Translations under genes and position numbers: made by a program
NCBI RefSeq assembly: GCF_022654015.1
Contig: NZ_CP073063.1
Location: 1,984,001-2,048,000, forward strand
Reading direction: 5' to 3'
From: Brevundimonas diminuta
Lineage (GTDB): Bacteria; Pseudomonadota; Alphaproteobacteria; Caulobacterales; Caulobacteraceae
DNA: 64,000 nt
In this document: positions 1-64,000 of the stretch, one piece after another
Numbering within the stretch: position 1 is the first letter of the stretch
Layout of the letters: each line of letters begins with the position of its first letter
Notes under the pieces: generated by a model
Database searches by the model: none
Seen by the model: only the letters and a program-made list of their open reading frames with translations
Told to the model about the DNA's origin: nothing

Positions 1-1
1 G

Positions 2-1201
2 GTCGCGTCGCCCACGGACTGCCTTTATGAGGGAGTTGTCTATGCGATACAGCAGAGCCCTGTGGAGTTTCGGTCCTGGTGGACCATGCAGGCTGTTGAA
101 CAACTGAGCCGTCATCAAGCACTCGCCTTCCGGCACCTACTCCATTGGCTCTGCCGCTGGGAGGTGGGCCAGTGGAGAAGTGCAGACGCCGCCCTCGTTC
201 GCGCTTTGCCCGGCCACGCCTATCGGAAATACGCAGGCGTCAGAGATCGGTCGTCGATCCTCCCTTATGACGCGAGGTCGAAGATCGTCGCTTATCTCGA
301 TGAGCTCAGCGGACTTGCAGCGTCGGGGCAGTGTACTCCAATAGCTGCGCGGGACGGTGCCATTCTCGCTGTGGCCTATCAGCACGGATTACGATCAAGG
401 CAGATTGCGATGCTGGACGTGAGTGACGTCCGCATCTTGGACGCGCAGATCGTCCATATCCGTCCAACTGTTATCAAGCAGCGGTCACAAAAGGTCGGAA
501 ATCGCGTCAATCGCAGGATTCAGGCGGAGTGGACGCCGTTATTTCGTTGCTGGGCGGACGTGTTGGAGTTCAAGTCCAACGGCAAGTTCTTCCGGATGGT
601 CCCTATTGAGATTGCTGGGATAGTTGGTGACGTGTCGGAGCGTGTCACCGGTAGCCGTTATGCCACGGGCATGTTCCGGCACACAGGAGCGCAGCGTCTC
701 GCAGACAGTGGGGCGTCTCGCGAAGAGGTTTCCGCTTACCTCAGTCATACGGACACGACCGCCGCAGATCATTACATCGAGAGCTCGCCTGCCCAGAACA
801 TGCTGGTGAACGCGGCGCTGGGTGAGTCCCCCACCTACCAATCCATCGCTGCAGCCATGCGCGGCGACCTCATAACCGTCGCTGACCTCTTGGGAAGACC
901 TGCCGATCAGCAGATCGGTGGAATGCCTCATGGCATTCCGGTCTCCGGCATAGGGGCGTGCACTGCGGGCCAGTCGCTCTGCACGCGGAACCCGGTTCTC
1001 AGTTGTTATACATGTCACAAGTTCCTTCCGGTCTCCGACAGTTCGATCCACCAGCAGGTTCTCACGGATCTGCGGCATGTGGTGCGCTCTTTTGACCAGC
1101 CATCCCGCATCGACCGCGTCTCGCCCGCGATGATGCAGCTGCGCGGCACCCTAGAAGCTGTTGGCAGCGTCCTTTCCGAAATCGACGGATCGAGCGAATG
1201 A
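2..1201 (+). CDS. Tyrosine recombinase, Tn554 TnpA-like (5' end cut by window edge)
   Basis: A site-specific recombinase that would cut and rejoin DNA through a phosphotyrosine. The reading frame is open to the first base of the window, so the true start probably lies upstream; a GTG at 62 is possible but has no convincing ribosome site. Catalytic landmarks are an Arg in HGLRSRQ, the RHTGAQ box, and SHTDTTAADHY, which carries the second His and the nucleophilic Tyr. The C-terminal third has paired cysteines (SLCTRNPVLSCYTCHKF) that look zinc-binding. The stop overlaps the next gene by four bases (ATGA). Size, order and overlap match tnpA of Tn554-type elements; the Tn554 assignment is by architecture, not by a database match. 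Confidence 0.85.
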   Translation, partial: VASPTDCLYEGVVYAIQQSPVEFRSWWTMQAVEQLSRHQALAFRHLLHWLCRWEVGQWRSADAALVRALPGHAYRKYAGVRDRSSILPYDARSKIVAYLDELSGLAASGQCTPIAARDGAILAVAYQHGLRSRQIAMLDVSDVRILDAQIVHIRPTVIKQRSQKVGNRVNRRIQAEWTPLFRCWADVLEFKSNGKFFRMVPIEIAGIVGDVSERVTGSRYATGMFRHTGAQRLADSGASREEVSAYLSHTDTTAADHYIESSPAQNMLVNAALGESPTYQSIAAAMRGDLITVADLLGRPADQQIGGMPHGIPVSGIGACTAGQSLCTRNPVLSCYTCHKFLPVSDSSIHQQVLTDLRHVVRSFDQPSRIDRVSPAMMQLRGTLEAVGSVLSEIDGSSE

Positions 1202-3519
1202 CGTCCTCCTTCGACCAGTTCATTGAAGACGGCAAGGTTCTCGCGGGACGCCATGGCTTGTCGTGGGACGTGCCGTACGATCTTCACACTGGAGCCATTC
1301 CCAAGGCACATTGGTGGGATCTCGGCGCCGCTGCCGGAAAGGTCGAGCGATCCCGAAAGCTGATCTCGACGTTTGCTGCAAACTCTTCGGCAGTGGCAGC
1401 GGTGCGCTCTCTTACAGGCCGCGATCATGCGGACGTCATGACGCCGGCCTGGATCAGCTTTTTAAAAGCCACGGCGGTCCATGACCTGTTCGTGAAGGGG
1501 CGGACTCCCGGCAACTTCGCGACCAATATCTCCGACTCTCTGCGCATCCTCGCAATATGCGCTGGAGACACCCCACCTCCCCTACTCTCCGCCAGCATTG
1601 TCTCAGCCGCTTACAATGCCGCTTTAATTGCCACTCCGTCCGCGAAGCGCGCCAGTACGCTGAAGGCGCTGATCGCGAACTGGCTAGATGGAACTGGAAA
1701 CGCCGATCAGCGGCCGCTCGCCCAGTACTGCATCCCGGACAAGAACAATGCCTTTTCGCTAGAGCGAGAGGAAAGGATCCAAATCACTCGTCGTCGACAG
1801 GTCGATAACAAGCGACCTGACGCCCTTCGAAGCGACCTGAGCCAGGTTCATTATGCCGAAAAGCTCCCGAACGAAGCAGCGTTGGCAGAGCTTATCCGCA
1901 TCGTGTTCAGCGCCAGGCCTGACACGTTCAGCGACCTAATCCGCTTTCATCAGGCACGAATTCTCCTCGCCACCGGGTTCCGTGTCGGAGAGCTCGTTTC
2001 TCTTCCGAGCAACTGCCTCATCGTTGAGCAGCCGGCTCCCACTAATCCGCGCCTGTTCGGCCCTCTGACGCCGATAGTCATGTTCAGGAACTTCGCCGAG
2101 AAACAAATGCCGGCCGGCCGCGGCTTCGAGCTGATCGACGCGATACAACACGTGCCTCCCCTCCTCGTGCCGACCGTCATGTCGAGCGTCGGAACGGTTC
2201 TGAGAGCGACAGAGCCGCTCCGACGACAAGCCAAAGCGCAGCGGGAGACTGGTTCATTGTTCCCCGATCTCCGACCTGAGGCGCTGATCTCCTGGACTGA
2301 GGCCTACACGCGGGCGTCCGGGGTGATGCAGGTAACAGTCAGTGAGATCCCCCAGTCGCTGAAGAACGCATACCGCGAGGCCTATGACGTTGTGTCTTTG
2401 AATGCGATCCGCCAGCACCAAGCGCAGGCGCTGATGTCGTCGTCGGTGAGCCCAAGGGTGCGTGATTATTTCCGCAGGGTTGAGAACAACCGCGGAGGTC
2501 GGAGCATACTGAAAGACAGCGAGGGCTCCGAACTCGTTCTTTCGAACCAAGAGCGGCTGGCGGGGCGGGCTCCCTTCGTACGCGTTGGCGAGCTGGAGGA
2601 GTACATCCGTGAGCACCTCAAGACCAAATTGCCTGAACAGCGATTGAGCCGTTCCGATCGCGGAGACGTTGGGCTTGAGGATCGACTGTTCCTTATTCCC
2701 GGTCGCGCGCGGGCAGAGGCTAAGCACGACGCGATCATAGATACCGAGCGCTATTTCTCGGTCCAGTCGGCTTCAGCGCAAGACCTGGAACTCCAACTTG
2801 GCGGGACTGAGGGCGGACGCTTGTTCCAGCGCTACGGCGCTTCCGAAATGGAACGTTGCCACACGATCAATCCCCACTCACTCCGACATTTGCAGAATAC
2901 GGAACTGTTCAGTCGCGGCGTTGCCGACACCGTCATTTCGCGCAGGTACAATCGCAAGGGCGTAGACCAGAGCTACGTCTACGATCACAGGACGCTGGCC
3001 GAGCATCTCGATGAGATGGAGCCCGACACGGCGCGGTTGGCGAAATCGATGCTTGGTCCGAAGGCCCGCCAGGCTTTTGACTTGATCCGAGGAGGCAAGA
3101 TTACCGGCCCGGTCGTGAGTGCCTTTCAGCGCCTTCAACGAGAAGAAGGTGATGAAGCGGCATTTGAGTTTCTTAACGCGGAGGCGGGCGCTCTCCATTT
3201 CACACCTTATGGGTTTTGTTTGAACAGCTTCGCGGCTAGCCCCTGCGTGAAACACCTTGAGTGCTTCAACCGGTGCAACCATCTCGTTCGAACGGACGCC
3301 CCAGAAGAACAAAAAAACCTGACCGACCTCAGCCGTAGATACAAGGTCCACATCGAGCGGCTCAGGACAAAGCCGAGCAGGGCTCCGAACTACATCACTC
3401 AACTTGCCCATGCCGAAGAGAGGCTGGAGGGCGTGCAGGCCGCCCTTGCGCAGGCGCCGGGGCGGCCCGTGTTCCCCGACGGGTCAAGTCTCCATGCGGA
3501 GGTCGGTCGTGCCCGCTAG
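1198..3519 (+). CDS. Large tyrosine recombinase, Tn554 TnpB-like
   Basis: A 773-residue recombinase, the second gene of the trio. It starts at the ATG overlapping the stop of the preceding recombinase, which suggests translational coupling. The long N-terminal part is unrecognised. The catalytic half shows GFRVGEL (first Arg), HSLRH near residue 560, and a Tyr in SYVYDH about 35 residues later. A C-terminal cysteine cluster (FC, then C..KHLEC...CNH) looks like a zinc site. TnpB of Tn554 is 630 residues, so this is a long relative. In that family the A and B proteins act together on one element; that the pair acts so here is inference. Confidence 0.85.
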   Translation: MTSSFDQFIEDGKVLAGRHGLSWDVPYDLHTGAIPKAHWWDLGAAAGKVERSRKLISTFAANSSAVAAVRSLTGRDHADVMTPAWISFLKATAVHDLFVKGRTPGNFATNISDSLRILAICAGDTPPPLLSASIVSAAYNAALIATPSAKRASTLKALIANWLDGTGNADQRPLAQYCIPDKNNAFSLEREERIQITRRRQVDNKRPDALRSDLSQVHYAEKLPNEAALAELIRIVFSARPDTFSDLIRFHQARILLATGFRVGELVSLPSNCLIVEQPAPTNPRLFGPLTPIVMFRNFAEKQMPAGRGFELIDAIQHVPPLLVPTVMSSVGTVLRATEPLRRQAKAQRETGSLFPDLRPEALISWTEAYTRASGVMQVTVSEIPQSLKNAYREAYDVVSLNAIRQHQAQALMSSSVSPRVRDYFRRVENNRGGRSILKDSEGSELVLSNQERLAGRAPFVRVGELEEYIREHLKTKLPEQRLSRSDRGDVGLEDRLFLIPGRARAEAKHDAIIDTERYFSVQSASAQDLELQLGGTEGGRLFQRYGASEMERCHTINPHSLRHLQNTELFSRGVADTVISRRYNRKGVDQSYVYDHRTLAEHLDEMEPDTARLAKSMLGPKARQAFDLIRGGKITGPVVSAFQRLQREEGDEAAFEFLNAEAGALHFTPYGFCLNSFAASPCVKHLECFNRCNHLVRTDAPEEQKNLTDLSRRYKVHIERLRTKPSRAPNYITQLAHAEERLEGVQAALAQAPGRPVFPDGSSLHAEVGRAR

Positions 3520-3982
3520 GTCTGAGCAGGAGTTTCTGGAACACTTGCTCCAGACGATGGTCGAACAGGACATCGACCTCACCTTCCGAGGTGTCGCGGA
3601 GCGCTCGGAAGGTCGGTTTGCTCATGCCAGCACCTTCACCCGAAGGCTCGACCTGCGTGCAGCCGTCGAGGCGGCTCAAGGTCGTCAAAAGGCAGTAAGA
3701 CAGGTCGCTGCCAAATTTTCAAAAAGTTCCCCTGCCCTTCTCGCCGAACGTCTCGCAGCGGCCCAGGCTGAAGTGCAAACGTTAAAGCGTCAAAGGGATC
3801 TTCTCGTAGCAGGCCATCGAGCCGCGATTCTTGCCATAGGGAGGATTGGCGAGATGAAGGCTTGGAGAGAGTACTTCGTTGATTACAGCGAGGCCCTTCA
3901 AGACTTGAAGGAACTAGGCGCGCTTCCAGAAGCCGAGGTCGTCCGGATTGCACCTGTCGAAGAGCCGGATCCCAATCGGTAG
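3509..3982 (+). CDS. Small coiled-coil accessory protein, Tn554 TnpC-like
   Basis: Third gene of the recombinase trio, about 157 residues. I place the start at GTG 3509 because GGAGG at 3498-3502 lies six bases upstream; an in-frame ATG at 3494 is the alternative. Either start lies inside the 3' end of the preceding gene. The protein has a short helical N-terminus resembling DNA-binding accessory factors and a clear heptad-like stretch (RLAAAQAEVQTLKRQRDLL) predicted to form a coiled coil. TnpC of Tn554 is a 125-residue auxiliary protein affecting orientation and frequency of transposition; the parallel is based on position, size and coiled coil only. Confidence 0.7.
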   Translation: MPARSEQEFLEHLLQTMVEQDIDLTFRGVAERSEGRFAHASTFTRRLDLRAAVEAAQGRQKAVRQVAAKFSKSSPALLAERLAAAQAEVQTLKRQRDLLVAGHRAAILAIGRIGEMKAWREYFVDYSEALQDLKELGALPEAEVVRIAPVEEPDPNR

Positions 3983-3988
3983 CGACTT

Positions 3989-4222
3989 TTAGTCTCGCTT
4001 TGGCTGAAGCAGGCTCCAGACCTCGGTCGAAAGACCGGTGGCCAAGGCGTTCAAGCTGTCCAGCGAAACGTTCCGTTCGCTACGTTCGATCGATCCCACA
4101 TAGGTCCGATGGAGCCCCGAAGCATCTGCGAGCTGCTCCTGACTCAGCTTTCTTTCCTGACGAAGCATGCGGACGTTTCGCGCCAGGACGTCCCTTAAAT
4201 GTCTCGCTTCACCCGCTGCCAT
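3989..4222 (-). CDS. XRE-family helix-turn-helix transcriptional regulator
   Basis: A 77-residue protein that is almost all one Cro/CI-type domain: LSQEQLADASGLHRTYVGSI is the helix-turn-helix, followed by the typical ER.. N.SLDSLNALA segment. There is no second domain, so it probably acts as a small dimeric repressor. It ends six bases from the convergent small gene of the recombinase trio and is divergent from the unknown gene at 4278. The 55-bp divergent spacer contains a perfect inverted repeat that may be its operator, suggesting autoregulation and control of the neighbour. Confidence 0.85.
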   Translation of the reverse strand: MAAGEARHLRDVLARNVRMLRQERKLSQEQLADASGLHRTYVGSIERSERNVSLDSLNALATGLSTEVWSLLQPKRD

Positions 4223-4251
4223 CCCACCACTGGTCGAGAGGTGATGACTTT

Positions 4252-4265
4252 ACGTCGACAGACGT
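4252..4265. promoter_or_regulatory. Candidate operator, ACGTC-N4-GACGT inverted repeat
   Basis: Perfect 5-bp inverted repeat with a 4-bp spacer, midway between the divergent starts of the XRE gene (4222) and the unknown gene (4278). Position and symmetry fit a binding site for the small XRE protein. No binding evidence exists. Confidence 0.4.
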
Positions 4266-4277
4266 TAAGTAGCATTC

Positions 4278-4925
4278 ATGACCGGTGCACCGGGGATCGC
4301 CCCACCATTCTCATCGTCAGACGTCCCCGTTGCGATCGTCGCTGACGCGGACGTCGTTGCCCGGCTTGAACAGGAACGTTCGAGCTTGCATGACCCTGAC
4401 CTCCAGTCGACGGTCAGGCGACGACTGGAAAGCGCGGGCCGCCTTCTGGCGCACTTAGAGCGGAGAGATCTCACTTGGCCTCCGCCACGACGGTCGAGGC
4501 GGACCGTGAATGCGACGATCTCGCGGGCGGCTTTGGACGAACTGAGATCGCAAGCAGACAGGCTAGATGTTGCTGAGCAGATCTTGCTCTCTGGCGTGCT
4601 GGCCGACAACCTATTTGCATCCCCGTTAGCGATGATAGATCGGGACGAGCCACTGTCCGGATATCTTAGAACCGAGCGTGGCCACGGCCGAATTTATGGC
4701 ATTCAGTTCGAAGTCACGGGCTTCCAGTACGCCTTCCTGAAGACACTCGCCGGTCAGAGCCTCACTACGCGTGAGATTTTCCAATTGGCCGTTAGGTCCT
4801 TGGCAGAGCGCCTAGGCCGAGGGGATCCGCCGCCTGGTTTGCCCCTTTCTAGGGAAGCACTGTCTATGGCGGCAAAGGTATCTCTTGGCGCTCCAGGGAA
4901 CTCCCAATCTTCACCTCGAAGTTAA
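4278..4925 (+). CDS. Hypothetical protein next to the recombinase trio
   Basis: A 215-residue protein I do not recognise. The N-terminal half is charged and probably helical (residues 25-100, many Arg/Glu/Leu), with a basic patch WPPPRRSRRTVNAT. The middle (about 125-160) looks like a small folded region with Gly-Tyr and aromatic residues. The C-terminus is Pro/Ser rich. No signal peptide or membrane segment is visible. It is divergent from the XRE gene and starts 12 bases after the putative operator, so it is probably controlled by that regulator. It may be a passenger of the recombinase element. Function unknown. Confidence 0.65.
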   Translation: MTGAPGIAPPFSSSDVPVAIVADADVVARLEQERSSLHDPDLQSTVRRRLESAGRLLAHLERRDLTWPPPRRSRRTVNATISRAALDELRSQADRLDVAEQILLSGVLADNLFASPLAMIDRDEPLSGYLRTERGHGRIYGIQFEVTGFQYAFLKTLAGQSLTTREIFQLAVRSLAERLGRGDPPPGLPLSREALSMAAKVSLGAPGNSQSSPRS

Positions 4926-4935
4926 AAGGTCGCAC

Positions 4936-5160
4936 ATGCCCTTGGCCCCTCATCAACAAGCGATTTGGCTCACTATGTGGGCGCGCAACTTCAGCCATGC
5001 GGGCGTGGCGTTCATGATGATCGGGGTCCTGGCCCTCTTGGGCGCCCGCTTCATGGAGCATCAGATCGCGATAGGCTTCTTGGTGGGTGCCGGTCTTGTC
5101 TACGTGGGCGATCTGATCATTCGGTACATCCCGGATCCTGAGCAGCCGGTGGACAAGTAA
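4936..5160 (+). CDS. Small membrane protein, two predicted TM helices
   Basis: A 74-residue protein. ATG 4936 is chosen because AAAAGG sits about six bases upstream; a reading frame extending back to 4885 overlaps the previous gene and lacks such a site. Two hydrophobic segments (roughly residues 22-38 and 44-60) are joined by a short loop with MEHQ, and the tail RYIPDPEQPVDK is polar. It follows the unknown gene at 4278 by ten bases on the same strand and may be cotranscribed with it. Function unknown. Confidence 0.6.
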   Translation: MPLAPHQQAIWLTMWARNFSHAGVAFMMIGVLALLGARFMEHQIAIGFLVGAGLVYVGDLIIRYIPDPEQPVDK

Positions 5161-5221
5161 CGGATTCGCCGGCGGTCCAACCGCTAGCCTACAATGCGCC
5201 AGGAACAGACATTGGCGGCAC

Positions 5222-5239
5222 GCCGGAAACACGACATTC
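5222..5239 (+). repeat. 18-bp direct repeat, left copy
   Basis: GCCGGAAACACGACATTC is found identically at 11812-11829. The bases further out are partly similar as well. The two copies bracket the array and its recombinase, so they could be recombination or insertion boundaries. The left copy is also next to an acgacatt/aatgtcgt stem that runs into the first array repeat. Confidence 0.55.
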
Positions 5240-5254
5240 AGGTGGGCTTCAAAG

Positions 5255-5303
5255 GTCCGCTTTCCGGCCTAATGCCAATGTCGTGGTCCGACCCATTGCG
5301 GAC
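5255..5303 (+). repeat. Array repeat 1
   Basis: Begins GTCCGCTTTCCGG and ends CCGACCCATTGCGGAC; the outer GTCCGC and GCGGAC are complementary. It lies between the small membrane gene at 4936 and the minus-strand gene at 5339. Confidence 0.75.
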
Positions 5304-5338
5304 AGTCCTTGGCACAAAACGCCTTGGTCCGGCGGCAA

Positions 5339-5578
5339 TCAGAGCGATCTCCCTTTGAGCTTCCGATACGCTTTAAACGCAAGTCGCGTCAGCAAGCCAA
5401 AGAGAACAGACAGGCCGACCATAACAGTGCAGGGCCACCACATCCGGTTGGCAGCTAACACCGCCGCCATCAGCGATGTCCACAGCGGCAGCAGGACGGT
5501 GAAGGCGAGAAGCAAGGCGCCGACAAAAAGCGTCTGGCGTTCTTTGAAACTGCGATCGGATTTAGGAGCGCGGGGCAT
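5339..5578 (-). CDS. Small membrane protein
   Basis: A 79-residue protein with a basic N-terminus (MPRAPKSDRSFKER) and two hydrophobic segments, about residues 16-42 and 47-66, ending in a basic tail RKLKGRSL. The layout suggests both termini in the cytoplasm. It is unrelated in sequence to its neighbours, is flanked by array repeats on both sides, and has no recognisable family. Function unknown. Confidence 0.55.
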   Translation of the reverse strand: MPRAPKSDRSFKERQTLFVGALLLAFTVLLPLWTSLMAAVLAANRMWWPCTVMVGLSVLFGLLTRLAFKAYRKLKGRSL

Positions 5579-5980
5579 CTTTCACCGATTTGAGTTTCCT
5601 TACTATGACGAGTCAACTAGCGGCCCATGGCGTGGACCGCTCTCTGCTCGAAGGCTAGGTCAGTTTTCAGCGCTTGGATCTAGGACCTAAATCGACCCAT
5701 CTGCGACCTTCGGAAGGTCCCTTTTTGACGTCTCGACAAACAAGACCGATGTGGGGCTGTAAGTGCCTGGTTTCAGCCCGGCGGGAGGGGCCGTCGAGCG
5801 GCGAGCGGCCCCGCATGCGTCCGAAGGTTGACTAGAAGGCGCGAAGCGACGGAACTTAGACCGCCGGCCGCTGTCCCTGCTCGGGGTTGGCCTGACTGAC
5901 CAGCGGATGGTCTAGCGCGTGGTAGAGTTGCTGGCGGTCGAAGGTGCAAGAGTCCGCACCTTGCAAACCGCGCAAGTTTA
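5579..5980. other. Gene-free stretch with a diverged array repeat
   Basis: About 400 bases without a convincing gene. It holds one diverged array repeat (5659-5707). A minus-strand frame ending at the TAA at 5856-5858 reads protein-like in its last 30 codons (Gln-rich, starting only at a TTG near 5975), so it could be the remnant of a lost gene. Nothing else is recognisable. Confidence 0.5.
5659..5707 (+). repeat. Array repeat 2 (diverged)
   Basis: Begins GTCAGTTTTC and ends TCGACCCATCTGCGAC, a degenerate match to the array consensus CGACCCATTGCGGAC, in the same orientation as the others. It lies between the genes at 5339 and 5981. Confidence 0.5.
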
Positions 5981-6283
5981 TTACCCCGGCAACTTGTCGG
6001 CCAGGACATCCGCCTTGCGGATTTGTGGCGCAGCGGCGAGGAGTTCGTCCGCATTCGCCATCAACGCCTCGGCCACCTTGCCGCCGAGATGGGCCTCTCG
6101 GCCAGCTTCGTTATCAAAGGCGTCGAAGATCGCGAACGTGCTGTGATCGAAGCGGACCGCGAACCAAGCGATCGTGCCTGGTTCGCCTTCAACCAAGCTC
6201 TGCGCGCTGGCTAGGAATGCGGCGACCGCCTCTTCCTTCCCGGGCTTTGCTTTAAGTTCCACATAAAGCGACACTGCGGTCAT
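5981..6283 (-). CDS. Antibiotic biosynthesis monooxygenase (ABM) domain protein, putative quinol monooxygenase
   Basis: A 100-residue single-domain protein of the ABM dimeric ferredoxin-like fold. The opening beta strand and helix (VSLYVELKAKPGKEEAVAAF), the central EPGTIAWFAVRFD strand and the FDAFDNEAGREAHLGG stretch are typical of YgiN-type proteins. Family members oxidise quinols or small aromatics without a cofactor, or act in reactive-aldehyde metabolism; the substrate here cannot be read from sequence. It is an orphan in the array, flanked by repeats, and is the only gene of the array with a confident family. Confidence 0.8.
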   Translation of the reverse strand: MTAVSLYVELKAKPGKEEAVAAFLASAQSLVEGEPGTIAWFAVRFDHSTFAIFDAFDNEAGREAHLGGKVAEALMANADELLAAAPQIRKADVLADKLPG

Positions 6284-6642
6284 GGTCTGGACTCCCGTTT
6301 ATCCACCCGGTTATCCACCTCATGCGCCGTTTTACAAAACCAATTCTAAATCGATTCTGATTTCAAACCCTGTAATCGAGTTCTGAAATCTTATTTTTGG
6401 CCCAGGGAATTCCCCTGTCTCCGCTTGAGGATATCCGTCCCAATCCCATTTAACTTTGTGAACTCAGTATCACGTGAATGCTGGCCTGAGTCGGCCTCAG
6501 AACGCTGATCGCGAGCCGAAGCTCAGGTCCGCTTTCCACCCTTAGCTGACATCGACTGCGACCGTTTCCCGGCCTGAAGGCCAACGTCCGCTATTGGCCG
6601 TGAAGCCCATGACTGAAATCGACCCAAAGCGGACTTCTTCCG
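6284..6642. other. Gene-free stretch: AT-rich upstream region plus array repeat
   Basis: Just upstream of the ABM gene (minus strand), about 6320-6420 is unusually A+T rich and probably contains its promoter. The rest is taken up by an extended array repeat at 6527-6634. No gene is visible. Confidence 0.5.
6527..6634 (+). repeat. Array repeat 3 (long form)
   Basis: Starts GTCCGCTTTCCACCC, has a second internal GTCCGC at 6586-6591 and ends TCGACCCAAAGCGGAC. The two-part structure is like the long copies at 8008 and 9344. It lies between the ABM gene and the gene at 6643. Confidence 0.65.
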
Positions 6643-7074
6643 CTACCGCTTTGGGGCTGCTGAGTTAAACGCAGACAGGTGAGAGAACCCGAACGTCAAT
6701 ATCGCGGCTACAAAGCCAATGATGGGGCCGACGAACAGCGTAAGCACCATGACGCGAGTTCCACTCCACCGGTAGGCTCCGCCATGTGCCACGTCGAGCG
6801 AAGTGCTGAATGCAGCATTCACAGCCCAAAGTATCACCACAGAGCCGAAAGCGGCCAAGGCGGATATAAGCCGTCGGGATCGTCCAAACTGGGCGAAAAT
6901 CAACACGCTGGCCGCGATCATCGCTATGGCAACGCCCAGTTCTGCGATGCTGCCCTGCACTTCTCCTAGCCGAAAGCCCGCTGTCGCCTCGATCACAAAG
7001 GCCAACGCAAGGATCGCAACAGCCAAGGCAGTTGCGTTAGTTCGAAAACCGCTGTGACCAGAGGCGCTGTTCAT
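6643..7074 (-). CDS. Hypothetical membrane protein, four predicted TM helices
   Basis: About 143 residues from ATG 7074; an in-frame GTG at 7089 would add five residues, and neither start has a strong ribosome site. Four hydrophobic segments are evident: an N-terminal one (AVAILALAFVIEA), two in the middle (ELGVAIAMIAASVLIFAQF and ISALAAFGSVVILWAV) and one near the C-terminus (FVGPIIGFVAAILTF). The loops are short. No known family. It is flanked by array repeats. Confidence 0.55.
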   Translation of the reverse strand: MNSASGHSGFRTNATALAVAILALAFVIEATAGFRLGEVQGSIAELGVAIAMIAASVLIFAQFGRSRRLISALAAFGSVVILWAVNAAFSTSLDVAHGGAYRWSGTRVMVLTLFVGPIIGFVAAILTFGFSHLSAFNSAAPKR

Positions 7075-7110
7075 ATGGTCATTGTGCACTGCTGCTGCCG
7101 CTGAGCCAAC

Positions 7111-7134
7111 GTCGCCTTCCCACCGATTGCGGAC
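7111..7134 (+). repeat. Array repeat 4 (short form)
   Basis: GTCGCCTTCCCACCGATTGC followed by GGAC: only the outer arms and the conserved 3' end remain. It sits in the divergent spacer between the genes at 6643 and 7185. Confidence 0.5.
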
Positions 7135-7184
7135 ATTGTCATGTCCATCGATAATAACGTCCGTAACAGGGTCGGAGATCTGGT

Positions 7185-7490
7185 TTGCTCATCACGCTTG
7201 CTGGTCGATATCACAAGAGGCTGTGCCAACTTGGCTCTGGTACAGAGCCTGCTCGCCTAGCCTACATCGCACCGGCTGTTTCGATCCCATGGTCGGTCGC
7301 ACTTCTTCCCGGCGTGGCTTGCGCTTTCCTGCTCGACACAGGAAAAACAACTCCACTTAGCTATGCGGACTCCTCCATCCTGAGATGGATCCTTCTCGCT
7401 GGCTTGGCGATCCCGTTGGTGGGAATGGCGTACGCAAACATCACAGTTCTAGTTTGCTGCTTCCGTACCGAGGCCCGTCGCAATCAATAA
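7185..7490 (+). CDS. Small hypothetical membrane protein
   Basis: A 101-residue frame starting at TTG 7185, with GGAG at 7174-7177 seven bases upstream; the frame is closed by a stop at 7164, so there is no earlier start. Two hydrophobic segments (about residues 27-50 and 67-92) are joined by a polar loop with DTGKTTPLSY. The C-terminus is basic. No family recognised. It lies between two array repeats, only a few bases before the second. Confidence 0.45.
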   Translation: MLITLAGRYHKRLCQLGSGTEPARLAYIAPAVSIPWSVALLPGVACAFLLDTGKTTPLSYADSSILRWILLAGLAIPLVGMAYANITVLVCCFRTEARRNQ

Positions 7491-7496
7491 GGCAAT

Positions 7497-7520
7497 GTCA
7501 GCTATCGACCCATTGCGGAC
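7497..7520 (+). repeat. Array repeat 5 (short form)
   Basis: GTCAGC, then TCGACCCATTGCGGAC, with a perfect match to the array 3' consensus. It begins seven bases after the gene at 7185 and ends 30 bases before the gene at 7550. Confidence 0.65.
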
Positions 7521-7549
7521 GCAGGGCGATCCGCAGTTAAACTGCGACT

Positions 7550-7993
7550 ATGGTCCGCAGAGTTTTGATCTTCCTCATTTGCCCTTTAGTTCTGGGCTTT
7601 GGCTTGGCGCAGTGGGCTCAGGCTGCCGGGATACGAACAGCTGGCATCCACTGGCTAGCTTCGGTCTTCTACTATCTGATTTTTGCATTGCCCGGATTAG
7701 TGCTCGTCGTCCGGTTGGGTCGGGGCAAGCGAAGAGATTTTGTCGAGGCGGCAGGGGCTCTTGGCGCAATGGCTACCGGAATTTTGGTGTGGGCGACGCT
7801 GGGCTACGGCGCTTTCTTCAATGTGGTCGAGGCAGATGGACCGCGTCGCTATACGATTATGGAAGCCGCGCTTTTTGGTCTGCGCGATGCTGCTTTTAAT
7901 GTGACGTTGGCGGGCTTAGCCTTGGCTGCGTCGCTTATTGGCGTGAGGCTTATCGAAGCGGGCATCCGCGCAGTTCAAGTGAAAGCCGTGTAG
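7550..7993 (+). CDS. Hypothetical membrane protein, four predicted TM helices
   Basis: A 147-residue protein with an N-terminal hydrophobic segment that could be a signal anchor (LIFLICPLVLGFGLAQWAQA), then three further hydrophobic segments (about residues 37-56, 66-90 and 115-135). A polar loop with VVEADGPRRYTIME lies between the third and fourth. No family recognised. It follows array repeat 5 and precedes array repeat 6. Confidence 0.6.
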   Translation: MVRRVLIFLICPLVLGFGLAQWAQAAGIRTAGIHWLASVFYYLIFALPGLVLVVRLGRGKRRDFVEAAGALGAMATGILVWATLGYGAFFNVVEADGPRRYTIMEAALFGLRDAAFNVTLAGLALAASLIGVRLIEAGIRAVQVKAV

Positions 7994-8309
7994 CTCCTCT
8001 GAGCAATGGCCGCTTCCCACCCCTAGCCGCAGTTCGGCGGGTCCTCTTTTGGCTGTGGCGCCGATGTCCGCTTTCCGCGCTGGTGTCGATGTCGTGGGCC
8101 GACCCGTAGCGGACGTTATTTTCTCTTTGCCTAGAATCTAATCGACATCGCGAATGCTTAGATTGAAGCGGAAATAGAGCCGGATGGCCTGTCGAATGAC
8201 TCCGGCCTATGCCGATGACGCTTGGACGACAACCATATCTCGCTGTTCCCAATGACCTTCCTGCCTCCTTCAGTGGAGACAGTTCAGCGGTAGACGGACA
8301 GGGCCAAGG
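7994..8309. other. Gene-free stretch holding the long array repeat
   Basis: About 316 bases. The left third is array repeat 6 (8008-8114). The remaining 190 bases, downstream of the minus-strand broken gene that ends at 8310, show no gene and no clear terminator. Confidence 0.5.
8008..8114 (+). repeat. Array repeat 6 (long form, near-identical twin of repeat 7)
   Basis: Positions 8017-8105 are identical over 89 bp to 9353-9441. It contains an internal GTCCGCTTTCC and ends CCGACCCGTAGCGGAC. It also holds a small internal hairpin (agccg / cggc) in its left part. The copy lies between the genes at 7550 and 8310. Confidence 0.85.
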
Positions 8310-9253
8310 TCAAGGCACCGAATGCACTCTCCGCCGCATGTTGTTCACAATCAGGCCAGCTTGCGCATTCGCTGAGCGGGGAGATGCGTATTGTGAATAG
8401 AGGCTGTGAAGATACGCTCTATCCCAGTCCGTCATCCCGGGGCCGGCATCATCAAACAGATTGAGCACGGTTTCGTAAGAACTGGTTTCGGCCGCCATGT
8501 CGATCTGGGCCAAGGAGATCATGGCAATGTAATCACCGAGTTGCCCAGCGCTGACCGACCCGGTCTTCGAGAAATCGACGATGACGATGACTTTATACAG
8601 CGCGTCTACCGTCTGATCGGTCAGACGAGAACCCGTGGTGGCCTCGACTATGGGCGCGAAGGCAATCGGGCAATCGTATCCGCCACAACCCGCTGCCTCT
8701 GCGATGTCCGGAGAGATGAACCGGGTTGGTCGCCTGGTACGCGCACTGCCCTCGAGCCGAACTTATCGACCGGCATACTCAGTGACCACCAGCGCACTGG
8801 CTTTTCCGAGGTCTGGAATGCCTGCAGTGGTGCCTGCCCTCGATCAAGGCCGCCTACACCAACGCGAAACAGTCTGGCGTCGTTTTCGACCATTTTCTGC
8901 GCCAGCGCAGACCCGTCGTTTGTGAAGATGATCACAAGGTTCGGGTCGCAACCGGGCTGTCCCGGACGGAGATGCAACTCGGCCGAAATGTCGCTGACCC
9001 GGTCGAGAATCGGCTGTGCCGCCTCCGCACGCAGGTTGACCGTCGCTGGACATAGGGGCCCTCGCCAACGCGCTAGACCGCGACCAGTCGCCGGAGCCGC
9101 CACACGTCCGACGAAACCATGCACCGCATCCCGCTCGGGCACGCCGGTGACTTCAACATCCGGCAATGTGGCCGATTGCGGCTCTGTTGCCGGAGCCGAC
9201 TGGAGCGGCGTGGCCAACAGCAGGGCAGACAAGATCGAGACTGAAAGCATCAA
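8310..9253 (-). pseudogene. Frameshifted gene for an exported Caulobacteraceae protein
   Basis: The 5' frame (9253 to 8648) encodes a signal peptide and 201 residues with LARWRGPLCPATVNL, GQPGCDPNLVIIFT and EKPVRWW. It stops at TAG 8650-8648. One base out of phase, the frame running from about 8653 to 8310 continues with VDALYKVIVIVDFSKTGSVS, then GQLGDYIAMISLAQID and GMTDWDRAYLHSLY. Together they give one protein of about 314 residues of a family I associate with Brevundimonas and Caulobacter, whose members keep these blocks in one frame. A single missing base near 8650-8655 explains the break. It could be a true inactivating mutation or a sequencing error. Function of the family unknown. 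Confidence 0.75.
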
Positions 9254-9343
9254 AAGGCTCGCTTCGATGTTGGAGGTGGATGCTAGCGCCTTAAGCCTGA
9301 GGGCGACGCCTGAACGTAACCGCTAAGTTCAGCCCAAACTAGT

Positions 9344-9450
9344 GTCCGCTAACCACCCCTAGCCGCAGTTCGGCGGGTCCTCTTTTGGCTGTGGCGCCGA
9401 TGTCCGCTTTCCGCGCTGGTGTCGATGTCGTGGGCCGACCCATTGCGGAA
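9344..9450 (+). repeat. Array repeat 7 (long form, near-identical twin of repeat 6)
   Basis: Identical to 8017-8105 over positions 9353-9441. It starts with a full GTCCGCT arm and ends CCGACCCATTGCGGAA, one base off the consensus. It lies between the broken gene and the gene at 9477. Together repeats 6 and 7 flank the broken gene as direct repeats 1,336 bp apart. Confidence 0.85.
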
Positions 9451-9476
9451 GTACTGCTTGGGAGTAGCTTGTCCAT

Positions 9477-9692
9477 ATGGACATTGAACGTGACCCTTAC
9501 GGTATGCCAATCGATCCTGCCGAGCGCATGCAGCAGGTGATGTTGGGCCTGTACGATCTCATGGATGAAGCCGGACAAGCTAACTTCCCTCACGAACTAA
9601 TCTTCGAACTCAATACGGTGCGCCTAAGTTTCCTCGATGAGTTCGAGCGACGCTTCCCCAACTATGGGAAAGGGCGGGCTGTCTGGCGCTAG
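9477..9692 (+). CDS. Small hypothetical protein
   Basis: A 71-residue acidic soluble protein from ATG 9477, 26 bases after array repeat 7. The sequence has a proline turn (GMPIDPAERM), a probable helix (QQVMLGLYDLMDEAGQ) and a second helix (NTVRLSFLDEFERRFP). No membrane segment, no cysteine, no family recognised. Even composition and helical periodicity make it look like a real protein. Confidence 0.5.
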   Translation: MDIERDPYGMPIDPAERMQQVMLGLYDLMDEAGQANFPHELIFELNTVRLSFLDEFERRFPNYGKGRAVWR

Positions 9693-9705
9693 GTTCAGCT
9701 GATTG

Positions 9706-9776
9706 CCCTAGCTGCAGTTCGGCGCGCTCGCGCTTGGGCTGAGGGGCCGATGTTCGCTTTCCGACCCATTGCAGAC
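9706..9776 (+). repeat. Array repeat 8
   Basis: Matches repeats 6 and 7 with substitutions and a deletion: CCCTAGCTGCAGTTCGGCG, then GTTCGCTTTCCGACCCATT and GCAGAC at the end. It lies between the genes at 9477 and 9880. Confidence 0.7.
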
Positions 9777-9879
9777 GTTCGGGTCAAAGATATGCTGGCC
9801 TAGCGGATGGTGTGCTCGACACACCACAGTGTTGGGTCTGGATGCGCCAGCATACTGAGGCCAGCAGATTGGATTGTAG

Positions 9880-10365
9880 ATGATGAACACGACAACGCCT
9901 GCTGATGTCGGTGTCCTGTCAAAATTCTCGACTTGGAAAGTTCTTGGCATTAGCGGGCTTATAGCGGGAGCCGCCGCGCTAATGTGGTTTTGGCTCCTCA
10001 ACTTCGGAGAGTACCAAGGACGTCGATATCCGCCGGAAGTCGCCAAGGTTCTGCTGACGATTTCCACCATCGGCATAACGGCTTTCCTTCCGCTATGTGC
10101 TTGGCATGTCTGGAATTACGTTCGCAGTCCAGCAGCTCTTTATGTCTCGGGAGGACGTCTTTTTATCTACTGGGCATACTTCCAATCGGTTGCGATTAAA
10201 GACATCGAAAAGGCTGTCGATCTGGGCCGCTCTGGGCCAATGCGCGATAGCGTTCACCTGTCGGTAAATGGTCGGCAGGCCATAGTCTTTCAGACTGGAT
10301 TCATGGCGGACAGGGGCAGCGATGTCGTCGCGAAAATCAATCGCGTCCTTAGTGCTTCGGCTTGA
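9880..10365 (+). CDS. Hypothetical membrane protein with PH-like tail
   Basis: A 161-residue protein with two N-terminal membrane segments (about residues 21-42 and 58-82) and a soluble C-terminal half. That half has a strand pattern (AALYVSGGRLFIYWAYFQSV, then DIEKAV, then DSVHLSVNGRQAIVFQ) resembling the bacterial PH-like domains seen behind two-helix anchors. The PH assignment is weak. It is visibly AT-richer than core genes. It lies between array repeats 8 and 9. Function unknown. Confidence 0.6.
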   Translation: MMNTTTPADVGVLSKFSTWKVLGISGLIAGAAALMWFWLLNFGEYQGRRYPPEVAKVLLTISTIGITAFLPLCAWHVWNYVRSPAALYVSGGRLFIYWAYFQSVAIKDIEKAVDLGRSGPMRDSVHLSVNGRQAIVFQTGFMADRGSDVVAKINRVLSASA

Positions 10366-10390
10366 TTACGAAACCGGTCTCGAGACCAGC

Positions 10391-10439
10391 GTCCGCTTCT
10401 AGCAACAAGGCCTAGTACCGGAATCGACCCATTGCAGAC
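10391..10439 (+). repeat. Array repeat 9
   Basis: Begins GTCCGCTTCTAG and ends TCGACCCATTGCAGAC. It lies between the genes at 9880 and 10486, 26 bases after the first. Confidence 0.65.
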
Positions 10440-10485
10440 ATCGCTTTTGAGCGGCACCTTCGAGGGAGTTCTGTGAGGTTCTGGT

Positions 10486-11037
10486 ATGGTGATTATGATG
10501 CTGGCGAGCCTGGCTTTACAGGCTCAGCCTCGAGACTATCGCGAGGAACGGCTGGGGCAGTTCGTGCCGATGGTCGTGCTGGAAATCAGTCCCAGCCTGA
10601 GACTGACCGGAGAAGTCTTCAGCATCTATGCGCCGTTTACCGGACCGCGCGACCGACACGAGCGCGTTCTCGCGGTAAGACGGGGGATCAGCGGTCGAGA
10701 CGCTCCATTGAACGAAGAATGGGTAGTTGCATCCGAATGCCCTGGTGCAGAAGCAGTGCTGCTCGAGTTGGAAAGCTTGCCCCCTCCAATGGTTGATCTG
10801 CCGACGATAGGGCGTGACGATCGACAGGGGCCGACCCTTGACGGCATAGGTTATCGACTGTTCGCGAGATACCCGACGTGGCGGGACGGCTTCGCTTACG
10901 AAATGGAATACGCGACCAATATCGGCACGCCGCTCGCGGCATGGGCAAATCGGTTGAGGTCGACGCTTGAGCCCTGCTGGACGACGTCGCGACCGAGCGC
11001 ATGGGGCGAATCTGACCCTTCAACTCGCGATCAATAA
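10486..11037 (+). CDS. Hypothetical exported or membrane-anchored protein
   Basis: A 183-residue protein. GAGG at 10475-10478 lies seven bases before ATG 10486, which supports this start. A short hydrophobic N-terminus (MVIMMLASLALQAQP) resembles a signal peptide with a plausible cleavage after AQA. The rest is soluble with two cysteines (SECPG and EPCW) that could pair in the periplasm. No family recognised. It is the last gene of the array before the compact recombinase. Confidence 0.55.
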   Translation: MVIMMLASLALQAQPRDYREERLGQFVPMVVLEISPSLRLTGEVFSIYAPFTGPRDRHERVLAVRRGISGRDAPLNEEWVVASECPGAEAVLLELESLPPPMVDLPTIGRDDRQGPTLDGIGYRLFARYPTWRDGFAYEMEYATNIGTPLAAWANRLRSTLEPCWTTSRPSAWGESDPSTRDQ

Positions 11038-11070
11038 GTCTGCACCCCACCCCTCTGAGACATAGGGGCA

Positions 11071-11083
11071 GTCCGCTTTCCGG
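11071..11083 (+). repeat. Array repeat 10 (left arm only)
   Basis: GTCCGCTTTCCGG, identical to the left arm of repeat 1; the conserved 3' arm is missing. It lies between the last array gene and the convergent recombinase, so it may mark the truncated end of the array. Confidence 0.45.
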
Positions 11084-11102
11084 CGGGCCGCCCCAAGCCT
11101 GC

Positions 11103-11729
11103 TCAGAGGTCGATCTGCTCTGAAATCTCCAGCGCGTCGTCCACTTCGATGCCGAGATACCTGACGGTGCTCTCGAGCTTTCCGTGCCCGAGAAGGAGCT
11201 GGCAGGCGCGTAGGTTTCCGGTCTTCTTATAGATCAAGGCCACCTTGGTCCGTCTCAGGCTGTGGGTGCCATAGGCGCTGGGGTTCAGGTCGATCATTCT
11301 CACCCAGGTATCGACCAGCCGAGCGTACTGCCTGGTGCCTATGTGCTCTCCATCCCGGCTGCGGCTGGGGAACAGCCAGTCGTCACGCCGTAGTCCTCGG
11401 CGCTCCAACCAGTGAGCTAGAGCTTCTCTAGCGGCCTCCGTGATCTCGAACGGCACGGGCCGACCGGTCTTCTGCTGGATGATCGTCGACCGCTGCCGAA
11501 TGACGCCGCCTTGAGCAACATCGCCGAGGCGGAGTTTTACTAGATCACAGCCCCGCAGCTTCGCATCCAATGCGATGTTGAACATCGCGAGATCCCGTAT
11601 CGATCCAACGGACTTCAGGTGCTGACGGATCGCCCAGATGTGCTTTGGCTTGAGCGGGGCCTTCGCTCCGGTCATTCGACCAGCGTTCCAGGGTTTGCGG
11701 GGTAAACGAAATAGATCGGGCTGGCTCAT
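11103..11729 (-). CDS. Compact tyrosine recombinase/integrase
   Basis: A 208-residue protein from ATG 11729, supported by GGAGG five bases upstream; an in-frame GTG at 11735 lies too close to that site. Catalytic residues are visible: Arg in LRGCDLVKLRLGD, HSLRRTK, LLGHGKLES and Tyr in TVRYLG. At this length the N-terminal arm-binding and most of the core-binding domain are missing, yet the frame is intact; other alphaproteobacterial integrases of about 210 residues look the same. It faces the array of small genes and may act on the repeats there; that link is inference. It could also be a leftover of another element. Confidence 0.85.
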   Translation of the reverse strand: MSQPDLFRLPRKPWNAGRMTGAKAPLKPKHIWAIRQHLKSVGSIRDLAMFNIALDAKLRGCDLVKLRLGDVAQGGVIRQRSTIIQQKTGRPVPFEITEAAREALAHWLERRGLRRDDWLFPSRSRDGEHIGTRQYARLVDTWVRMIDLNPSAYGTHSLRRTKVALIYKKTGNLRACQLLLGHGKLESTVRYLGIEVDDALEISEQIDL

Positions 11730-12069
11730 GGCCACCTCCCACGATCAACGCCCCTTCCGCACGATACGCCCCAAACAACGCAGATGCGCCATGAACGGTC
11801 ATGACGAACGTGCCGGAAACACGACATTCCCGGCGTGAGTTGGGCGTGCGCTTTGAGGCGCGATGCCAACCGGCTCGGCGAAAATCAGCGAGCCGGGCGG
11901 CGATCTGGCGATCCAAGCCGTCGAGCAGGGCGGTTCCATTGGCGACCGAGGCCACTGTTGCGTTGGTCTGCCAGAATGGACCGGTTTCGCCCTTTAGCGT
12001 GAAGCGCAGATGCACGGTGTCGTTGGATTTCGGCATAGGACGCTCAGACAGAGATTTTTTTTCAAACAA
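11545..12069 (-). CDS. Unknown frame, possibly the 5' part of a truncated gene
   Basis: A frame opening at TTG 12069, with GGAG about seven bases upstream. Its first 90 residues look protein-like (VHLRFTLKGETGPFWQTNAT, LLDGLDRQIAARLADFRRAG). The last 60 codons run inside the 5' end of the recombinase and are probably meaningless, so the gene may be a truncated remnant. The right copy of the 18-bp direct repeat lies within it and reads ECRVSG here. The left copy reads the same six residues in a similar minus-strand context that is soon closed by a stop. Confidence 0.3.
   Translation of the reverse strand: MFEKKSLSERPMPKSNDTVHLRFTLKGETGPFWQTNATVASVANGTALLDGLDRQIAARLADFRRAGWHRASKRTPNSRRECRVSGTFVMTVHGASALFGAYRAEGALIVGGGHEPARSISFTPQTLERWSNDRSEGPAQAKAHLGDPSAPEVRWIDTGSRDVQHRIGCEAAGL
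11812..11829 (+). repeat. 18-bp direct repeat, right copy
   Basis: Identical to 5222-5239, same orientation, 6,590 bp apart. The two bracket the array of small genes and the compact recombinase. Confidence 0.55.
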
Positions 12070-12143
12070 CAGTCAGCTCCGTCGCACAAAGCGACGAGCA
12101 ATCGGGGCCTTAGTGCGATCTCATAACGTCGCCCCGTCCTTGA

Positions 12144-12860
12144 CTACACAGACAGCGCTTTTGCGACGACCGGCGCCAAGCCGTCGGCGATGATGCGCAC
12201 CCCTTCAGCGTTGGGGTGGATGCCGTCTGGCTGATTGTAGCGGCGATCCAGGGCCACGCCTTCCAGCATGAAGGGATAGGTTGGAACATCTTCCTTGCGC
12301 GCCAGGTCCGCGAAGATGCGATCGAACTCGGCGGCATAGGCGCCGTATTGGGGCGGCGCCTTCATCCCCGCCAGCAGGACGGGAATATCGCGCGCCTTCA
12401 GCGAGGTGATGATGGCCTTCAGATTGGATCGGACCGTTTTGGGATCCACGCCCTGAAGCATGTCATTGCCGCCCAGGGCCACGATGCACAGGTCGGTGTC
12501 GTCCTGGACGCTGTAGCCGACCCGGGCCAGTCCGCCGCCGGTCGTGTCGCCCGAAACCCCGGCGCCGCGAACCCTCACCCTGAGCCCCTTTGCCCTCAAC
12601 GCCTCTTCCAGGCGCACGGGCAGAGCCTCGGCCGAAGGCAGGCCTAAGCCGGCGGTGATGGAATCGCCCAGCAGCGTCACGATCTTTTCCGGCCCGTCCG
12701 AAGGTGCAGCCGTGGGGGAAGGCGACACCGAGGGCTTAGTCGGCTCTTTTGACGTGTCCTCTTTCGAGGCGCTGCATCCGGCAAGAATGAGCCCCACCCC
12801 TCCGGTCAGGAGCGAGCGGCGGCGCATGGACGGCATGGGCGAAGGGGGCTTTGGAGTCAT
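12144..12860 (-). CDS. TesA-like SGNH/GDSL esterase, predicted lipoprotein
   Basis: An arylesterase/lysophospholipase of the TesA type. After a twin-arginine-like MRRRSLLTGGVGL stretch comes a lipobox ending LAGC, so it is probably an outer or inner membrane lipoprotein, followed by a Ser/Pro/Thr linker. The SGNH blocks are present: GDSITAGLGL (nucleophile Ser), the GAGVSGDTT glycine block, ALGGNDML (Asn) and the DGIHPNAEG Asp/His pair. ATG 12860 is chosen; an ATG at 12875 lacks a ribosome site. It is divergent from an ABC exporter, the same pairing as tesA and ybbAP in other proteobacteria. Confidence 0.9.
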   Translation of the reverse strand: MTPKPPSPMPSMRRRSLLTGGVGLILAGCSASKEDTSKEPTKPSVSPSPTAAPSDGPEKIVTLLGDSITAGLGLPSAEALPVRLEEALRAKGLRVRVRGAGVSGDTTGGGLARVGYSVQDDTDLCIVALGGNDMLQGVDPKTVRSNLKAIITSLKARDIPVLLAGMKAPPQYGAYAAEFDRIFADLARKEDVPTYPFMLEGVALDRRYNQPDGIHPNAEGVRIIADGLAPVVAKALSV

Positions 12861-12920
12861 GATCTGCACCCCCATATAGGGACCAGCTTTCCTCCTCCCA
12901 ATCCAGCAGGCGACATATCG

Positions 12921-13613
12921 ATGGCTTCAGCCGCTCCGCTCGTCCTCGACGGCGTCGTCCTCACCCTGCCCTCGGCGGCAGGACCCGTGGAAATCCTTCG
13001 CGGCGTGGACCTGGCCGTAGCGCCGGGCGAGACGGTCGCCATCGTCGGCCCCTCCGGATCGGGCAAATCCTCGCTGATTTCCATCGCCGCAGGGCTGGAA
13101 ACCCCGACCCGGGGCCAAGCCATGCTGTTCGGTCAGGATATGGCCGCGCTGGGCGAGGACGGCCGCGCCCGCCTGCGTCGGGGGCGCGCCGCTCTGGTTT
13201 TTCAAAGCTTTCACCTCCTGCCCAATATGACGGCCGAGGAGAATGTGTCCGCGCCGCTGGAGTTGGCCCACAGGCCGGGGGCTGTGGCCTTGGCGCGCAG
13301 TTGGCTGGAGCGGGTCGGCTTGGGCGCCCGGCGGTCGCACTATTCGCACCAGATGTCCGGCGGTGAGCAGCAGCGTGTCGCCCTGGCCCGCGCCTTGGCG
13401 GTCGGGCCCGAACTGCTGTTCGCTGACGAACCGACCGGAAATCTGGACGGGACCAACGGCGCCCTGGTCGCCGACTTGCTGTTCGACCTCGTGCGCGACA
13501 GCGGCGCCGCCCTGGTCATGGTGACCCATGACGACCGTCTCGCCGCGCGCGCGGACCGGATTGTGACGATGCGCGACGGCCGGGTCGTCGCCCCGGACTT
13601 AGCCTCTGCATGA
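12921..13613 (+). CDS. ABC transporter ATP-binding protein, YbbA/LolD type
   Basis: A 230-residue ATPase with Walker A GPSGSGKSSL, Q-loop residue in LVFQSFHLLP, signature MSGGEQQRVALARAL, Walker B LLFADEPTGNLD and the H-loop in MVTHDD. The LLPNMTAEENV segment and the EPTGNLD box are typical of the MacB/LolD/YbbA group, which powers extraction or export of lipids, lipoproteins or peptides without moving substrate through a conventional channel. Its stop overlaps the permease start (ATGA). Substrate unknown. Confidence 0.93.
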   Translation: MASAAPLVLDGVVLTLPSAAGPVEILRGVDLAVAPGETVAIVGPSGSGKSSLISIAAGLETPTRGQAMLFGQDMAALGEDGRARLRRGRAALVFQSFHLLPNMTAEENVSAPLELAHRPGAVALARSWLERVGLGARRSHYSHQMSGGEQQRVALARALAVGPELLFADEPTGNLDGTNGALVADLLFDLVRDSGAALVMVTHDDRLAARADRIVTMRDGRVVAPDLASA

Positions 13614-16123
13614 GACTCGCCGTCCGCTTTGCCCGCCGCGAACTCCGTTCCGGAATTGCGGGGTTTAGAATCTTTCTGGCCTGTCTGGCGCTGGGCGTGG
13701 CGGCGATCGCCGCCTCCGGATCGACTGCGGAGGCCTTCCGCCAGGGGCTGGCCAGTCAGGCGCGGGAGATTCTCGGCGGCGATGTCGTCTTCAGCCTCGA
13801 CCAGGGCCGGTTCAGCCCTGACCAACGCGCAGCCTTCGCCGCCCTGGGGCCCGCCGCCTATTCGGTGCGAGCCAACGGCATGGCCGAGACCGGAACCGGT
13901 CAGCGTCGTCTGGTCGATATGCGCGGGGTCGACGCCGCCTACCCCTTGGTCGGCGCGGTAGAACTGTCGGGCGCCCCTGATCTGGCTACGGCCTTGCGCG
14001 TCGAGAACGGCTTAGCGGGTGCCGTCGTGGAGCAGGCCCTGCTGGACCGATTGAATCTCAAGCTCGGCGACACCTTCACCGTCGGCGGCGCGCGGTTCGT
14101 CGCCCGCGCCGTCCTTCTGGCCGAACCCGACCGCCTGGGTCGGGGCTTTGCGCTCGGGCCGCGCGTGGTGACGACCGTCCCCGCCGTCGAACAGGCCGGC
14201 CTGCTCGCCCCCGGCGGCCTGTTCGGCGAGGCGGTGCGTATCGCCCTTCCTGCCGACGTCGACCCCAAGGCCGCCATCGCGGGTATCGAAAAACGGTTTC
14301 CGCAAAGCCGGCTCGAGGCGCGAGACCGATCGGAGGCCGCCGCCGGCGCCGGACGGCTGATCGATCAGCTGGAGTATTTCCTGGGCTTCATCGGTCTGGC
14401 CTCCCTGGTGGCCGGCGGACTCGGCGTCGGGGGCGCCGTCTCGGCCTATCTGGAGGGGCGCAAACCATCGATCGCGACGCTGAAGGCGCTCGGCGCCGAG
14501 GGCGGGCTGATCCGCGACATCTATCTGATCCAGATCGGCGTGCTGGCCGCCGTCGGGGTCGCCATCGGGCTCGTGATCGGGGCCGTCGCGCCGCTCGTCA
14601 TCGGCGTGCTGGCGAAGGACAGCCTGCCCATCCCCGCCCTCTTCGCGGTCTATCCGGCGCCACTGGTCAAGGCCGGAGCGTTCGGCCTTCTGGCGGCCGC
14701 AGCCTTCGCGCTCGCGCCCTTGGCCCGCGCCCGCGCCACGCCGCCTTCCGCCTTGTTCCGTCGCCAGCTTACCGACCGACCTATTCTCGGCGTCGAACTG
14801 GCCTTCGCTGTCCTGGCCGCCATCGGCCTGGCGGGTCTGGCCTTTTGGACAGCGCCGTCCAAACTTGCAGCGGCCGCCCTGATCGGCGGCACGGTCGTCG
14901 CCTTCGCCCTTCTGTGGGCGCTCGGCCGTGCGGCGGCCTTCCTGGCCGGGCGTTTGAGACGACACGCCGGCGGAGCGGTGCGGCTGGGGTTGGCCAATCT
15001 CGCCGGCCCGCGCTCGGCGGCGCGCACCGCCTCCCCCGCCATCGGCCTGGGTGTTGCGCTTTTGGCCATGGTGGTCCTGATCCAGTCCAGCCTGCTGGGC
15101 CAGATCACCGAGGTCGCGCCACGATCAGCCCCATCCGTCGTCTTCACCGAAATCCCCGCTGATCGCGGCGCGGCGTTCGATGCGGCGGTGGCGAAGGTGA
15201 TGGCGACGCCCGGACCGGATCGCTATCGGCGCCTGCCCCTGCTGACCGGGCGTATCGTGCGGTTGAAGGGCGCGCCGGTCAACGTAGATGCCCTGCCTCA
15301 AGGCGAACGCTGGGCCTTCGATCAGGATATTCTCCTGACCGCCCTGGCCGGCTCGCCGGACGATGCGAATGTCGTGTCCGGCAAATGGTGGGCCGCCGAC
15401 TATGCCGGTCCGCCTCAGATCGCGCTCTCGCAGGATCTGGCCAAGGCCGCCGATCTCAAGGTGGGCGACAGCCTGACCCTGCAGCTGCTGGGCCGCGAGA
15501 TGGAGGTGCGCATCGCCGCCCTTCGTCGGACCGAGCCGGGCGGGTTCGGGACCAACTTCCTGCTAGTCCTCAACGCCGCCGCCATCGAAGGCGCCAATCC
15601 GCGCAGCGTCGCCATCGCCCGCGCCTCACCCGCCGAAGAACGCGCCCTGACACAGGCGCTGGGCGCAGACTTCCGAGAGGTGAACATCATCAGCGTGCGC
15701 GAGCAGCTCGAGGCCGCCGCCACCCTGTTCGACCGTCTCGCCCTGGCCATTCGCGGGGCCGCGGCCGTCGCCGGCCTTGCGGGCCTGCTCGTCCTCATCG
15801 GGGCCATTGCGGCGGGCGTGCGCGAGCGGGCGCGTGAGGCCGCCGTCCTCAAGGTGCTGGGCGGTTCTCACGCCCAGATCCTGACCGCCTACCTCGTTGA
15901 ATACAGCCTGGTCGGCGCCATCGCCGGTCTCGCCGGCCTTCTTCTCGGCGCCGCCGGCGCCTGGCCGGTCGTGACGCTCGCGTTCAAGGCGACCTGGAGC
16001 GTGGACTGGACCGGCGTCGTTCTTCTTCTCACCAGCGCCACGGGCGTCGCGGCTCTTGGCGGGGGTGTGGCGGCTCTACACGCCCTGTCGCGTCGCCCGG
16101 CGCCGGTTCTTCGGTCGGTTTGA
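13610..16123 (+). CDS. ABC transporter permease, YbbP type (FtsX-like domains)
   Basis: An 837-residue membrane protein with one N-terminal membrane segment, a large periplasmic region, then two FtsX-type four-helix modules: helices near residues 250-370 with SAYLEGRKPSIATLKALG, and helices near 700-830 with VRERAREAAVLKVLGGSHAQ. The latter motif is the coupling-helix region of FtsX-family permeases. It is encoded with its ATPase (4-bp overlap). The last 98 bases of the gene are part of a 326-bp tandem duplication, so a second copy of its C-terminal 30 codons lies just downstream. Confidence 0.92.
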   Translation: MRLAVRFARRELRSGIAGFRIFLACLALGVAAIAASGSTAEAFRQGLASQAREILGGDVVFSLDQGRFSPDQRAAFAALGPAAYSVRANGMAETGTGQRRLVDMRGVDAAYPLVGAVELSGAPDLATALRVENGLAGAVVEQALLDRLNLKLGDTFTVGGARFVARAVLLAEPDRLGRGFALGPRVVTTVPAVEQAGLLAPGGLFGEAVRIALPADVDPKAAIAGIEKRFPQSRLEARDRSEAAAGAGRLIDQLEYFLGFIGLASLVAGGLGVGGAVSAYLEGRKPSIATLKALGAEGGLIRDIYLIQIGVLAAVGVAIGLVIGAVAPLVIGVLAKDSLPIPALFAVYPAPLVKAGAFGLLAAAAFALAPLARARATPPSALFRRQLTDRPILGVELAFAVLAAIGLAGLAFWTAPSKLAAAALIGGTVVAFALLWALGRAAAFLAGRLRRHAGGAVRLGLANLAGPRSAARTASPAIGLGVALLAMVVLIQSSLLGQITEVAPRSAPSVVFTEIPADRGAAFDAAVAKVMATPGPDRYRRLPLLTGRIVRLKGAPVNVDALPQGERWAFDQDILLTALAGSPDDANVVSGKWWAADYAGPPQIALSQDLAKAADLKVGDSLTLQLLGREMEVRIAALRRTEPGGFGTNFLLVLNAAAIEGANPRSVAIARASPAEERALTQALGADFREVNIISVREQLEAAATLFDRLALAIRGAAAVAGLAGLLVLIGAIAAGVRERAREAAVLKVLGGSHAQILTAYLVEYSLVGAIAGLAGLLLGAAGAWPVVTLAFKATWSVDWTGVVLLLTSATGVAALGGGVAALHALSRRPAPVLRSV

Positions 16124-16351
16124 TTGGAATGGTAACGTCCAGTTCGTCTGGATGCCGGTTCGGAAAATTGAGCACGGTGCATAGCGGCTAACGTCGTCCT
16201 ATGACGGCGGCTCTATCGATCCGCCTCGCCTGCTGGAGCGTCAAACGCTTGCCACGCGAGAACTCTGCGCGGCCAGGCCCCCGCGAGCCGAAGGTGGCGA
16301 AACGGGCTTCTTTCGGCTGAAGCATGGTGCGGGGATTGCCGTTGCTGCCGG
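16026..16351. repeat. 326-bp tandem duplication, copy A
   Basis: Contains the 3' end of the permease gene, the intergenic region and the last about 55 codons of a pectinesterase (minus strand). It is followed directly by copy B. The middle, from the permease end through the spacer to the pectinesterase stop region, is essentially identical between copies, while both coding flanks differ at many, mostly silent, positions. Confidence 0.9.
16188..16351 (-). pseudogene. Orphan C-terminal fragment of a pectinesterase
   Basis: Reads GNPRTMLQPKEARFATFGSR, then GPGRAEFSRGKRLTLQQARR and IDRAAVIGRR with stop, matching the C-terminus of the intact gene at 16514 apart from conservative changes (ED to KE, D to E, L to I). 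There is no 5' part, as the duplication junction at 16351/16352 cuts it off. The pattern of silent and conservative differences shows that the fragment diverged as part of a working gene before it was placed here. Confidence 0.8.
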
Positions 16352-16677
16352 TTCTCACCAGCGCCACGGGCGTCGCGGCTCTGGGCGGGGGTGTGGCGGC
16401 CCTGCACGCCCTGTCGCGTCGCCCGGCGCCGGTTCTTCGGTCGGTTTGATTGGAATGGTAACGTCCAGTTCGTCTGGATGCCGGTTCGGAAAATTGAGCA
16501 CGGTGCATAGCGGCTAACGTCGTCCTATGACGGCGGCTCTATCGAGCCGCCTCGCCTGCTGAAGCGTCAGACGTTTGCCCCGCGAAAAGTCGGCGCGACC
16601 AGGACCGCGCGAGCCGAAGGTGGCGAAACGGGCGTCTTCGGGCTGAAGCATTGTGCGGGGATTGCCGTCGCGGCCGG
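16352..16677. repeat. 326-bp tandem duplication, copy B
   Basis: Second copy. Its left part is a loose 3' end of the permease gene with a stop at 16447-16449; its right part is the genuine 3' end of the intact pectinesterase gene. The two halves therefore belong to the two different complete genes: copy A completes the permease, copy B completes the pectinesterase. Confidence 0.9.
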
Positions 16678-17626
16678 TGTACCACATCTCGGTCCAGCCC
16701 GCCGACGCGATATGGTCGTCCATCCAGCAGTCGAGGAAGGTCGCTGCGCCGACAAACTTCGGATCGCCGTACCGACCATCAGGGAAGGTGCTGGACGGTC
16801 GCCAGGGGCGTCCCAGAAACACGGAATGGCGCGGAACACCGGCGTCCCTGGTGAGACGGCAATCGTGGAAGACAAAGCCGTAGTCTTGCTCAATCGGCGT
16901 GCTTGGAGCGACGATATAGCCTTCGACCGGATCAGCGGGACGCAGTCGCGATCGGATTTCGCAACGTTCGAACCAGGCACGCCCCGCGCCGAAGATGAAG
17001 TCATAGCTGCCGGTGATCAGGCAGTTTTCGAACAACGTCGCGCCCGCGTCGGGGAACAGGGTGTCCTGGTAGCTGAGGATGTCGCAGTCGCGGACCACGG
17101 CGCGATCCGACCCTTTGTCCATCATCAGGGCCACGGCCTGGGGACCCGCGCCATTGTGCGAGTGCAGGCCGTTGGGCTTGGTCATTTCCGCCAGACCGTC
17201 GAAGGCGTTGTTGATCGTCAGGCGCTCGGCGTGAAAGTCGGGCGCCCGCACGAACAGGGTCGGGGTGCGGAACGTGCCCCACATCCGGCCATCCGGCGCC
17301 GCAAGTCCCGACGCCGCCAAATGATTGATGACCGAGGCCGAGCGATCTTCGCCAATCAGATGAATGAAGGGTTTGTCGACGATGACCTGCTCGGTCCAGA
17401 TGCCGCGCGTGATGAGGATGCGAAAAGGCTTTCGCCCGTCCGCCGGTGCGGCGGCGATGGCCGCGGAAAGCGTGGAATAGGAAGGCGCGCCGATACGGCG
17501 ACCGGCGTCGCTGGTCCCTAGCACAGCATCGTAGGGCGCCACAGCGGCCCAAGAAGACGCCGGCGCCATCATCGGCAAAGCTGCGGCGGCGACAAGCGCC
17601 TGACGGCGCGAGAATGACAAACGCAT
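16514..17626 (-). CDS. Pectinesterase (pectin methylesterase), exported
   Basis: A 370-residue carbohydrate esterase family 8 enzyme that removes methyl groups from pectin. It has a signal sequence (SRRQALVAAAALPMMAPASS) with a twin-arginine-like start and likely cleavage after SWA. Active-site blocks are present: GPQAVALM, YQDTLF (first catalytic Asp), GSYDFIFGAGRAWFE (second Asp) and LGRPWRPSST (Arg and Trp). It lies downstream of a TonB receptor with its own sigma and anti-sigma genes, which points to use of pectin fragments. A terminator between it and the receptor gene suggests a separate promoter. Confidence 0.93.
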   Translation of the reverse strand: MRLSFSRRQALVAAAALPMMAPASSWAAVAPYDAVLGTSDAGRRIGAPSYSTLSAAIAAAPADGRKPFRILITRGIWTEQVIVDKPFIHLIGEDRSASVINHLAASGLAAPDGRMWGTFRTPTLFVRAPDFHAERLTINNAFDGLAEMTKPNGLHSHNGAGPQAVALMMDKGSDRAVVRDCDILSYQDTLFPDAGATLFENCLITGSYDFIFGAGRAWFERCEIRSRLRPADPVEGYIVAPSTPIEQDYGFVFHDCRLTRDAGVPRHSVFLGRPWRPSSTFPDGRYGDPKFVGAATFLDCWMDDHIASAGWTEMWYTGRDGNPRTMLQPEDARFATFGSRGPGRADFSRGKRLTLQQARRLDRAAVIGRR

Positions 17627-17640
17627 GAGAGCCCCTGATG

Positions 17641-17677
17641 AAAAAGAGGGCGCCGGCCGACAGGTCGGCCAGCGCCC
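17641..17677 (-). terminator. Rho-independent terminator after the TonB receptor gene
   Basis: GGGCGCCGGCCGAC (17648-17661) pairs with GTCGGCCAGCGCCC (17664-17677), with one mismatch, around a tiny loop. On the minus strand it is followed by CTCTTTTT. It lies between the receptor stop and the pectinesterase start. Confidence 0.8.
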
Positions 17678-17703
17678 AGTCTCCCGGAGGAGTTGGGAGT
17701 GTC

Positions 17704-20700
17704 TTAGAAGGTGTAGCGGACGCCGAAGTTGTACTGCCTTCCGGTGTGCGAATAGACGTAGATGCTGTCGCGACGGCTATCGGTGTACTGCTCGTTAAAG
17801 GCGTCGGTCAGGTTCAGGCCTTCGAACGTCACCTTGATGCGGTCCGTCAAAGCATAGGAGGCCGAGGCGTCCACCGTCACGATGTCGCGCACGCCATCGA
17901 TGTCATTGGTGCTGGTGCCGCTAGGGACCGCGGTCAGATATCGATCGCGATAGGCAGCCGAGACGCGGGCGCTGAACCGATCGTCTTCGTAATAGAGGGT
18001 GGCGTTGTAGGCGGTCTTCGAAAGGCCGAGCAGATCGTTTTCAACGAAGCCCGTCGGTGATCGCGAGGAAATATAGCTGATCTTGGAGTCCACCAGCGTG
18101 ACGTTGAAGATGGCGCCGAGATTGTCGAACGGTCCGGGCAGGAAGGTGAAGGGCTGTTGGTAGCTGACCTCGATCCCCTTCAGCGGACCGCCCTCGGTGT
18201 TCACTGGCTGGCTGAACAGGAAGACGTCGCTGGGCGAAACTCCCAAGCCGTTCAGCAACTCCAGCGGCAAGCCGGATTGGTTGAAGGGCTGAGACGTCCG
18301 AGAGGTTTGAATGTAGCTTTCGATGTCCTTGTAGAACAGGCCGACGGACAGCAGGGCGTCAGGCGCGAAATACCATTCCGCCGACAAGTCGTAGGTCGTG
18401 GCGCGAATGGGATCCAGATACGGATTGCCCGAACTGACGCTGAACACGCCGACCGTGCTGAGGCTGCCGCCCGGCGTTACACTGCCCAGGTTTGGACGGG
18501 TCATGACCTTGGCGGCGCCGAACCGCACCAGGAAGTCCGGCGTAACCTCCGCCGTCAGATTCAGTGCCGGCAAAACGTCGTCATAGTCGCGATCGACGGT
18601 CGTCTGCTGCGCGGCGCCGGCAACCAGTTGATAGCCGGTCGAGCTCTGCTTCGTCTTGACGTAGCGCACACCAATGTCGCCGCGTACCGGCACGGCGCCG
18701 AGTTCGGTGTCGAAGTCGAGCTGCAGGTAGACCGCCGAGTCTTTCTCGGTAACATTGCGGATGTTGCCGCGGGCATTGGCGTTGGAGGCGCCGCTGAGTT
18801 CGAACAGTCCCGTGCCGCTGTAGATGTTGAACAGGTCGGCAAAGGCGTTGAGGTTCGGCGCGATCCAGTTCGTGACCGTGCCGTTTGGCGCACCGAGATT
18901 GCGACCAAAACCACTGACCAACTCGGTCAGGCTGGCCAGGGTCACGCCGGCGGGCAGTTGCGGCACCACGCCCTCGTTGACCCGCGCCAGCGCCCAGGAG
19001 TCGAACTCATATTCCTTGTAGTTCACCCCGGCCTTCAACGTCAGTGACGGCGTCAGATCGTAGCCGCCGTCAAGTTGCGCGGTCTTTATCGTGTTAGTGA
19101 CGCCCTGCGGTCGCAGGCGGATTTCCGAGCGCGCCGCCCCGAAGTTGTAGGCCAGCGGGTCGGTCACGTCATAGCCGAACCGGATCAATGGCGCGTTGCG
19201 GTTTTCGCGATAGTCGTATGAGTAGTTGTCCGAATTTTCTCGGTTCAGAATGACGGTCGTCTGGATCGGATTGTCAAAATCAGACTTGGAATAGCCCACC
19301 AAGCCCTTGATCCTGAACCGGTCGCTGAACGCGTGCTCCAGGCTCAGCGTGCCTTGTGTGTATTCGGTGTCGAGCTCGTCGTAGCGGGTTTCCGTCTCCA
19401 CATCGACGTCGTCGAACAGGCCGTAGACCATGTCGCCGTTGGCATCGATGACGCCGTCGCGCACGATGATTTCTGGTCGGCCGCCCTGCGACGCGTTGCG
19501 CGCGAAGGACAGGGCTTCCAGCCAGTTTTCCTGACGCGTGGCTTTGAAGTCGGAGTAGAGCAGGTCAAGATTGATCAGCGTCTGTTCCTGCGGGCGGAAC
19601 TGTAGCGATCCCGTCAGGCCCAGCCGCTCCTGATCGTGCGTCAGTCGGCCGTAACGCGGAAACCGGGGCGTATAGACGTCGGCCCGCCTCGCATCGGCAA
19701 AGGGCGATGCGGGATTATAGCCGCCGGCCTCGGTTCCGTTCAGCCAGCCGCCGGAGCCATGCCCCTCCTCAAGTAGGCGACGCTTGGTGTAGGCCATTGA
19801 GACGAGGGCTCCGAGACGCCCATCCATCCAGGTATTGCTGGCGAGTGCCGCGAACCGCGGGTCCCATTCCTGGGACAGATCATTGTAGCCGTATTGGCCC
19901 GACACGACGAGGTTGGCCCCGGCGTAATCGAACGGACGACCGGTCTGCAGATCGACCGTAGCGCCCAACGACCCCTCTTCCGTTTCGGCCGAAGCGGTCT
20001 TGCGGACCGTAATGCTGTTGAAAAGCTCGGATGCGAAGACGTTGAAGTCGAAGGCTCGGTTGCGGTTGGCGCCGCCTGAGCTGTCGGTGCCCGACGCAGT
20101 GCTCTGTCCCTCCACGCCGTTGATGCGGACGCGCGTGAACTGCGGACCAAGGCCGCGCACCGTGATCTGACGGCCTTCGCCGGCGTCGCGTGCGATAGAG
20201 ACGCCAGGCACCCGCTGAATGGACTCCGCAAGGTTGGCGTCCGGAAAATCGGCCATGTCCTCGGCCTTGATCACATCCACGACGCCATTGGCTCGTCGCT
20301 TGGCCGTCAGCGCGCTGCCTAATGACGCACGGAAACCGGTTACCACGATAGTTTCAACTTCGTCCGCCTGGTCTTCGACCTCGCTCCCCTGGGCCACGGT
20401 CTGGGGCGCGACGCTCGCGCCGGCGAGCACTGCCGTTCGGCCGTTGTTGGAGGCCACCACCAAGTTGCTGCCCTGCAGGAGCCGACCCAGGCCCTGATCA
20501 ACCGAATAGACGCCTTGCACAGCGGCGGTTCGCTGTCCTGCGACCGCGTCGGTCGACGCCAGGATTTGCAGATCCGCTTGGCGTGCGAAGGCCGGCACGC
20601 CGGTCGAGGCAGGCTGCGCGGGGACATTGAATTGTCTGGCCTGGGCCTGAACTGACCCGGCGCCGGCCAGCGCCATCGTGCTGACGGCAATCATCAGCGA

Positions 20701-20733
20701 CGCCTTCGCGCCTTGGTTTCGCGACATGGCCAT
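17704..20733 (-). CDS. TonB-dependent receptor with N-terminal STN domain
   Basis: A 1009-residue outer membrane receptor. Order: signal peptide (to about residue 31, cleaving after VQA), STN signalling domain (about 45-100, PAFARQADLQILASTDAVAG), linker, TonB-box-like ETIVVTGFRASL, plug domain with DFPDANLAESIQRVPGVSI, then the beta barrel ending in an aromatic YNFGVRYTF. GGGAGGG lies seven bases before ATG 20733. The STN domain and the adjacent FecR and sigma genes indicate surface signalling: ligand binding outside would release the sigma factor. With the pectinesterase next door the ligand is probably a pectin-derived oligosaccharide rather than iron; that is inference. Confidence 0.92.
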   Translation of the reverse strand: MAMSRNQGAKASLMIAVSTMALAGAGSVQAQARQFNVPAQPASTGVPAFARQADLQILASTDAVAGQRTAAVQGVYSVDQGLGRLLQGSNLVVASNNGRTAVLAGASVAPQTVAQGSEVEDQADEVETIVVTGFRASLGSALTAKRRANGVVDVIKAEDMADFPDANLAESIQRVPGVSIARDAGEGRQITVRGLGPQFTRVRINGVEGQSTASGTDSSGGANRNRAFDFNVFASELFNSITVRKTASAETEEGSLGATVDLQTGRPFDYAGANLVVSGQYGYNDLSQEWDPRFAALASNTWMDGRLGALVSMAYTKRRLLEEGHGSGGWLNGTEAGGYNPASPFADARRADVYTPRFPRYGRLTHDQERLGLTGSLQFRPQEQTLINLDLLYSDFKATRQENWLEALSFARNASQGGRPEIIVRDGVIDANGDMVYGLFDDVDVETETRYDELDTEYTQGTLSLEHAFSDRFRIKGLVGYSKSDFDNPIQTTVILNRENSDNYSYDYRENRNAPLIRFGYDVTDPLAYNFGAARSEIRLRPQGVTNTIKTAQLDGGYDLTPSLTLKAGVNYKEYEFDSWALARVNEGVVPQLPAGVTLASLTELVSGFGRNLGAPNGTVTNWIAPNLNAFADLFNIYSGTGLFELSGASNANARGNIRNVTEKDSAVYLQLDFDTELGAVPVRGDIGVRYVKTKQSSTGYQLVAGAAQQTTVDRDYDDVLPALNLTAEVTPDFLVRFGAAKVMTRPNLGSVTPGGSLSTVGVFSVSSGNPYLDPIRATTYDLSAEWYFAPDALLSVGLFYKDIESYIQTSRTSQPFNQSGLPLELLNGLGVSPSDVFLFSQPVNTEGGPLKGIEVSYQQPFTFLPGPFDNLGAIFNVTLVDSKISYISSRSPTGFVENDLLGLSKTAYNATLYYEDDRFSARVSAAYRDRYLTAVPSGTSTNDIDGVRDIVTVDASASYALTDRIKVTFEGLNLTDAFNEQYTDSRRDSIYVYSHTGRQYNFGVRYTF

Positions 20734-20840
20734 GCGTCGGCCCTCCCTTTTTCTGTTTCCTGGTTCCCGGACCCTTCTTCGAGGGTTCCGAGAGTCTCGA
20801 TGTTCGACGATCGACTTTCCGTCGCCGGACGAAAAAAGAT

Positions 20841-21785
20841 TTATCCCGCGCCACCCAACATGATGACATCTGCGCCCACCTTCACGCTCGCGTCATGGGC
20901 AACGCCCACCGCCTGGGCGAAGCTTTCCGGTTCGTTGGTGCGGAACCATCCGACCACGGTGCGGCCTTCCAGATCCGGATCGACGATCACGATCTTGCGG
21001 TTGTTGTAGCGGTTGAACTCAGCTGCCGCCGCGCCAATCGTGTCGCCATCCAGAACAATCTGCCCCTCTCGCCAAGACAGAGCCCGGTCCATTTCCAGCG
21101 GACGCTTCACCGGACTGGACGCGCCGGCCTGGTCGCTGACGAACACCTGTTCACCGGCGGCGACGCGGCGGCGCATTTTTCCAGCGCCCTTGTCGCTCCA
21201 GACCTCCACGACGCCTTCCGTTACGCGAACTTCGGCCCCGCCGGACTTGCGGCGAACGGAGAAGGCAGTGCCGACCGCTTGGACGCGGACATCGCCCGCC
21301 GCCACAACGAAAGGCCGCGCTCGATCTTTTGCGACCTGAAACCAGGCCTCTCCCTGGTCAAGGGTCACGGCGCGTTCGGCCTTCTGAAAGCGGATGTCCA
21401 AAGTCGTGTCGGTGTTAATCGCCGCCATAGACCCGTCGGCCAGAGGTACGCGGCGGATTTCTCCCACCAGGGTGCGATAGCGCTGGCGCGACAAGATCGG
21501 CGTCAGGACGACCCCGGCCGCGACGGCCGCCGCCAATCCCATTCCCCCGAGAAGCACGCGGCGGTTGGGCTTCGCCGGCGCGCGGTGCGTTTGGGTCTGA
21601 GGCATAGGCTCGACCATCAAGGCCATGACCGCTCGCGCCCGCCATAAAGCGCCCTCACGACGGCTGTCGCCAGCGAGCCAGTCGTCCAAAGCCGCCTGGT
21701 CGGACGCGCTCATCACGTTTGCGTCCAGTCGAGCGGCCCAATCGGCCGCCACCGCGTCGATCTCTGTGGAGGCTTCACGGCTCAT
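20841..21785 (-). CDS. FecR-type anti-sigma factor / signal transducer
   Basis: A 314-residue inner membrane protein. The N-terminal cytoplasmic part has the DUF4880-type motif AADWAARLDANVMSASDQAA with LDDWLAGDSRREGALWRARA. One membrane segment (about 72-90, VLLGGMGLAAAVAAGVVL) is followed by the periplasmic FecR domain (TLVGEIRRVPLADGSMAAIN, then DQGEAWFQVAKDRARPFVV) and a C-terminal STN-like segment. It would carry the signal from the receptor STN domain to the sigma factor. The start overlaps the sigma gene stop by four bases. Confidence 0.93.
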   Translation of the reverse strand: MSREASTEIDAVAADWAARLDANVMSASDQAALDDWLAGDSRREGALWRARAVMALMVEPMPQTQTHRAPAKPNRRVLLGGMGLAAAVAAGVVLTPILSRQRYRTLVGEIRRVPLADGSMAAINTDTTLDIRFQKAERAVTLDQGEAWFQVAKDRARPFVVAAGDVRVQAVGTAFSVRRKSGGAEVRVTEGVVEVWSDKGAGKMRRRVAAGEQVFVSDQAGASSPVKRPLEMDRALSWREGQIVLDGDTIGAAAAEFNRYNNRKIVIVDPDLEGRTVVGWFRTNEPESFAQAVGVAHDASVKVGADVIMLGGAG

Positions 21786-22369
21786 GCCCGCCGCTCCCCG
21801 GTCGATGATGGGGCGACAGTGGCGTCAGCCTTGGCCAAGCCTGCCAGCACGGCTTTCAGCCCGCGCGCCGCTTCGTTCTCGACCACGTTCTCCGTTACGC
21901 CCAACTGGCGCGCGATCTCCTTTTGCGACAGCCCCATCACGCGGCGCATCTCGAAGATGCGTCGGCTGCGTTCGGGCAATGTGGCGACGATCTTCATTAC
22001 GCGTTCGAGTTCCTTGCGTCCCCCGGCGATACGCTCGGGCGACGGTTCGTCCCACTCGATGCGCAGGGCGTCGATTTCCGTCACGGCGTCGATCCGGACA
22101 ATCCGGGCGCGGCGCATCTGCTCAAGCACGACGGACCGCGCGGTCTGGAAGAAATAGGCGCGAGGACTCTCGATCTGCTCGACCGCCTTCAGGTTGGCCA
22201 ATCGGCAATACGATTCCTGAATTACATCATCGACATCGTTGGAGGTCACAAGCGATCGTCGAAGCCAAGCGCGAACGTCCTGCTCGTGGGGCAGGATTTC
22301 ACGCCCCAACCAGCGAACCCGTTCTTGTTCTGATTTCCCACCGTCTTGAGCCAAATCCACTTCCCCCAT
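21782..22369 (-). CDS. ECF sigma factor, FecI type
   Basis: A 195-residue extracytoplasmic-function sigma factor. Region 2 is visible as VTSNDVDDVIQESYCRLANL and the ESPRAYFFQTARSVVLEQMR segment; region 4 as LPERSRRIFEMRRVMGLSQK followed by EIARQLGVTENVVE (helix-turn-helix). It is the first gene of the fecI-fecR-receptor series on the minus strand and should drive the receptor gene when released by the FecR protein. No ribosome site is obvious ahead of ATG 22369. Confidence 0.92.
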   Translation of the reverse strand: MGEVDLAQDGGKSEQERVRWLGREILPHEQDVRAWLRRSLVTSNDVDDVIQESYCRLANLKAVEQIESPRAYFFQTARSVVLEQMRRARIVRIDAVTEIDALRIEWDEPSPERIAGGRKELERVMKIVATLPERSRRIFEMRRVMGLSQKEIARQLGVTENVVENEAARGLKAVLAGLAKADATVAPSSTGERRA

Positions 22370-22690
22370 TGGTCACGATGCGCGGCAGTGGCGTTTCCGT
22401 CAAAATACAACATTCGGAAGCTGGGGCATGTAAAGAGGTGCCGATGCGCAGTGCCCAGCGTTGTGTGGATGGCGCTGACAGCATTGAGCAACTACGGCGA
22501 AACCAAAGCCACGCACGGCATGCCGGTGCGGCGTGCGGCGCTGGCCGCCCAGTTGTACTCCTGTCCCAGAAATCCGCCCGACCCTCGCCCTCACGATCAT
22601 GGTGTGTGCACGCGGGTGCCGATATGCTCCGTGCGGTGTGGCTGACCGAGAGAAGACTCAGCCGAACTCAGGCTGAAGCGATTGTGCAGT

Positions 22691-22709
22691 GTCCATTCTT
22701 AGAGCGGAC
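22691..22709 (+). repeat. Isolated palindrome resembling the array repeats
   Basis: GTCCATTCTTAGAGCGGAC: only the outer arms (GTCC and GCGGAC) resemble the array repeats at 5.2 to 11.1 kb. It lies outside the island, which argues that this sequence type may be dispersed rather than confined to an array. Confidence 0.35.
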
Positions 22710-22963
22710 ATGCGAACTTCCGCCATGAGTCAGTAACGGACAAACTGCCGCCCCCGAATCTTATCCACAGGAACGCGGCGGAAGGAAAATTTGACGATGC
22801 CACAGCTCTGGCAACGTATGCCGTTGCAACATTGCTTGGATCAGAACCTGCAACAGCCTTCTGGTCGCTGATCGAAAATAAATTCACTATATACAGTGTT
22901 TTAGGGGCGCAACAGTCGCCGAACTTGTCCCATCTGCGAAATATGATGGTTAGGCTGAGGTAG
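22703..22963 (+). pseudogene. Possible gene remnant without start codon
   Basis: The frame opens after TAG 22700-22702 and ends at TAG 22961-22963, seven bases before the convergent nnrD stop. It has no ATG, GTG or TTG in its first half. The translation looks protein-like (KFDDATALATYAVATLLGSE, then PATAFWSLIENKFTIYSVLG, then SPNLSHLRNMM). An ATG at 22725 in another phase is quickly closed, so one frameshift could join it. It may be the tail of a decayed gene, or chance. Confidence 0.25.
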
Positions 22964-22969
22964 GACGAG

Positions 22970-23803
22970 CTAGGTCGCCAAGGCCTTCCATTGCTCGAAC
23001 AAGGCCTTTGGCAAAACGTCATAGAGGTCGTCCGAGGTCAGTCCGGGACCAAAGCGTTCTGCGGCGTCGGAATGGAGCCAGACCGCGGCGCAAGCGGCAT
23101 CGAAGCTGTCCATGCGCTGGGCGGCCAATCCGCCGATCATGCCGGCCAGGACGTCGCCGGTTCCGGCCGTCGCCAGCCAAGGCGAGCCGTTCTCGTTTCG
23201 GCGGATACGGCCGTCAGGCGATGCGATCAGCGTCTGGGCGCCCTTCAAAACGATCGTCGCCTGGGCCGCTCGCGCCGCATCTTGAACAGCCGTTTCGCGG
23301 CCTTGCGCAAGGAGGCCTGGGAACAGTCGTTCAAACTCGCCTTCGTGGGGCGTCAGGATATCGTCGCGATCCAATACGGCGAACAGTTCGGCCGTTCGAC
23401 CTTTGAAGACCGACAGACCATCGGCGTCGATCACCAGAACGGCGCCGGTGGAACCCAGCGCCTGAATATTTGCGATCGTCGCATCGTCCAGGCCTGCGGC
23501 CGGCCCGATCACGACGGCGTCGCTGCCGGCGGCTTCCCGACTTAAGTTTTCGGGTGAAGAAAAAGGCGTCAGCATAACCGCCTGCACAGCCGGCGCGATC
23601 ACCGACGCCGCGTCGGGCGGACAAAGGATTCGCACGACCCCAGCGCCCATCCTGAGACCCGCATGGGCTGCAAGCCGCGCGGCGCCGGTGTGATGCGCCT
23701 TTCCGGAAACGACCGCCAAACGACCACGCGCATGCTTGTGCGTTTCCGCGCTCGGCCAAGGCAGAAAATTGCGCCAGATCGCCGGGTCGTTGGTTTCTAT
23801 CAT
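22970..23803 (-). CDS. nnrD: ADP/ATP-dependent NAD(P)H-hydrate dehydratase
   Basis: Repairs hydrated NADH and NADPH using a nucleotide triphosphate or diphosphate. The 277-residue protein is the C-terminal YjeF-type (carbohydrate-kinase-like) domain alone: GRLAVVSGKAHHTGAARLAA near the start, VVIGPAAGL in the middle, DILTPHEGEFERLF, TIVLKGAQTLIASP, and the phosphate-binding NENGSPWLATAGTGDVLAGM. The epimerase domain found fused in many bacteria is absent. ATG 23803 is the natural start; the open frame extends far upstream, but that part is antisense to glnB and glnA. It is divergent from glnB. Confidence 0.9.
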   Translation of the reverse strand: MIETNDPAIWRNFLPWPSAETHKHARGRLAVVSGKAHHTGAARLAAHAGLRMGAGVVRILCPPDAASVIAPAVQAVMLTPFSSPENLSREAAGSDAVVIGPAAGLDDATIANIQALGSTGAVLVIDADGLSVFKGRTAELFAVLDRDDILTPHEGEFERLFPGLLAQGRETAVQDAARAAQATIVLKGAQTLIASPDGRIRRNENGSPWLATAGTGDVLAGMIGGLAAQRMDSFDAACAAVWLHSDAAERFGPGLTSDDLYDVLPKALFEQWKALAT

Positions 23804-23851
23804 CCGCGTTCCGATTATCCTTCGCCAGCCTGCGAAAATCGCTTGCTTTGA

Positions 23852-24256
<405 letters not shown>

Positions 24257-24337
24257 CCTGACTACCCTCCCCGGCCCTCGGCCCTCGGGTCGCTGTCCGG
24301 TCTCCTCCCCAAACGACAAGAACAGGACTTTTCGAGA

Positions 24338-25744
24338 ATGAGCGCCAGCAAGATCCTCAAAGAGATCAAGGATGAGGAGGTCCAATATGTGGACGTCCGC
24401 TTCACCGACACGCGCGGCCGTCTGCAGCACGTCACCTTCGACGTCGATCTGGTCGACGAGGACTTCCTGAACGAAGGCACGATGTTCGACGGCTCGTCCA
24501 TCGCCGGCTGGAAGGCCATCAACGAGTCCGACATGCTGCTGAAGCCGGACCTGACCACGGCCTATATCGATCCCTTCTATCAGCAGAAGACGATGTTCCT
24601 GTTCTGCGACGTGCTGAACCCGGACACCGGCGAGCCCTACAACCGCGACAGCCGCTCGATGGCCAAGAAGGCGCTGTCCTATGTCCAGTCGTCGGGCGTG
24701 GGCGACCAAGTCTTCTTCGGACCGGAAGCCGAGTTCTTCATCTTCGACGACGTGCGCTGGTCTACCCAACCGCACGACACCGGCTACAGCTACGATTCGA
24801 CCGAGCTGCCCGCCAACACCGGCGCCGAATATTCCGAGGGCAATATGGGCCATCGCCCTGGGCCCAAGGGCGGCTATTTCCCCGTCAATCCAGTCGATTC
24901 CGGCCAGGATCTACGCGGCGAAATGCTGGGCGTCATGCGCGATCTGGGCCTTCAGCCCGAGAAGCACCACCATGAGGTGGCTCCGGCTCAGCACGAGCTG
25001 GGCCTGAAGTTCTCGGACCTGCTGACCATGGCCGACCGCCTGCAGCTTTATAAGTACGTGATCCACAATGTGGCCCACGCCTACGGCAAGTCGGCGACCT
25101 TCATGGCCAAGCCCATGTTCGCCGACAATGGCTCGGGCATGCACGTCCACATGTCGATCTGGAAGGACGGCAAGCCTCAGTTCGCCGGCGACCAGTACGC
25201 CGGTCTGTCGCAGGAATGTCTGTGGTACATCGGCGGCATCATCAAACACGCCAAGGCCATCAACGCCTTCGCCAACTCGACCACCAACAGTTACAAGCGT
25301 CTGGTTCCCGGATATGAAGCCCCGGTGAAGCTGGCCTATTCGGCCCGCAACCGCTCGGCCTCGATCCGTATCCCGCACGTCTCCTCGCCCAAGGCGAAGC
25401 GTCTGGAAGCTCGCTTCCCCGATCCGATGGGCAACCCCTATCTGACCTTCGTCGCCCTGCTCATGGCCGGTCTGGACGGCATCGAGAACCGTATCGATCC
25501 GGGCGCGCCCGCCGACAAGAACCTGTACGATCTGCCGCCGGAAGAGCGCGGCTCGATCCCCGAGGTCTGCGGCTCGCTGCGTGAAGCGCTGGAGAACCTA
25601 GATAAGGACCGCGCCTTCCTCAAGAAGGGCGGCGTCATGGATGACGACTTCATCGACAGCTATATCGAGCTGAAGATGGAAGAGGTGATGCGTCTGCAAC
25701 TGCATCCACACCCGGTCGAGTTCGACATGTACTACAGCTGCTGA
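24338..25744 (+). CDS. glnA: Glutamine synthetase type I
   Basis: Makes glutamine from glutamate, ammonia and ATP; a 468-residue dodecameric GSI subunit of standard length. Visible blocks: [10 protein letters not shown], the [12 protein letters not shown] metal-binding region, [20 protein letters not shown] followed by [10 protein letters not shown], and the [20 protein letters not shown] substrate region. The adenylylation-site Tyr falls in NLYDLPPEE near residue 396. It follows glnB and is closed by a strong terminator 22 bases after the stop. Confidence 0.97.
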
Positions 25745-25765
25745 TCATCTGATCGCAGCCAAGAC

Positions 25766-25798
25766 AAAGGGCCGGGGATCGCTCCCCGGCCCTTTTTT
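25766..25798 (+). terminator. Rho-independent terminator of glnBA
   Basis: AAAGGGCCGGGGA (25766-25778) pairs perfectly with TCCCCGGCCCTTT (25783-25795) around a four-base loop TCGC, followed by a run of T. It lies between glnA and the convergent tatC and could serve both directions. Confidence 0.95.
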
Positions 25799-25843
25799 GC
25801 GTGGCTTGACTGCTTCGAGCAGCGATCGACACACCGACGCGGG

Positions 25844-26734
25844 CTAAGCGATCTCGGCTTCCATATCGTCCGCCTTCTTACGGCGCAGCTCGATCAGTCG
25901 CACGCACCAGATTGAAATCTCGTAGAGAATGACCAACGGCACGGCCAACATCAGTTGGCTGATCGGATCGGGCGGCGTGACGACCGCCGCGACTACGACC
26001 ACAGCCACGATGGCGTAGCGACGACCGGCGGCCATGACCTTGGAACTGATCAGACCGGCGAGGCCCAGCAGCGTGGTCACGACAGGCAGTTGGAAGCAAA
26101 GGCCGAAGGCGAGCAGTAGCGAGGTGACAAGGCTGAGATAGTCGGAAATCTTCGTCGTCTGCGCCACGGATATGCCGTCGGTGGCGACCTGCTGGCTCAG
26201 CGAGAACAGCATCACGAACGGCAGCATGACGTAATAGACCAGCGCCCCGCCTAGGCAGAACATCACAGGCGCGGCGATCAGGAACGGCAGAAACGCTCCG
26301 CGTTCGTTGCGATAGAGGCCCGGCGCGACGAACCGGTACATCTGCCACGCCATGACCGGGAAGGTCAGGACCGCCGCGCCGAAGGCGGCGATCTTCATCT
26401 TGGTGAATAACTGTTCCAGCGGGGCCGTGGCGATCAGCTGCACAACGGCGGCGCTGCCTGGCGGATAGGGTTTGATCCCCGTCATCACCGCGATCAGTTC
26501 GATGGGATTGGCGTGACCGCCTGTCGCCAGAGCGGCGGCATGAATAGCGACGGCGGCCTGATACGGCTTGATCAGCGCAATCTGGATCTGATTGGCGAAG
26601 GCGAAGCAGAGGATGAAGGCCAAGAAGAAGGCCACGACGCAGATCAGCAGCCGCCCGCGCAGCTCGATCAAGTGATCCATCAGGGGCGCGCGCGACGCCT
26701 CGATCTCGGCCTCGTCACGATCGGAAGGCGTCAC
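25844..26734 (-). CDS. tatC: Sec-independent protein translocase TatC
   Basis: The multi-spanning core receptor for twin-arginine signal peptides. The 296-residue protein starts with the cytoplasmic APLMDHLIELRGRLLICVVA block, has six membrane segments, and keeps the family LTFPVMAWQMYRFVAPGLYRNE region and the PDPISQLMLAVP motif near the last helices. It is the third gene of the tatA-tatB-tatC series, overlapping tatB by four bases. The C-terminus has a basic cytoplasmic tail (RRKKADDMEAEIA). Confidence 0.96.
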   Translation of the reverse strand: MTPSDRDEAEIEASRAPLMDHLIELRGRLLICVVAFFLAFILCFAFANQIQIALIKPYQAAVAIHAAALATGGHANPIELIAVMTGIKPYPPGSAAVVQLIATAPLEQLFTKMKIAAFGAAVLTFPVMAWQMYRFVAPGLYRNERGAFLPFLIAAPVMFCLGGALVYYVMLPFVMLFSLSQQVATDGISVAQTTKISDYLSLVTSLLLAFGLCFQLPVVTTLLGLAGLISSKVMAAGRRYAIVAVVVVAAVVTPPDPISQLMLAVPLVILYEISIWCVRLIELRRKKADDMEAEIA

Positions 26735-27309
26735 AGGTCAACGGCTTTCTTGCGCGAGGTCTTGGGCTTGGCGGCTACAGGCTTGGTCTTGGCGGCAGGC
26801 GCGGCGGTTTTCGGTATGGTGGCTGAGCGAGGTTTGGCCGTCGCCGATCCGGAAGCACCCGCCCCCGTCTTTGCCTTGGGGGCCGTTCGTTTGGGTTTCG
26901 TCGCCGTGACAGGCTCAACAGGCGACGGCGTGTCCGGCCATTCGTTGGCCGCAGGCGTCATGACCGGAGCCTCCGGCTCGGGGGCAGGCAGGGCAGCCGC
27001 AGCAGTCGGCCCGGTCAATCCGGCGTTGATGTCCTTGAACGCGGCGTCCGCCTCGGCCCCCAAGGGATACATGGCCCCCTGCCCCGTCCGCAGCGCCTCG
27101 ACCTCCTTGCGCAGGTCGTCCAATTCGGACTGACGCGCCATCTCGTCGAAACTGGATCGGAACTCGTTGGCCATGGCGCGCGCCTTGGCCACCATCTGAC
27201 CGACGCGCCGCATCAGGACAGGCAAATCCTTTGGCCCCACGACAAGCAGGGCCACCAGACCGATCACAACCAATTCGAAACCCCCGATACCGGGGCCGAG
27301 CCCGCCCAT
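26731..27309 (-). CDS. tatB: Sec-independent protein translocase TatB
   Basis: Single-span partner of TatC in substrate recognition. The N-terminus GPGIGGFELVVIGLVALLVV with GPKDLPVLMRRVGQ is the TatB hallmark (Gly-Pro hinge after the helix). An amphipathic helix follows (ARAMANEFRSSFDEMARQ), then a long Ala/Pro/Lys-rich tail to residue 192, as is usual in alphaproteobacteria. It lies 23 bases after tatA and overlaps tatC. Confidence 0.95.
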   Translation of the reverse strand: MGGLGPGIGGFELVVIGLVALLVVGPKDLPVLMRRVGQMVAKARAMANEFRSSFDEMARQSELDDLRKEVEALRTGQGAMYPLGAEADAAFKDINAGLTGPTAAAALPAPEPEAPVMTPAANEWPDTPSPVEPVTATKPKRTAPKAKTGAGASGSATAKPRSATIPKTAAPAAKTKPVAAKPKTSRKKAVDL

Positions 27310-27332
27310 GCGTCAGCCCTTACAGACGACGA

Positions 27333-27551
27333 CTAGCGCTTCAGCTCTTCCTTTTCCGCCTCGGTGCGCGGCAGCGAGCTGACGCCGTCGTGCGGACCGT
27401 CCTTCTTGTCCTCGTCCTTCAGGCCATCCTTGAAGGCGCGGATGCCCTTGGCGGCGTCACCCATGATGCCCGACAGCTTGCCCCGGCCGCCGAACAGCAG
27501 CGCGATGACGACGATGACGATGGCCCAGTGCCAGATGCTCATGGAGCCCAT
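27333..27551 (-). CDS. tatA: Sec-independent protein translocase TatA
   Basis: A 72-residue pore-forming subunit. One membrane helix ([15 protein letters not shown]) is followed by the [20 protein letters not shown] amphipathic helix and an acidic-basic tail. The first Met (27551) gives MGSMSIW; the second Met three residues on is an equally possible start. It is the first gene of the tat series. Confidence 0.95.
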
Positions 27552-27661
27552 GGCTAATCTCCTCGCGGGGACCGGTCATCCAGTCCCATCCACTCTTATT
27601 CGACCTGCATATAGGCGCAGTGATGGCCCCGCGCCAAGGGAGGCTGTAGGTCTGCGCGACC

Positions 27662-28114
27662 ATGAGTCCCTCCGATCACGTCATCATCCACACCGACGGC
27701 GCCTGCAAGGGCAATCCCGGCCCCGGCGGCTGGGGCGCCGTGCTTCAGGCCGGCGGCGGTCACGAGAAGGAGTTGTGGGGCGGCGAGCCCAACACGACCA
27801 ACAACCGCATGGAGCTGATGGCCGCGATCATGGCGCTGGAAGCCCTGAAACGGCCGTGTAAGGTCGAACTGCATACCGACAGCAAATACGTCATGCAGGG
27901 AATCACTGAATGGATGCGCGGCTGGAAGGCGCGCGGCTGGCTGACGGCCGACAAGAAGCCGGTCAAGAACGCCGATCTATGGCAGCGGCTGGACGCGGCG
28001 CGCCTGCGTCACGACGTGAAATGGCGATGGGTAAAGGGTCATGCCGGCCACGAACTGAACGAACGCGCCGACCAACTGGCGAATCGCGGTGTCGCGGAAC
28101 TACCCCGGCGCTAG
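27662..28114 (+). CDS. rnhA: Ribonuclease HI
   Basis: Degrades the RNA strand of RNA-DNA hybrids. The 150-residue protein has the four catalytic carboxylates: Asp in [18 protein letters not shown], Glu in [10 protein letters not shown], Asp in LHTDSKYV and Asp in [10 protein letters not shown], with the metal-site His in KGHAGHE. It is divergent from tatA. Its stop shares the palindrome CTAG with the stop of the convergent MFS gene. Confidence 0.97.
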
Positions 28115-29508
28115 ACCGCCTCGACCTCCTTATCCGGCTCGGCTGGACGTCGGCGGACGCGCGATCCGCTCATCACCGCGCCAAACAGGGCTGTAACGGC
28201 CGCGATCTGGAACCCATGACCGACCCCGTTGATCGGCGCGGCCGACAGCAAAAAGGCTACCACCACGGCGCCCAGGGATTGCCCCACGACACGCGCCATG
28301 CCCAGGGTTCCACCCGCTGCGCCGGCGCGATCTTTCGGAGCCTCCGACAACATGGCGCGATTGTTGGGCGACTGGAAAAATCCGAAGCCCGCGCCGCAAA
28401 GCGCCATGCGCCACACGATGTCGAAATGGGTCGAATCGGCCTTGAGGAAACTCAGCGCCATCAGGCCGCAGGCGAACAGGCTCAGGCCGATGGCCCCCAG
28501 CACGCCCGCCGAATAGCGATCGGAAAGATAGCCAGCCAACGGCGCAGCAATCATGGTCGCCAGTGGCCAAGGCGTCATCAGCAGGCCGGTCTCGACCGCT
28601 GTAAGTCCCAATGATCCCTGGAGAAAGAAGGGCAAGGCCACGAACGCCATCATCTGAGCGGTGAAGGATATGATCGATGTGGCGACCGACAGGCTGAACA
28701 TCGGTCGCGCCAGCAGGTCCAGCGGGATCAACGGCGAGGTCCGCGAGCGCTCGTGCCGAATCAGCAAAATCCCGGCTGCGAGCCCTGCCCCTGTCAGACC
28801 GAAGCCAAGAACGGCCGCCTCACCGTGCGCCAGCGATTGAAGGCCGGTGATCAGCAGGCCGAACGCCGCAGCGTTCAGCGCGGCTCCGACCCAGTTCAGC
28901 TTTCGCGGCTGAAGTTGGTTGTGTGGCAGGGTGAAACCCGCCAGCGACACCGCCAGCAGGCCGATCGGCACATTCAGCGCGAACAGCCAGCGCCAGTGTC
29001 CGACAGCCAAGATGGCGCTGGCGATGGTCGGCCCCGCGGCTGCCGCCAACGAAACGATCACCGCGTTGATCCCGACCGCACGACCCAGCAGTCGCTGCGG
29101 ATAGGTGTACCGGACCAAGGCTCCGTTGACGCTCATGATGCCTGCCGCTCCGAAGCCCTGAACAACGCGCGCGAGGCTGAGCGTCTCGATAGAGTTGGCG
29201 AACACACAGGCGATGGAGGCCAGGGTGAAGACGGCCAGACCGGCCTGCGACACACGGCGATAACCGACCATCTCGCCCAGCGACGCCAGTGGCAAAAGGG
29301 CGACCACGATGGCGATCTGATAGGCGTTGACGATCCAGATGGAGGCGGCCGAGGACGCCTGCAGATCCCGTGCGATCGACGGCAAGGCGACATTGGCGAT
29401 CGCGCCATCCAGAACAGCAAGCGTGATGCCCAGGCCGATGGACACAATGGCCCAATAGCGCCTGGGTGTCGGCAAACCGTCCGCGAGGGCGTTCTGCATG
29501 GCTCTCAT
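28111..29508 (-). CDS. MFS transporter, DHA2-like drug/proton antiporter
   Basis: A 465-residue efflux protein with 12-14 hydrophobic segments. The N-terminal block ([20 protein letters not shown]) is the motif D1 region of DHA-type exporters, with [11 protein letters not shown] as motif A and [13 protein letters not shown] as motif B. The [15 protein letters not shown] segment repeats motif A in the second half. The substrate cannot be told. No regulator is adjacent. It ends on the rnhA stop codon in a convergent arrangement. Confidence 0.88.
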
Positions 29509-29538
29509 GACTGATGAACGCCGATGCGACCGTTGCGT

Positions 29539-29997
29539 TCAGACGGGCGATTGCACCGTCAGCAAGGAGCCGTTCACGCGCATCACGACAACATCCTGTC
29601 CTTCGATCGGCGCCTCGCCAACGATCTCGGCCGGCCACTCGGCGCCGGAGATGAAGACACGACCGCGGCCCGAGACGAACGTCTCGACCACCCGCGCCCG
29701 CTGACCGACGAGACGGCTATCGCGATCGTTGATGTCGGGACCGTCGGGATTGGCTTTGGAGATCAGACGGCGGGACAGCAGGGTGGCGATGACGGTCAGA
29801 ACCGCGAAGACGGCGACCTCGCCCGGCAGCCCCAACCGCACGCCCGCCGCCGTCATGACCGCGACGACGCCGGCCGAAACAGCGGGCCACAGCAGCCATT
29901 CGGTCGAGAACATCGCCTCGACCGCCAGCAGCAGAACCCCGATCGCCAGCCAGATCCAGAACGGCTGGGCGACATAGAGATCAGCAAGCGACATCAT
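29539..29997 (-). CDS. NfeD-like membrane protein
   Basis: A 152-residue short-form NfeD protein: two or three membrane helices in the first 80 residues (FWIWLAIGVLLLAVEAMF, then LLWPAVSAGVVAVMTAAGV) and a C-terminal OB-fold domain (LVGQRARVVETFVSGRGRVF, then WPAEIVG). It lies 17 bases after a stomatin-type gene on the same strand. Such pairs occur throughout bacteria and work together in membrane quality control or microdomain organisation. Confidence 0.88.
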   Translation of the reverse strand: MMSLADLYVAQPFWIWLAIGVLLLAVEAMFSTEWLLWPAVSAGVVAVMTAAGVRLGLPGEVAVFAVLTVIATLLSRRLISKANPDGPDINDRDSRLVGQRARVVETFVSGRGRVFISGAEWPAEIVGEAPIEGQDVVVMRVNGSLLTVQSPV

Positions 29998-30014
29998 CGA
30001 TCAGCCTCCTTGGA

Positions 30015-31004
30015 TCAGGCCGAGGGTGGAACCGAGCCCCCGGCGGGGCGGCGGGGCGGCGCGGGCCGCACGGGCGGCGTCGCGGCCGAGTTCTGATCCT
30101 TGGCCAAGCTGACCATCTCGCCGATGCCGGCGATCGTGCCGACCAGAGCGCCCATTTCGGCGGGCACGATGACGGTGCGTTGCTGCGGGCTGCGCGCCAG
30201 TTCGGCGAAGGCTTCGACGTATTTCTGAGCCACAAAATAGTTGATGGCGTTGACGTCCCCGCGGGCGATGGCTTCCGACACCATGGCCGTGGCGCGGGCC
30301 TCAGCCTCGGCCTCGCGCTCGCGCGCCTCGGCGTCACGAAAGGCGGCTTCCTTGCGACCCTCGGCCTGAAGGATGGCGGCCTGTTTTGCGCCCTCGGCGC
30401 GTGCGATGGCTGCGGATTTCTCGCCGTCGGCCTCGGTGATGACGGCGCGACGTTCACGTTCGGCCTTCATCTGACGGGCCATGGCGTTGGTGATGTCGGT
30501 CGGCGGGGTCAGATCCTTGATCTCAATCCGATTGACCTTGACGCCCCACGGCTCGGTCGCGGCGTCGATGACGTGCAGCAGGCGCGTGTTGATGCTGTCG
30601 CGCTGGCTCAGCACCTCATCCAGTTCCATCGAACCGACCACGGTTCGCAGATTGGTCATGCACAGCTGCGAAATCGCATAGGGCAGATCGTCGACGCGAT
30701 AGGCGGCGCGGGCGGAGTCCATCACCTGAATGAAGACGATGCCGTCCACCTTCACCATGGCGTTGTCCTTGGTGATGACCTCCTGGGTCGGCACGTCCAG
30801 CACCTGTTCCATCATGTTCATGCGGCGGCCGACGCGTTCCACGAACGGGGTCAGGAAGCCGATGCCCGGACTCAGCGTCTTCGTGTATTTTCCGAAGCGT
30901 TCGACTGTGAACTCACGGCCTTGCGGCACGATCTTGATCACGCTGATCAACAGCACGATTGCCAGCAGCAGCACGACGCCGGCGAAGATGGTGGTCACGT
31001 CCAT
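30015..31004 (-). CDS. SPFH/Band 7 protein, stomatin/QmcA type
   Basis: A 329-residue protein with an N-terminal membrane anchor (TIFAGVVLLLAIVLLISV), the SPFH domain (VPQGREFTVERFGKYTKTLS, PGIGFLTPF, TKDNAMVKVDGIVF), and a long Ala/Glu-rich coiled coil with RQMKAERERRAVITEADGEK. The C-terminus is Pro-rich (PPVRPAPPRRPAGG). It forms an operon with the NfeD-like gene. Members oligomerise into large membrane-bound assemblies. Confidence 0.92.
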   Translation of the reverse strand: MDVTTIFAGVVLLLAIVLLISVIKIVPQGREFTVERFGKYTKTLSPGIGFLTPFVERVGRRMNMMEQVLDVPTQEVITKDNAMVKVDGIVFIQVMDSARAAYRVDDLPYAISQLCMTNLRTVVGSMELDEVLSQRDSINTRLLHVIDAATEPWGVKVNRIEIKDLTPPTDITNAMARQMKAERERRAVITEADGEKSAAIARAEGAKQAAILQAEGRKEAAFRDAEAREREAEAEARATAMVSEAIARGDVNAINYFVAQKYVEAFAELARSPQQRTVIVPAEMGALVGTIAGIGEMVSLAKDQNSAATPPVRPAPPRRPAGGSVPPSA

Positions 31005-31079
31005 TCAGATCCCTCCCTGACGCGGCAAGCCTACCCGCTGCGCGCGAGCGACGCCAGACAAACCGGGAGGACAGCCGCC

Positions 31080-32171
31080 TTAAAGGCCGCGCTTGGCTCG
31101 CCAGGCCGCCAAACGCACGCTGACGTCACGTTCGATGTCGCCGTAGAACAGGTTGTAGGGCACGATCTTGCGTCGGTCCGCCCAACTGCCGCCTGCCGTC
31201 AAAAAATCGGCGTCTGGCGCGCTATGCCACAACAGGCCGCCACGACATTCTGTGGAGATCAGCCGACCAGTGAGAGCCGGTCGGGCGCCCCATTCCAGGC
31301 CGGTCGCATTGGTCGCGCCGCTGTGCTGACGCGCCGCGGCACGCGGCTGGCTCGCAGCACCCGTGACCGGATTTACGCAGACGGGGTCAGTAGACAGGCT
31401 TACCAGATCGCCGCGATCGTCCCATTCCAGAGCGCGTCTCAGCTTGCGCCGCGCGCCTGGTTCGTCGCCGTCCTGCACCGACGCCCAAGCCACGATACAT
31501 CCCGTTTGATCGGCGGCGTCGCAGGGCGATATCGCCTGCCGGAACATCTCGCGCCCGACCAGGGTCTCGATCAGATAGCCGGCGACAAGCCTGTCCTTCA
31601 GCGCCGGATTGGCGCGGAGCTGGTCGCGAACCAGACGCGCCGTCAGTTCTCCGCCCTGTTCGACACCGGCGATCACGATGGGGCCAGAGGGATGCTGTTG
31701 CAGCCACAGCTCGAAAGCGGCCTTCACGTCCGCATAGGCGAAGGCGCGTGCTTCGCGCGCATCATCACGCAAGGTCAGGCGGGTGTAGAGGCTGGCTTGA
31801 CGATACAGCGGCGCGCTGACCCTGCCTTCCCGAGCGAAAGGCGACGCATAGTTGGGCAGCACGACGCGTCGCATATAGGCGTTGGCCCGCGCGTCGTCGA
31901 TCGGCCCATTCCACTCGGCCCCGCCATCGAAAGTGGTCGGCATGACGAAGAAGACCGCCGCCTGATTAAGCGCGCCCTGATCGATCAGCGCCCAGGAGGA
32001 TGTTTTTCGATAGTCGGGCGCGGGCGGCGGCTTGTAGGTTTGAAACGGCACCTGCGGGTCCAGACCTGCCCTCAGGATGTCGCCGCTCCAAACCGCGACG
32101 GCCGCCGTCAGCACGAAGACGGCGGCGAAGCCTGCATATCCGACCCATTGCCTGAAGGTCAGCCGACGCAT
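31080..32171 (-). CDS. DUF3089 protein, alpha/beta-hydrolase-like, with altered nucleophile motif
   Basis: A 363-residue protein with an N-terminal membrane anchor (about residues 12-30). The body matches DUF3089: AAVFFVMPTTFDGGAEWNGP, then NAYMRRVVLPNYASPFA, LYRQASLYT, and AYADVKAAFELWLQQH. Where lipase-like relatives have GHSQG, this protein has IVIAGVEQGGEL, so the usual serine position is Glu. It is the last gene after kdsA-hldE-hldD and its start overlaps the hldD stop by one base, so it may act on the cell envelope. Function unknown. Confidence 0.75.
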   Translation of the reverse strand: MRRLTFRQWVGYAGFAAVFVLTAAVAVWSGDILRAGLDPQVPFQTYKPPPAPDYRKTSSWALIDQGALNQAAVFFVMPTTFDGGAEWNGPIDDARANAYMRRVVLPNYASPFAREGRVSAPLYRQASLYTRLTLRDDAREARAFAYADVKAAFELWLQQHPSGPIVIAGVEQGGELTARLVRDQLRANPALKDRLVAGYLIETLVGREMFRQAISPCDAADQTGCIVAWASVQDGDEPGARRKLRRALEWDDRGDLVSLSTDPVCVNPVTGAASQPRAAARQHSGATNATGLEWGARPALTGRLISTECRGGLLWHSAPDADFLTAGGSWADRRKIVPYNLFYGDIERDVSVRLAAWRAKRGL

Positions 32172-33172
32172 CAGCGGTACGGATCAGCCGTGGCGAGGAA
32201 GTCCTGCACGTAGCGCCGCACGCCCTCTTCCAGCGGCGTGGATTGACCCTCGAAGCCTGCGGCGCGGATGCGATCCATGCGGGCTTCGGTGAAGTATTGG
32301 TAGCGGTCGCGGATCGACAGGGGCGTATCGACATAGTCGATGGAGGGCGTCTTGCCGGCGGCGTCAAACGTTGCGCGCGCAAGATCGGCGAACGACCGCG
32401 CCTGCCCCGAGCCGGCGTTGAAGATGCCCGAGACCTGCGGCGACTGGAGCAAAAACTCGATGATATCGACCACATCGTCGACATAGACAAAGTCGCGCAT
32501 CTGGCCGCCGTCCGCATAGTTCGGATTGTGCGACCGAAACAAAGTCACGGTCTCGCCTGCGGCGACCTTGGGCCAGATTTGAGCTACGACCGATTTCATT
32601 CCGCCCTTGTGACCTTCGTTCGGGCCATAGACGTTGAAGAATTTCAGCCCTGCCCACTGGGGCGGCGCCTGCCCCCGATCCGCCTGCCGAACAGCATACT
32701 GGTCAAACAGCATCTTCGAATAGCCATAGGCATTTAGAGGGCGAAGCTGCGACAATGAGTCTGCATCGTCATCGTCGTTGAAGCCCGTCTCTCCGTCGCC
32801 ATAGGTCGCAGCGGAAGACGCGTAAATCATCCGCGAGCCCCGGATTGAGCACCAGTCCCACAGGTCGCGGGATAGGATGAAGTTGGTCCGCAGAATCAGG
32901 TCGGCGTCCGGCTCGGTCGTTGAAGAGATCGCCCCCATATGCACCACGGCCTCAATCCGCTCGGCGTGGCGCTCCAGCTGCTCGAACAGTTCTTCCGGCG
33001 ACCAGAAGTCGGCGATTGCGTGCTTGGCCAGGTTCTTCCACTTGGCCAGGTCGGCCGTCTCCAGCCGATCGCAGACTACCACATCATAGGCGGTCTCCGC
33101 CGTCAGCCGCGCGACGATGTTTGAACCGATGAAACCGGCGCCGCCGGTCACGACGATCATTCTCGGCGTCAC
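32171..33172 (-). CDS. hldD: ADP-L-glycero-D-manno-heptose 6-epimerase
   Basis: Last step in making the ADP-heptose used in lipopolysaccharide inner core. The 333-residue short-chain dehydrogenase-like epimerase has the nucleotide-binding VVTGGAGFIGSNIVARL, catalytic region IYASSAATYGDGE with the Tyr-x3-Lys in NAYGYSKMLFDQY, and a C-terminal half with GLKFFNVYGPNEGHKG and RDFVYVDDVVDI. Its start overlaps the hldE stop (ATGA). Confidence 0.95.
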   Translation of the reverse strand: MTPRMIVVTGGAGFIGSNIVARLTAETAYDVVVCDRLETADLAKWKNLAKHAIADFWSPEELFEQLERHAERIEAVVHMGAISSTTEPDADLILRTNFILSRDLWDWCSIRGSRMIYASSAATYGDGETGFNDDDDADSLSQLRPLNAYGYSKMLFDQYAVRQADRGQAPPQWAGLKFFNVYGPNEGHKGGMKSVVAQIWPKVAAGETVTLFRSHNPNYADGGQMRDFVYVDDVVDIIEFLLQSPQVSGIFNAGSGQARSFADLARATFDAAGKTPSIDYVDTPLSIRDRYQYFTEARMDRIRAAGFEGQSTPLEEGVRRYVQDFLATADPYR

Positions 33173-34623
33173 TGCGCGCTCCCTATCATCTTCTCGATCG
33201 TTCGCGTGGTCGAATAGCCGTCCTTGAAATCGGCCAGCTTGACCTCGCCGCCCCAGCTTTCGACCAGATCGCCGCCCACGACGCCCTCTCGCGTATAGTC
33301 CGAGCCCTTGATCAGAACATCCGGACGCAACCGTTCGATCAGGGTGATCGGCGTCGGATCATCGAAACTTGTGACGCGGTCGACGCTGGCCAGCCCGCCA
33401 ATGACAACGGCGCGACTGTCCAAATCGTTTACCGGTCGCCCCTCACCCTTCAGTCGCTTGACCGATGCGTCGGTGTTCAGCGCCACGACCAGACGATCGC
33501 ACCAGCTGCGCGCCTGAGCCAGATAGGCCACATGGCCGCGGTGCAGGATGTCGAAACAGCCGTTGGTGAAACCGACCTTCAGGCCCTGACGTCGCCACCC
33601 CTCGACCTCGACCGCCAACTCTTCGAGCGGCGTCACCTTGGATACCGCAGCGGCGGCGTGCTGGCTCAGTTCGGCTGCGATCAACTCGGCGGGTGTAACG
33701 ACAGCCGTGCCGGCCTTTCCGACGACCACGCCCGAGGCCAGGATGGCGAACTCGACCGCCGTCTCCAGCGACGCGCCCGCGCCCAGCGCCAACCCGATGG
33801 CGGCCAGGCCTGTATCGCCCGCGCCAGACACGTCGAAGACCTCGCGCGCCCGACCGGGGAAGTGCTTCACCGGTTCGCCGCGTTGCGCCAGGCTCATACC
33901 CTTACCCGCTCGGGTGACGATGATCGCCTTGGCGGTCGTGCCGGCCAGCAAGGCGTCCAGCGCCGTCTCGACCTCGGCGTCCGTCCCGACCGGCAGGCCG
34001 GTGGCGCCGGCGAGTTCCGAAGCATTGGGCTTGATCACATCGACCGCGCCGTACCGAGCGAAATCCCTTCCCTTTGGATCGACGACGATCGGCGCACCGG
34101 ATGTCTGCGCCGCGTTCAGCGCCGAAGCCAGAAGCGCATCGCTGACGACGCCCTTGGCGTAATCTGAGAGCAAATAGACTGAAGCCTCTGCAAACGCGTT
34201 CGAATCTTGGATCAGCGTCGGCGCAGCCTCGTCATCTAGTCGCAGCAGCTGTTGGCCGCCCGAAACGAAGCGCGTCTTCACGATGGTGGACGCGCCTGCC
34301 GGCCTCGCCACGACGTCCTCGATGTGCGGCTCCGCGGCGATCAAAGCGGTCAGTTCCGCCCCGGCCGCGTCGTCGCCGATCACGGCGCCCAGCCGCGCCA
34401 CCCCACCCAAGGCCGCGATATTGCGCGCGACGTTGCCGACGCCGCCCGGCATGGCGACGGTGCGGCTGGTGCGGAGCACGGGAATCGGCGCCTCGGGCGA
34501 GATGCGGCTGACCTCGCCATAGACGTAGCGATCCAGCATCAGGTCGCCGACGCAGGCGATCTTCAGGCCGCGCACGCGCTCCAACAGGCTTTGCAGGGCG
34601 CCCAGGTCCAGGGTGTCAGACAT
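33169..34623 (-). CDS. hldE: Bifunctional heptose-7-phosphate kinase / heptose-1-phosphate adenylyltransferase
   Basis: A 484-residue fusion of two enzymes of ADP-heptose synthesis. Residues 1 to about 320 are a PfkB-type sugar kinase (LMLDRYVYGEVSRISPEAPI, AMPGGVGNVARNIAALGG, FDVSGAGDTGLAAI with the catalytic Asp). Residues about 350-484 are a nucleotidyltransferase (GFTNGCFDILHRGHVAYLAQ, then VVALNTDASVKRLKG, LIKGSDYTREGVVG). It lies 18 bases after kdsA and overlaps hldD, consistent with an LPS-core operon. Confidence 0.96.
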   Translation of the reverse strand: MSDTLDLGALQSLLERVRGLKIACVGDLMLDRYVYGEVSRISPEAPIPVLRTSRTVAMPGGVGNVARNIAALGGVARLGAVIGDDAAGAELTALIAAEPHIEDVVARPAGASTIVKTRFVSGGQQLLRLDDEAAPTLIQDSNAFAEASVYLLSDYAKGVVSDALLASALNAAQTSGAPIVVDPKGRDFARYGAVDVIKPNASELAGATGLPVGTDAEVETALDALLAGTTAKAIIVTRAGKGMSLAQRGEPVKHFPGRAREVFDVSGAGDTGLAAIGLALGAGASLETAVEFAILASGVVVGKAGTAVVTPAELIAAELSQHAAAAVSKVTPLEELAVEVEGWRRQGLKVGFTNGCFDILHRGHVAYLAQARSWCDRLVVALNTDASVKRLKGEGRPVNDLDSRAVVIGGLASVDRVTSFDDPTPITLIERLRPDVLIKGSDYTREGVVGGDLVESWGGEVKLADFKDGYSTTRTIEKMIGSAQ

Positions 34624-34641
34624 GGGTCCGACCTAGAGGAT

Positions 34642-35520
34642 TCAGGCGGCCTGCGCCACCGGCGCCTTGGCCCCGATCTTGATGGCCAGGTCGTCGAAGG
34701 CGATCAGTTCGGCGGCCAAGGCTTCGAACTGGCTCAGCGGCACCATGTTTGGGCCGTCCGACGGCGCATTATCCGGATCCTGGTGCGTTTCCATGAAGAC
34801 CGCATCGACGCCCACGGCCACTGCCGCGCGTCCCAGCACCGGCACAAATTCGCGCTGGCCGCCCGACGAGGCGCCTTGCCCGCCTGGTTGCTGAACGCTG
34901 TGGGTCGCATCAAACACGACGGGGCAGCCGATCTCGCGCAGCACCGGAAGCGCCCGCATATCGCTGACCAGAGTGTTGTAGCCGAAGCTGGCGCCGCGTT
35001 CACAGGCCATGACATTGGGATTGCCGGCGCCGACCACCTTGGCGATGACGTTCTTCATGTCCCAGGGGGCCAGGAACTGACCCTTCTTGATATTGATCGC
35101 CTTGCCGGTGGCGGCGGCCGCCAGCAGCAGGTCGGTCTGACGGCTGAGGAAGGCCGGAATCTGCAGCACGTCGACGACCTCGCCGACCGGTCCACACTGA
35201 ACCTCGGAGTGAACATCGGTCAGGGTCGGCAGGCCTGTGACCTCGCGAATCTCGGCGAAGATCGGCATGGCGTCTTTCAGACCGATGCCACGCGCGGCGC
35301 TGGCGCTGGTCCGGTTCGCCTTGTCGAAACTGGTCTTGTAGATGATGCCGACGTTCAGCCGCTCGCCGATTTCCTTGAGGGCATGGGCCGTCTCCAGCGC
35401 GTGCTGGCGGCTCTCCATCTGGCAAGGACCGGCGATGAAAGCGATTCTTGCGCCGCCGCCGATGACGACAGGCGTCCGAAGACCTTCGGACAACGTAATG
35501 ACAGCGTTGGGTCGGCTCAC
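34642..35520 (-). CDS. kdsA: 3-deoxy-8-phosphooctulonate (KDO-8-P) synthase
   Basis: Joins phosphoenolpyruvate and arabinose-5-phosphate to make KDO-8-phosphate for LPS. The 292-residue TIM-barrel enzyme shows [56 protein letters not shown] and the [20 protein letters not shown] loop. It is the first gene of kdsA-hldE-hldD-DUF3089 and is divergent from the photolyase gene across 111 bases. Confidence 0.96.
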
Positions 35521-35631
35521 GAGGCGGCTCTTTCGACGTTCGGTGTTGTGGATGCGGCTTTTGCCGCAGCTATTGGTCCATCAGGTGGCGCTCTGAAGGG
35601 ATGAGCGCAAGTTATCACGGAGTTCGCCCGC

Positions 35632-37089
35632 GTGGCCACCAAACCTGTCATCCTGTGGTTTCGCCGCGATCTGCGACTGCATGACAATCCTGCCCTGAAC
35701 CACGCGGCGGAGACGGGGCGACCAATCCTGCCCGTCTATATTCTGGACGAGCATTTCGAACGGCCGATGGGCGCCGCGTCGCGCTGGTGGCTCGACAAGT
35801 CGTTAAGGGCGCTGGATGCGGCGCTTGAAGATCGCGGTTCGCGCCTGATTCTGCGCAAGGGCAATGCGCTGAACCAGCTTCAGGCGCTAGTCGGCGAAAC
35901 CGATGCCGACACCGTCTTCATGAACCGCCTGTTCGAACCCGAGGCGTTTGAGCATGACGCCGAAATCGCCCACGCGCTCAAGGCGGACGGTATCGAATGC
36001 CTCGGCTTCAACGGCGCCCTGCTCTGCCGCCCCGGCGCTGTGCTGAATGGTTCAGGCCAGCCGTACAAGGTTTTCACCCCGTTCTTGAGAGCCCTGTTGG
36101 CCACGGCCGAGGCGCCGGTTCACACAACGGGACCGCGCCAAATCCAGACGCCCGAAACTGTTCAACCCGACGACCTCGACGGCTGGAAGCTGCACCCCCA
36201 TCGTCCGGACTGGTCCAAAGGATTCGACTGGACGCCAGGGGAAGACGGGGCCTCGCAGGCCTTGTCCAGGTTCATACCATCCGGCCTGATGACCTATGCG
36301 AAGGATCGCGACTTTCCCGACCGGCAGGGCGCCAACAGCCGCCTGTCGCCGCATCTGCACTGGGGCGAGATCAGCCCCTGGCGGGCGATCGACCGCGCCC
36401 GACAGGCGGCCAAAGACGGCAAGGTGTCATCGGCGGAAGCCGACAAATTCATTGCTGAGATCGGCTGGCGCGAGTTCTCGGCGCATCTGCTGCACCATTT
36501 TCCCTTCATCACCGAGCGCGCCTTCCGTCCCGAGTATGACGCCATGCCCTGGCGTCAAGACGACGCGAGCCTCAAGGCGTGGCGACAGGGACGGACCGGA
36601 TACCCGTTGGTGGACGCCGGCATGCGCCAGCTCTGGACGACAGGGTGGATGCATAATCGGGTTCGGATGGTCGTGGCCTCCTTCCTAATCAAGCATCTGC
36701 TGATCGACTGGCGCGAAGGCGAAGCCTGGTTCTGGGACACGCTGGTGGATGCCGACCGCGCCAGCAATGTGCAGAACTGGCAGTGGGTGGCAGGGTCGGG
36801 TGCAGACGCCTCCCCTTTCTTCCGCATTTTCAATCCCATCACGCAGGGTGAAAAGTTCGATCCCGACGGCGGCTATGTCCGTCGGTGGGTGCCGGAACTT
36901 CGCCGCCTGCCCGACCGCTGGCTGCAGTCGCCCTGGACCGCACCCACCGAAGTGCTGCGTGACGCCGGAATCGTTCTAGGGCGCGATTACCCCAAGCCGA
37001 TCGTAGAACACGAGAAGGGCCGCGCTCGGGCGCTTGCTGCCCTGAAGACCGTTTCCGGTCGCGGCGACGACCACAGCGACCGTGATTGA
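35632..37089 (+). CDS. phrB: Deoxyribodipyrimidine photolyase
   Basis: Light-driven repair of cyclobutane pyrimidine dimers. The 485-residue protein (GTG start at 35632) has the N-terminal antenna-binding domain (ILWFRRDLRLHDNPALNHA) and the FAD-binding C-terminal domain with the class I signatures: HLHWGEISPWRAI, the MRQLWTTGWMHNRVRM helix, and DADRASNVQNWQWVAGSGAD with PFFRIFNPITQ. The length is standard for class I CPD photolyases. The cfa start lies 32 bases downstream on the same strand. Confidence 0.93.
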   Translation: MATKPVILWFRRDLRLHDNPALNHAAETGRPILPVYILDEHFERPMGAASRWWLDKSLRALDAALEDRGSRLILRKGNALNQLQALVGETDADTVFMNRLFEPEAFEHDAEIAHALKADGIECLGFNGALLCRPGAVLNGSGQPYKVFTPFLRALLATAEAPVHTTGPRQIQTPETVQPDDLDGWKLHPHRPDWSKGFDWTPGEDGASQALSRFIPSGLMTYAKDRDFPDRQGANSRLSPHLHWGEISPWRAIDRARQAAKDGKVSSAEADKFIAEIGWREFSAHLLHHFPFITERAFRPEYDAMPWRQDDASLKAWRQGRTGYPLVDAGMRQLWTTGWMHNRVRMVVASFLIKHLLIDWREGEAWFWDTLVDADRASNVQNWQWVAGSGADASPFFRIFNPITQGEKFDPDGGYVRRWVPELRRLPDRWLQSPWTAPTEVLRDAGIVLGRDYPKPIVEHEKGRARALAALKTVSGRGDDHSDRD

Positions 37090-37121
37090 CCCCCTTTGTA
37101 TTCCGCGTTGAAAGTCAAAAG

Positions 37122-38342
37122 ATGAGCGTCGCACACGCCGATATCGAAGCCGTCGCCAGCCGAACACCGCGCGTGTTCGCCATGTTGCTGCGGCTTCTGG
37201 CCGCCAACTGGACCTTCGGCCGCTTGACGGTGCAGTTGCCCAATGGCGAGACCCATGTGCTTCAAGGCAAGCAGCCGGGTCCCAGCGGCATGATGACGGT
37301 GCGCGACTACCGGTTCGCACGCCGCGTCCTGGCGGCCGGCGATATCGGATTCGCCGAAGGCTATATCGCGGGCGAGTGGGACAGTCCGCACCTGGCCGGC
37401 CTGCTCGAAACCCTGGTGGACAACTACGATCACATCCGGCGCCTGTTCGACGGCAATCTGATCATGTGGGTGGTCAACTGGCTGAGCCACCGCACCAATC
37501 GCAACAGCAAGACGGGGTCGAAGAAGAACATCCATGCCCACTACGATCTGGGCAACGCCTTCTATTGCCAGTGGCTGGACGGGACGATGACCTATTCATC
37601 GGCTCGCTTCAGCCGCGATGGGGAGGCGCTGGAGACGGCGCAGCGTGAGAAATACGCCACCTTGGCCCGAATGATGGATCTTCAGCCGGACATGTCGGTG
37701 TTGGAAATCGGCTGCGGTTGGGGCGGCTTCGCCGAGTTCGCAGCGCGGGAGATCGGCGCCAACGTCACTGGTATTACGATCTCCAAAGAGCAGCACGATT
37801 TTGCTCGCCAGCGCATGTTCAATGCGGGGCTGAGCGACCGCGCCGATATTGAGCTCATCGACTACCGCGATGTGCAGGGTCGATTTGATCGCGTGGCGTC
37901 TATCGAGATGTTCGAGGCTGTGGGTATGGAGTACTGGCCCGCTTACTTCGGTAAGGTCCACGACGTCCTTCGACCTGGCGGCAAGGCCGGACTGCAGATC
38001 ATCACGATCCAGGACGATCTGTTCGACGAATACAATGCCCGGACGGATTTTATCCAAAAGTACGTCTTCCCCGGCGGCATGCTGCCCTCCGAAGAACGGC
38101 TGGCGCCGGTCGTGTCGAAAGCCGGACTGTCATGGCAGTCGGTGGAACGGTTCGGCCTCGACTACGCTGCCACGCTCAAGCTTTGGGATGAGCGTTTCCA
38201 GGCATCCTGGGGCGAGATCAGCAAGCTTTCCGGCTTTGACGAAAGATTCCGCCGGCTCTGGCACTTTTATCTGGCCTATTGCGAGGCCGGTTTCCGCTCT
38301 CGCCGCACCGACGTCATTCAACTGAGCCTGTCTCGCCCATGA
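37122..38342 (+). CDS. cfa: Cyclopropane-fatty-acyl-phospholipid synthase
   Basis: Adds a methylene bridge from S-adenosylmethionine to unsaturated acyl chains in membrane lipids. The 406-residue protein has the N-terminal lipid-binding domain (TVRDYRFARRVLAAGDIGFA, then GYIAGEWDS), HYDLGNAFYCQWLDGTMTYS and the SAM-binding LEIGCGWGGFAEFA. Further blocks are SIEMFEAVGMEYWPAYF and FPGGMLPS. ATG 37122 is chosen over a TTG at 37086 that lies within the photolyase stop region. The stop overlaps the sulfurtransferase start (ATGA). Confidence 0.93.
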   Translation: MSVAHADIEAVASRTPRVFAMLLRLLAANWTFGRLTVQLPNGETHVLQGKQPGPSGMMTVRDYRFARRVLAAGDIGFAEGYIAGEWDSPHLAGLLETLVDNYDHIRRLFDGNLIMWVVNWLSHRTNRNSKTGSKKNIHAHYDLGNAFYCQWLDGTMTYSSARFSRDGEALETAQREKYATLARMMDLQPDMSVLEIGCGWGGFAEFAAREIGANVTGITISKEQHDFARQRMFNAGLSDRADIELIDYRDVQGRFDRVASIEMFEAVGMEYWPAYFGKVHDVLRPGGKAGLQIITIQDDLFDEYNARTDFIQKYVFPGGMLPSEERLAPVVSKAGLSWQSVERFGLDYAATLKLWDERFQASWGEISKLSGFDERFRRLWHFYLAYCEAGFRSRRTDVIQLSLSRP

Positions 38343-39163
38343 GCCCGCTGATTTCGACAACGGACCTCGCCGCGCGATTGGGCGCGCCGGATTTGCGGAT
38401 CGTTGATGGCAGTTGGCATCTGGACGGCCGCGACGCGCGCGCCGACTTTGAACAGAACCATATCCCTGGCGCCGTCTTTTTCGATCTGGACGCCATATCG
38501 GATCACGGCAGCTCGTTGCCCCACATGATGCCGACACCAGAGGCCTTCGGGGCTTCGGTCGGGGCGCTGGGTCTCTCCGTCGATGACCAGATCGTCGTCT
38601 ATGACACGACCGGATTGTTCTCGGCGGCACGCGTCTGGTGGATGCTGAAGACGATGGGCGCGACGAGGGTTCAGGTGCTCGACGGCGGCCTGCCGCGCTG
38701 GCGTGAGGACGGTCTATCGACCGTCTCCGGGCCTTCGGCGGCCGAGGCAAAGGATTTCAATGCCGAGATGGCGCCCGAGGCTGTCGCCTCGTTGGATGAT
38801 GTGCGCGCGGCCTTGGCCCAGGATGCTCAGGTCGTCGACGCGCGCGGCGCACCCCGATTCGAAGGCGCAGCGCCCGAACCTCGCCCCGGTGTTCGCAGCG
38901 GCCATATGCCCGGCGCGCGCAATCTCCCCTACGGCCGATTGCTAAACAATGACGGCACGATGAAGCGTGGCGCGGCCTTGCAACAGGCCTTTGCAGACGC
39001 CGGCGTGGATATCAACCGACCTGTCATCACCACCTGCGGATCCGGAGTGACCGCCGCTATACTGACGCTGGGCCTGGCCGAACTCGGCCACCCATCGCGG
39101 CTCTATGACGGCTCCTGGGCCGAATGGGGCGCCCGAACGGACACCCCCGTCGAAACCGACTAA
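38339..39163 (+). CDS. sseA: 3-mercaptopyruvate sulfurtransferase
   Basis: Moves sulfur from 3-mercaptopyruvate to thiol acceptors or cyanide. The 274-residue protein has two rhodanese domains: an inactive N-terminal one (LRIVDGSWHLDGRDARADFE, HIPGAVFFDLDAISD) and an active C-terminal one with VVDARGAPRFEG and the loop TTCGSGVTAA. The CGSGVTA loop is the mercaptopyruvate type rather than the thiosulfate type (CRKGVTA). It starts on the ATG overlapping the cfa stop and ends two bases from the convergent symporter gene. Confidence 0.93.
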   Translation: MSPLISTTDLAARLGAPDLRIVDGSWHLDGRDARADFEQNHIPGAVFFDLDAISDHGSSLPHMMPTPEAFGASVGALGLSVDDQIVVYDTTGLFSAARVWWMLKTMGATRVQVLDGGLPRWREDGLSTVSGPSAAEAKDFNAEMAPEAVASLDDVRAALAQDAQVVDARGAPRFEGAAPEPRPGVRSGHMPGARNLPYGRLLNNDGTMKRGAALQQAFADAGVDINRPVITTCGSGVTAAILTLGLAELGHPSRLYDGSWAEWGARTDTPVETD

Positions 39164-39165
39164 GA

Positions 39166-40491
39166 TCAGGCCGGCGGCGCCGCGGGGACGACGTCGTCGG
39201 CGTCGGCCGGTTCGTCTTCCTCGCCACGCGAAACAACGGTGGCCAAAACCAGGTCGCCCGTAACGTTCAAAGTCGTGCGGCACATGTCCAGGAAACGGTC
39301 GACGCCAAGAATCAGGCCGATGCCTTCGGGTGGCACTTTCACCATCACCAGGATCATCGCCACGACCGGCAGCGAACCGGCCGGGACGCCTGCCGTGCCA
39401 ATGCCGCCCAAAATGCAGACCAGCATGACCACGACTTGCTGCGTGATCGTCAGGTCGATGCCGAAGAACTGGGCGAGGAACAGCACTGTGACACCTTCAA
39501 ACAGCGCCGTGCCGTTCTGGTTGGCGGTGGCGCCGACCGTCAGGACGAAACGCGCGATCTTGCGCGGCAGGTGCAACTGCTCCTCAGCCGCTTTGAGCGA
39601 CACCGGCAGAGACGCGTTGGACGAGGCGGTCGAGAAGGCCACCACCATCGGCTCGCGCACACCCTTGAAGAAGGCGATGGGCGAGCGGCCGGCCGCCAGC
39701 CAGATTACGAGCGGATAGACCACGAACATATGGATCGCCATCGCGCCGACCGCGACGCCGACGAAGGCCGCCAGGCGCACCAACAGGTCCCAACCGAACA
39801 GGGCCGCCAGGTTGAACATCAGACAGGCGATGGCCAGCGGTGCCAGTTTGATGAACAGGTTGATCAGGGTCATGGAGACCTCGAAGATCCCCTGGATCAC
39901 TTCCTGCAGACGGTCCGTTGCCGGGCTCTTGGCCATGACCAGACCGATGCCGAAGAACAGGGCGAAGATCATCAGCGGAAGGATCGCGTTCTCCGCCGCT
40001 GCGGTGACCGCGTTCGACGGCACCAGATCCAGGAAGAAATCGCCCAACTGGATCGAGCTGTCGCGCCCGGTCTGAACGATGCTGGCGGCGCCGTCCTTGC
40101 CCTGCTCCAACAGCTGCTGAGCCACCGCCGGATCGACACCTCGCCCGGGCTGGAAGACGTTGACCATCACCAAACCGATGACCACCGCAATGCTGGACAC
40201 CACAACCGTCAGAAGCAGCGTCTTGATCCCCGCCCGTCCCAGCGAGCTGAGATCGCCCATCTCCGCCACCCCGACGACCAGGGCCGAGAACAGCAGCGGG
40301 ATCACCATCATGAACAGCAGGCGCAGGAAGATCTGACCGATCGGCCCGGTCACGTTGTCCGTCAGCCAGACCACCCAGGCAGCATCGGCACCGACCGCCA
40401 GATTGACCAGCAATCCCCCGATCAGACCGACCGCGAAACCGATCAACATCAGCCAGTGCAGCGCAAGGCCGCCGCGTTTCGTCTCGGTCAT
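39166..40491 (-). CDS. Dicarboxylate/amino acid:cation symporter (DAACS family)
   Basis: A 441-residue sodium- or proton-coupled carrier of the GltP/DctA family. Blocks: IFLRLLFMMVIPLLFSALVV, the hairpin motif VVAFSTASSNASLPVSLKAA, and TVGATANQNGTALFEGVTVL (the NMDGT position reads NQNGT). The IGTAGVPAGSLPVVAMIL segment is hairpin 2. The acidic C-terminus ends PADADDVVPAAPPA. It lies between an orphan binding protein and sseA; substrate (glutamate, aspartate or C4-dicarboxylates) cannot be fixed. Confidence 0.92.
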   Translation of the reverse strand: MTETKRGGLALHWLMLIGFAVGLIGGLLVNLAVGADAAWVVWLTDNVTGPIGQIFLRLLFMMVIPLLFSALVVGVAEMGDLSSLGRAGIKTLLLTVVVSSIAVVIGLVMVNVFQPGRGVDPAVAQQLLEQGKDGAASIVQTGRDSSIQLGDFFLDLVPSNAVTAAAENAILPLMIFALFFGIGLVMAKSPATDRLQEVIQGIFEVSMTLINLFIKLAPLAIACLMFNLAALFGWDLLVRLAAFVGVAVGAMAIHMFVVYPLVIWLAAGRSPIAFFKGVREPMVVAFSTASSNASLPVSLKAAEEQLHLPRKIARFVLTVGATANQNGTALFEGVTVLFLAQFFGIDLTITQQVVVMLVCILGGIGTAGVPAGSLPVVAMILVMVKVPPEGIGLILGVDRFLDMCRTTLNVTGDLVLATVVSRGEEDEPADADDVVPAAPPA

Positions 40492-40524
40492 CTGTCCCCC
40501 AGGAAGCGATGCAAGCGTCGGCGC

Positions 40525-41616
40525 TTATCGGATCGGCAGGCCATAGATCAAGCCGGCCGGGCGCGCGTTCCATTGTGCGTTCAAACCACGCGCCAGGTCG
40601 AGCGCCGATTGCGATCCCAGATTTCGATCGAAAATCTCGCCATAATTTCCGACGGCTTCGACCGCGTCCTTAGCCCAGTCTTCGGATAGACCCAGCATAA
40701 GACCGAACTCGCCCTCGACGCCCAGCAAACGCCGGACACGCGGGTCGGTCGCGGTCTTAAACTGATCTTCGGCATTGGCCTTGGTGACGTCGAGCTCTTC
40801 GGCCAGCATCAGGGCATTCAGGGTCCAACGGACGGTCGAGGCCCAGCGCTCGTCGCCCGACTTGACCACCGGCCCCAGCGGCTCCTTAGACGCGACATCG
40901 GACAGGATCACATGTTCGTTGGGGTTGGTCAGCACGGTCCGCGCGGCAGCTAGCGCAGAAATGTCGGCGCTGAATGCGTCGCAATCCTCGCGACCATAGG
41001 CGTCGCGCGCCGCTTCCTCAGTCTCAAACACGACGGGCCGATATTCGATGCCGCGAGACCGGAAATAGTCGGCGGCGTTCGCCTGGGACGTCGAGCCCGA
41101 CTGAACGCAAACCCGCGCGCCGGTCAGTTCAGTCGCGCTGTTCAGGTTCAGCGAACGCCGGACCAGGAAGCCCTGCCCGTCGTAGTAATTGATCCCGGCG
41201 AACACGAAACCTTCGCCCGCGTCGCGGCTCATGGTCCAGGACGAGTTGCGCCAAAGCACATCGATCCGTCCGTCGTTCAGCGCCGTGAAGCGATCTGACG
41301 CCGACAGAGGCACGAACCGCACCGCATCGGCATCGCCCAGCACCGCCGCCGCCGTCGCGCGACAGAAGTCCACGTCGAAGCCGCGCCACTGGCCGCGATT
41401 GTCGGTGTAGGCGAAGCCGACCAACCCCTGATGCACGCCGCAGTTCAGGCGACCGCGGCGTTTGATGGCGGCCAGCGTCGGGCTTTTCGCGACCGCCGTC
41501 GAAGACGCTTGCGCGGGCGTGGCAGGGCTGGCTTCCGGCGCAGGGCTGGCGTCCTTGCGCCCGCAAGCCGTCGTCATCAGCACAGCGGCCATCGCTCCGA
41601 TCGTCCAGCACCGCAT
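40525..41616 (-). CDS. Amino-acid ABC transporter substrate-binding lipoprotein (AapJ-like)
   Basis: A 363-residue binding protein of family 3. The leader MRCWTIGAMAAVLMTTACGR ends in a lipobox-like TTAC, so it is probably a lipoprotein, followed by an Ala/Pro-rich linker. The domain opens LNCGVHQGLVGFAYTDNRGQ and WRGFDVDFCRATAAAVLG and continues through TMSRDAGEGFVFAGINYYDG and GARVCVQSGSTSQANAADYF, the AapJ/BztA style. No permease or ATPase gene lies nearby, so it either serves a distant transporter or has a sensing role. Confidence 0.88.
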   Translation of the reverse strand: MRCWTIGAMAAVLMTTACGRKDASPAPEASPATPAQASSTAVAKSPTLAAIKRRGRLNCGVHQGLVGFAYTDNRGQWRGFDVDFCRATAAAVLGDADAVRFVPLSASDRFTALNDGRIDVLWRNSSWTMSRDAGEGFVFAGINYYDGQGFLVRRSLNLNSATELTGARVCVQSGSTSQANAADYFRSRGIEYRPVVFETEEAARDAYGREDCDAFSADISALAAARTVLTNPNEHVILSDVASKEPLGPVVKSGDERWASTVRWTLNALMLAEELDVTKANAEDQFKTATDPRVRRLLGVEGEFGLMLGLSEDWAKDAVEAVGNYGEIFDRNLGSQSALDLARGLNAQWNARPAGLIYGLPIR

Positions 41617-41696
41617 CGCGTTCCTATCCCTCGCCGCTTGCGCCCCGCTGGCTTTAGAGGCCTTTAGGGACCGATCCGCAACCCATCGGAGGGGTC

Positions 41697-42875
41697 ATGT
41701 CGCCGCTTTCGGACCGCACCCGCCTGATCGCCGCCGCCACGCGACGCGGTCAGGGTCGGCGCGGCGTCAATCCCCCGATCGAACGCGCCTCGACGATGTT
41801 GAGCGACAGCGCGGCCGTCATGCGCGACGAGACCGACGGCCCGACCTATGGCCTCAGCGGGACCAGCGCCGCCCGCGATCTTCGTCGCGCCCTGGCCAAT
41901 CTGGAGGGGGCAGAGGAAGCCTTTCTGGTTCCGTCGGGTCTTGCGGCCGTCACGGTTCCGCTTCTGGCGCTTTTGAGACCGGGCGACGAGGTCATCGCGA
42001 CGGACGCCGTCTATGGTCCGACGCGCCGCTTCCTGAGCCGGTATCAATTGGCCCGCGGCATCATGACCCGCTTTTTGCCCGCAGACGCAGATGCGCAGAC
42101 TGTTCTGGCCGCCATTGGCGAACGCACGCGGCTGGTGCTGATGGAGTCGCCGGCCTCTCTCACATTCGAGATGGTCGATGTCGCCGCCGTGGCCCAGGCC
42201 TGTCGTAAGCGAGGCGTGCTGACGGTGGTAGACAATACCTGGGCGGCCGGCCTGGCTTATCGTCCGCTGGCCTATGGCGTGGATGTCAGTGTTCAGGCCG
42301 TGACCAAATATGTCGGCGGTCATTCGGACGTGCTGATGGGCAGTATCGCTTCGGACAATTCCGCCTGTCTGCGCGCCATCGGCGACACGATCGAGGATCT
42401 CGGCTGGCATGTGTCGCCCGACGACGCCTGGCTGGCGCTGCGTGGCCTGCGGACCTTGCCGATGCGTTATGCCGAACAGGCGCGATCAGGCTTGATCGTG
42501 GCGGAATGGCTGCAAGCCCGACCCGAGGTGTCGCGCGTCCTCTACCCGCCCCTGCCCGGCTCGATCGATCATGACCTGTGGCGGCGAGATTTTACCGGCG
42601 CCGCGTCCCTGATGGGCGTGGTCATGAAGGGCAGCGACAAGGCGGCGGGCGAGGCCTTTCTGAACGCTCTGACCCTGTTCGGGCTGGGCTATTCCTGGGG
42701 CGGGTTCGAAAGCCTGATCACTCACGAAACCCATCAGATGGCCTACCGCAACCATCCGCCCGTGCTTGAGGGCGAACTGATCCGTCTTCATGTCGGTCTT
42801 GAAGACCCCTCCGACCTGATCGCCGATCTGGAAGGAGGTCTCGCCGCCTTCACCGCCTCACTCACGGTTCCTTAA
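41697..42875 (+). CDS. metC: Cystathionine beta-lyase
   Basis: PLP enzyme splitting cystathionine to homocysteine in methionine synthesis. The 392-residue Cys/Met-metabolism enzyme has VNPPIERASTMLSDSAAVM, TYGLSGTSAARDLRRALANL, FLVPSGLAAVTVPLLAL, GVLTVVDNTWAAGLAYRPLA and SVQAVTKYVGGHSDVLMG, where the Lys binds PLP. The YSWGGFESLI segment near the C-terminus is typical of the beta-lyase branch. It is divergent from the binding-protein gene. Confidence 0.93.
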   Translation: MSPLSDRTRLIAAATRRGQGRRGVNPPIERASTMLSDSAAVMRDETDGPTYGLSGTSAARDLRRALANLEGAEEAFLVPSGLAAVTVPLLALLRPGDEVIATDAVYGPTRRFLSRYQLARGIMTRFLPADADAQTVLAAIGERTRLVLMESPASLTFEMVDVAAVAQACRKRGVLTVVDNTWAAGLAYRPLAYGVDVSVQAVTKYVGGHSDVLMGSIASDNSACLRAIGDTIEDLGWHVSPDDAWLALRGLRTLPMRYAEQARSGLIVAEWLQARPEVSRVLYPPLPGSIDHDLWRRDFTGAASLMGVVMKGSDKAAGEAFLNALTLFGLGYSWGGFESLITHETHQMAYRNHPPVLEGELIRLHVGLEDPSDLIADLEGGLAAFTASLTVP

Positions 42876-42898
42876 GCGCCGTAAAGGACTGTGCGCCC

Positions 42899-44245
42899 GT
42901 GCGCGAACCACCCGTTCAGAGCCCGGATGATTCTCCGCCGCTGTGGGAACAGTGGGCGGCCGGCTTCGTCGTCTTCATGCTGACCGGCGCCCTGATCGCG
43001 CCCGTCATCGCACCGACCCAGGTCGAGACGCCGATCCTGCGGTTCATCTGGCTGCCGGTCTATGCCGTCATCGCCGGCCTGATCGTCTTTCGCTTCGACA
43101 AGGTCATCCGCGCCTGGCCGGCATGGCTGATGATGTTCGCCCTCGTCGCCCTCTGTTTCGTGTCGAAATACTGGTCCATCGACCCCGAGGTCACGGAGCG
43201 CCGCGTCATCGCCATGGCGATCAACAGCGCCTTCGCCATCTTTCTGGGCGCCCGCTTCCGTGACGACGCCCTGCCGCGCGTCCTGATGTACACCTGTCTG
43301 GTGATGGCGGTCGGCAGCCTGATCATGGTTTTCGGCTATCCGAAGGTCGGGGTGCACCAGTTCGACAACGCCGGCCTGTGGCGCGGCCTCTGGTACGAGA
43401 AGAACCAGATGGGGCTGGTCATGGTGGTGGGCGCCGTCTCGGCCGCGGCGACACTGGCGGCCGATCATATCGCCGGACGCAGCCACCGGCTTTGGATCTG
43501 CCTAGTGACATTGTGCCTGACCACGCTCCTGGTGCTCGCCACCCAATCCAAGACATCGCTTCTGTGCTGGGGCCTGGGCCTGGGCATGATCGGCGGGTGG
43601 TGGGCGTTGAAACAGGGCGGCGCCGTCATCACCGTTATCGGCATCTGGCTTGCCGTCATCATTGCGGCGGGCGCGACTTGGCTGTGGAACTCCGATTCCG
43701 CTGCGATCCTGGAGGCGCTGGGCAAGGATCCGTCGCTGACAGGCCGCACCCTGATCTGGGAAGCCTTGATGCGGAAGGTCGCAGAGCGCCCTTGGACCGG
43801 ATACGGCTTCAGCGCCTTCTGGGGCGTGGACTCGATCCCCGCGCGCGAGATCCGCATCGAGACCCAATGGCCCGTGCCTTCCGCTCACAACGGCTGGATC
43901 GACCTTCTCGTGCAACTGGGTTGGCCCGGTGCGGTGGCGGTGGGCGCGGTCATGGCGATCTCTGCGATCTTCGTCGTCGCGCGCACGAACGGGCTCGGCG
44001 CGCGCGAAGGCTATTGGAGCGTCGCTTATCTGGCGGTCTTCACGGCTCTAAGCCTGTCCGAGAGCGTCCTGCTGACCCACGCCAATCTGCCGTGGATCCT
44101 GATGCTGGCGATTATGGCCCGCGCCGTGACCTTTGTTCCGGCCCCTGTTCGTGCGCCGCTTGCTCGACAGGCGTCACGGGCCTACCAGACCCGGTCCCGA
44201 ATCGCCTCAGACTATGTGAATGGCCGCCGACCTCTTCGCTTTTGA
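42899..44245 (+). CDS. O-antigen ligase / polymerase family membrane protein
   Basis: A 448-residue protein (GTG start) with 10-12 hydrophobic segments and the large periplasmic loop of the Wzy_C (WaaL/RfaL) family: GLWRGLWYEKNQMGLVMVVG, then DPSLTGRTLIWEALMRKVAE with RPWTGYGFSAFWG and SAHNGWIDLLVQLGWPG. It would ligate or polymerise surface polysaccharide in the periplasm; which one is unknown. It is isolated from other glycan genes; its 3' end overlaps parE by 26 bases. Confidence 0.88.
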   Translation: MREPPVQSPDDSPPLWEQWAAGFVVFMLTGALIAPVIAPTQVETPILRFIWLPVYAVIAGLIVFRFDKVIRAWPAWLMMFALVALCFVSKYWSIDPEVTERRVIAMAINSAFAIFLGARFRDDALPRVLMYTCLVMAVGSLIMVFGYPKVGVHQFDNAGLWRGLWYEKNQMGLVMVVGAVSAAATLAADHIAGRSHRLWICLVTLCLTTLLVLATQSKTSLLCWGLGLGMIGGWWALKQGGAVITVIGIWLAVIIAAGATWLWNSDSAAILEALGKDPSLTGRTLIWEALMRKVAERPWTGYGFSAFWGVDSIPAREIRIETQWPVPSAHNGWIDLLVQLGWPGAVAVGAVMAISAIFVVARTNGLGAREGYWSVAYLAVFTALSLSESVLLTHANLPWILMLAIMARAVTFVPAPVRAPLARQASRAYQTRSRIASDYVNGRRPLRF

Positions 44246-46304
44246 CGACGAACCCGAAGCTCGCAAACCCGAGCCGCCCAAGCCAGTTGCGGCGACCCCG
44301 CCTGCAGCTGCGCCCTCTATCGTCCCCACGCCCGCGCCGCCTGCTGTTCAGGCCACGGCCACGACGGCGGCCGCCACCGGCTATTCCGCCTCCTCCATCG
44401 AAGTGCTGGAAGGGCTTGAACCCGTTCGCAAGCGCCCCGGCATGTATATCGGCGGCACCGACGAGCGCGCCCTGCACCACCTCTTCGCCGAAGTCCTGGA
44501 CAACGCCATGGACGAGGCGGTGGCGAAGCACGCCAAGCTGATCACCGTCGATCTGGACGCGGACGGATATCTGTCGGTGCGCGATGACGGACGCGGCATC
44601 CCGGTCGATCCGCACCCCAAACACCCCGGCAAGTCCGCGCTGGAAGTCGTCATGACCGTCCTGCACTCAGGCGGCAAGTTCTCGGGCAAAGCCTATGAAA
44701 CCTCTGGCGGGTTGCACGGCGTCGGCGTCTCGGTCGTCAACGCCCTGAGCGAAAGCGTCGAGGTCACCGTCTGGCGCGACGGTTTCGAATGGAAGCAGGC
44801 CTTCAGCCGCGGCCACGTCCTAGCTCCGATCCAGCAGATCGGCCCGTCCAAGAAGCGCGGCACCCTGATCCGCTTCAAGCCCGACGACGAAATCTTCGGC
44901 ATGGGCGCGGCCTTCAAGCCGGCGCGCCTATTCCGCATGGCACGGTCTAAAGCCTATCTGTTCCGCGGCGTTGAGATTCGCTGGACCTGCGCGCCGGAGC
45001 GGATCACTGACTCTACGCCCGCCCAGGCCAGTCTGCACTTCCCCGGCGGCCTGGCCGACGCCCTGATCGACCGCATCGGTCAGCTGGAAACCGTCACCCC
45101 CACCTTCGCCGGCCGCGCCGAGCGTCAAGGCGAGGCGGGCGCGTTCGAATGGGCCGTCACCTGGTCGCCGATCGGCTTTGGCGAGTCGGACGGCTTCATC
45201 CAATCGTACTGCAACACCGTCTCCACGCCCGATGGCGGCACGCACGAGGCCGGCTTCCGCGCCGCCTTGGTCAAGGGGCTGAAATCTTACGGCGAACTGA
45301 CCAACGAGAAACGCGCAGCGATCATCACGGCCGAGGACGTCATCGCCAATGCCGGCGCCCTGATCAGCGTCTTCATCCGCAATCCCGAATTCCAGGGTCA
45401 GACCAAGGACCGTCTGTCCTCGCCCGAGGGCGCGCGCATTGTCGAGCAGTTGCTCCGCGACCCGCTGGATCACTGGCTGACCGAAAGCCCCAAACAGGCT
45501 AACGCCCTGCTGGGCTTCGTCGTCGATCGCGCCGAGGACCGGCTGCGACGCCGTAAGGACAAGGAGGTTCAGCGCGCCGCCGCCACCCGCAAGCTGCGCC
45601 TGCCCGGCAAGCTATCGGACTGCAGCCGCCAGTCGGCTCAAGGGACCGAACTCTTCATCGTCGAAGGCGATTCGGCCGGCGGCTCGGCCAAACAGGCGCG
45701 CGACCGCACGACCCAGGCCATCCTACCCCTGCGCGGCAAGATTTTGAACGTCGCGTCCGCCACCGCCGACAAGCTACGCGCCAACGTCGAACTGTCCGAC
45801 TTGGCGCTGGCCTTGGGCGTCCAGCCCGGCAACCGGTTCAACATCGACGACCTGCGCTACGAGCGGATCGTCATCATGACCGACGCCGACGTAGACGGCG
45901 CCCACATCGCGGCCCTGCTGATCACCTTCTTCTACCGCGTCATGCCGGAGACGATCCGTCAGGGCCGGGTCTTCATGGCCCTTCCGCCGCTCTACCGCAT
46001 CAGCGCCGGTCCCTTGAGCGAATACGCCCGCGACGACGGCCACCGCGACGAGCTGCTGGCGACCGTGTTCAAGGGCAAGAAAACCGAGATCGGCCGGTTC
46101 AAGGGGCTGGGCGAAATGATGGCCTCCCAGCTGAAGGAAACAACCATGGATCCAAAGAAACGCACCCTCGCGCGGATCACGGTGCCCGACGCCGAGGCCA
46201 GCATCGAAGACCTGGTCGAACGCCTGATGGGCAAGCGCGCCGACGCGCGCTTCCAGTTCATTCAGGAAAACGCCCAGTTCGTGAAAGAAGAACTCGACGT
46301 CTAA
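44220..46304 (+). CDS. parE: DNA topoisomerase IV subunit B
   Basis: ATPase subunit that unlinks daughter chromosomes. The 694-residue protein has about 55 residues of Pro/Ala-rich N-terminal extension, then the GHKL ATPase domain ([52 protein letters not shown]) and the TOPRIM domain ([44 protein letters not shown]). Length and the parC gene nearby favour ParE over GyrB. The start lies inside the preceding gene. Confidence 0.95.
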
Positions 46305-46352
46305 CGGCCTCGCGGCCCTTCCAACGCACGGCGACGCCTGACAAAAGGGGGC

Positions 46353-47765
46353 ATGCAGACGCCCGTTCCCTCCACCGCCGTGCTTGACGAACTGAAGGCC
46401 GCGCTCGGTCCGGGCGGCTGGACCCAGGACCCGGATGTCATCGCGCCGCATCTGACCGAATGGCGCAATCGCTGGACGGGCGACACGCCGATCCTGCTGA
46501 CCCCACGCTCGACGGAAGAGGTCGCGCGCACCGTGACGATCTGCGCGCGCGAAGGCGTCGCGATTACGCCCCAAGGCGGCGGCACGGGACTGGTCGGCGG
46601 CCAGGTGCCCTTTGGCGAGGTGTTGCTATCGACCCGCAAGATGCGCGCCGTCCGCGACGTCACGCCCTTAGATGACGCCATGACGGTCGAGGCCGGTCTG
46701 ACCTTGCTCGAGGCGCAACAGACGGCGACGGCGGCCGGCCGCTATTTCCCGCTCAGCCTGGCGGCTGAAGGCTCGGCCACCATCGGCGGCGTCATCTCCA
46801 CCAACGCCGGCGGCACTCAGGTCCTGCGCTACGGCATGATGCGCGACCTGGTTTTGGGCCTTGAGGCCGTCCTGCCGAATGGCGAGATCTTCCGGGGCCT
46901 CAAACGCCTGCGCAAGGACAACACCGGATACGACCTGAAACAGCTGCTGATCGGCGCCGAGGGCACATTGGGCGTCGTGACCGCCGCCACCCTGAAACTC
47001 TTCCCGATCATGCGCTCGCGCGCCGTCGCCGTCGTCGGGCTGGAAACCGCCGCCGCCTCGGTCGAGTTGCTCGCCCGCGCCAAGGCCGAGACCGGCGGCG
47101 GGGTTGAGGCTTTCGAACTGATGAAGCGTCTCGGCATGGAACTGGTGCTCAAGAACATCCCCGACACCCGCGAGCCGCTGGAGACGACGCCCGACTGGTA
47201 CGTCCTGATCGAGATCGCTTCTGGCACGCCCGGCGGCGCCGAGGCGCAGATGGAGGCCCTCCTGGAGGTCGCCTTCGAACAAGGCCTGATCACCGACGCC
47301 GCCATCGCCCAGAACGACGCTCAGCGCGCCGCCTTCTGGCGTTTGCGCGAGGAACATTCGGCGGCCCTGAAGCCCGAGGGCGGCGGTTGGAAACACGACG
47401 TCTCCGTGCCCATCAGCCGCATCGCCGAGTTCATCGACGAAGCCTCGGCCGCCGTCGAACGCTTCCATCCCGGCGCCCGTATCTCGGTCTTTGGTCACGT
47501 CGGTGACGGCAATCTGCACTACGACATCCTGCCAGGTGTCGGTCAGGACATCCCCGCCTTCATCGGCCGCTGGAAGGAAGGCTCGCAAGTGGTTCACGAC
47601 GTTGTCGGAACCTATTACGGCTCGATCTCCGCCGAACACGGCTTGGGCCGGCTGAAGACCGAAGAGGTCAAGCGCTACAAGTCCCCTCTCGAGATCGAAA
47701 CCATGGCCGCCATCCGCCGCGCCATCGATCCCAAGAGGATCATGAACCCGTCGGTCCTGTTCTAG
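46353..47765 (+). CDS. FAD-binding oxidoreductase, GlcD / D-2-hydroxyacid dehydrogenase family
   Basis: A 470-residue flavoprotein: FAD-binding PCMH domain (VAITPQGGGTGLVGGQVPFG, then GSATIGGVISTNAGGTQVLR) and the FAD-oxidase C domain with SVFGHVGDGNLHYDILPG, which carries the metal-site His residues, and SISAEHGLGRLKTEEVKRYK. It oxidises a 2-hydroxyacid such as D-lactate, glycolate or D-2-hydroxyglutarate; the substrate is not clear. Its neighbours parE and parC are unrelated, so it is probably transcribed with parE but serves separate metabolism. Confidence 0.88.
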   Translation: MQTPVPSTAVLDELKAALGPGGWTQDPDVIAPHLTEWRNRWTGDTPILLTPRSTEEVARTVTICAREGVAITPQGGGTGLVGGQVPFGEVLLSTRKMRAVRDVTPLDDAMTVEAGLTLLEAQQTATAAGRYFPLSLAAEGSATIGGVISTNAGGTQVLRYGMMRDLVLGLEAVLPNGEIFRGLKRLRKDNTGYDLKQLLIGAEGTLGVVTAATLKLFPIMRSRAVAVVGLETAAASVELLARAKAETGGGVEAFELMKRLGMELVLKNIPDTREPLETTPDWYVLIEIASGTPGGAEAQMEALLEVAFEQGLITDAAIAQNDAQRAAFWRLREEHSAALKPEGGGWKHDVSVPISRIAEFIDEASAAVERFHPGARISVFGHVGDGNLHYDILPGVGQDIPAFIGRWKEGSQVVHDVVGTYYGSISAEHGLGRLKTEEVKRYKSPLEIETMAAIRRAIDPKRIMNPSVLF

Positions 47766-47775
47766 AACCGACGGG
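47747..47775. terminator. Weak candidate terminator between convergent genes
   Basis: CCCGTCGGT (47747-47755) pairs with ACCGACGGG (47767-47775) around an 11-base loop that contains the flavoprotein stop codon. There is no T-run on either strand, so activity as an intrinsic terminator is doubtful. Confidence 0.3.
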
Positions 47776-47783
47776 CGGTCCAC

Positions 47784-49985
47784 CTATCTGAACTTGCGCA
47801 GGCCTCTTGGTCCCTGGCGACCGGCGCCGGCGCGTTTGCCCAGCCAGTCTTTCCAGTCGGGCCAGTTGCGACGACGTCCGCCGCCGTCCGCCCATTCAGG
47901 CCCGCTCTCGGCGTTGAAGACGGTGATGTCGGCGAGGCCGCCCTGTTTGAAGCTTTGCAGCTTCACGCCCTTGCCGCGCCCCATCTCGGGCAGTTCGGCG
48001 AGAGGGAAGATCAGCGTCTTGATGTTCTCGCCGATCGTCGCGACGTGATCACCGGTCACTCGCAGCACCGCCAGCATTTCGCCGTTCAGCACCTGTTTGC
48101 CGCCGCGCTTCTGGGCCAGGGTGTCGTCTTCTGGCGCAATGAAGCCGTATCCGGCCTTTGATGCGATCAGCAGCTTGCCGCCCGGCTGGTGGGCCAGGAC
48201 GTTGATGATCTCGGCCTTTTCGTCCAGATCGATCATCAGGCGCAGCGGCTCGCCATGGCCGCGTCCGGACGCCAGCTTGTCCGCGCCTATGGTGAAGATG
48301 CGCCCGTCCGACGCCGCCACCAGCAGCTTGTCGGTCGTATAGGCCGGGACGAGGTAGGCGAGTTGGTCGCCTTCCTTGAACTTCAGCTCCGACGGATCCT
48401 CGACCTTGCCCTTGGCGGCGCGGATCCAGCCACGTTCCGACAGGATGACGGTGATCGCCTCGCGCGGAATGAAGGCCTCGGGCGCGACGAAGGCGGACGT
48501 GTCCACCGCCTCGGCGATCGTCGTCCGGCGCGGCGAGATCAGCGCCTTGCGCACGGCCTCCAGCTCCTTGGAGATCGCCTTCCACTGCTTGCCTTCCGAC
48601 GACGTCAGCGCCTTCAGATTGGCAAGTTCCTCCGACAGCGCATTGAATTCCTTTTCGATCGTCATCTCTTCCAGACGCGCCAACTGACGCAGCCGCGTGT
48701 CGAGGATGAAGTCAGCCTGAACCTCCGTGAGGCCGAAGCGCGCGATCAGGACGGCCTTGGGCTGCTCCTCCTCACGGACGATGCGGATCACCTCGTCCAG
48801 GTTGAGGAAGACGATGCGCAGGCCTTCCAGCAGATGCAGACGCTTTTCGACCCGCTCGATCCGCCATTGGGAACGGCGGTTCAGCACCTCGCGGCGGTGA
48901 TCCAGGAAGGCGCGCAGGCAGTCTTTCAGACCCATGACGCGCGGCGTGCCGCTGGCGTCCAGCACGTTCATATTGATCGGGAAGCGGACCTCCAGATCAG
49001 ACAGTTTGAACAGGCTTTCCATCAGCATTTCAGGCTCGATGGTCCGGTTCTTGGGCTCCAAGATCAGGCGGATGTCCTCAGCCGACTCGTCGCGTACATC
49101 GCCGAGCAGCGGTGCCTTCTTGTGCTCGATCAGGTCCGCCAGCGCCTCGATCAGTCGCGACTTCTGCACCTGATAGGGCATTTCGGTGACGATGATCCGC
49201 CACACGCCGCGCCCCAGATCTTCGGTCTCCCAGCGCGCGCGCAGGCGCACCCCGCCCCTGCCCGTCTCATAGGCGTCCAGGATGGAGGCATGACCTTCAA
49301 CCGCAACGCCCCCGGTCGGGAAGTCGGGGCCTGGCACATGCTGAACCAAGTCCTCGGTCGTCGCGTCGGGACGCTCCAGCAGCAGTTGGCAGGCGTCGAT
49401 CAGTTCGCCGACATTGTGCGGCGGGATCGAGGTGGCCATGCCGACCGCGATACCCGACGAGCCATTGGCCAGAAGATTCGGGAAGCCCGCGGGCAGGACG
49501 ATCGGCTCTTCGTCCTGATCGTCATAGGTTGGCCGGAAATCGACGGCGTCCTGATCGATGCCGTCCAACAGCAGGACTGCGGCCGGCGTCAGTTTGCACT
49601 CGGTGTAGCGCATGGCCGCGGCGCTATCGCCGTCGATATTGCCGAAGTTCCCCTGACCGTCGACCAACGGGTAACGCTGGGCGAAATCCTGAGCCAGCCG
49701 TACCAGAGCCTCGTAGATCGAGGCGTCGCCGTGGGGGTGATATCCGCCCATAACCTCGCCGACGACCTTGGCGCATTTGCGCGCCGCCGCCTGCGGGTTC
49801 AGCCGCATTTGATGCATGGCGTAGAGGATGCGCCGGTGCACGGGCTTGAACCCGTCACGGACGTCAGGCAGCGCGCGGTTCGTAATGGTCGACAGGGCGT
49901 AGGCCAGATAGCGGCGGCTGAGCGCCGTCTCCATCGGCTCGTCGATGATGCGGCCGCCTTCCGGCGGCGGGGCGTGGATCGTCAT
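47784..49985 (-). CDS. parC: DNA topoisomerase IV subunit A
   Basis: DNA-cutting subunit of topoisomerase IV; 733 residues. The N-terminal breakage domain shows [40 protein letters not shown] and the active-site Tyr in [12 protein letters not shown]. The tower and coiled-coil gate lie between residues 330 and 480. The beta-propeller C-terminal domain (about 500-733) is short, as in ParC rather than GyrA, and ends in a basic tail. It is convergent with the flavoprotein gene and encoded 1.5 kb from parE on the other strand. Confidence 0.95.
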
Positions 49986-50118
49986 GGCTCTGCGAATCGG
50001 GGATCGGAAGCGGGAAGTCTAGCCCGTAAGGCGCCAGATTGGGGGATAAGCGCGCTGGGGAGTCACCAAACCGCTCCGCCGTGCGTATGTGAGACACACA
50101 CCCTCGTCAGGCCGCGCC

Positions 50119-51861
50119 ATGATCCTGTTCCTGCTGTCCTATCTCGCCGGCGTTCTGACCATCGTCAGTCCCTGCATCCTGCCGGTTCTGCCCTTCGTCT
50201 TCGCGCGAGCGGATCGGCCGTTCATCCGCAACGGTCTGCCGTTGTTGGTCGGGATGGCCGTGACCTTTGCGGGGGTGGCGACGCTGGCGGCCCTGGGCGG
50301 CGGCTGGGCGGTGCGGGCCAATGAGGTCGGGCGCTGGATCGCCCTGGCAGTCATGGCGGTGCTGGGCGTCAGCCTGCTGTTTCCGGCCGTGGGCGATCGG
50401 CTGATGCGGCCGTTCGTGGCGGCGGGGTCCTGGCTGACGGATCGCGCCGAGCGCCAAGCCAGCAATCTGGGGGGAGATCAGGGTGACGTGCGCTCGTCCC
50501 TGCTGCTCGGCGTCGCGACGGGACTGCTCTGGGCGCCGTGCGCCGGACCCATTCTGGGCGTGATCCTGACGGGCGCGGCGCTTCAGGGCGCAGGCGTCGG
50601 AACGACGGTTCTGCTGCTCGCCTATGCGGCGGGCGCGGCGACATCGCTCGGTCTGGCCCTGTTGGTCGGCGGTCGCGTGTTCAAGGCCATGAAGGGCGCG
50701 TTGGGCGTCGGCGAATGGGTGCGGCGCGGTCTGGGCGTGTTGGTGCTGATCGGCGTGGTCATCATTGGCCTGGGCGCGGACACCGGCTTGCTGACCCGCA
50801 TCTCGGCCGCCAGCACGGGTCGGATCGAACAGGCGCTGCTGGGCGGGATCGGCCGCGGCATGCCGACGAACCAGGCCCCGGCCGATCTGGCCAATCTGCC
50901 GGTCGAAGGGGTGATGCCGCCGCTGACGGGCGCGACGACCTGGATCAACACCCCGCCGCTCACGACCGAGCAACTCAAGGGCAAGGTAGTCGTCGTCGAT
51001 TTCTGGACCTACTCCTGCATCAACTGCATCCGCTCCATCCCGTACGTCCGCGCCTGGGCTGAGAAGTATAAGGATCAAGGTCTGGTGGTGATCGGCGTGC
51101 ACACGCCCGAGTTCGCCTTTGAGAAATCGGAGACCAACGTCCGCCAGAACATCCAGCGGCTGGGCATCACCTATCCGGTCGCCATGGACAATGAGTTCGC
51201 CATCTGGCGGGCCTTTAAGAACCAGTACTGGCCCGCCCACTACTTCGTCGACGCAAAAGGACAGATCCGTCACCACCACTTCGGCGAAGGCGACTATGCG
51301 GGCTCCGAACGCGTGATTCAGCAACTTCTAAAGGAAGCGGGCGCAGCGAACGTCGCCAGCAACGTCGTCACAGTTGAGGCTGAGGGCGCAGAGGCCGCCG
51401 CCGACATGGCCCAGGTCGAATCGCCAGAGACCTACGTCGGCTATGGCCGCGCCGAGAAATTCCGCTCTCCCGGCGGCCTGGCCAACGACGTGATCAAGGA
51501 CTATGTCGCCGCGCCGCTGAAACTGAACGATTGGAGCCTTTCGGGCCGCTGGCGCGTGACGCGTGAGCATGCCGACCTGCAGGCTGCCGGCGGCCGTATC
51601 GCCTTCCGCTTCAAGGCGCGCGATCTCCATCTGGTCATGGGGCCCAGCAAGCCGGGCGCACCCGTCCGCTTCCGTGTCCGGATCGATGGCGCGGCGCCGG
51701 GCGCGAACGCCGGCAGCGACATCGACGCCCAAGGTCTTGGCCGGGTGGACGGCGAGCGACTGTACCAACTGGTCCGGCAGACGGGCGCGGTGCGCGAACG
51801 GACGTTCGAGATCGAGTTCCTGGATCCCGGCGTTCAGGTCTTCGCCTTCACCTTCGGCTAG
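50119..51861 (+). CDS. DipZ-type fusion: CcdA/DsbD membrane domain plus thioredoxin-like domain
   Basis: A 580-residue protein that would carry reducing power across the inner membrane. Residues 1-245 are a CcdA-like six-helix domain with the cysteine pair in IVSPCILPVLPFVF and LLWAPCAGPILGVI. Residues about 290-420 are a TlpA/thioredoxin fold with FWTYSCINCIRSIPYVRAWA (CxxC) and GVHTPEFAFEKSETNVRQNI. The last 150 residues form the DipZ-type beta-sandwich. ATG 50119 starts the first membrane helix. Its stop codon shares CTAG with the recO stop in a convergent overlap. Confidence 0.88.
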   Translation: MILFLLSYLAGVLTIVSPCILPVLPFVFARADRPFIRNGLPLLVGMAVTFAGVATLAALGGGWAVRANEVGRWIALAVMAVLGVSLLFPAVGDRLMRPFVAAGSWLTDRAERQASNLGGDQGDVRSSLLLGVATGLLWAPCAGPILGVILTGAALQGAGVGTTVLLLAYAAGAATSLGLALLVGGRVFKAMKGALGVGEWVRRGLGVLVLIGVVIIGLGADTGLLTRISAASTGRIEQALLGGIGRGMPTNQAPADLANLPVEGVMPPLTGATTWINTPPLTTEQLKGKVVVVDFWTYSCINCIRSIPYVRAWAEKYKDQGLVVIGVHTPEFAFEKSETNVRQNIQRLGITYPVAMDNEFAIWRAFKNQYWPAHYFVDAKGQIRHHHFGEGDYAGSERVIQQLLKEAGAANVASNVVTVEAEGAEAAADMAQVESPETYVGYGRAEKFRSPGGLANDVIKDYVAAPLKLNDWSLSGRWRVTREHADLQAAGGRIAFRFKARDLHLVMGPSKPGAPVRFRVRIDGAAPGANAGSDIDAQGLGRVDGERLYQLVRQTGAVRERTFEIEFLDPGVQVFAFTFG

Positions 51862-52589
51862 AGGCGGCCGGCGTCGCCCAGCTTGTCCAGCATCCATACG
51901 CGCGCGGGCGGCAGGGGCTTGTTCTGCGGGTGGAAGACGAACTGCTCCAGGAAATGCCCCGTCAGGTCGAACCCGGCCCGGACGTCGCCCTCGATCAGAC
52001 CGGATTGGGCGCCCAGCATGAAGGGCGGCAGGGTCAGCATCTTGTCGGAATAGGGGGCGCCGGCGTCGCGACTGACCGCCCGGCCGGTGCGCGGGCTGAC
52101 GTAGATCAAGTCATCGGCGGTGCCGGTCGCAGCGCATTTCGACAGGTCCAGGCCAAAGCCCAGATCTTCCAAGAGGCCCGCCTCAAACCGCACGAAGATC
52201 GCAGGCCAGACCGCAGGCATTTCGAACGCCGCCATCAGCGCCTCGAATGCCAGAAAGACGCCGGGATGCGGCTCACGCTCCGGCAACGCGCCTTGGGTCA
52301 CGACCGCCGCCGCCGCCAACCCGGTCAGCGCCAGGGCGTCGTCGAACAGAGCGCTGGGCCCCTCGCCTACCGGCTCCAGTCGCACCGCGCCGAGGTGATC
52401 CGAGGTGCGGGCGCGGTAATCGGCCACGACCCGCGCGCCCGCCTGCAGGAATGGCTTCATCTTGCGTGACGCTCCGCCCGCCACATAGGCCGAACGCCTG
52501 CCGTGGTTCTCGGTCAGCAGATCGACCACGGCGCCTGTGTCGCCGTGGCTGCGCGCCGACAGGACGAACGCCTCTTCGTGGAAGTCCAT
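51858..52589 (-). CDS. recO: DNA repair protein RecO
   Basis: Recombination mediator that helps load RecA with RecR. The 243-residue protein starts with the OB fold (EEAFVLSARSHGDTGAVVDL, then GRRSAYVAGGASRKMKPFLQ), followed by the helical domain with RFEAGLLEDLGFGLDLSKCA and LIYVSPRTGRAVSRDAG. It ends the long minus-strand housekeeping series. Its start overlaps the preceding gene stop (TGATG). Confidence 0.93.
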   Translation of the reverse strand: MDFHEEAFVLSARSHGDTGAVVDLLTENHGRRSAYVAGGASRKMKPFLQAGARVVADYRARTSDHLGAVRLEPVGEGPSALFDDALALTGLAAAAVVTQGALPEREPHPGVFLAFEALMAAFEMPAVWPAIFVRFEAGLLEDLGFGLDLSKCAATGTADDLIYVSPRTGRAVSRDAGAPYSDKMLTLPPFMLGAQSGLIEGDVRAGFDLTGHFLEQFVFHPQNKPLPPARVWMLDKLGDAGRL

Positions 52590-53065
52590 CAGTCCGCCGG
52601 ACCTTCGGCGATCAACCCAACCACACTCTTGGCCTTGTCGTTCGGCACGGTGAAACTGAGCACATATTGCTCGATCTTCCAGCCGTCGTCGGTCAGGCGC
52701 AGCACGCCTGAGCCTCGCGTCAGGCCGTAGGCGTCGTTGTCCAGCAACTCATCGAACCAGACGATGCAGCGGCAATCGCCCGGCGCCAGGATCGCCACCC
52801 GGTCATGCGGGCGATAGGTCCAGCCTTTCCCTTGCGAGAAATAGGGCGTGGCATAGGCGCGAAACTCAGCCAACGACCAGCGCTCGGTCGCATCCGTGCC
52901 GATGAACCGGGCGTCAGGCGTGAACAGATCGAAATAGGCGTCGCCGTCCGCACGCGAGGCCGCCGATTGCATGCGGTCGAGAACGGCGCCGGCCTCGACG
53001 ACGGGATCGCTCGCGGCCTGCGTCGACGAAACGGAAAGGACGAGAGTGGCAAGAAGAGCGATCAT
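52589..53065 (-). CDS. Exported NTF2-like (SnoaL/DUF4440 type) protein
   Basis: A 158-residue protein with a signal peptide (MIALLATLVLSVSSTQA). The mature part is an NTF2-like cone fold: ADGDAYFDLFTPDARFIGTD, WSLAEFRAYATPYFSQGKGW and GSGVLRLTDDGWKIEQYVLS. The family binds small ligands or has lost catalysis; no clear catalytic set is visible. It lies between a serine hydrolase and recO in an otherwise conserved housekeeping series, with a one-base overlap to recO. Confidence 0.8.
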   Translation of the reverse strand: MIALLATLVLSVSSTQAASDPVVEAGAVLDRMQSAASRADGDAYFDLFTPDARFIGTDATERWSLAEFRAYATPYFSQGKGWTYRPHDRVAILAPGDCRCIVWFDELLDNDAYGLTRGSGVLRLTDDGWKIEQYVLSFTVPNDKAKSVVGLIAEGPAD

Positions 53066-53112
53066 GGCGCTGTTCTACTCCTGTTCTCCTTGCCGGGAAA
53101 TAGTCGGGCGCC

Positions 53113-54360
53113 TCAGCGCGCCAGCGTCGTCGGAAACTCGTGACCCAAGGCTTCGGCCATCGCCTGCTGACTGATCAGGAAGACCTGGTCACGCAGGTGA
53201 TAGTTGTTGGACAGCACGATCACCGTCACGTCGGCGTCCGGCTGATAGAGCATCAGGTTGCGGAAGCCGCCCCAGCTGCCGGTGTGATAAATCTGGCGGT
53301 CCTGGAAGCTGGGTCGCACCTGATCGCCCAGACGGTTGGCGAAGATGCCGAAACCCCAGTCCCGACGCGGATGGCTGCGCTCGTTCGGCTTGGTGTCGGC
53401 CGGCGCGTGGTCGGCCAGCATCTGCTGATAGCTAGCTGGCGTCAGCAGTTCGCCGCGATGCAACGCCCTCTGCCAGACCAGGAGATCGTCCAGCGTCGAA
53501 TAGACCGCGCCGGCGCCCGCCACGATCGAGGTATTGGCGTTCGGCTGGGCCGCCAGACCGCCGGGAAAGTTGGCGTAACCCATGATGACGCCGTGATCGC
53601 CGCCATCGAGATCAAGCCCGCTATCCTTCATACCGAGAGGCTTGAAGAAGGCCTCGCGCATGTAGGTCTGGAAGGGCTTGCCGCTGGCCTTTTCGACGAT
53701 AGCGGCCGCCAGATTGAACCCGGCATTGTCGTACTGAACCTTGGCGCCGGGCTCGAACTGGAGACCGAACCGCTTTGAATCTTCGGTCAGTTCGTCCAGC
53801 GCCGCCGGCGTCGTGCGGCGCATGCCCCAACCGGGCCGCGCCATCAGATCGGGAATGCCCGACGTATGCGACAACAGATGGCTGATGCGGATCGGCGCCC
53901 AGGCCTGCGGACAGGGCTGGATCCATTTGCAGACCGGATCGGAGACGTTGAGCTTGCCCTCGTCCTGAAGCTTCAGGATCGCCGTCGCCGTGAACTGTTT
54001 GGAGATCGAGGCCAAGCGGAAACGCGAGCCCAGCGCCAGCGGCTGGTCCTGCTCGTAGTTGGCCTTGCCATAGACCTGGCGGAACAGGACCTTGTCGCCC
54101 TTGGCCACCAGAACTGCGCCCATGAAGCGTCTTGAAGCGGCTTCGCGATCCAGGCGCGCCGCCAGTTGCGGCAGGTCCTGAACCACGACCACGGGTGGTC
54201 GTGGCGGCGCATCGGCGCGCTCGGTCGCCAGTTCCACATCGGTCTTGGGGGCCACGGCCGTGGCGATGCCGCCCCAGACCGCGCCGCCAAGGATCAGCGC
54301 CCCGAGGACGCCCAGAACGAGCCGGGGATGCCCCCCGGCGGTACGCGGCACATCAAACAC
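53113..54360 (-). CDS. Serine hydrolase of the beta-lactamase (class C-like) family
   Basis: A 415-residue protein (GTG start, six bases after the era stop) with an N-terminal membrane anchor or signal (LVLGVLGALILGGAVWGGIA). The penicillin-recognising fold has SISKQF (nucleophile Ser with Lys three residues on), YDNAGFNLAAAIV (Tyr-x-Asn) and HTGSWGGFRN in place of the Lys-Thr-Gly box. That set suits esterases or D-aminopeptidase-like enzymes as well as carboxypeptidases, so resistance should not be assumed. It is inserted between era and recO. Confidence 0.87.
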   Translation of the reverse strand: MFDVPRTAGGHPRLVLGVLGALILGGAVWGGIATAVAPKTDVELATERADAPPRPPVVVVQDLPQLAARLDREAASRRFMGAVLVAKGDKVLFRQVYGKANYEQDQPLALGSRFRLASISKQFTATAILKLQDEGKLNVSDPVCKWIQPCPQAWAPIRISHLLSHTSGIPDLMARPGWGMRRTTPAALDELTEDSKRFGLQFEPGAKVQYDNAGFNLAAAIVEKASGKPFQTYMREAFFKPLGMKDSGLDLDGGDHGVIMGYANFPGGLAAQPNANTSIVAGAGAVYSTLDDLLVWQRALHRGELLTPASYQQMLADHAPADTKPNERSHPRRDWGFGIFANRLGDQVRPSFQDRQIYHTGSWGGFRNLMLYQPDADVTVIVLSNNYHLRDQVFLISQQAMAEALGHEFPTTLAR

Positions 54361-54366
54361 AGGAAC

Positions 54367-55314
54367 TCAGACGTCGAAATCCAGACCGAACTGGGCATAG
54401 AGGGCGCGGCTGTCCTGCCACTTCGGATCGACCTTGACGGTCAGGAACAGGTGCACCTGACGGCCGAGGATTTCATTCAGCTCCTCGCGCGCCTTCTGGC
54501 CGATCCATTTCAGGGTCTGGCCGCCCTTGCCGAGGACGATGGGCCGCTGGCTCTCGCGCTCGACATAGATGGTCTGTTCGATCCGGGCCGAGCCGTCGGC
54601 GCGGTCCTCGAAACTGGTGGTCTCCACCGCCGCCGAATAGGGCAGCTCCTCATGGACGCGCAGATAGACCTTCTCGCGCGTGATCTCCGCCGCGAGAACC
54701 CGCACCGGCACGTCGGCGGCCTGATCCTCGGGATACAGCCACGGCCCCTTGGGCATGGACAGAGCCAGACGCTGTTTCAGGTCCTCGACGCCGTCGCCGT
54801 TGGCCGCCGAGATCATATAGACCTCGGAATAGACGCCGCTTTCGAACAGCTTCTGCGACAGGGCCAGCAGGGTGTCGCGGCGCATGCCGTCGATCTTGTT
54901 CAGCGCCAGAACAACCTTGGTCCCGGTGGCCTGCAGGTTGGCGATGATGGTCTCGGTGTCCTCGGCCGAGCGACGATCGGCTGCCGTGCCCTCGCGGCCA
55001 TCGGCGTTGATGTGCGACTGGGCGTCGATCAGGTGAACGACGATGTCCGCATCTTCCGCCCCGCCCCAGGCCGAGGCGACCATGGCCCGGTCCAGGCGAC
55101 GACGTGGCGTGAAGATGCCGGGCGTGTCCACCAGCACGATCTGGGCGTCGCCTTCCATGGCGATGCCGCGCACGGGGAAGCGCGTCGTCTGCACCTTTTG
55201 CGTGACGATCGAGACCTTGGACCCGGTCAGCCGGTTCACCAGCGTGGATTTGCCGGCGTTGGGTGCGCCGATGATGGCGGCAAAGCCTGCGCGCTGGTTT
55301 TCGATATCGGTCAA
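54367..55314 (-). CDS. era: GTPase Era
   Basis: Essential GTPase that helps mature 16S rRNA in the small ribosomal subunit. The 315-residue protein has G1 GAPNAGKSTLVNRL, G3 DTPGI, G4 NKID, and the C-terminal KH domain with VLGKGGQTLKWIGQKAREEL. The start is TTG 55314, which overlaps the rnc stop as TTGA; no ATG lies in frame nearby. It follows rnc, the usual neighbour. Confidence 0.96.
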   Translation of the reverse strand: MTDIENQRAGFAAIIGAPNAGKSTLVNRLTGSKVSIVTQKVQTTRFPVRGIAMEGDAQIVLVDTPGIFTPRRRLDRAMVASAWGGAEDADIVVHLIDAQSHINADGREGTAADRRSAEDTETIIANLQATGTKVVLALNKIDGMRRDTLLALSQKLFESGVYSEVYMISAANGDGVEDLKQRLALSMPKGPWLYPEDQAADVPVRVLAAEITREKVYLRVHEELPYSAAVETTSFEDRADGSARIEQTIYVERESQRPIVLGKGGQTLKWIGQKAREELNEILGRQVHLFLTVKVDPKWQDSRALYAQFGLDFDV

Positions 55315-56021
55315 ATGACGCCTTCACGTTTGAGGAGAGCCGTTGCGGCCGCCTTCTCCGCCTCCTGACGCGAACGTCCTTGCGCGGTCAAGGGCTGCAC
55401 GTCCTGCACGGCCACTTCGACGGTGAATGTGGGCGCATGATCCGATCCCGTCCGATCGGCGACGCGATAGGTCGGCAGCGGCCGCCCCAACCCTTGCGCC
55501 CATTCCTGAAGCGCCGATTTCGGATTGGTCACGGTGCGGGACGGCGGTGCCGCCAGTTCGTCGGACCAGGCCCGTTCGAACACGGCCTTAGCGGCATCCA
55601 GTCCGCCGTCCAGATAGACGGCCGCCAGTATAGCCTCGACCGCATCGGCGATGACGCCGGCCTTGCGGCGTCCGCCGGTCTTGGTTTCGCCGGGCGAGAG
55701 CCGTAGCGCAGCCCCAACGCCCAGGGCTTCGCCCACGCGGGCGCAGGCCCCCTTGTCGACCAGGGCGTGCAGGCTGGACGACAGCTGGCCCTCGTCCGCC
55801 GTCGGAAACTGGGCCGACAGTCGCTCGGCGACCAGCAGGCCCAGCACCCTGTCGCCCAGGAATTCCAGCCGCTCGTTGTCGCGTGGACCGTGGATGCCGA
55901 CCGGCGCGCCCTCGCCCACGCTGGCGTGGGTCAGGGCGCGCTCCAGCAAGGCCTTGTCCTTGAACCTGTGTCCCAGGCGCGTTTCCAGCGCCGCGACCGC
56001 TTCGGCTCTCAGATTGGCCAT
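55311..56021 (-). CDS. rnc: Ribonuclease III
   Basis: Cuts double-stranded RNA, including rRNA precursors. From ATG 56021 it has 236 residues. The catalytic domain carries NERLEFLGDRVLGLLVAERL (signature) and AVEAILAAVYLDGGLDAAK with the acidic residues; the dsRNA-binding domain follows (NPKSALQEWAQGLGRPLPTY, then GRSRQEAEKAAATALL). The frame stays open upstream, but the start at MANLRAEAV fits the family, and the ATG overlaps the lepB stop as TGATG. Confidence 0.95.
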   Translation of the reverse strand: MANLRAEAVAALETRLGHRFKDKALLERALTHASVGEGAPVGIHGPRDNERLEFLGDRVLGLLVAERLSAQFPTADEGQLSSSLHALVDKGACARVGEALGVGAALRLSPGETKTGGRRKAGVIADAVEAILAAVYLDGGLDAAKAVFERAWSDELAAPPSRTVTNPKSALQEWAQGLGRPLPTYRVADRTGSDHAPTFTVEVAVQDVQPLTAQGRSRQEAEKAAATALLKREGVI

Positions 56022-56914
56022 CAGTGCAGGACGTTGAAGAACCGGTCGAGCCGCACGTTGAACCAGCTGACGGGGTTCCACAGCGACGAACCGGGCTTCC
56101 ACGAGAACAGGATGATCTGCGCCTTGCCGACCAGATTCTCGGCCGGGACCATGCCCACGCCGCTGGACTGTTCGACGCGGCTATCGATGGAGTTGTCGCG
56201 GTTGTCGCCCATCATGAAGTAGTGACCGGCCGGGACTTCATAGACCGGGGTGTCGTCCAGATCGTTTCCGGGACCGAAGTCCTGGGTCATGAAGCTCTTG
56301 CCTTCCGGCAGGGTCTCGCGGACCTCGGTTACAGGACGCGGTCCGAAGATGTCGTTGATCTCCTGCTCGCTGACCACGACGTCCTGCACAGGCTTGTCGT
56401 TGATATACAGTTTGTTGGCGATCATCTGGATGCGGTCGCCGGGCAGGCCGATCACCCTCTTGATGAAGTCGGTTTTGTTGTCACGCGGCAGTTTGAACAC
56501 GACGATGTCGCCACGCTTGGGCGCCGAGCCCATGATCCGCCCGTCGAACAGCGGCGGGCTGAACGGGATCGAGTGCTTGGAGAAGCCATACGACCACTTG
56601 GAGACGACGATATAGTCGCCTTCGTAGAGGTTCGGCTCCATGGAGGCCGAAGGAATGGTGAAGGGCTGGAACAGGAAGATGCGCAGCACCATCGCGATCA
56701 GCAGGGCGAAGACGATGGTCTTGAAGATTTCGCCGGTTTCACTGGCCGCCGAGGTCGCCTTGGCACCGCCCTTGGGCGTTTTGGCATAGACCTTCTGGTT
56801 CGCCGTCGTCGGCTCCTGAACCGACTTGCTCGGAGCGTCCGCCTCCGAGGCCGCAAATCGTTCTTCGGGAGTGGCGTCGCGATTGGCGTCGTCGGGCTTT
56901 TGGTCTTCGCTCAT
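56021..56914 (-). CDS. lepB: Signal peptidase I
   Basis: Membrane protease removing signal peptides. From MSEDQKPDD the protein has about 297 residues; possible earlier starts exist at 56926 and 56956. After a polar N-terminus comes one membrane helix (IFKTIVFALLIAMVLRIFLF), the catalytic Ser in QPFTIPSASMEPNLYEGDYI, the catalytic Lys in KRVIGLPGDRIQM, and the conserved GHYFMMGDNRDNSIDSR. It is in the acpS-lepB-rnc-era series. Confidence 0.94.
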   Translation of the reverse strand: MSEDQKPDDANRDATPEERFAASEADAPSKSVQEPTTANQKVYAKTPKGGAKATSAASETGEIFKTIVFALLIAMVLRIFLFQPFTIPSASMEPNLYEGDYIVVSKWSYGFSKHSIPFSPPLFDGRIMGSAPKRGDIVVFKLPRDNKTDFIKRVIGLPGDRIQMIANKLYINDKPVQDVVVSEQEINDIFGPRPVTEVRETLPEGKSFMTQDFGPGNDLDDTPVYEVPAGHYFMMGDNRDNSIDSRVEQSSGVGMVPAENLVGKAQIILFSWKPGSSLWNPVSWFNVRLDRFFNVLH

Positions 56915-56969
56915 GCGATCAGGCATCCTCGCCGCGTCCGCGCGGTCATCGCGCACGCCTATAACCTGA

Positions 56970-57371
56970 TTACGACTGCGGCAAGGCTTCGATCACCACG
57001 AAGGCGAGCGCATACGGATGTTCGTCGCTCAGCGTCAGGTGGATTTTCGCCTCGTGTCCGGGTGGCGTCAGACGCACCAGATGCTCGGCCGCATGGCCGG
57101 TCAGCGCCATCGTCGGCTGACCGGAACGCAGGTTCACCACCCCCATGTCGCGCCAATAGACATCGGCCCGCATGCCTGTTCCCAAGGCCTTGGCGCAGGC
57201 CTCCTTGGCGGCGAATCGTTTGGCGTAGCTCCAGGCCGGGTCCGGCTTCCGATCCGAGCGGGTGCGTTCCAGTTCGGTGAAGCAGCGGGTCTTGAAGCGA
57301 TCCCCAAACCGATCCAGCGACGCTTGAATGCGCCGGATGTCAGACAAATCTGCGCCGACGCCGATGATCAT
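56970..57371 (-). CDS. acpS: Holo-[acyl-carrier-protein] synthase
   Basis: Transfers phosphopantetheine from CoA to acyl carrier protein. The 133-residue trimeric enzyme has [20 protein letters not shown] (metal-site Asp), [23 protein letters not shown] (metal-site Glu) and a C-terminal beta hairpin with [18 protein letters not shown]. Its ATG overlaps the pdxJ stop by four bases. Confidence 0.95.
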
Positions 57372-58108
57372 CTGGCCTCATCCATCGCCGCTCGCATCCG
57401 GCGGATCGCCCCGTCCAGGCCGATGAAGATCGAGTCGCCGATCAGGAAATGACCGATGTTCAACTCGCGGATTTCCGGAATCGCCAGCATGCGCGGGGCC
57501 GTGTCGTAATCCAGCCCGTGGCCGGCATGGACTTCCAATCCCAGGATGTCGGCCTGGGCGGCGGCGGCGGCGAGGCGTTCGAACTCGACCTCCCGCTCTG
57601 CCGGATCGGTCAGATGGCAGTAGCGGCCGGTGTGGAATTCGACCACTTGTGCGCCGACGGCGGCGGCGGCCTCGACTTGCGCTTCGGACGGTTCGATGAA
57701 CAGCGAGATACGGATGCCCGCGTCGGTCAGCGCCTTCACTACGGGCGCAATCCTAGCTTCGTGACCGGCGACCGCCAGACCGCCTTCGGTCGTGACCTCT
57801 TCGCGCCGCTCGGGCACCAGACAGGCGGCATGCGGCCGGTGGCGCAGAGCGATGGCCAGCATCTCGTCCGTCACCGCCATTTCCAGATTCAGCGGCTTGC
57901 CGGCTCGGGCGCACAGGGCGCTCAACACATCGATGTCGGCGTCGGTGATGTGGCGGCGGTCTTCGCGCAGGTGGGCGGTGATTCCGTCGGCCCCAGCCGC
58001 CAGCGCCGCCTCGGCCGCGCGCGCCGGATCGGGATGCGTCCCTCCCCGCGCATTTCGCACCGTGGCGACGTGGTCGATGTTGACGCCCAGCCTGACCCGT
58101 TCGCGCAT
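57368..58108 (-). CDS. pdxJ: Pyridoxine 5'-phosphate synthase
   Basis: Last step of the DXP-dependent vitamin B6 route: condenses deoxyxylulose-5-phosphate with aminoacetone-phosphate. The 246-residue TIM barrel opens [20 protein letters not shown], then [53 protein letters not shown] and VHAGHGLDY, with all expected phosphate-loop and His residues present. It lies four bases after pyrE. Confidence 0.96.
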
Positions 58109-58112
58109 GGCT

Positions 58113-58697
58113 CTACTTCGACAATCTGCGGCTGCCGGGATCTTCCACCGGAAGCGCGGCTAATTCCCGCGGAAGCGCATCGGCTGGGTAAGCGGGCACG
58201 TCCAGCGACGCCAGGGCGATCAGCGGCACGCCCACATCCGCCTTGCCGCCCGAGCGATCGACGATACAGGCGGCGGCGATCACCTCGCCCCCGGCGGCCT
58301 GGATGGCGGCGATGCATTCGCGCGATGACAGGCCGGTCGTGACGATGTCCTCGACCATGACGACTTTTTCGCCCGGCTCGACCGAGAAACCTCGGCGTAG
58401 TTTGAACGATCCCCCCTCGCGCTCGACATACATCGAACGGACCTTCAGATGTTTGGCCGTCTCGTAACCCGGGATGATGCCGCCCACGGCCGGTGAGATG
58501 GCGACATCGACCGGGCCGACCGTGGCCGTGATCTTGTCCGCCAGCGCCTTGCACAGCCGCTCGCAGCGAGTTCCGTCCATGAAGACGAGATTCTTCTGTA
58601 GGAAGACCGGGCTGTGCAGACCGGACGACAGGACGAAATGGCCTTCGCGCAGGGCGCCGGCATCGCGAAACTCGTTGAGGACGTCTTCAGTGTTCAT
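58113..58697 (-). CDS. pyrE: Orotate phosphoribosyltransferase
   Basis: Pyrimidine synthesis: joins orotate to PRPP. The 194-residue protein has [34 protein letters not shown] and the PRPP-binding [19 protein letters not shown]. The VFLQKN form and length fit the alphaproteobacterial type. It lies 50 bases after the LOG gene in the same series. Confidence 0.95.
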
Positions 58698-58747
58698 GAC
58701 AGGGTTCTAGACCCGGATCGCGCGCGGATGAACCCTGCGGCGACGCT

Positions 58748-59506
58748 TCATTCGATGTTTTCGTTCGGCCGCAGCCCGCGCGCGAGCAGTTCGGCCCAGA
58801 CGCCCTCCGCGTCCTCGGCGAAACCGATCAAGTCCAGGTCGCTCGCGGCGATCATTCCATGCTCGACCAGGGCGTCGAAACCGATCACCGAGGTCCAGTA
58901 GGCCTTGTCCACCAGAACGACCGGAAGCGGCGGCGCCTTCCTGGTCTGGCGCAAGGTCAGCATCTCGAACATCTCGTCGAAGGTGCCGAAGCCGCCAGGA
59001 AACACCACCAGCGCATTGGCGCGCATCGCCAGATGCATCTTCCGCATCGCGAAATAGTGGAAGCGGAACGTCAACTCCGGGGTCGAATAGGCGTTCGGCT
59101 CCTGCTCATGCGGCAGGGTGATGTTGAAACCGACGGACGGCGCGCCCGCGTCCACGGCCCCGCGGTTGGCCGCCTCCATGATCCCCGGGCCGCCGCCGGT
59201 GGCGATGACATCGTCAGGGGGTTCGCCGACGCGACCTCGCAAGGCTCCGCCGCGCTCGGACGCCAGTCGACCAAAAGCGCGGGCCTCGTCATACCAACGG
59301 TGCCCTTCGCGGATGCGCGCGCTGCCGAAGACGACGAGGGTCGAGCGCACGCCCCACGCCCTCAACGCCTCCTCGGGCTTGGCGTATTCCATCAGGAACC
59401 GCACGCCGCGCATCGAATCGCCCAGCAGGAAGTCCTGATCCATCGCCGCCATGCGATAGGACGGCGAGGCCATCTGCGCCGCGTTCGGCTTTATCGAATC
59501 GCTCAT
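58748..59506 (-). CDS. LOG-family (TIGR00730) Rossmann protein, cytokinin riboside 5'-monophosphate phosphoribohydrolase-like
   Basis: A 252-residue protein from ATG 59506, which overlaps the relA/spoT stop (ATGA); the frame stays open upstream, but that part is antisense to nothing sensible. Motifs are STLVVFGSARIREGHRWYDE, IATGGGPGIMEAANRGAVDA and the family signature VVFPGGFGTFDEMFEMLTL. LOG proteins release the base from nucleoside monophosphates; in bacteria the physiological substrate is usually AMP or unknown. This is the long LOG form seen between relA and pyrE in Caulobacteraceae. Confidence 0.88.
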   Translation of the reverse strand: MSDSIKPNAAQMASPSYRMAAMDQDFLLGDSMRGVRFLMEYAKPEEALRAWGVRSTLVVFGSARIREGHRWYDEARAFGRLASERGGALRGRVGEPPDDVIATGGGPGIMEAANRGAVDAGAPSVGFNITLPHEQEPNAYSTPELTFRFHYFAMRKMHLAMRANALVVFPGGFGTFDEMFEMLTLRQTRKAPPLPVVLVDKAYWTSVIGFDALVEHGMIAASDLDLIGFAEDAEGVWAELLARGLRPNENIE

Positions 59507-61800
59507 TCGCCGCGCGCGCGCTCGACAGAATCGACCGACGGATTGGCCCTCAGCGCCGCCATGATCATTGTCGCATGCTTGGCGTCTTCGACCTCGACAT
59601 CCACGTCCACGTCGAAGAAGTCCTGCTGACGATGCGCCATCGACAGGTTGATGATATTGCCGCCGGCCTCGCCGATCAGGGTCGTGACCTGACCCAGCAC
59701 CCCCGGCGCATTGCGTATCGTCGCGCGAATCCGGGCGGCGGCGACCGCGTCCGTCTCGGCCTGAGGGGTCCATTGCAGATCGTGCCAGACCGAATCGTCA
59801 TCGGCGAAGGCGGCCAGGGTCTGGCAATCGATGGTGTGGACGGTCAGGCCAGATTCGGGCTCCAGAATGCCCACGATCCGGTCGCCCGGAACGGGCGTGC
59901 AGCATTGACCGAAGTGTACCGACACGCCGGGAGTCAGCCCGCCGCCGCGCACGAACAGCCGCGCCTTCTCGCCCTCGATGCGCTGCTTCTCGGGCCCAGC
60001 CTTCAGCCGTCCCTTCAGCGCGGGGAACAGGATTTCGGCCGCCGTCGTCGGCGACAACCGCCCGCGTCCCAGGCCTTCGAACAGGTCGTCGTCGCTCGCG
60101 ACCGCCAGCAACTCCAGCACCGGCTTCAGCGACACGTCGGTCAGGGTCTTATCGACCCGGCCCAGGGTTTGATCCAGCGCGACGCGGCCCAGCTTGATGA
60201 ACTCTTCGCGCTCGGAGGTGCGGATATGGCGGCGAATGGCGGAGCGCGCGCGGCCCGTAACTGTCAGGCTGCGCCAGTCGGCAGGCACTTCACGCTTGGA
60301 GCCACGGATGATCTCGACCACGTCGCCGTTCTGGAGCGGCGTACGCATGGGCTTCAGCTCGCCGTTGACCTTGACCCCGACGGCCGTATCCCCGACCTCG
60401 GTGTGGACGGCATAGGCGAAGTCCAGAGGCATTCCCCCACGCGGCAAGGTGACCAGTTGCCCCTTCGGCGTGAAGACGAAAACCTGGTCCAGATACATTT
60501 CGAGCTTGGCGTGCTCGACCCAGTCTTCGCCGCCCTCGCCGTGCTCGATCACCTGAACCAGATGGCGCAGGTTCTGAAGCGGATCACGCCCGCCCCCCTG
60601 CTCCATCGCCTCACGGTCGAAGCCGTAGGAATGGTTCTTGTAGCGCCAGTGGGCGGCGACGCCGTCCTCGGCGATCCGGTCCATGTCCTCGGTGCGGATC
60701 TGCATCTCGATGCGCAGACCCCGGGGGCCGACGACGGTCGTGTGCAGCGAGCGATAGTTGTTCGACTTGGGTGTCGAGATGAAATCCTTGAACCGCTCGG
60801 GCACCATCGGCCATTCGCGGTGGATCACACCCAGCGCGCGATAGCAGTCGTCCTCCGCCTCGACGATGACGCGGAAGCCGTAGATGTCGGACAGGGACGA
60901 AAAGCCGACCGACTTGCGCTGTAATTTGCGCCAGATCGAATAGGGCGTCTTCTGCCGGCCATAGACATTGGCCTTCAGGCCCGCTTCCGACAGGACCCGC
61001 TCGACCTCGCTCGCAACGCCGTCGATGGCGCGACCATGCTCCAGCTTCAACGCTTCCAGCCGCCGCTCGATGGCGGTCTTGGCCGTCGGGTTCAGATGGG
61101 TGAAGGCCAGTTCTTCCAGCTCGGACGCGATCGAGTGGATGCCGATCGACCGACCCAGGGGCGCATAGACTTCCAGCGTCTCGCGGCTGATCCGCTCGCG
61201 CTTCTCCGGCTTCACGAACTGGAGCGTGCGCATATTGTGAAGACGGTCGGCCAGCTTGACCAGCAGCACCCGCACGTCCCGGCTGATGGCCAGGATGAAC
61301 TTGCGGAGGTTCTCGGCCTGGCGCGTGTGCTCGGCCTGAAGCTCCAGCCGCGACAGCTTGGTCACGCCCTCGACCAGGACCGCGACCTCTTCACCGAACA
61401 TGCCGGCGATGTCATCGCGCGTCGCGGTCGTGTCCTCGACCACGTCATGCAACAGGGCGGTGACGATGGTGGCGGTGTCGAGCTTGTAGTCGGTCAGTAT
61501 GCCCGCGACCTGGATCGGGTGGGCGAAATAGGGATCGCCCGAGGCTCGCAATTGCGAACCGTGCATCTTCATCGCATAGACGTAGGCGCGGTTCAGAAGC
61601 GCTTCGTCGGCGGTAGGGTCATAGGCCCTGACGGCCTCGATCAGCTCGAACTGGCGAAGGATCGGCGCGCGCTTGGGCTGCGGCGCGGGATCGACGAGCG
61701 CCGTCTGAGGCTCGTTTTTGTTTGCAGCTTGGGGCGCCGGCGGAACCGTCTCGGTCCGCGCCGGCAGGATAGTGACGCCAGGGGCTCCCTCGGGCGTCAG
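59503..61800 (-). CDS. Bifunctional (p)ppGpp synthetase/hydrolase RelA/SpoT, apparent CTG start
   Basis: Makes and degrades the stringent-response alarmone. Order: HD hydrolase domain ([20 protein letters not shown], then [10 protein letters not shown] with intact HD pair), synthetase domain ([30 protein letters not shown]), TGS domain ([20 protein letters not shown]) and C-terminal ACT domain. Conserved N-terminal residues ([20 protein letters not shown], then [10 protein letters not shown]) lie upstream of the first ATG (61572), in an extension with no in-frame ATG, GTG or TTG. CTG 61800 overlaps the rpoZ stop (CTGA), and AGGAGG (61808-61813) ends seven bases before it, so translation probably starts there (765 residues). 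Confidence 0.9.
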
Positions 61801-62156
61801 TACCGCTCCTCCTGACCGCCGTCGCGGTCGCTTTGCAGCGCGCGGATCAGTTCGGCTTCGGCCATGTTCATGTGCTGCGGCGAAGCCAGCAGGGCGACCG
61901 TTTCGGCTTCGTCCTCGGCTTCCGTCCGCTCATCGACACGTTGCAGCGTGGTGATGATGGTCTCGCGCAGTTCGTCCGGCACGACGGTGTCGTCGGCGAT
62001 TTCGCGCAAAGCGACGACAGGGTTCTTGTCGTTGTCGCGGTCGATCGTCAGGGCGGCGCCGTTGGCGATGCTGCGGGCGCGGTGGCCAGCCATCAGCACC
62101 AGACCAAAGCGGTTCGGAACCTTCTCGATGCAGTCTTCGACGGTGACGCGGGCCAT
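61797..62156 (-). CDS. rpoZ: RNA polymerase omega subunit
   Basis: Small subunit that helps assemble RNA polymerase and, in proteobacteria, forms part of a ppGpp site. The 119-residue protein begins [20 protein letters not shown], then [29 protein letters not shown]. An acidic C-terminal extension follows, as is usual in alphaproteobacteria. It overlaps the relA/spoT gene directly downstream, putting alarmone synthesis and its target subunit in one transcript. Confidence 0.96.
61808..61813 (-). promoter_or_regulatory. Shine-Dalgarno site deciding the relA/spoT start
   Basis: AGGAGG on the minus strand, inside the last codons of rpoZ, seven bases upstream of CTG 61800. Its perfect match and ideal spacing are the main reason for placing the relA/spoT start at a CTG. 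Confidence 0.75.
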
Positions 62157-62240
62157 GAAATTCCTCGAACGCGGGGGAGAACCGCGTCAAATACAGATGA
62201 GGACGGCTTTTTGCAACGCCACAGGGGCGGAAGTTGGGCG

Positions 62241-62528
62241 TCAAGGCGCACTTCGCGGGACCGTGGCTTGCCGTTCTCTGAAGTTTCGGACGCCTTCAGG
62301 AACCTGGGAGCAGACCGTCCCGCCCTCGCCATACGTTCTGCAATAAACACCGGGGTCATCAGTATGGATGCTGCTCCATGGATCGAAGCGAGCAGGATTG
62401 GGCTTTATCAGCACTACGAAAATGCAGATCAGAACTGCTACTGCGGCGACTGCGATCGCCAATCCTAACGGCGCGGCCAATCGCATCTGAATTAGCGCTA
62501 GCTCAATCCGCCGCCGGCTAGACCGCAT
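62241..62528 (-). CDS. Small hypothetical membrane protein
   Basis: About 95 residues from ATG 62528, which lies just inside the end of folK in another phase. One membrane helix (PLGLAIAVAAVAVLICIFVV) follows a basic N-terminus (MRSSRRRIELALIQMR), so the C-terminal half should face the periplasm. That half has two cysteines (GVYCRTYGEGGTVCSQVPEG) spaced to form a disulfide. No family recognised. A frame extending further upstream is antisense-like and rejected. Confidence 0.5.
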   Translation of the reverse strand: MRSSRRRIELALIQMRLAAPLGLAIAVAAVAVLICIFVVLIKPNPARFDPWSSIHTDDPGVYCRTYGEGGTVCSQVPEGVRNFRERQATVPRSAP

Positions 62529-63084
62529 GGGCGTCCGTCCCCACCTTGGCAGACACGACGAGCGCCGCAGCACTTCGATGCGTCGTGGGATGCACCCAAT
62601 CCGGCGCGATCTCGGAGATGGGGCCCATGACAAACCGCCGCTCGGCCGCGCGGGGATGGGGCAGGATCAATCCTTCCAGATCACCGCTCAATCGTCCGTA
62701 GGCGATCAGGTCCAGATCCAACGTCCGCGGCGCATTGCGAACCGACCGCTCGCGGCCGAACGCGTCCTCGATCCGGCCGAGCGCCGCCATCAGGGCATGC
62801 GGATCGTGTTCTGTGCGGATGATGACCACGCCGTTCAGAAAGGCGGGATCGTGCGGATCGGGCCAGGCTTGAGAAGACCACCACGACGAGCGGGCGATTA
62901 CATCAATCCCTTCGCTCCGAAAACGCGCGATCGCCGCCTCCAGCGCTTCGGTGCAGGACGACCAAGCCCCCTTGTCATTGCAGCCCAGGGCCACGATGAC
63001 TGCATCATTCAGGTCGAACCCGTCATCGATTCCGACGGCGACCGCGCGATCCGATTTTTCATCTCTCTCGACGGCTTCGACCAT
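62518..63084 (-). CDS. folK: 2-amino-4-hydroxy-6-hydroxymethyldihydropteridine diphosphokinase
   Basis: Folate synthesis: pyrophosphorylates the pterin. The 188-residue protein has VIVALGCNDKGAWSSCTEAL, the catalytic loop region SSWWSSQAWPDPHDPAFLNG and the signature RNAPRTLDLDLIAYG with LPHPRAAERRFVMGPISEIA. About 27 residues precede the usual start position; ATG 63084 is the only plausible start in frame. That ATG overlaps the divergent NYN gene start within the same CATG. Confidence 0.92.
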   Translation of the reverse strand: MVEAVERDEKSDRAVAVGIDDGFDLNDAVIVALGCNDKGAWSSCTEALEAAIARFRSEGIDVIARSSWWSSQAWPDPHDPAFLNGVVIIRTEHDPHALMAALGRIEDAFGRERSVRNAPRTLDLDLIAYGRLSGDLEGLILPHPRAAERRFVMGPISEIAPDWVHPTTHRSAAALVVSAKVGTDAHAV

Positions 63085-63619
63085 GTTTCATCCCACCGAC
63101 CGGCTGGCGATCTTCATCGACGGCTCGAACCTCTACTCCGCCGCCCGCGCCTTGCAGCACGACATGGACTTTCGGCGGATGCTGGACTGGTTCCGCGAGA
63201 GGTCCATCCTGACCCGCGCATACTACTATACGGCCGTGGTCGAGGGCGAAGAATTCTCGCCGGTCAAACCGCTGGTGGATTGGCTCGACTACAACGGCTT
63301 TTCGGTCGTCACCAAGCCGGTGAAGCGGTTCACGGACACTAGCGGCCATAGCCGGATCAAAGGCAATATGGACATCGAGATCGCGGTGGACATGCTGGAG
63401 TTGGCGCCGCACATCGACCATGCGGTGCTGTTCTCCGGCGACGGCGACTTCCGGCGGGTGGTTCAGGCAGTCCAGGCCAAGGGCGTGCGGGTCACTGTCA
63501 TCTCGACCCAGAAGACCCAGCCGCCGCATATCGCCGACGAACTACGTCGTCAGGCCGACGCCTTCCTGGACTTGAACGATCTGATGGCCGACTTCGGCCG
63601 CCCGAAGGCCGCCCAATGA
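63083..63619 (+). CDS. NYN-domain (LabA/DUF88-like) protein, putative RNase
   Basis: A 178-residue PIN-like nuclease-fold protein. The first acidic block is LAIFIDGSNLYSAARAL; further conserved blocks are KGNMDIEIAVDMLELAPHID (Asp residues) and HAVLFSGDGDFRRVVQAVQA, GVRVTVIST. Acidic residues at the expected metal-binding positions are intact. ATG 63083 shares CATG with the divergent folK start; a longer frame upstream would run antisense to folK. The stop overlaps the glycosylase start (ATGA), so the two may be coexpressed. Confidence 0.9.
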   Translation: MFHPTDRLAIFIDGSNLYSAARALQHDMDFRRMLDWFRERSILTRAYYYTAVVEGEEFSPVKPLVDWLDYNGFSVVTKPVKRFTDTSGHSRIKGNMDIEIAVDMLELAPHIDHAVLFSGDGDFRRVVQAVQAKGVRVTVISTQKTQPPHIADELRRQADAFLDLNDLMADFGRPKAAQ

Positions 63620-64000
63620 CCCTGACGCCCGAACCGCCCCGCGACTGCCCATTGTGCCCCCGCCTGGTCGCCTATCGTAAGGAGAATGCGCGCCAGAATC
63701 CAGACTGGTGGAACGGGCCGGCCGCCTCGTTCGGCGATCCGAACGCGCGTCTGCTGATCGCCGGCCTCGCGCCCGGCCGGACCGGCGCCAACCGCACGGG
63801 ACGTCCCTTCACCGGCGATCACGCCGGCTGGCTGCTGTACGACACCCTGAAGAAGGCCGGCTTTGCCCAAGGCCATTACGATCCGAACGGCGACGATGAC
63901 CTGACGCTGACGGACTGCATGATCACCAATGCTGTCCGGTGCGCCCCGCCCGGCAACAAGCCTCTGCCGATCGAGGAGACGACCTGCCGCCCCTTCCTAA
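63616..64000 (+). CDS. Uracil-DNA glycosylase, family 5 (UDGb) type, truncated by window end
   Basis: Removes uracil and deaminated bases from DNA. The first 128 residues are present. CPLCPRLVAYR gives two of the four iron-sulfur cysteines; LLIAGLAPGRTGANRTGRPF followed by TGD is the motif 1 region in the family 5 form (GLAP, no Asp or Glu directly after), and ITNAVRCAPPGNKPLP carries the third cysteine. A further Cys appears in ETTCRPFL. The gene runs off the window. Confidence 0.9.
   Translation, partial: MTLTPEPPRDCPLCPRLVAYRKENARQNPDWWNGPAASFGDPNARLLIAGLAPGRTGANRTGRPFTGDHAGWLLYDTLKKAGFAQGHYDPNGDDDLTLTDCMITNAVRCAPPGNKPLPIEETTCRPFL

Follow-up and report, generated by a model that had tools for sequence, protein, structure and literature searches.

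Within the 64,000-nucleotide stretch of Brevundimonas diminuta DNA analysed here (the window), a row of small genes with a repeat in the spacers ends at a tyrosine recombinase gene. The question was whether this locus is an array that captures genes or a family of repeats that settled between them. The original prediction favoured capture, with a REP-like family as the rival view. We hold with good confidence that the locus is a mobile cassette array. Its cassettes have their ends within a directional core of 27 bp and are found singly in other genomes. The compact tyrosine recombinase likely drives their excision and insertion through exchange at the core.

A core matrix was trained on array loci with the orientation enforced, and the result was GTCcGCTttCgACCC^aTaGCGGACaTT, where ^ marks the crossover. 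In the window, this oriented matrix gave 13 copies of the 27-bp core GTCCGCTTTCSACCC^ATTGCGGACATT between 5280 and 11064. They started at 5280, 5684, 6527, 6611, 7111, 7497, 8008, 8091, 9344, 9427, 9753, 10416 and 11038. All 13 were on the plus strand, as had been claimed for the repeat, although the genes point both ways. A longer repeat element had been described between the genes. The repeat exists, but its working unit was the core of about 27 bp, and the element was often two cores 83-84 bp apart. The core was quasi-palindromic and G+C-rich. The cores delimited nine gene-sized units and three geneless units of 83-84 bp, and the nine predicted small genes were all present, in both directions. 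The features are as follows (G122, G165 and G253 are genomes of other species of the genus).

5196..5239, plus strand: composite site at the left array edge, GCGCCA^...CGCCGGA^AACACGACATTC
5280..5306, plus strand: core 1, crossover after 5294
5295..5698: unit 1, ORF 5339-5578 (minus strand), 79 aa
5699..6541: unit 2, ORF 5981-6283 (minus strand), 100 aa, ABM-domain (PF03992)
6542..6625: geneless 84-bp unit between cores 6527 and 6611
6626..7125: unit 4, ORF 6643-7089 (minus strand), 148 aa; copy in G122, 97%
7126..7511: unit 5, ORF 7185-7490 (plus strand), 101 aa; copy in G165, 94%
7512..8022: unit 6, ORF 7550-7993 (plus strand), 147 aa
8023..8105: geneless 83-bp unit
8106..9358: unit 8, with the gene earlier thought to be possibly broken; longest minus-strand ORF 8648-9253, 201 aa; copy in G253, 95%
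9359..9441: geneless 83-bp unit
9442..9767: unit 10, ORF 9477-9692 (plus strand), 71 aa
9768..10430: unit 11, ORF 9880-10365 (plus strand), 161 aa
10431..11052: unit 12, ORF 10486-11037 (plus strand), 183 aa
11038..11064, plus strand: core 13, degenerate, left end of the recombinase unit
11053..11791: recombinase unit, from core 13 to GCGCCA^
11103..11735, minus strand: compact tyrosine recombinase, 210 aa from GTG, PF00589 E 7.7e-19
11786..11829, plus strand: second copy of the composite site, on the promoter side of the recombinase

The degenerate 13th core at 11038 stood directly before a hairpin-like stretch (11065-11094) just past the recombinase stop codon. What had been taken for a lone left arm at 11071 was part of this stretch.

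The scan was extended to 87 loci (664 kb), of which the majority were picked for holding such repeats and the remainder for the recombinase. They held 396 cores, against 3.0 expected from shuffled sequence. Neighbouring cores less than 3 kb apart lay on the same strand in 302 pairs and on opposite strands in 5. Core spacing in these loci was bimodal, with gene-sized units (n = 214, 200-2500 bp, median 497 bp) and geneless units of 82-87 bp (n = 52, of which 38 were exactly 84 bp). The geneless units of near-fixed length may be compound binding sites. They were mostly 84 bp long, and mean identity among their interiors was about 60%. Further core pairs lay about 25 or 57 bp apart, which suggested steps of roughly 28 bp. 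In the gene-sized units, the longest ORF covered a median of 0.76 of the unit, compared with 0.43 in shuffled units. Its direction was that of the core in 124 units and the opposite in 90. The 131 cassette proteins scanned matched 46 Pfam families altogether, and among the 25 families listed, more than one cassette protein was matched only for two GNAT families.

Of the 131 genomes of the genus to which the window array (5161-11102) was compared, 35 matched at E 1e-10 or better, mainly in stretches shorter than 200 bp. Three genomes, G122, G165 and G253, each held one complete window unit at 94-97% identity, and both ends of these units fell inside the core at one point. Unit 4 in G122 was identical through TTCCCACC at the right end and then diverged. 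The match of unit 5 in G165 started at ATTGCGGAC. Unit 8 in G253 matched through GTCCGCTARCCACCC, with one difference inside, and then diverged. All of these borders fit an exchange between ACC and the next ATTGC.

Shared segments among the 87 loci (at least 150 bp, at least 80% identity) gave 73 usable ends. A core was found at 48 of these ends, whereas 500 random placements put 4.3 ends at a core on average and never more than 14. The recombinase unit recurred in many of the 73 ends, and its right end, which is GCGCCA and not a core, made up 16 of the 25 misses. When all segments touching a recombinase gene were left out, 22 of 28 ends lay at a core (random mean 2.0, highest 8).

Pairs of loci gave the same picture. 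L195 (genome G186) and L241 (G183) had a common 2.5-kb flank at 95%. In L241, the flank core was followed by a cassette that was also in L195 at 99%, and L195 had about 750 bp with further cores between them. Compared with L241, this insertion was joined at ACCC on both sides, starting and ending at the core crossover point. Past the shared cassette lay a double-core element, and the two loci diverged at its first core. Therefore, the 84-bp unit was not tied to the preceding cassette. Either core of a pair served for exchange, since the borders of window/L183 and L195/L241 were at the first core and others were at the second. L196 (G167) and L198 (G168) had both flanks in common at 95-96%, and their cassettes differed from the first core onward. 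The same units stood at different places in different species with identical end points. The predicted gain and loss of genes and repeats as units was seen in the lone cassettes with core-internal ends and in the core-bounded L195/L241 insertion, and both supported the gene-capture reading. A clean empty site was looked for at the conserved G122 locus, and none was found. Of 20 genomes examined at one intergenic place between two conserved genes (L283-L302), 4 had cassettes there and the rest had none that was recognisable.

The compact recombinase was present at the array end as predicted, on the minus strand. Residues R60, K88, H157, R160, H183 and Y192 (A1 numbering) were invariant in 14 relatives. 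The nearest solved relatives by profile were XerD, XerA and XerH, and the NCBIfam matches were Xer and XerA-type models, all far under their cut-offs. The K88-H157 spacing of 69 was Xer-like and shorter than that of IntI1. The protein has 209-210 aa, and the predicted model had no structured part before residue 29, where pLDDT was low and the alignment held 14 sequences. By this model, the recombinase seems to be catalytic-domain-only. It shares the catalytic domain with Xer and simple tyrosine recombinases, but in the model about 30 residues precede that domain in place of a core-binding domain. In section 7 of PMC8138268, simple recombinases are described as usually having both domains, and the subgroups named there include no catalytic-domain-only cassette recombinase.

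A stretch of 767 bp (11036-11802) was 97% identical to L192 with different flanks, which is evidence for the recombinase unit. By these borders, the recombinase gene is one of the units and moves between sites of the same kind. Among 34 recombinase copies, 28 had a core just past the 3' end and 26 had further same-orientation cores within 6 kb. Cores on the 3' side of the 34 copies were 106:3 in favour of one orientation. An adjacent core was not recognisable at 6 of the 34, one of which lay 141 bp from a contig end.

The exact 18-bp repeats that had been noted as bracketing the array were present at 5222-5239 and 11812-11829, and belonged to the composite site of about 44 bp (5196-5239 and 11786-11829). 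In the window, L187, L192, L229 and L236, the first core was preceded by the composite (GCGCCA^ plus GGA^AACACGACATTC or a close variant). GCGCCA was the end of the recombinase unit in most Brevundimonas copies. We infer an attI-like role for the composite site. A second array in the same genome (L010 7551-11640, contig C1 at about 1.806-1.810 Mb) adjoined a 95%-identical recombinase. Its far end carried GCCGCAAACACGACATTC, one base off the 18-bp repeat of the window.

A four-gene operon was located directly left of the array (window 1-3982; L009 7534-10202), coding for proteins of 398, 491, 773 and 192 aa. The first three gave integrase-type matches, of which the third was weak and below Pfam's cut-off, and the fourth gave none. 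This fits the ginABCD operon of GInt islands, in which three large tyrosine recombinases are encoded together with a smaller protein (PMC5385486). The operon was apparently separate from the cassette mechanism, and the neighbouring GInt-type island may carry the array as cargo. Between operon and array, window 4278-4925 coded for a 215-aa protein with a weak, below-cut-off match to BrnA antitoxin, beside a small HTH protein (3989-4222).

The distribution of core and recombinase was then compared. With at most two mismatches, the 15-mer CGACCCATTGCGGAC had 27 matches across the source genome (reversed control, 16), 8 of them in the window array and 2 in the second array (C1:1807.8-1808.3 kb). 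With at most one mismatch, it was present in 110 of 149 genomes of the family, where neighbours within 3 kb agreed in strand by 35 to 1 among the matches listed. The exact 17-mer SACCCNTWGCGGACATT was found in 77 of the 131 genus genomes in 144 copies, with one for the reversed control. In a sample of 289 genomes from the class, 7 contained it, and two of the seven belong to the genus. A recombinase match at E 1e-20 or better was found in 38 of 149 family genomes. In a scan of species genomes, relatives were in 592 of 596 stretches, among the matches listed. Relatives stood on at least 405 plasmid records, and 16 phage records matched, six of them over at least 80% of the length. Plasmid relatives were seen in Sinorhizobium, Pantoea, Escherichia, Klebsiella, Vibrio and Acetobacter.

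At least one exact core was present in 18 of 29 genomes with an intact recombinase and in 59 of 102 others. The mean number per genome was 0.97 in the former and 1.14 in the latter; therefore, arrays persist without the recombinase or are served otherwise. The original prediction had named scatter of the repeat through recombinase-free genomes as evidence against it. Many such genomes did hold cores, no fewer than others, which spoke against a strict one-to-one link, but the cores ran one way (302:5) and the exact core was rare outside the genus. Two of the three holders of window cassettes, G122 and G165, had no close recombinase match. Arrays in genomes of this kind included L163-L182, L185, L212 and others, and L185 (G165) had 22 cores across 9 kb.

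Beyond Caulobacteraceae, L149 from Variovorax J22G73 was the one locus where the relaxed matrix revealed a clear one-way array. This array lay on both sides of the recombinase and had a different core, approximately GACCGCTTCTGGCCGACTGTAGCC, with 26 plus and 3 minus copies. It contained two duplicated segments: one of 531 bp (98.5% between the copies), with borders in cores, and one of 357 bp (95.5%), whose coordinates ran from core to core. This betaproteobacterial array gives independent support from another class.

Gene modules bounded by short tyrosine-recombinase sites are described for Acinetobacter, chromosomes included (dif or pdif sites, XerCD; PMC12907356). It is conceivable, though improbable, that the cassettes are real but moved by host XerC/XerD in the same way, with the compact recombinase a mere passenger. 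Arrays in genomes without a close recombinase relative agree with this, as do the recombinases of Xer type that most genomes showed, with scores of about 55 bits in the A1 search. However, the core differed between Brevundimonas and Variovorax with each recombinase among cores of its own type, and the same sites bounded the recombinase gene. Unlike dif modules, the array encodes a recombinase. Neighbouring sites in dif modules have opposite orientation, whereas the cores here had one orientation (302 pairs same, 5 opposite) and were G+C-rich, with a sequence different from that of dif.

A diverged integron with folded attC-like sites is very unlikely. The array resembles integrons and CALINs in its directional one-gene cassettes gained and lost as units, mostly with unknown small genes, in the tyrosine recombinase at its edge and in the existence of recombinase-free arrays. 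However, a common attC-like fold was sought in five elements on both strands and none was found (z −2.57 to +0.57); three elements folded like shuffles or barely better (z −1.06 to +0.57). This agreed with the earlier statement that the site is not an integron attC, the minimal site being the 27-bp core with exchange in its middle. Many sites were single cores, and exchange used either core of a pair. Gene direction was mixed, and the recombinase gene is itself a unit. The predicted model lacked a structured N-terminal domain like that of IntI, and the architecture leans away from an integron integrase.

REP-like or MITE-like palindromes settled between genes, with genes moved by homologous recombination between them, can hardly account for the locus. 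The core is quasi-palindromic and the geneless units of 84 bp recur (52 across the 87 loci), but the cores have one orientation, are rare outside clusters and are tied to whole genes carried core to core. The unit-exact borders fall at one point of a site that, at 27 bp and with its sequence variation, could not support efficient homologous recombination.

In the mobile cassette array that we favour, the right half-site ^ATTGCGGACATT stands at the start of each unit and the left half-site GTCCGCTTTCSACCC^ at its end. Therefore, two same-orientation sites flank each unit. We infer that the compact recombinase is the enzyme performing the exchange. Recombination between two cores would yield a circle carrying one core, which would re-enter at another core, perhaps with a preference for the composite site at the edge of the array. 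The sites would be used as double-stranded DNA, unlike attC. Recombinase-free arrays would either be remnants or depend on a recombinase acting in trans, as for integrase-less attC clusters.

Integrons are generally seen as the chief platform on which bacteria stockpile small genes. It is probable, though a larger step, that these arrays are a third, non-homologous cassette class after integrons and dif modules, present across Proteobacteria, with short double-stranded cores, a catalytic-domain-only self-mobile recombinase and a large unseen pool of mobilised small genes. No description of such a system was found in searches of an open-access library. If the recombinase moves the units, this would be a gene-capture system separate from integrons. 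It would be a second platform, with a site and an enzyme of its own, that is found on chromosomes and related to plasmid recombinases, and it would account for a class of orphan small genes. If true, it would also offer a compact recombinase of about 210 aa that uses a short site, and a rule by which mobile unknown genes could be found in Proteobacteria.
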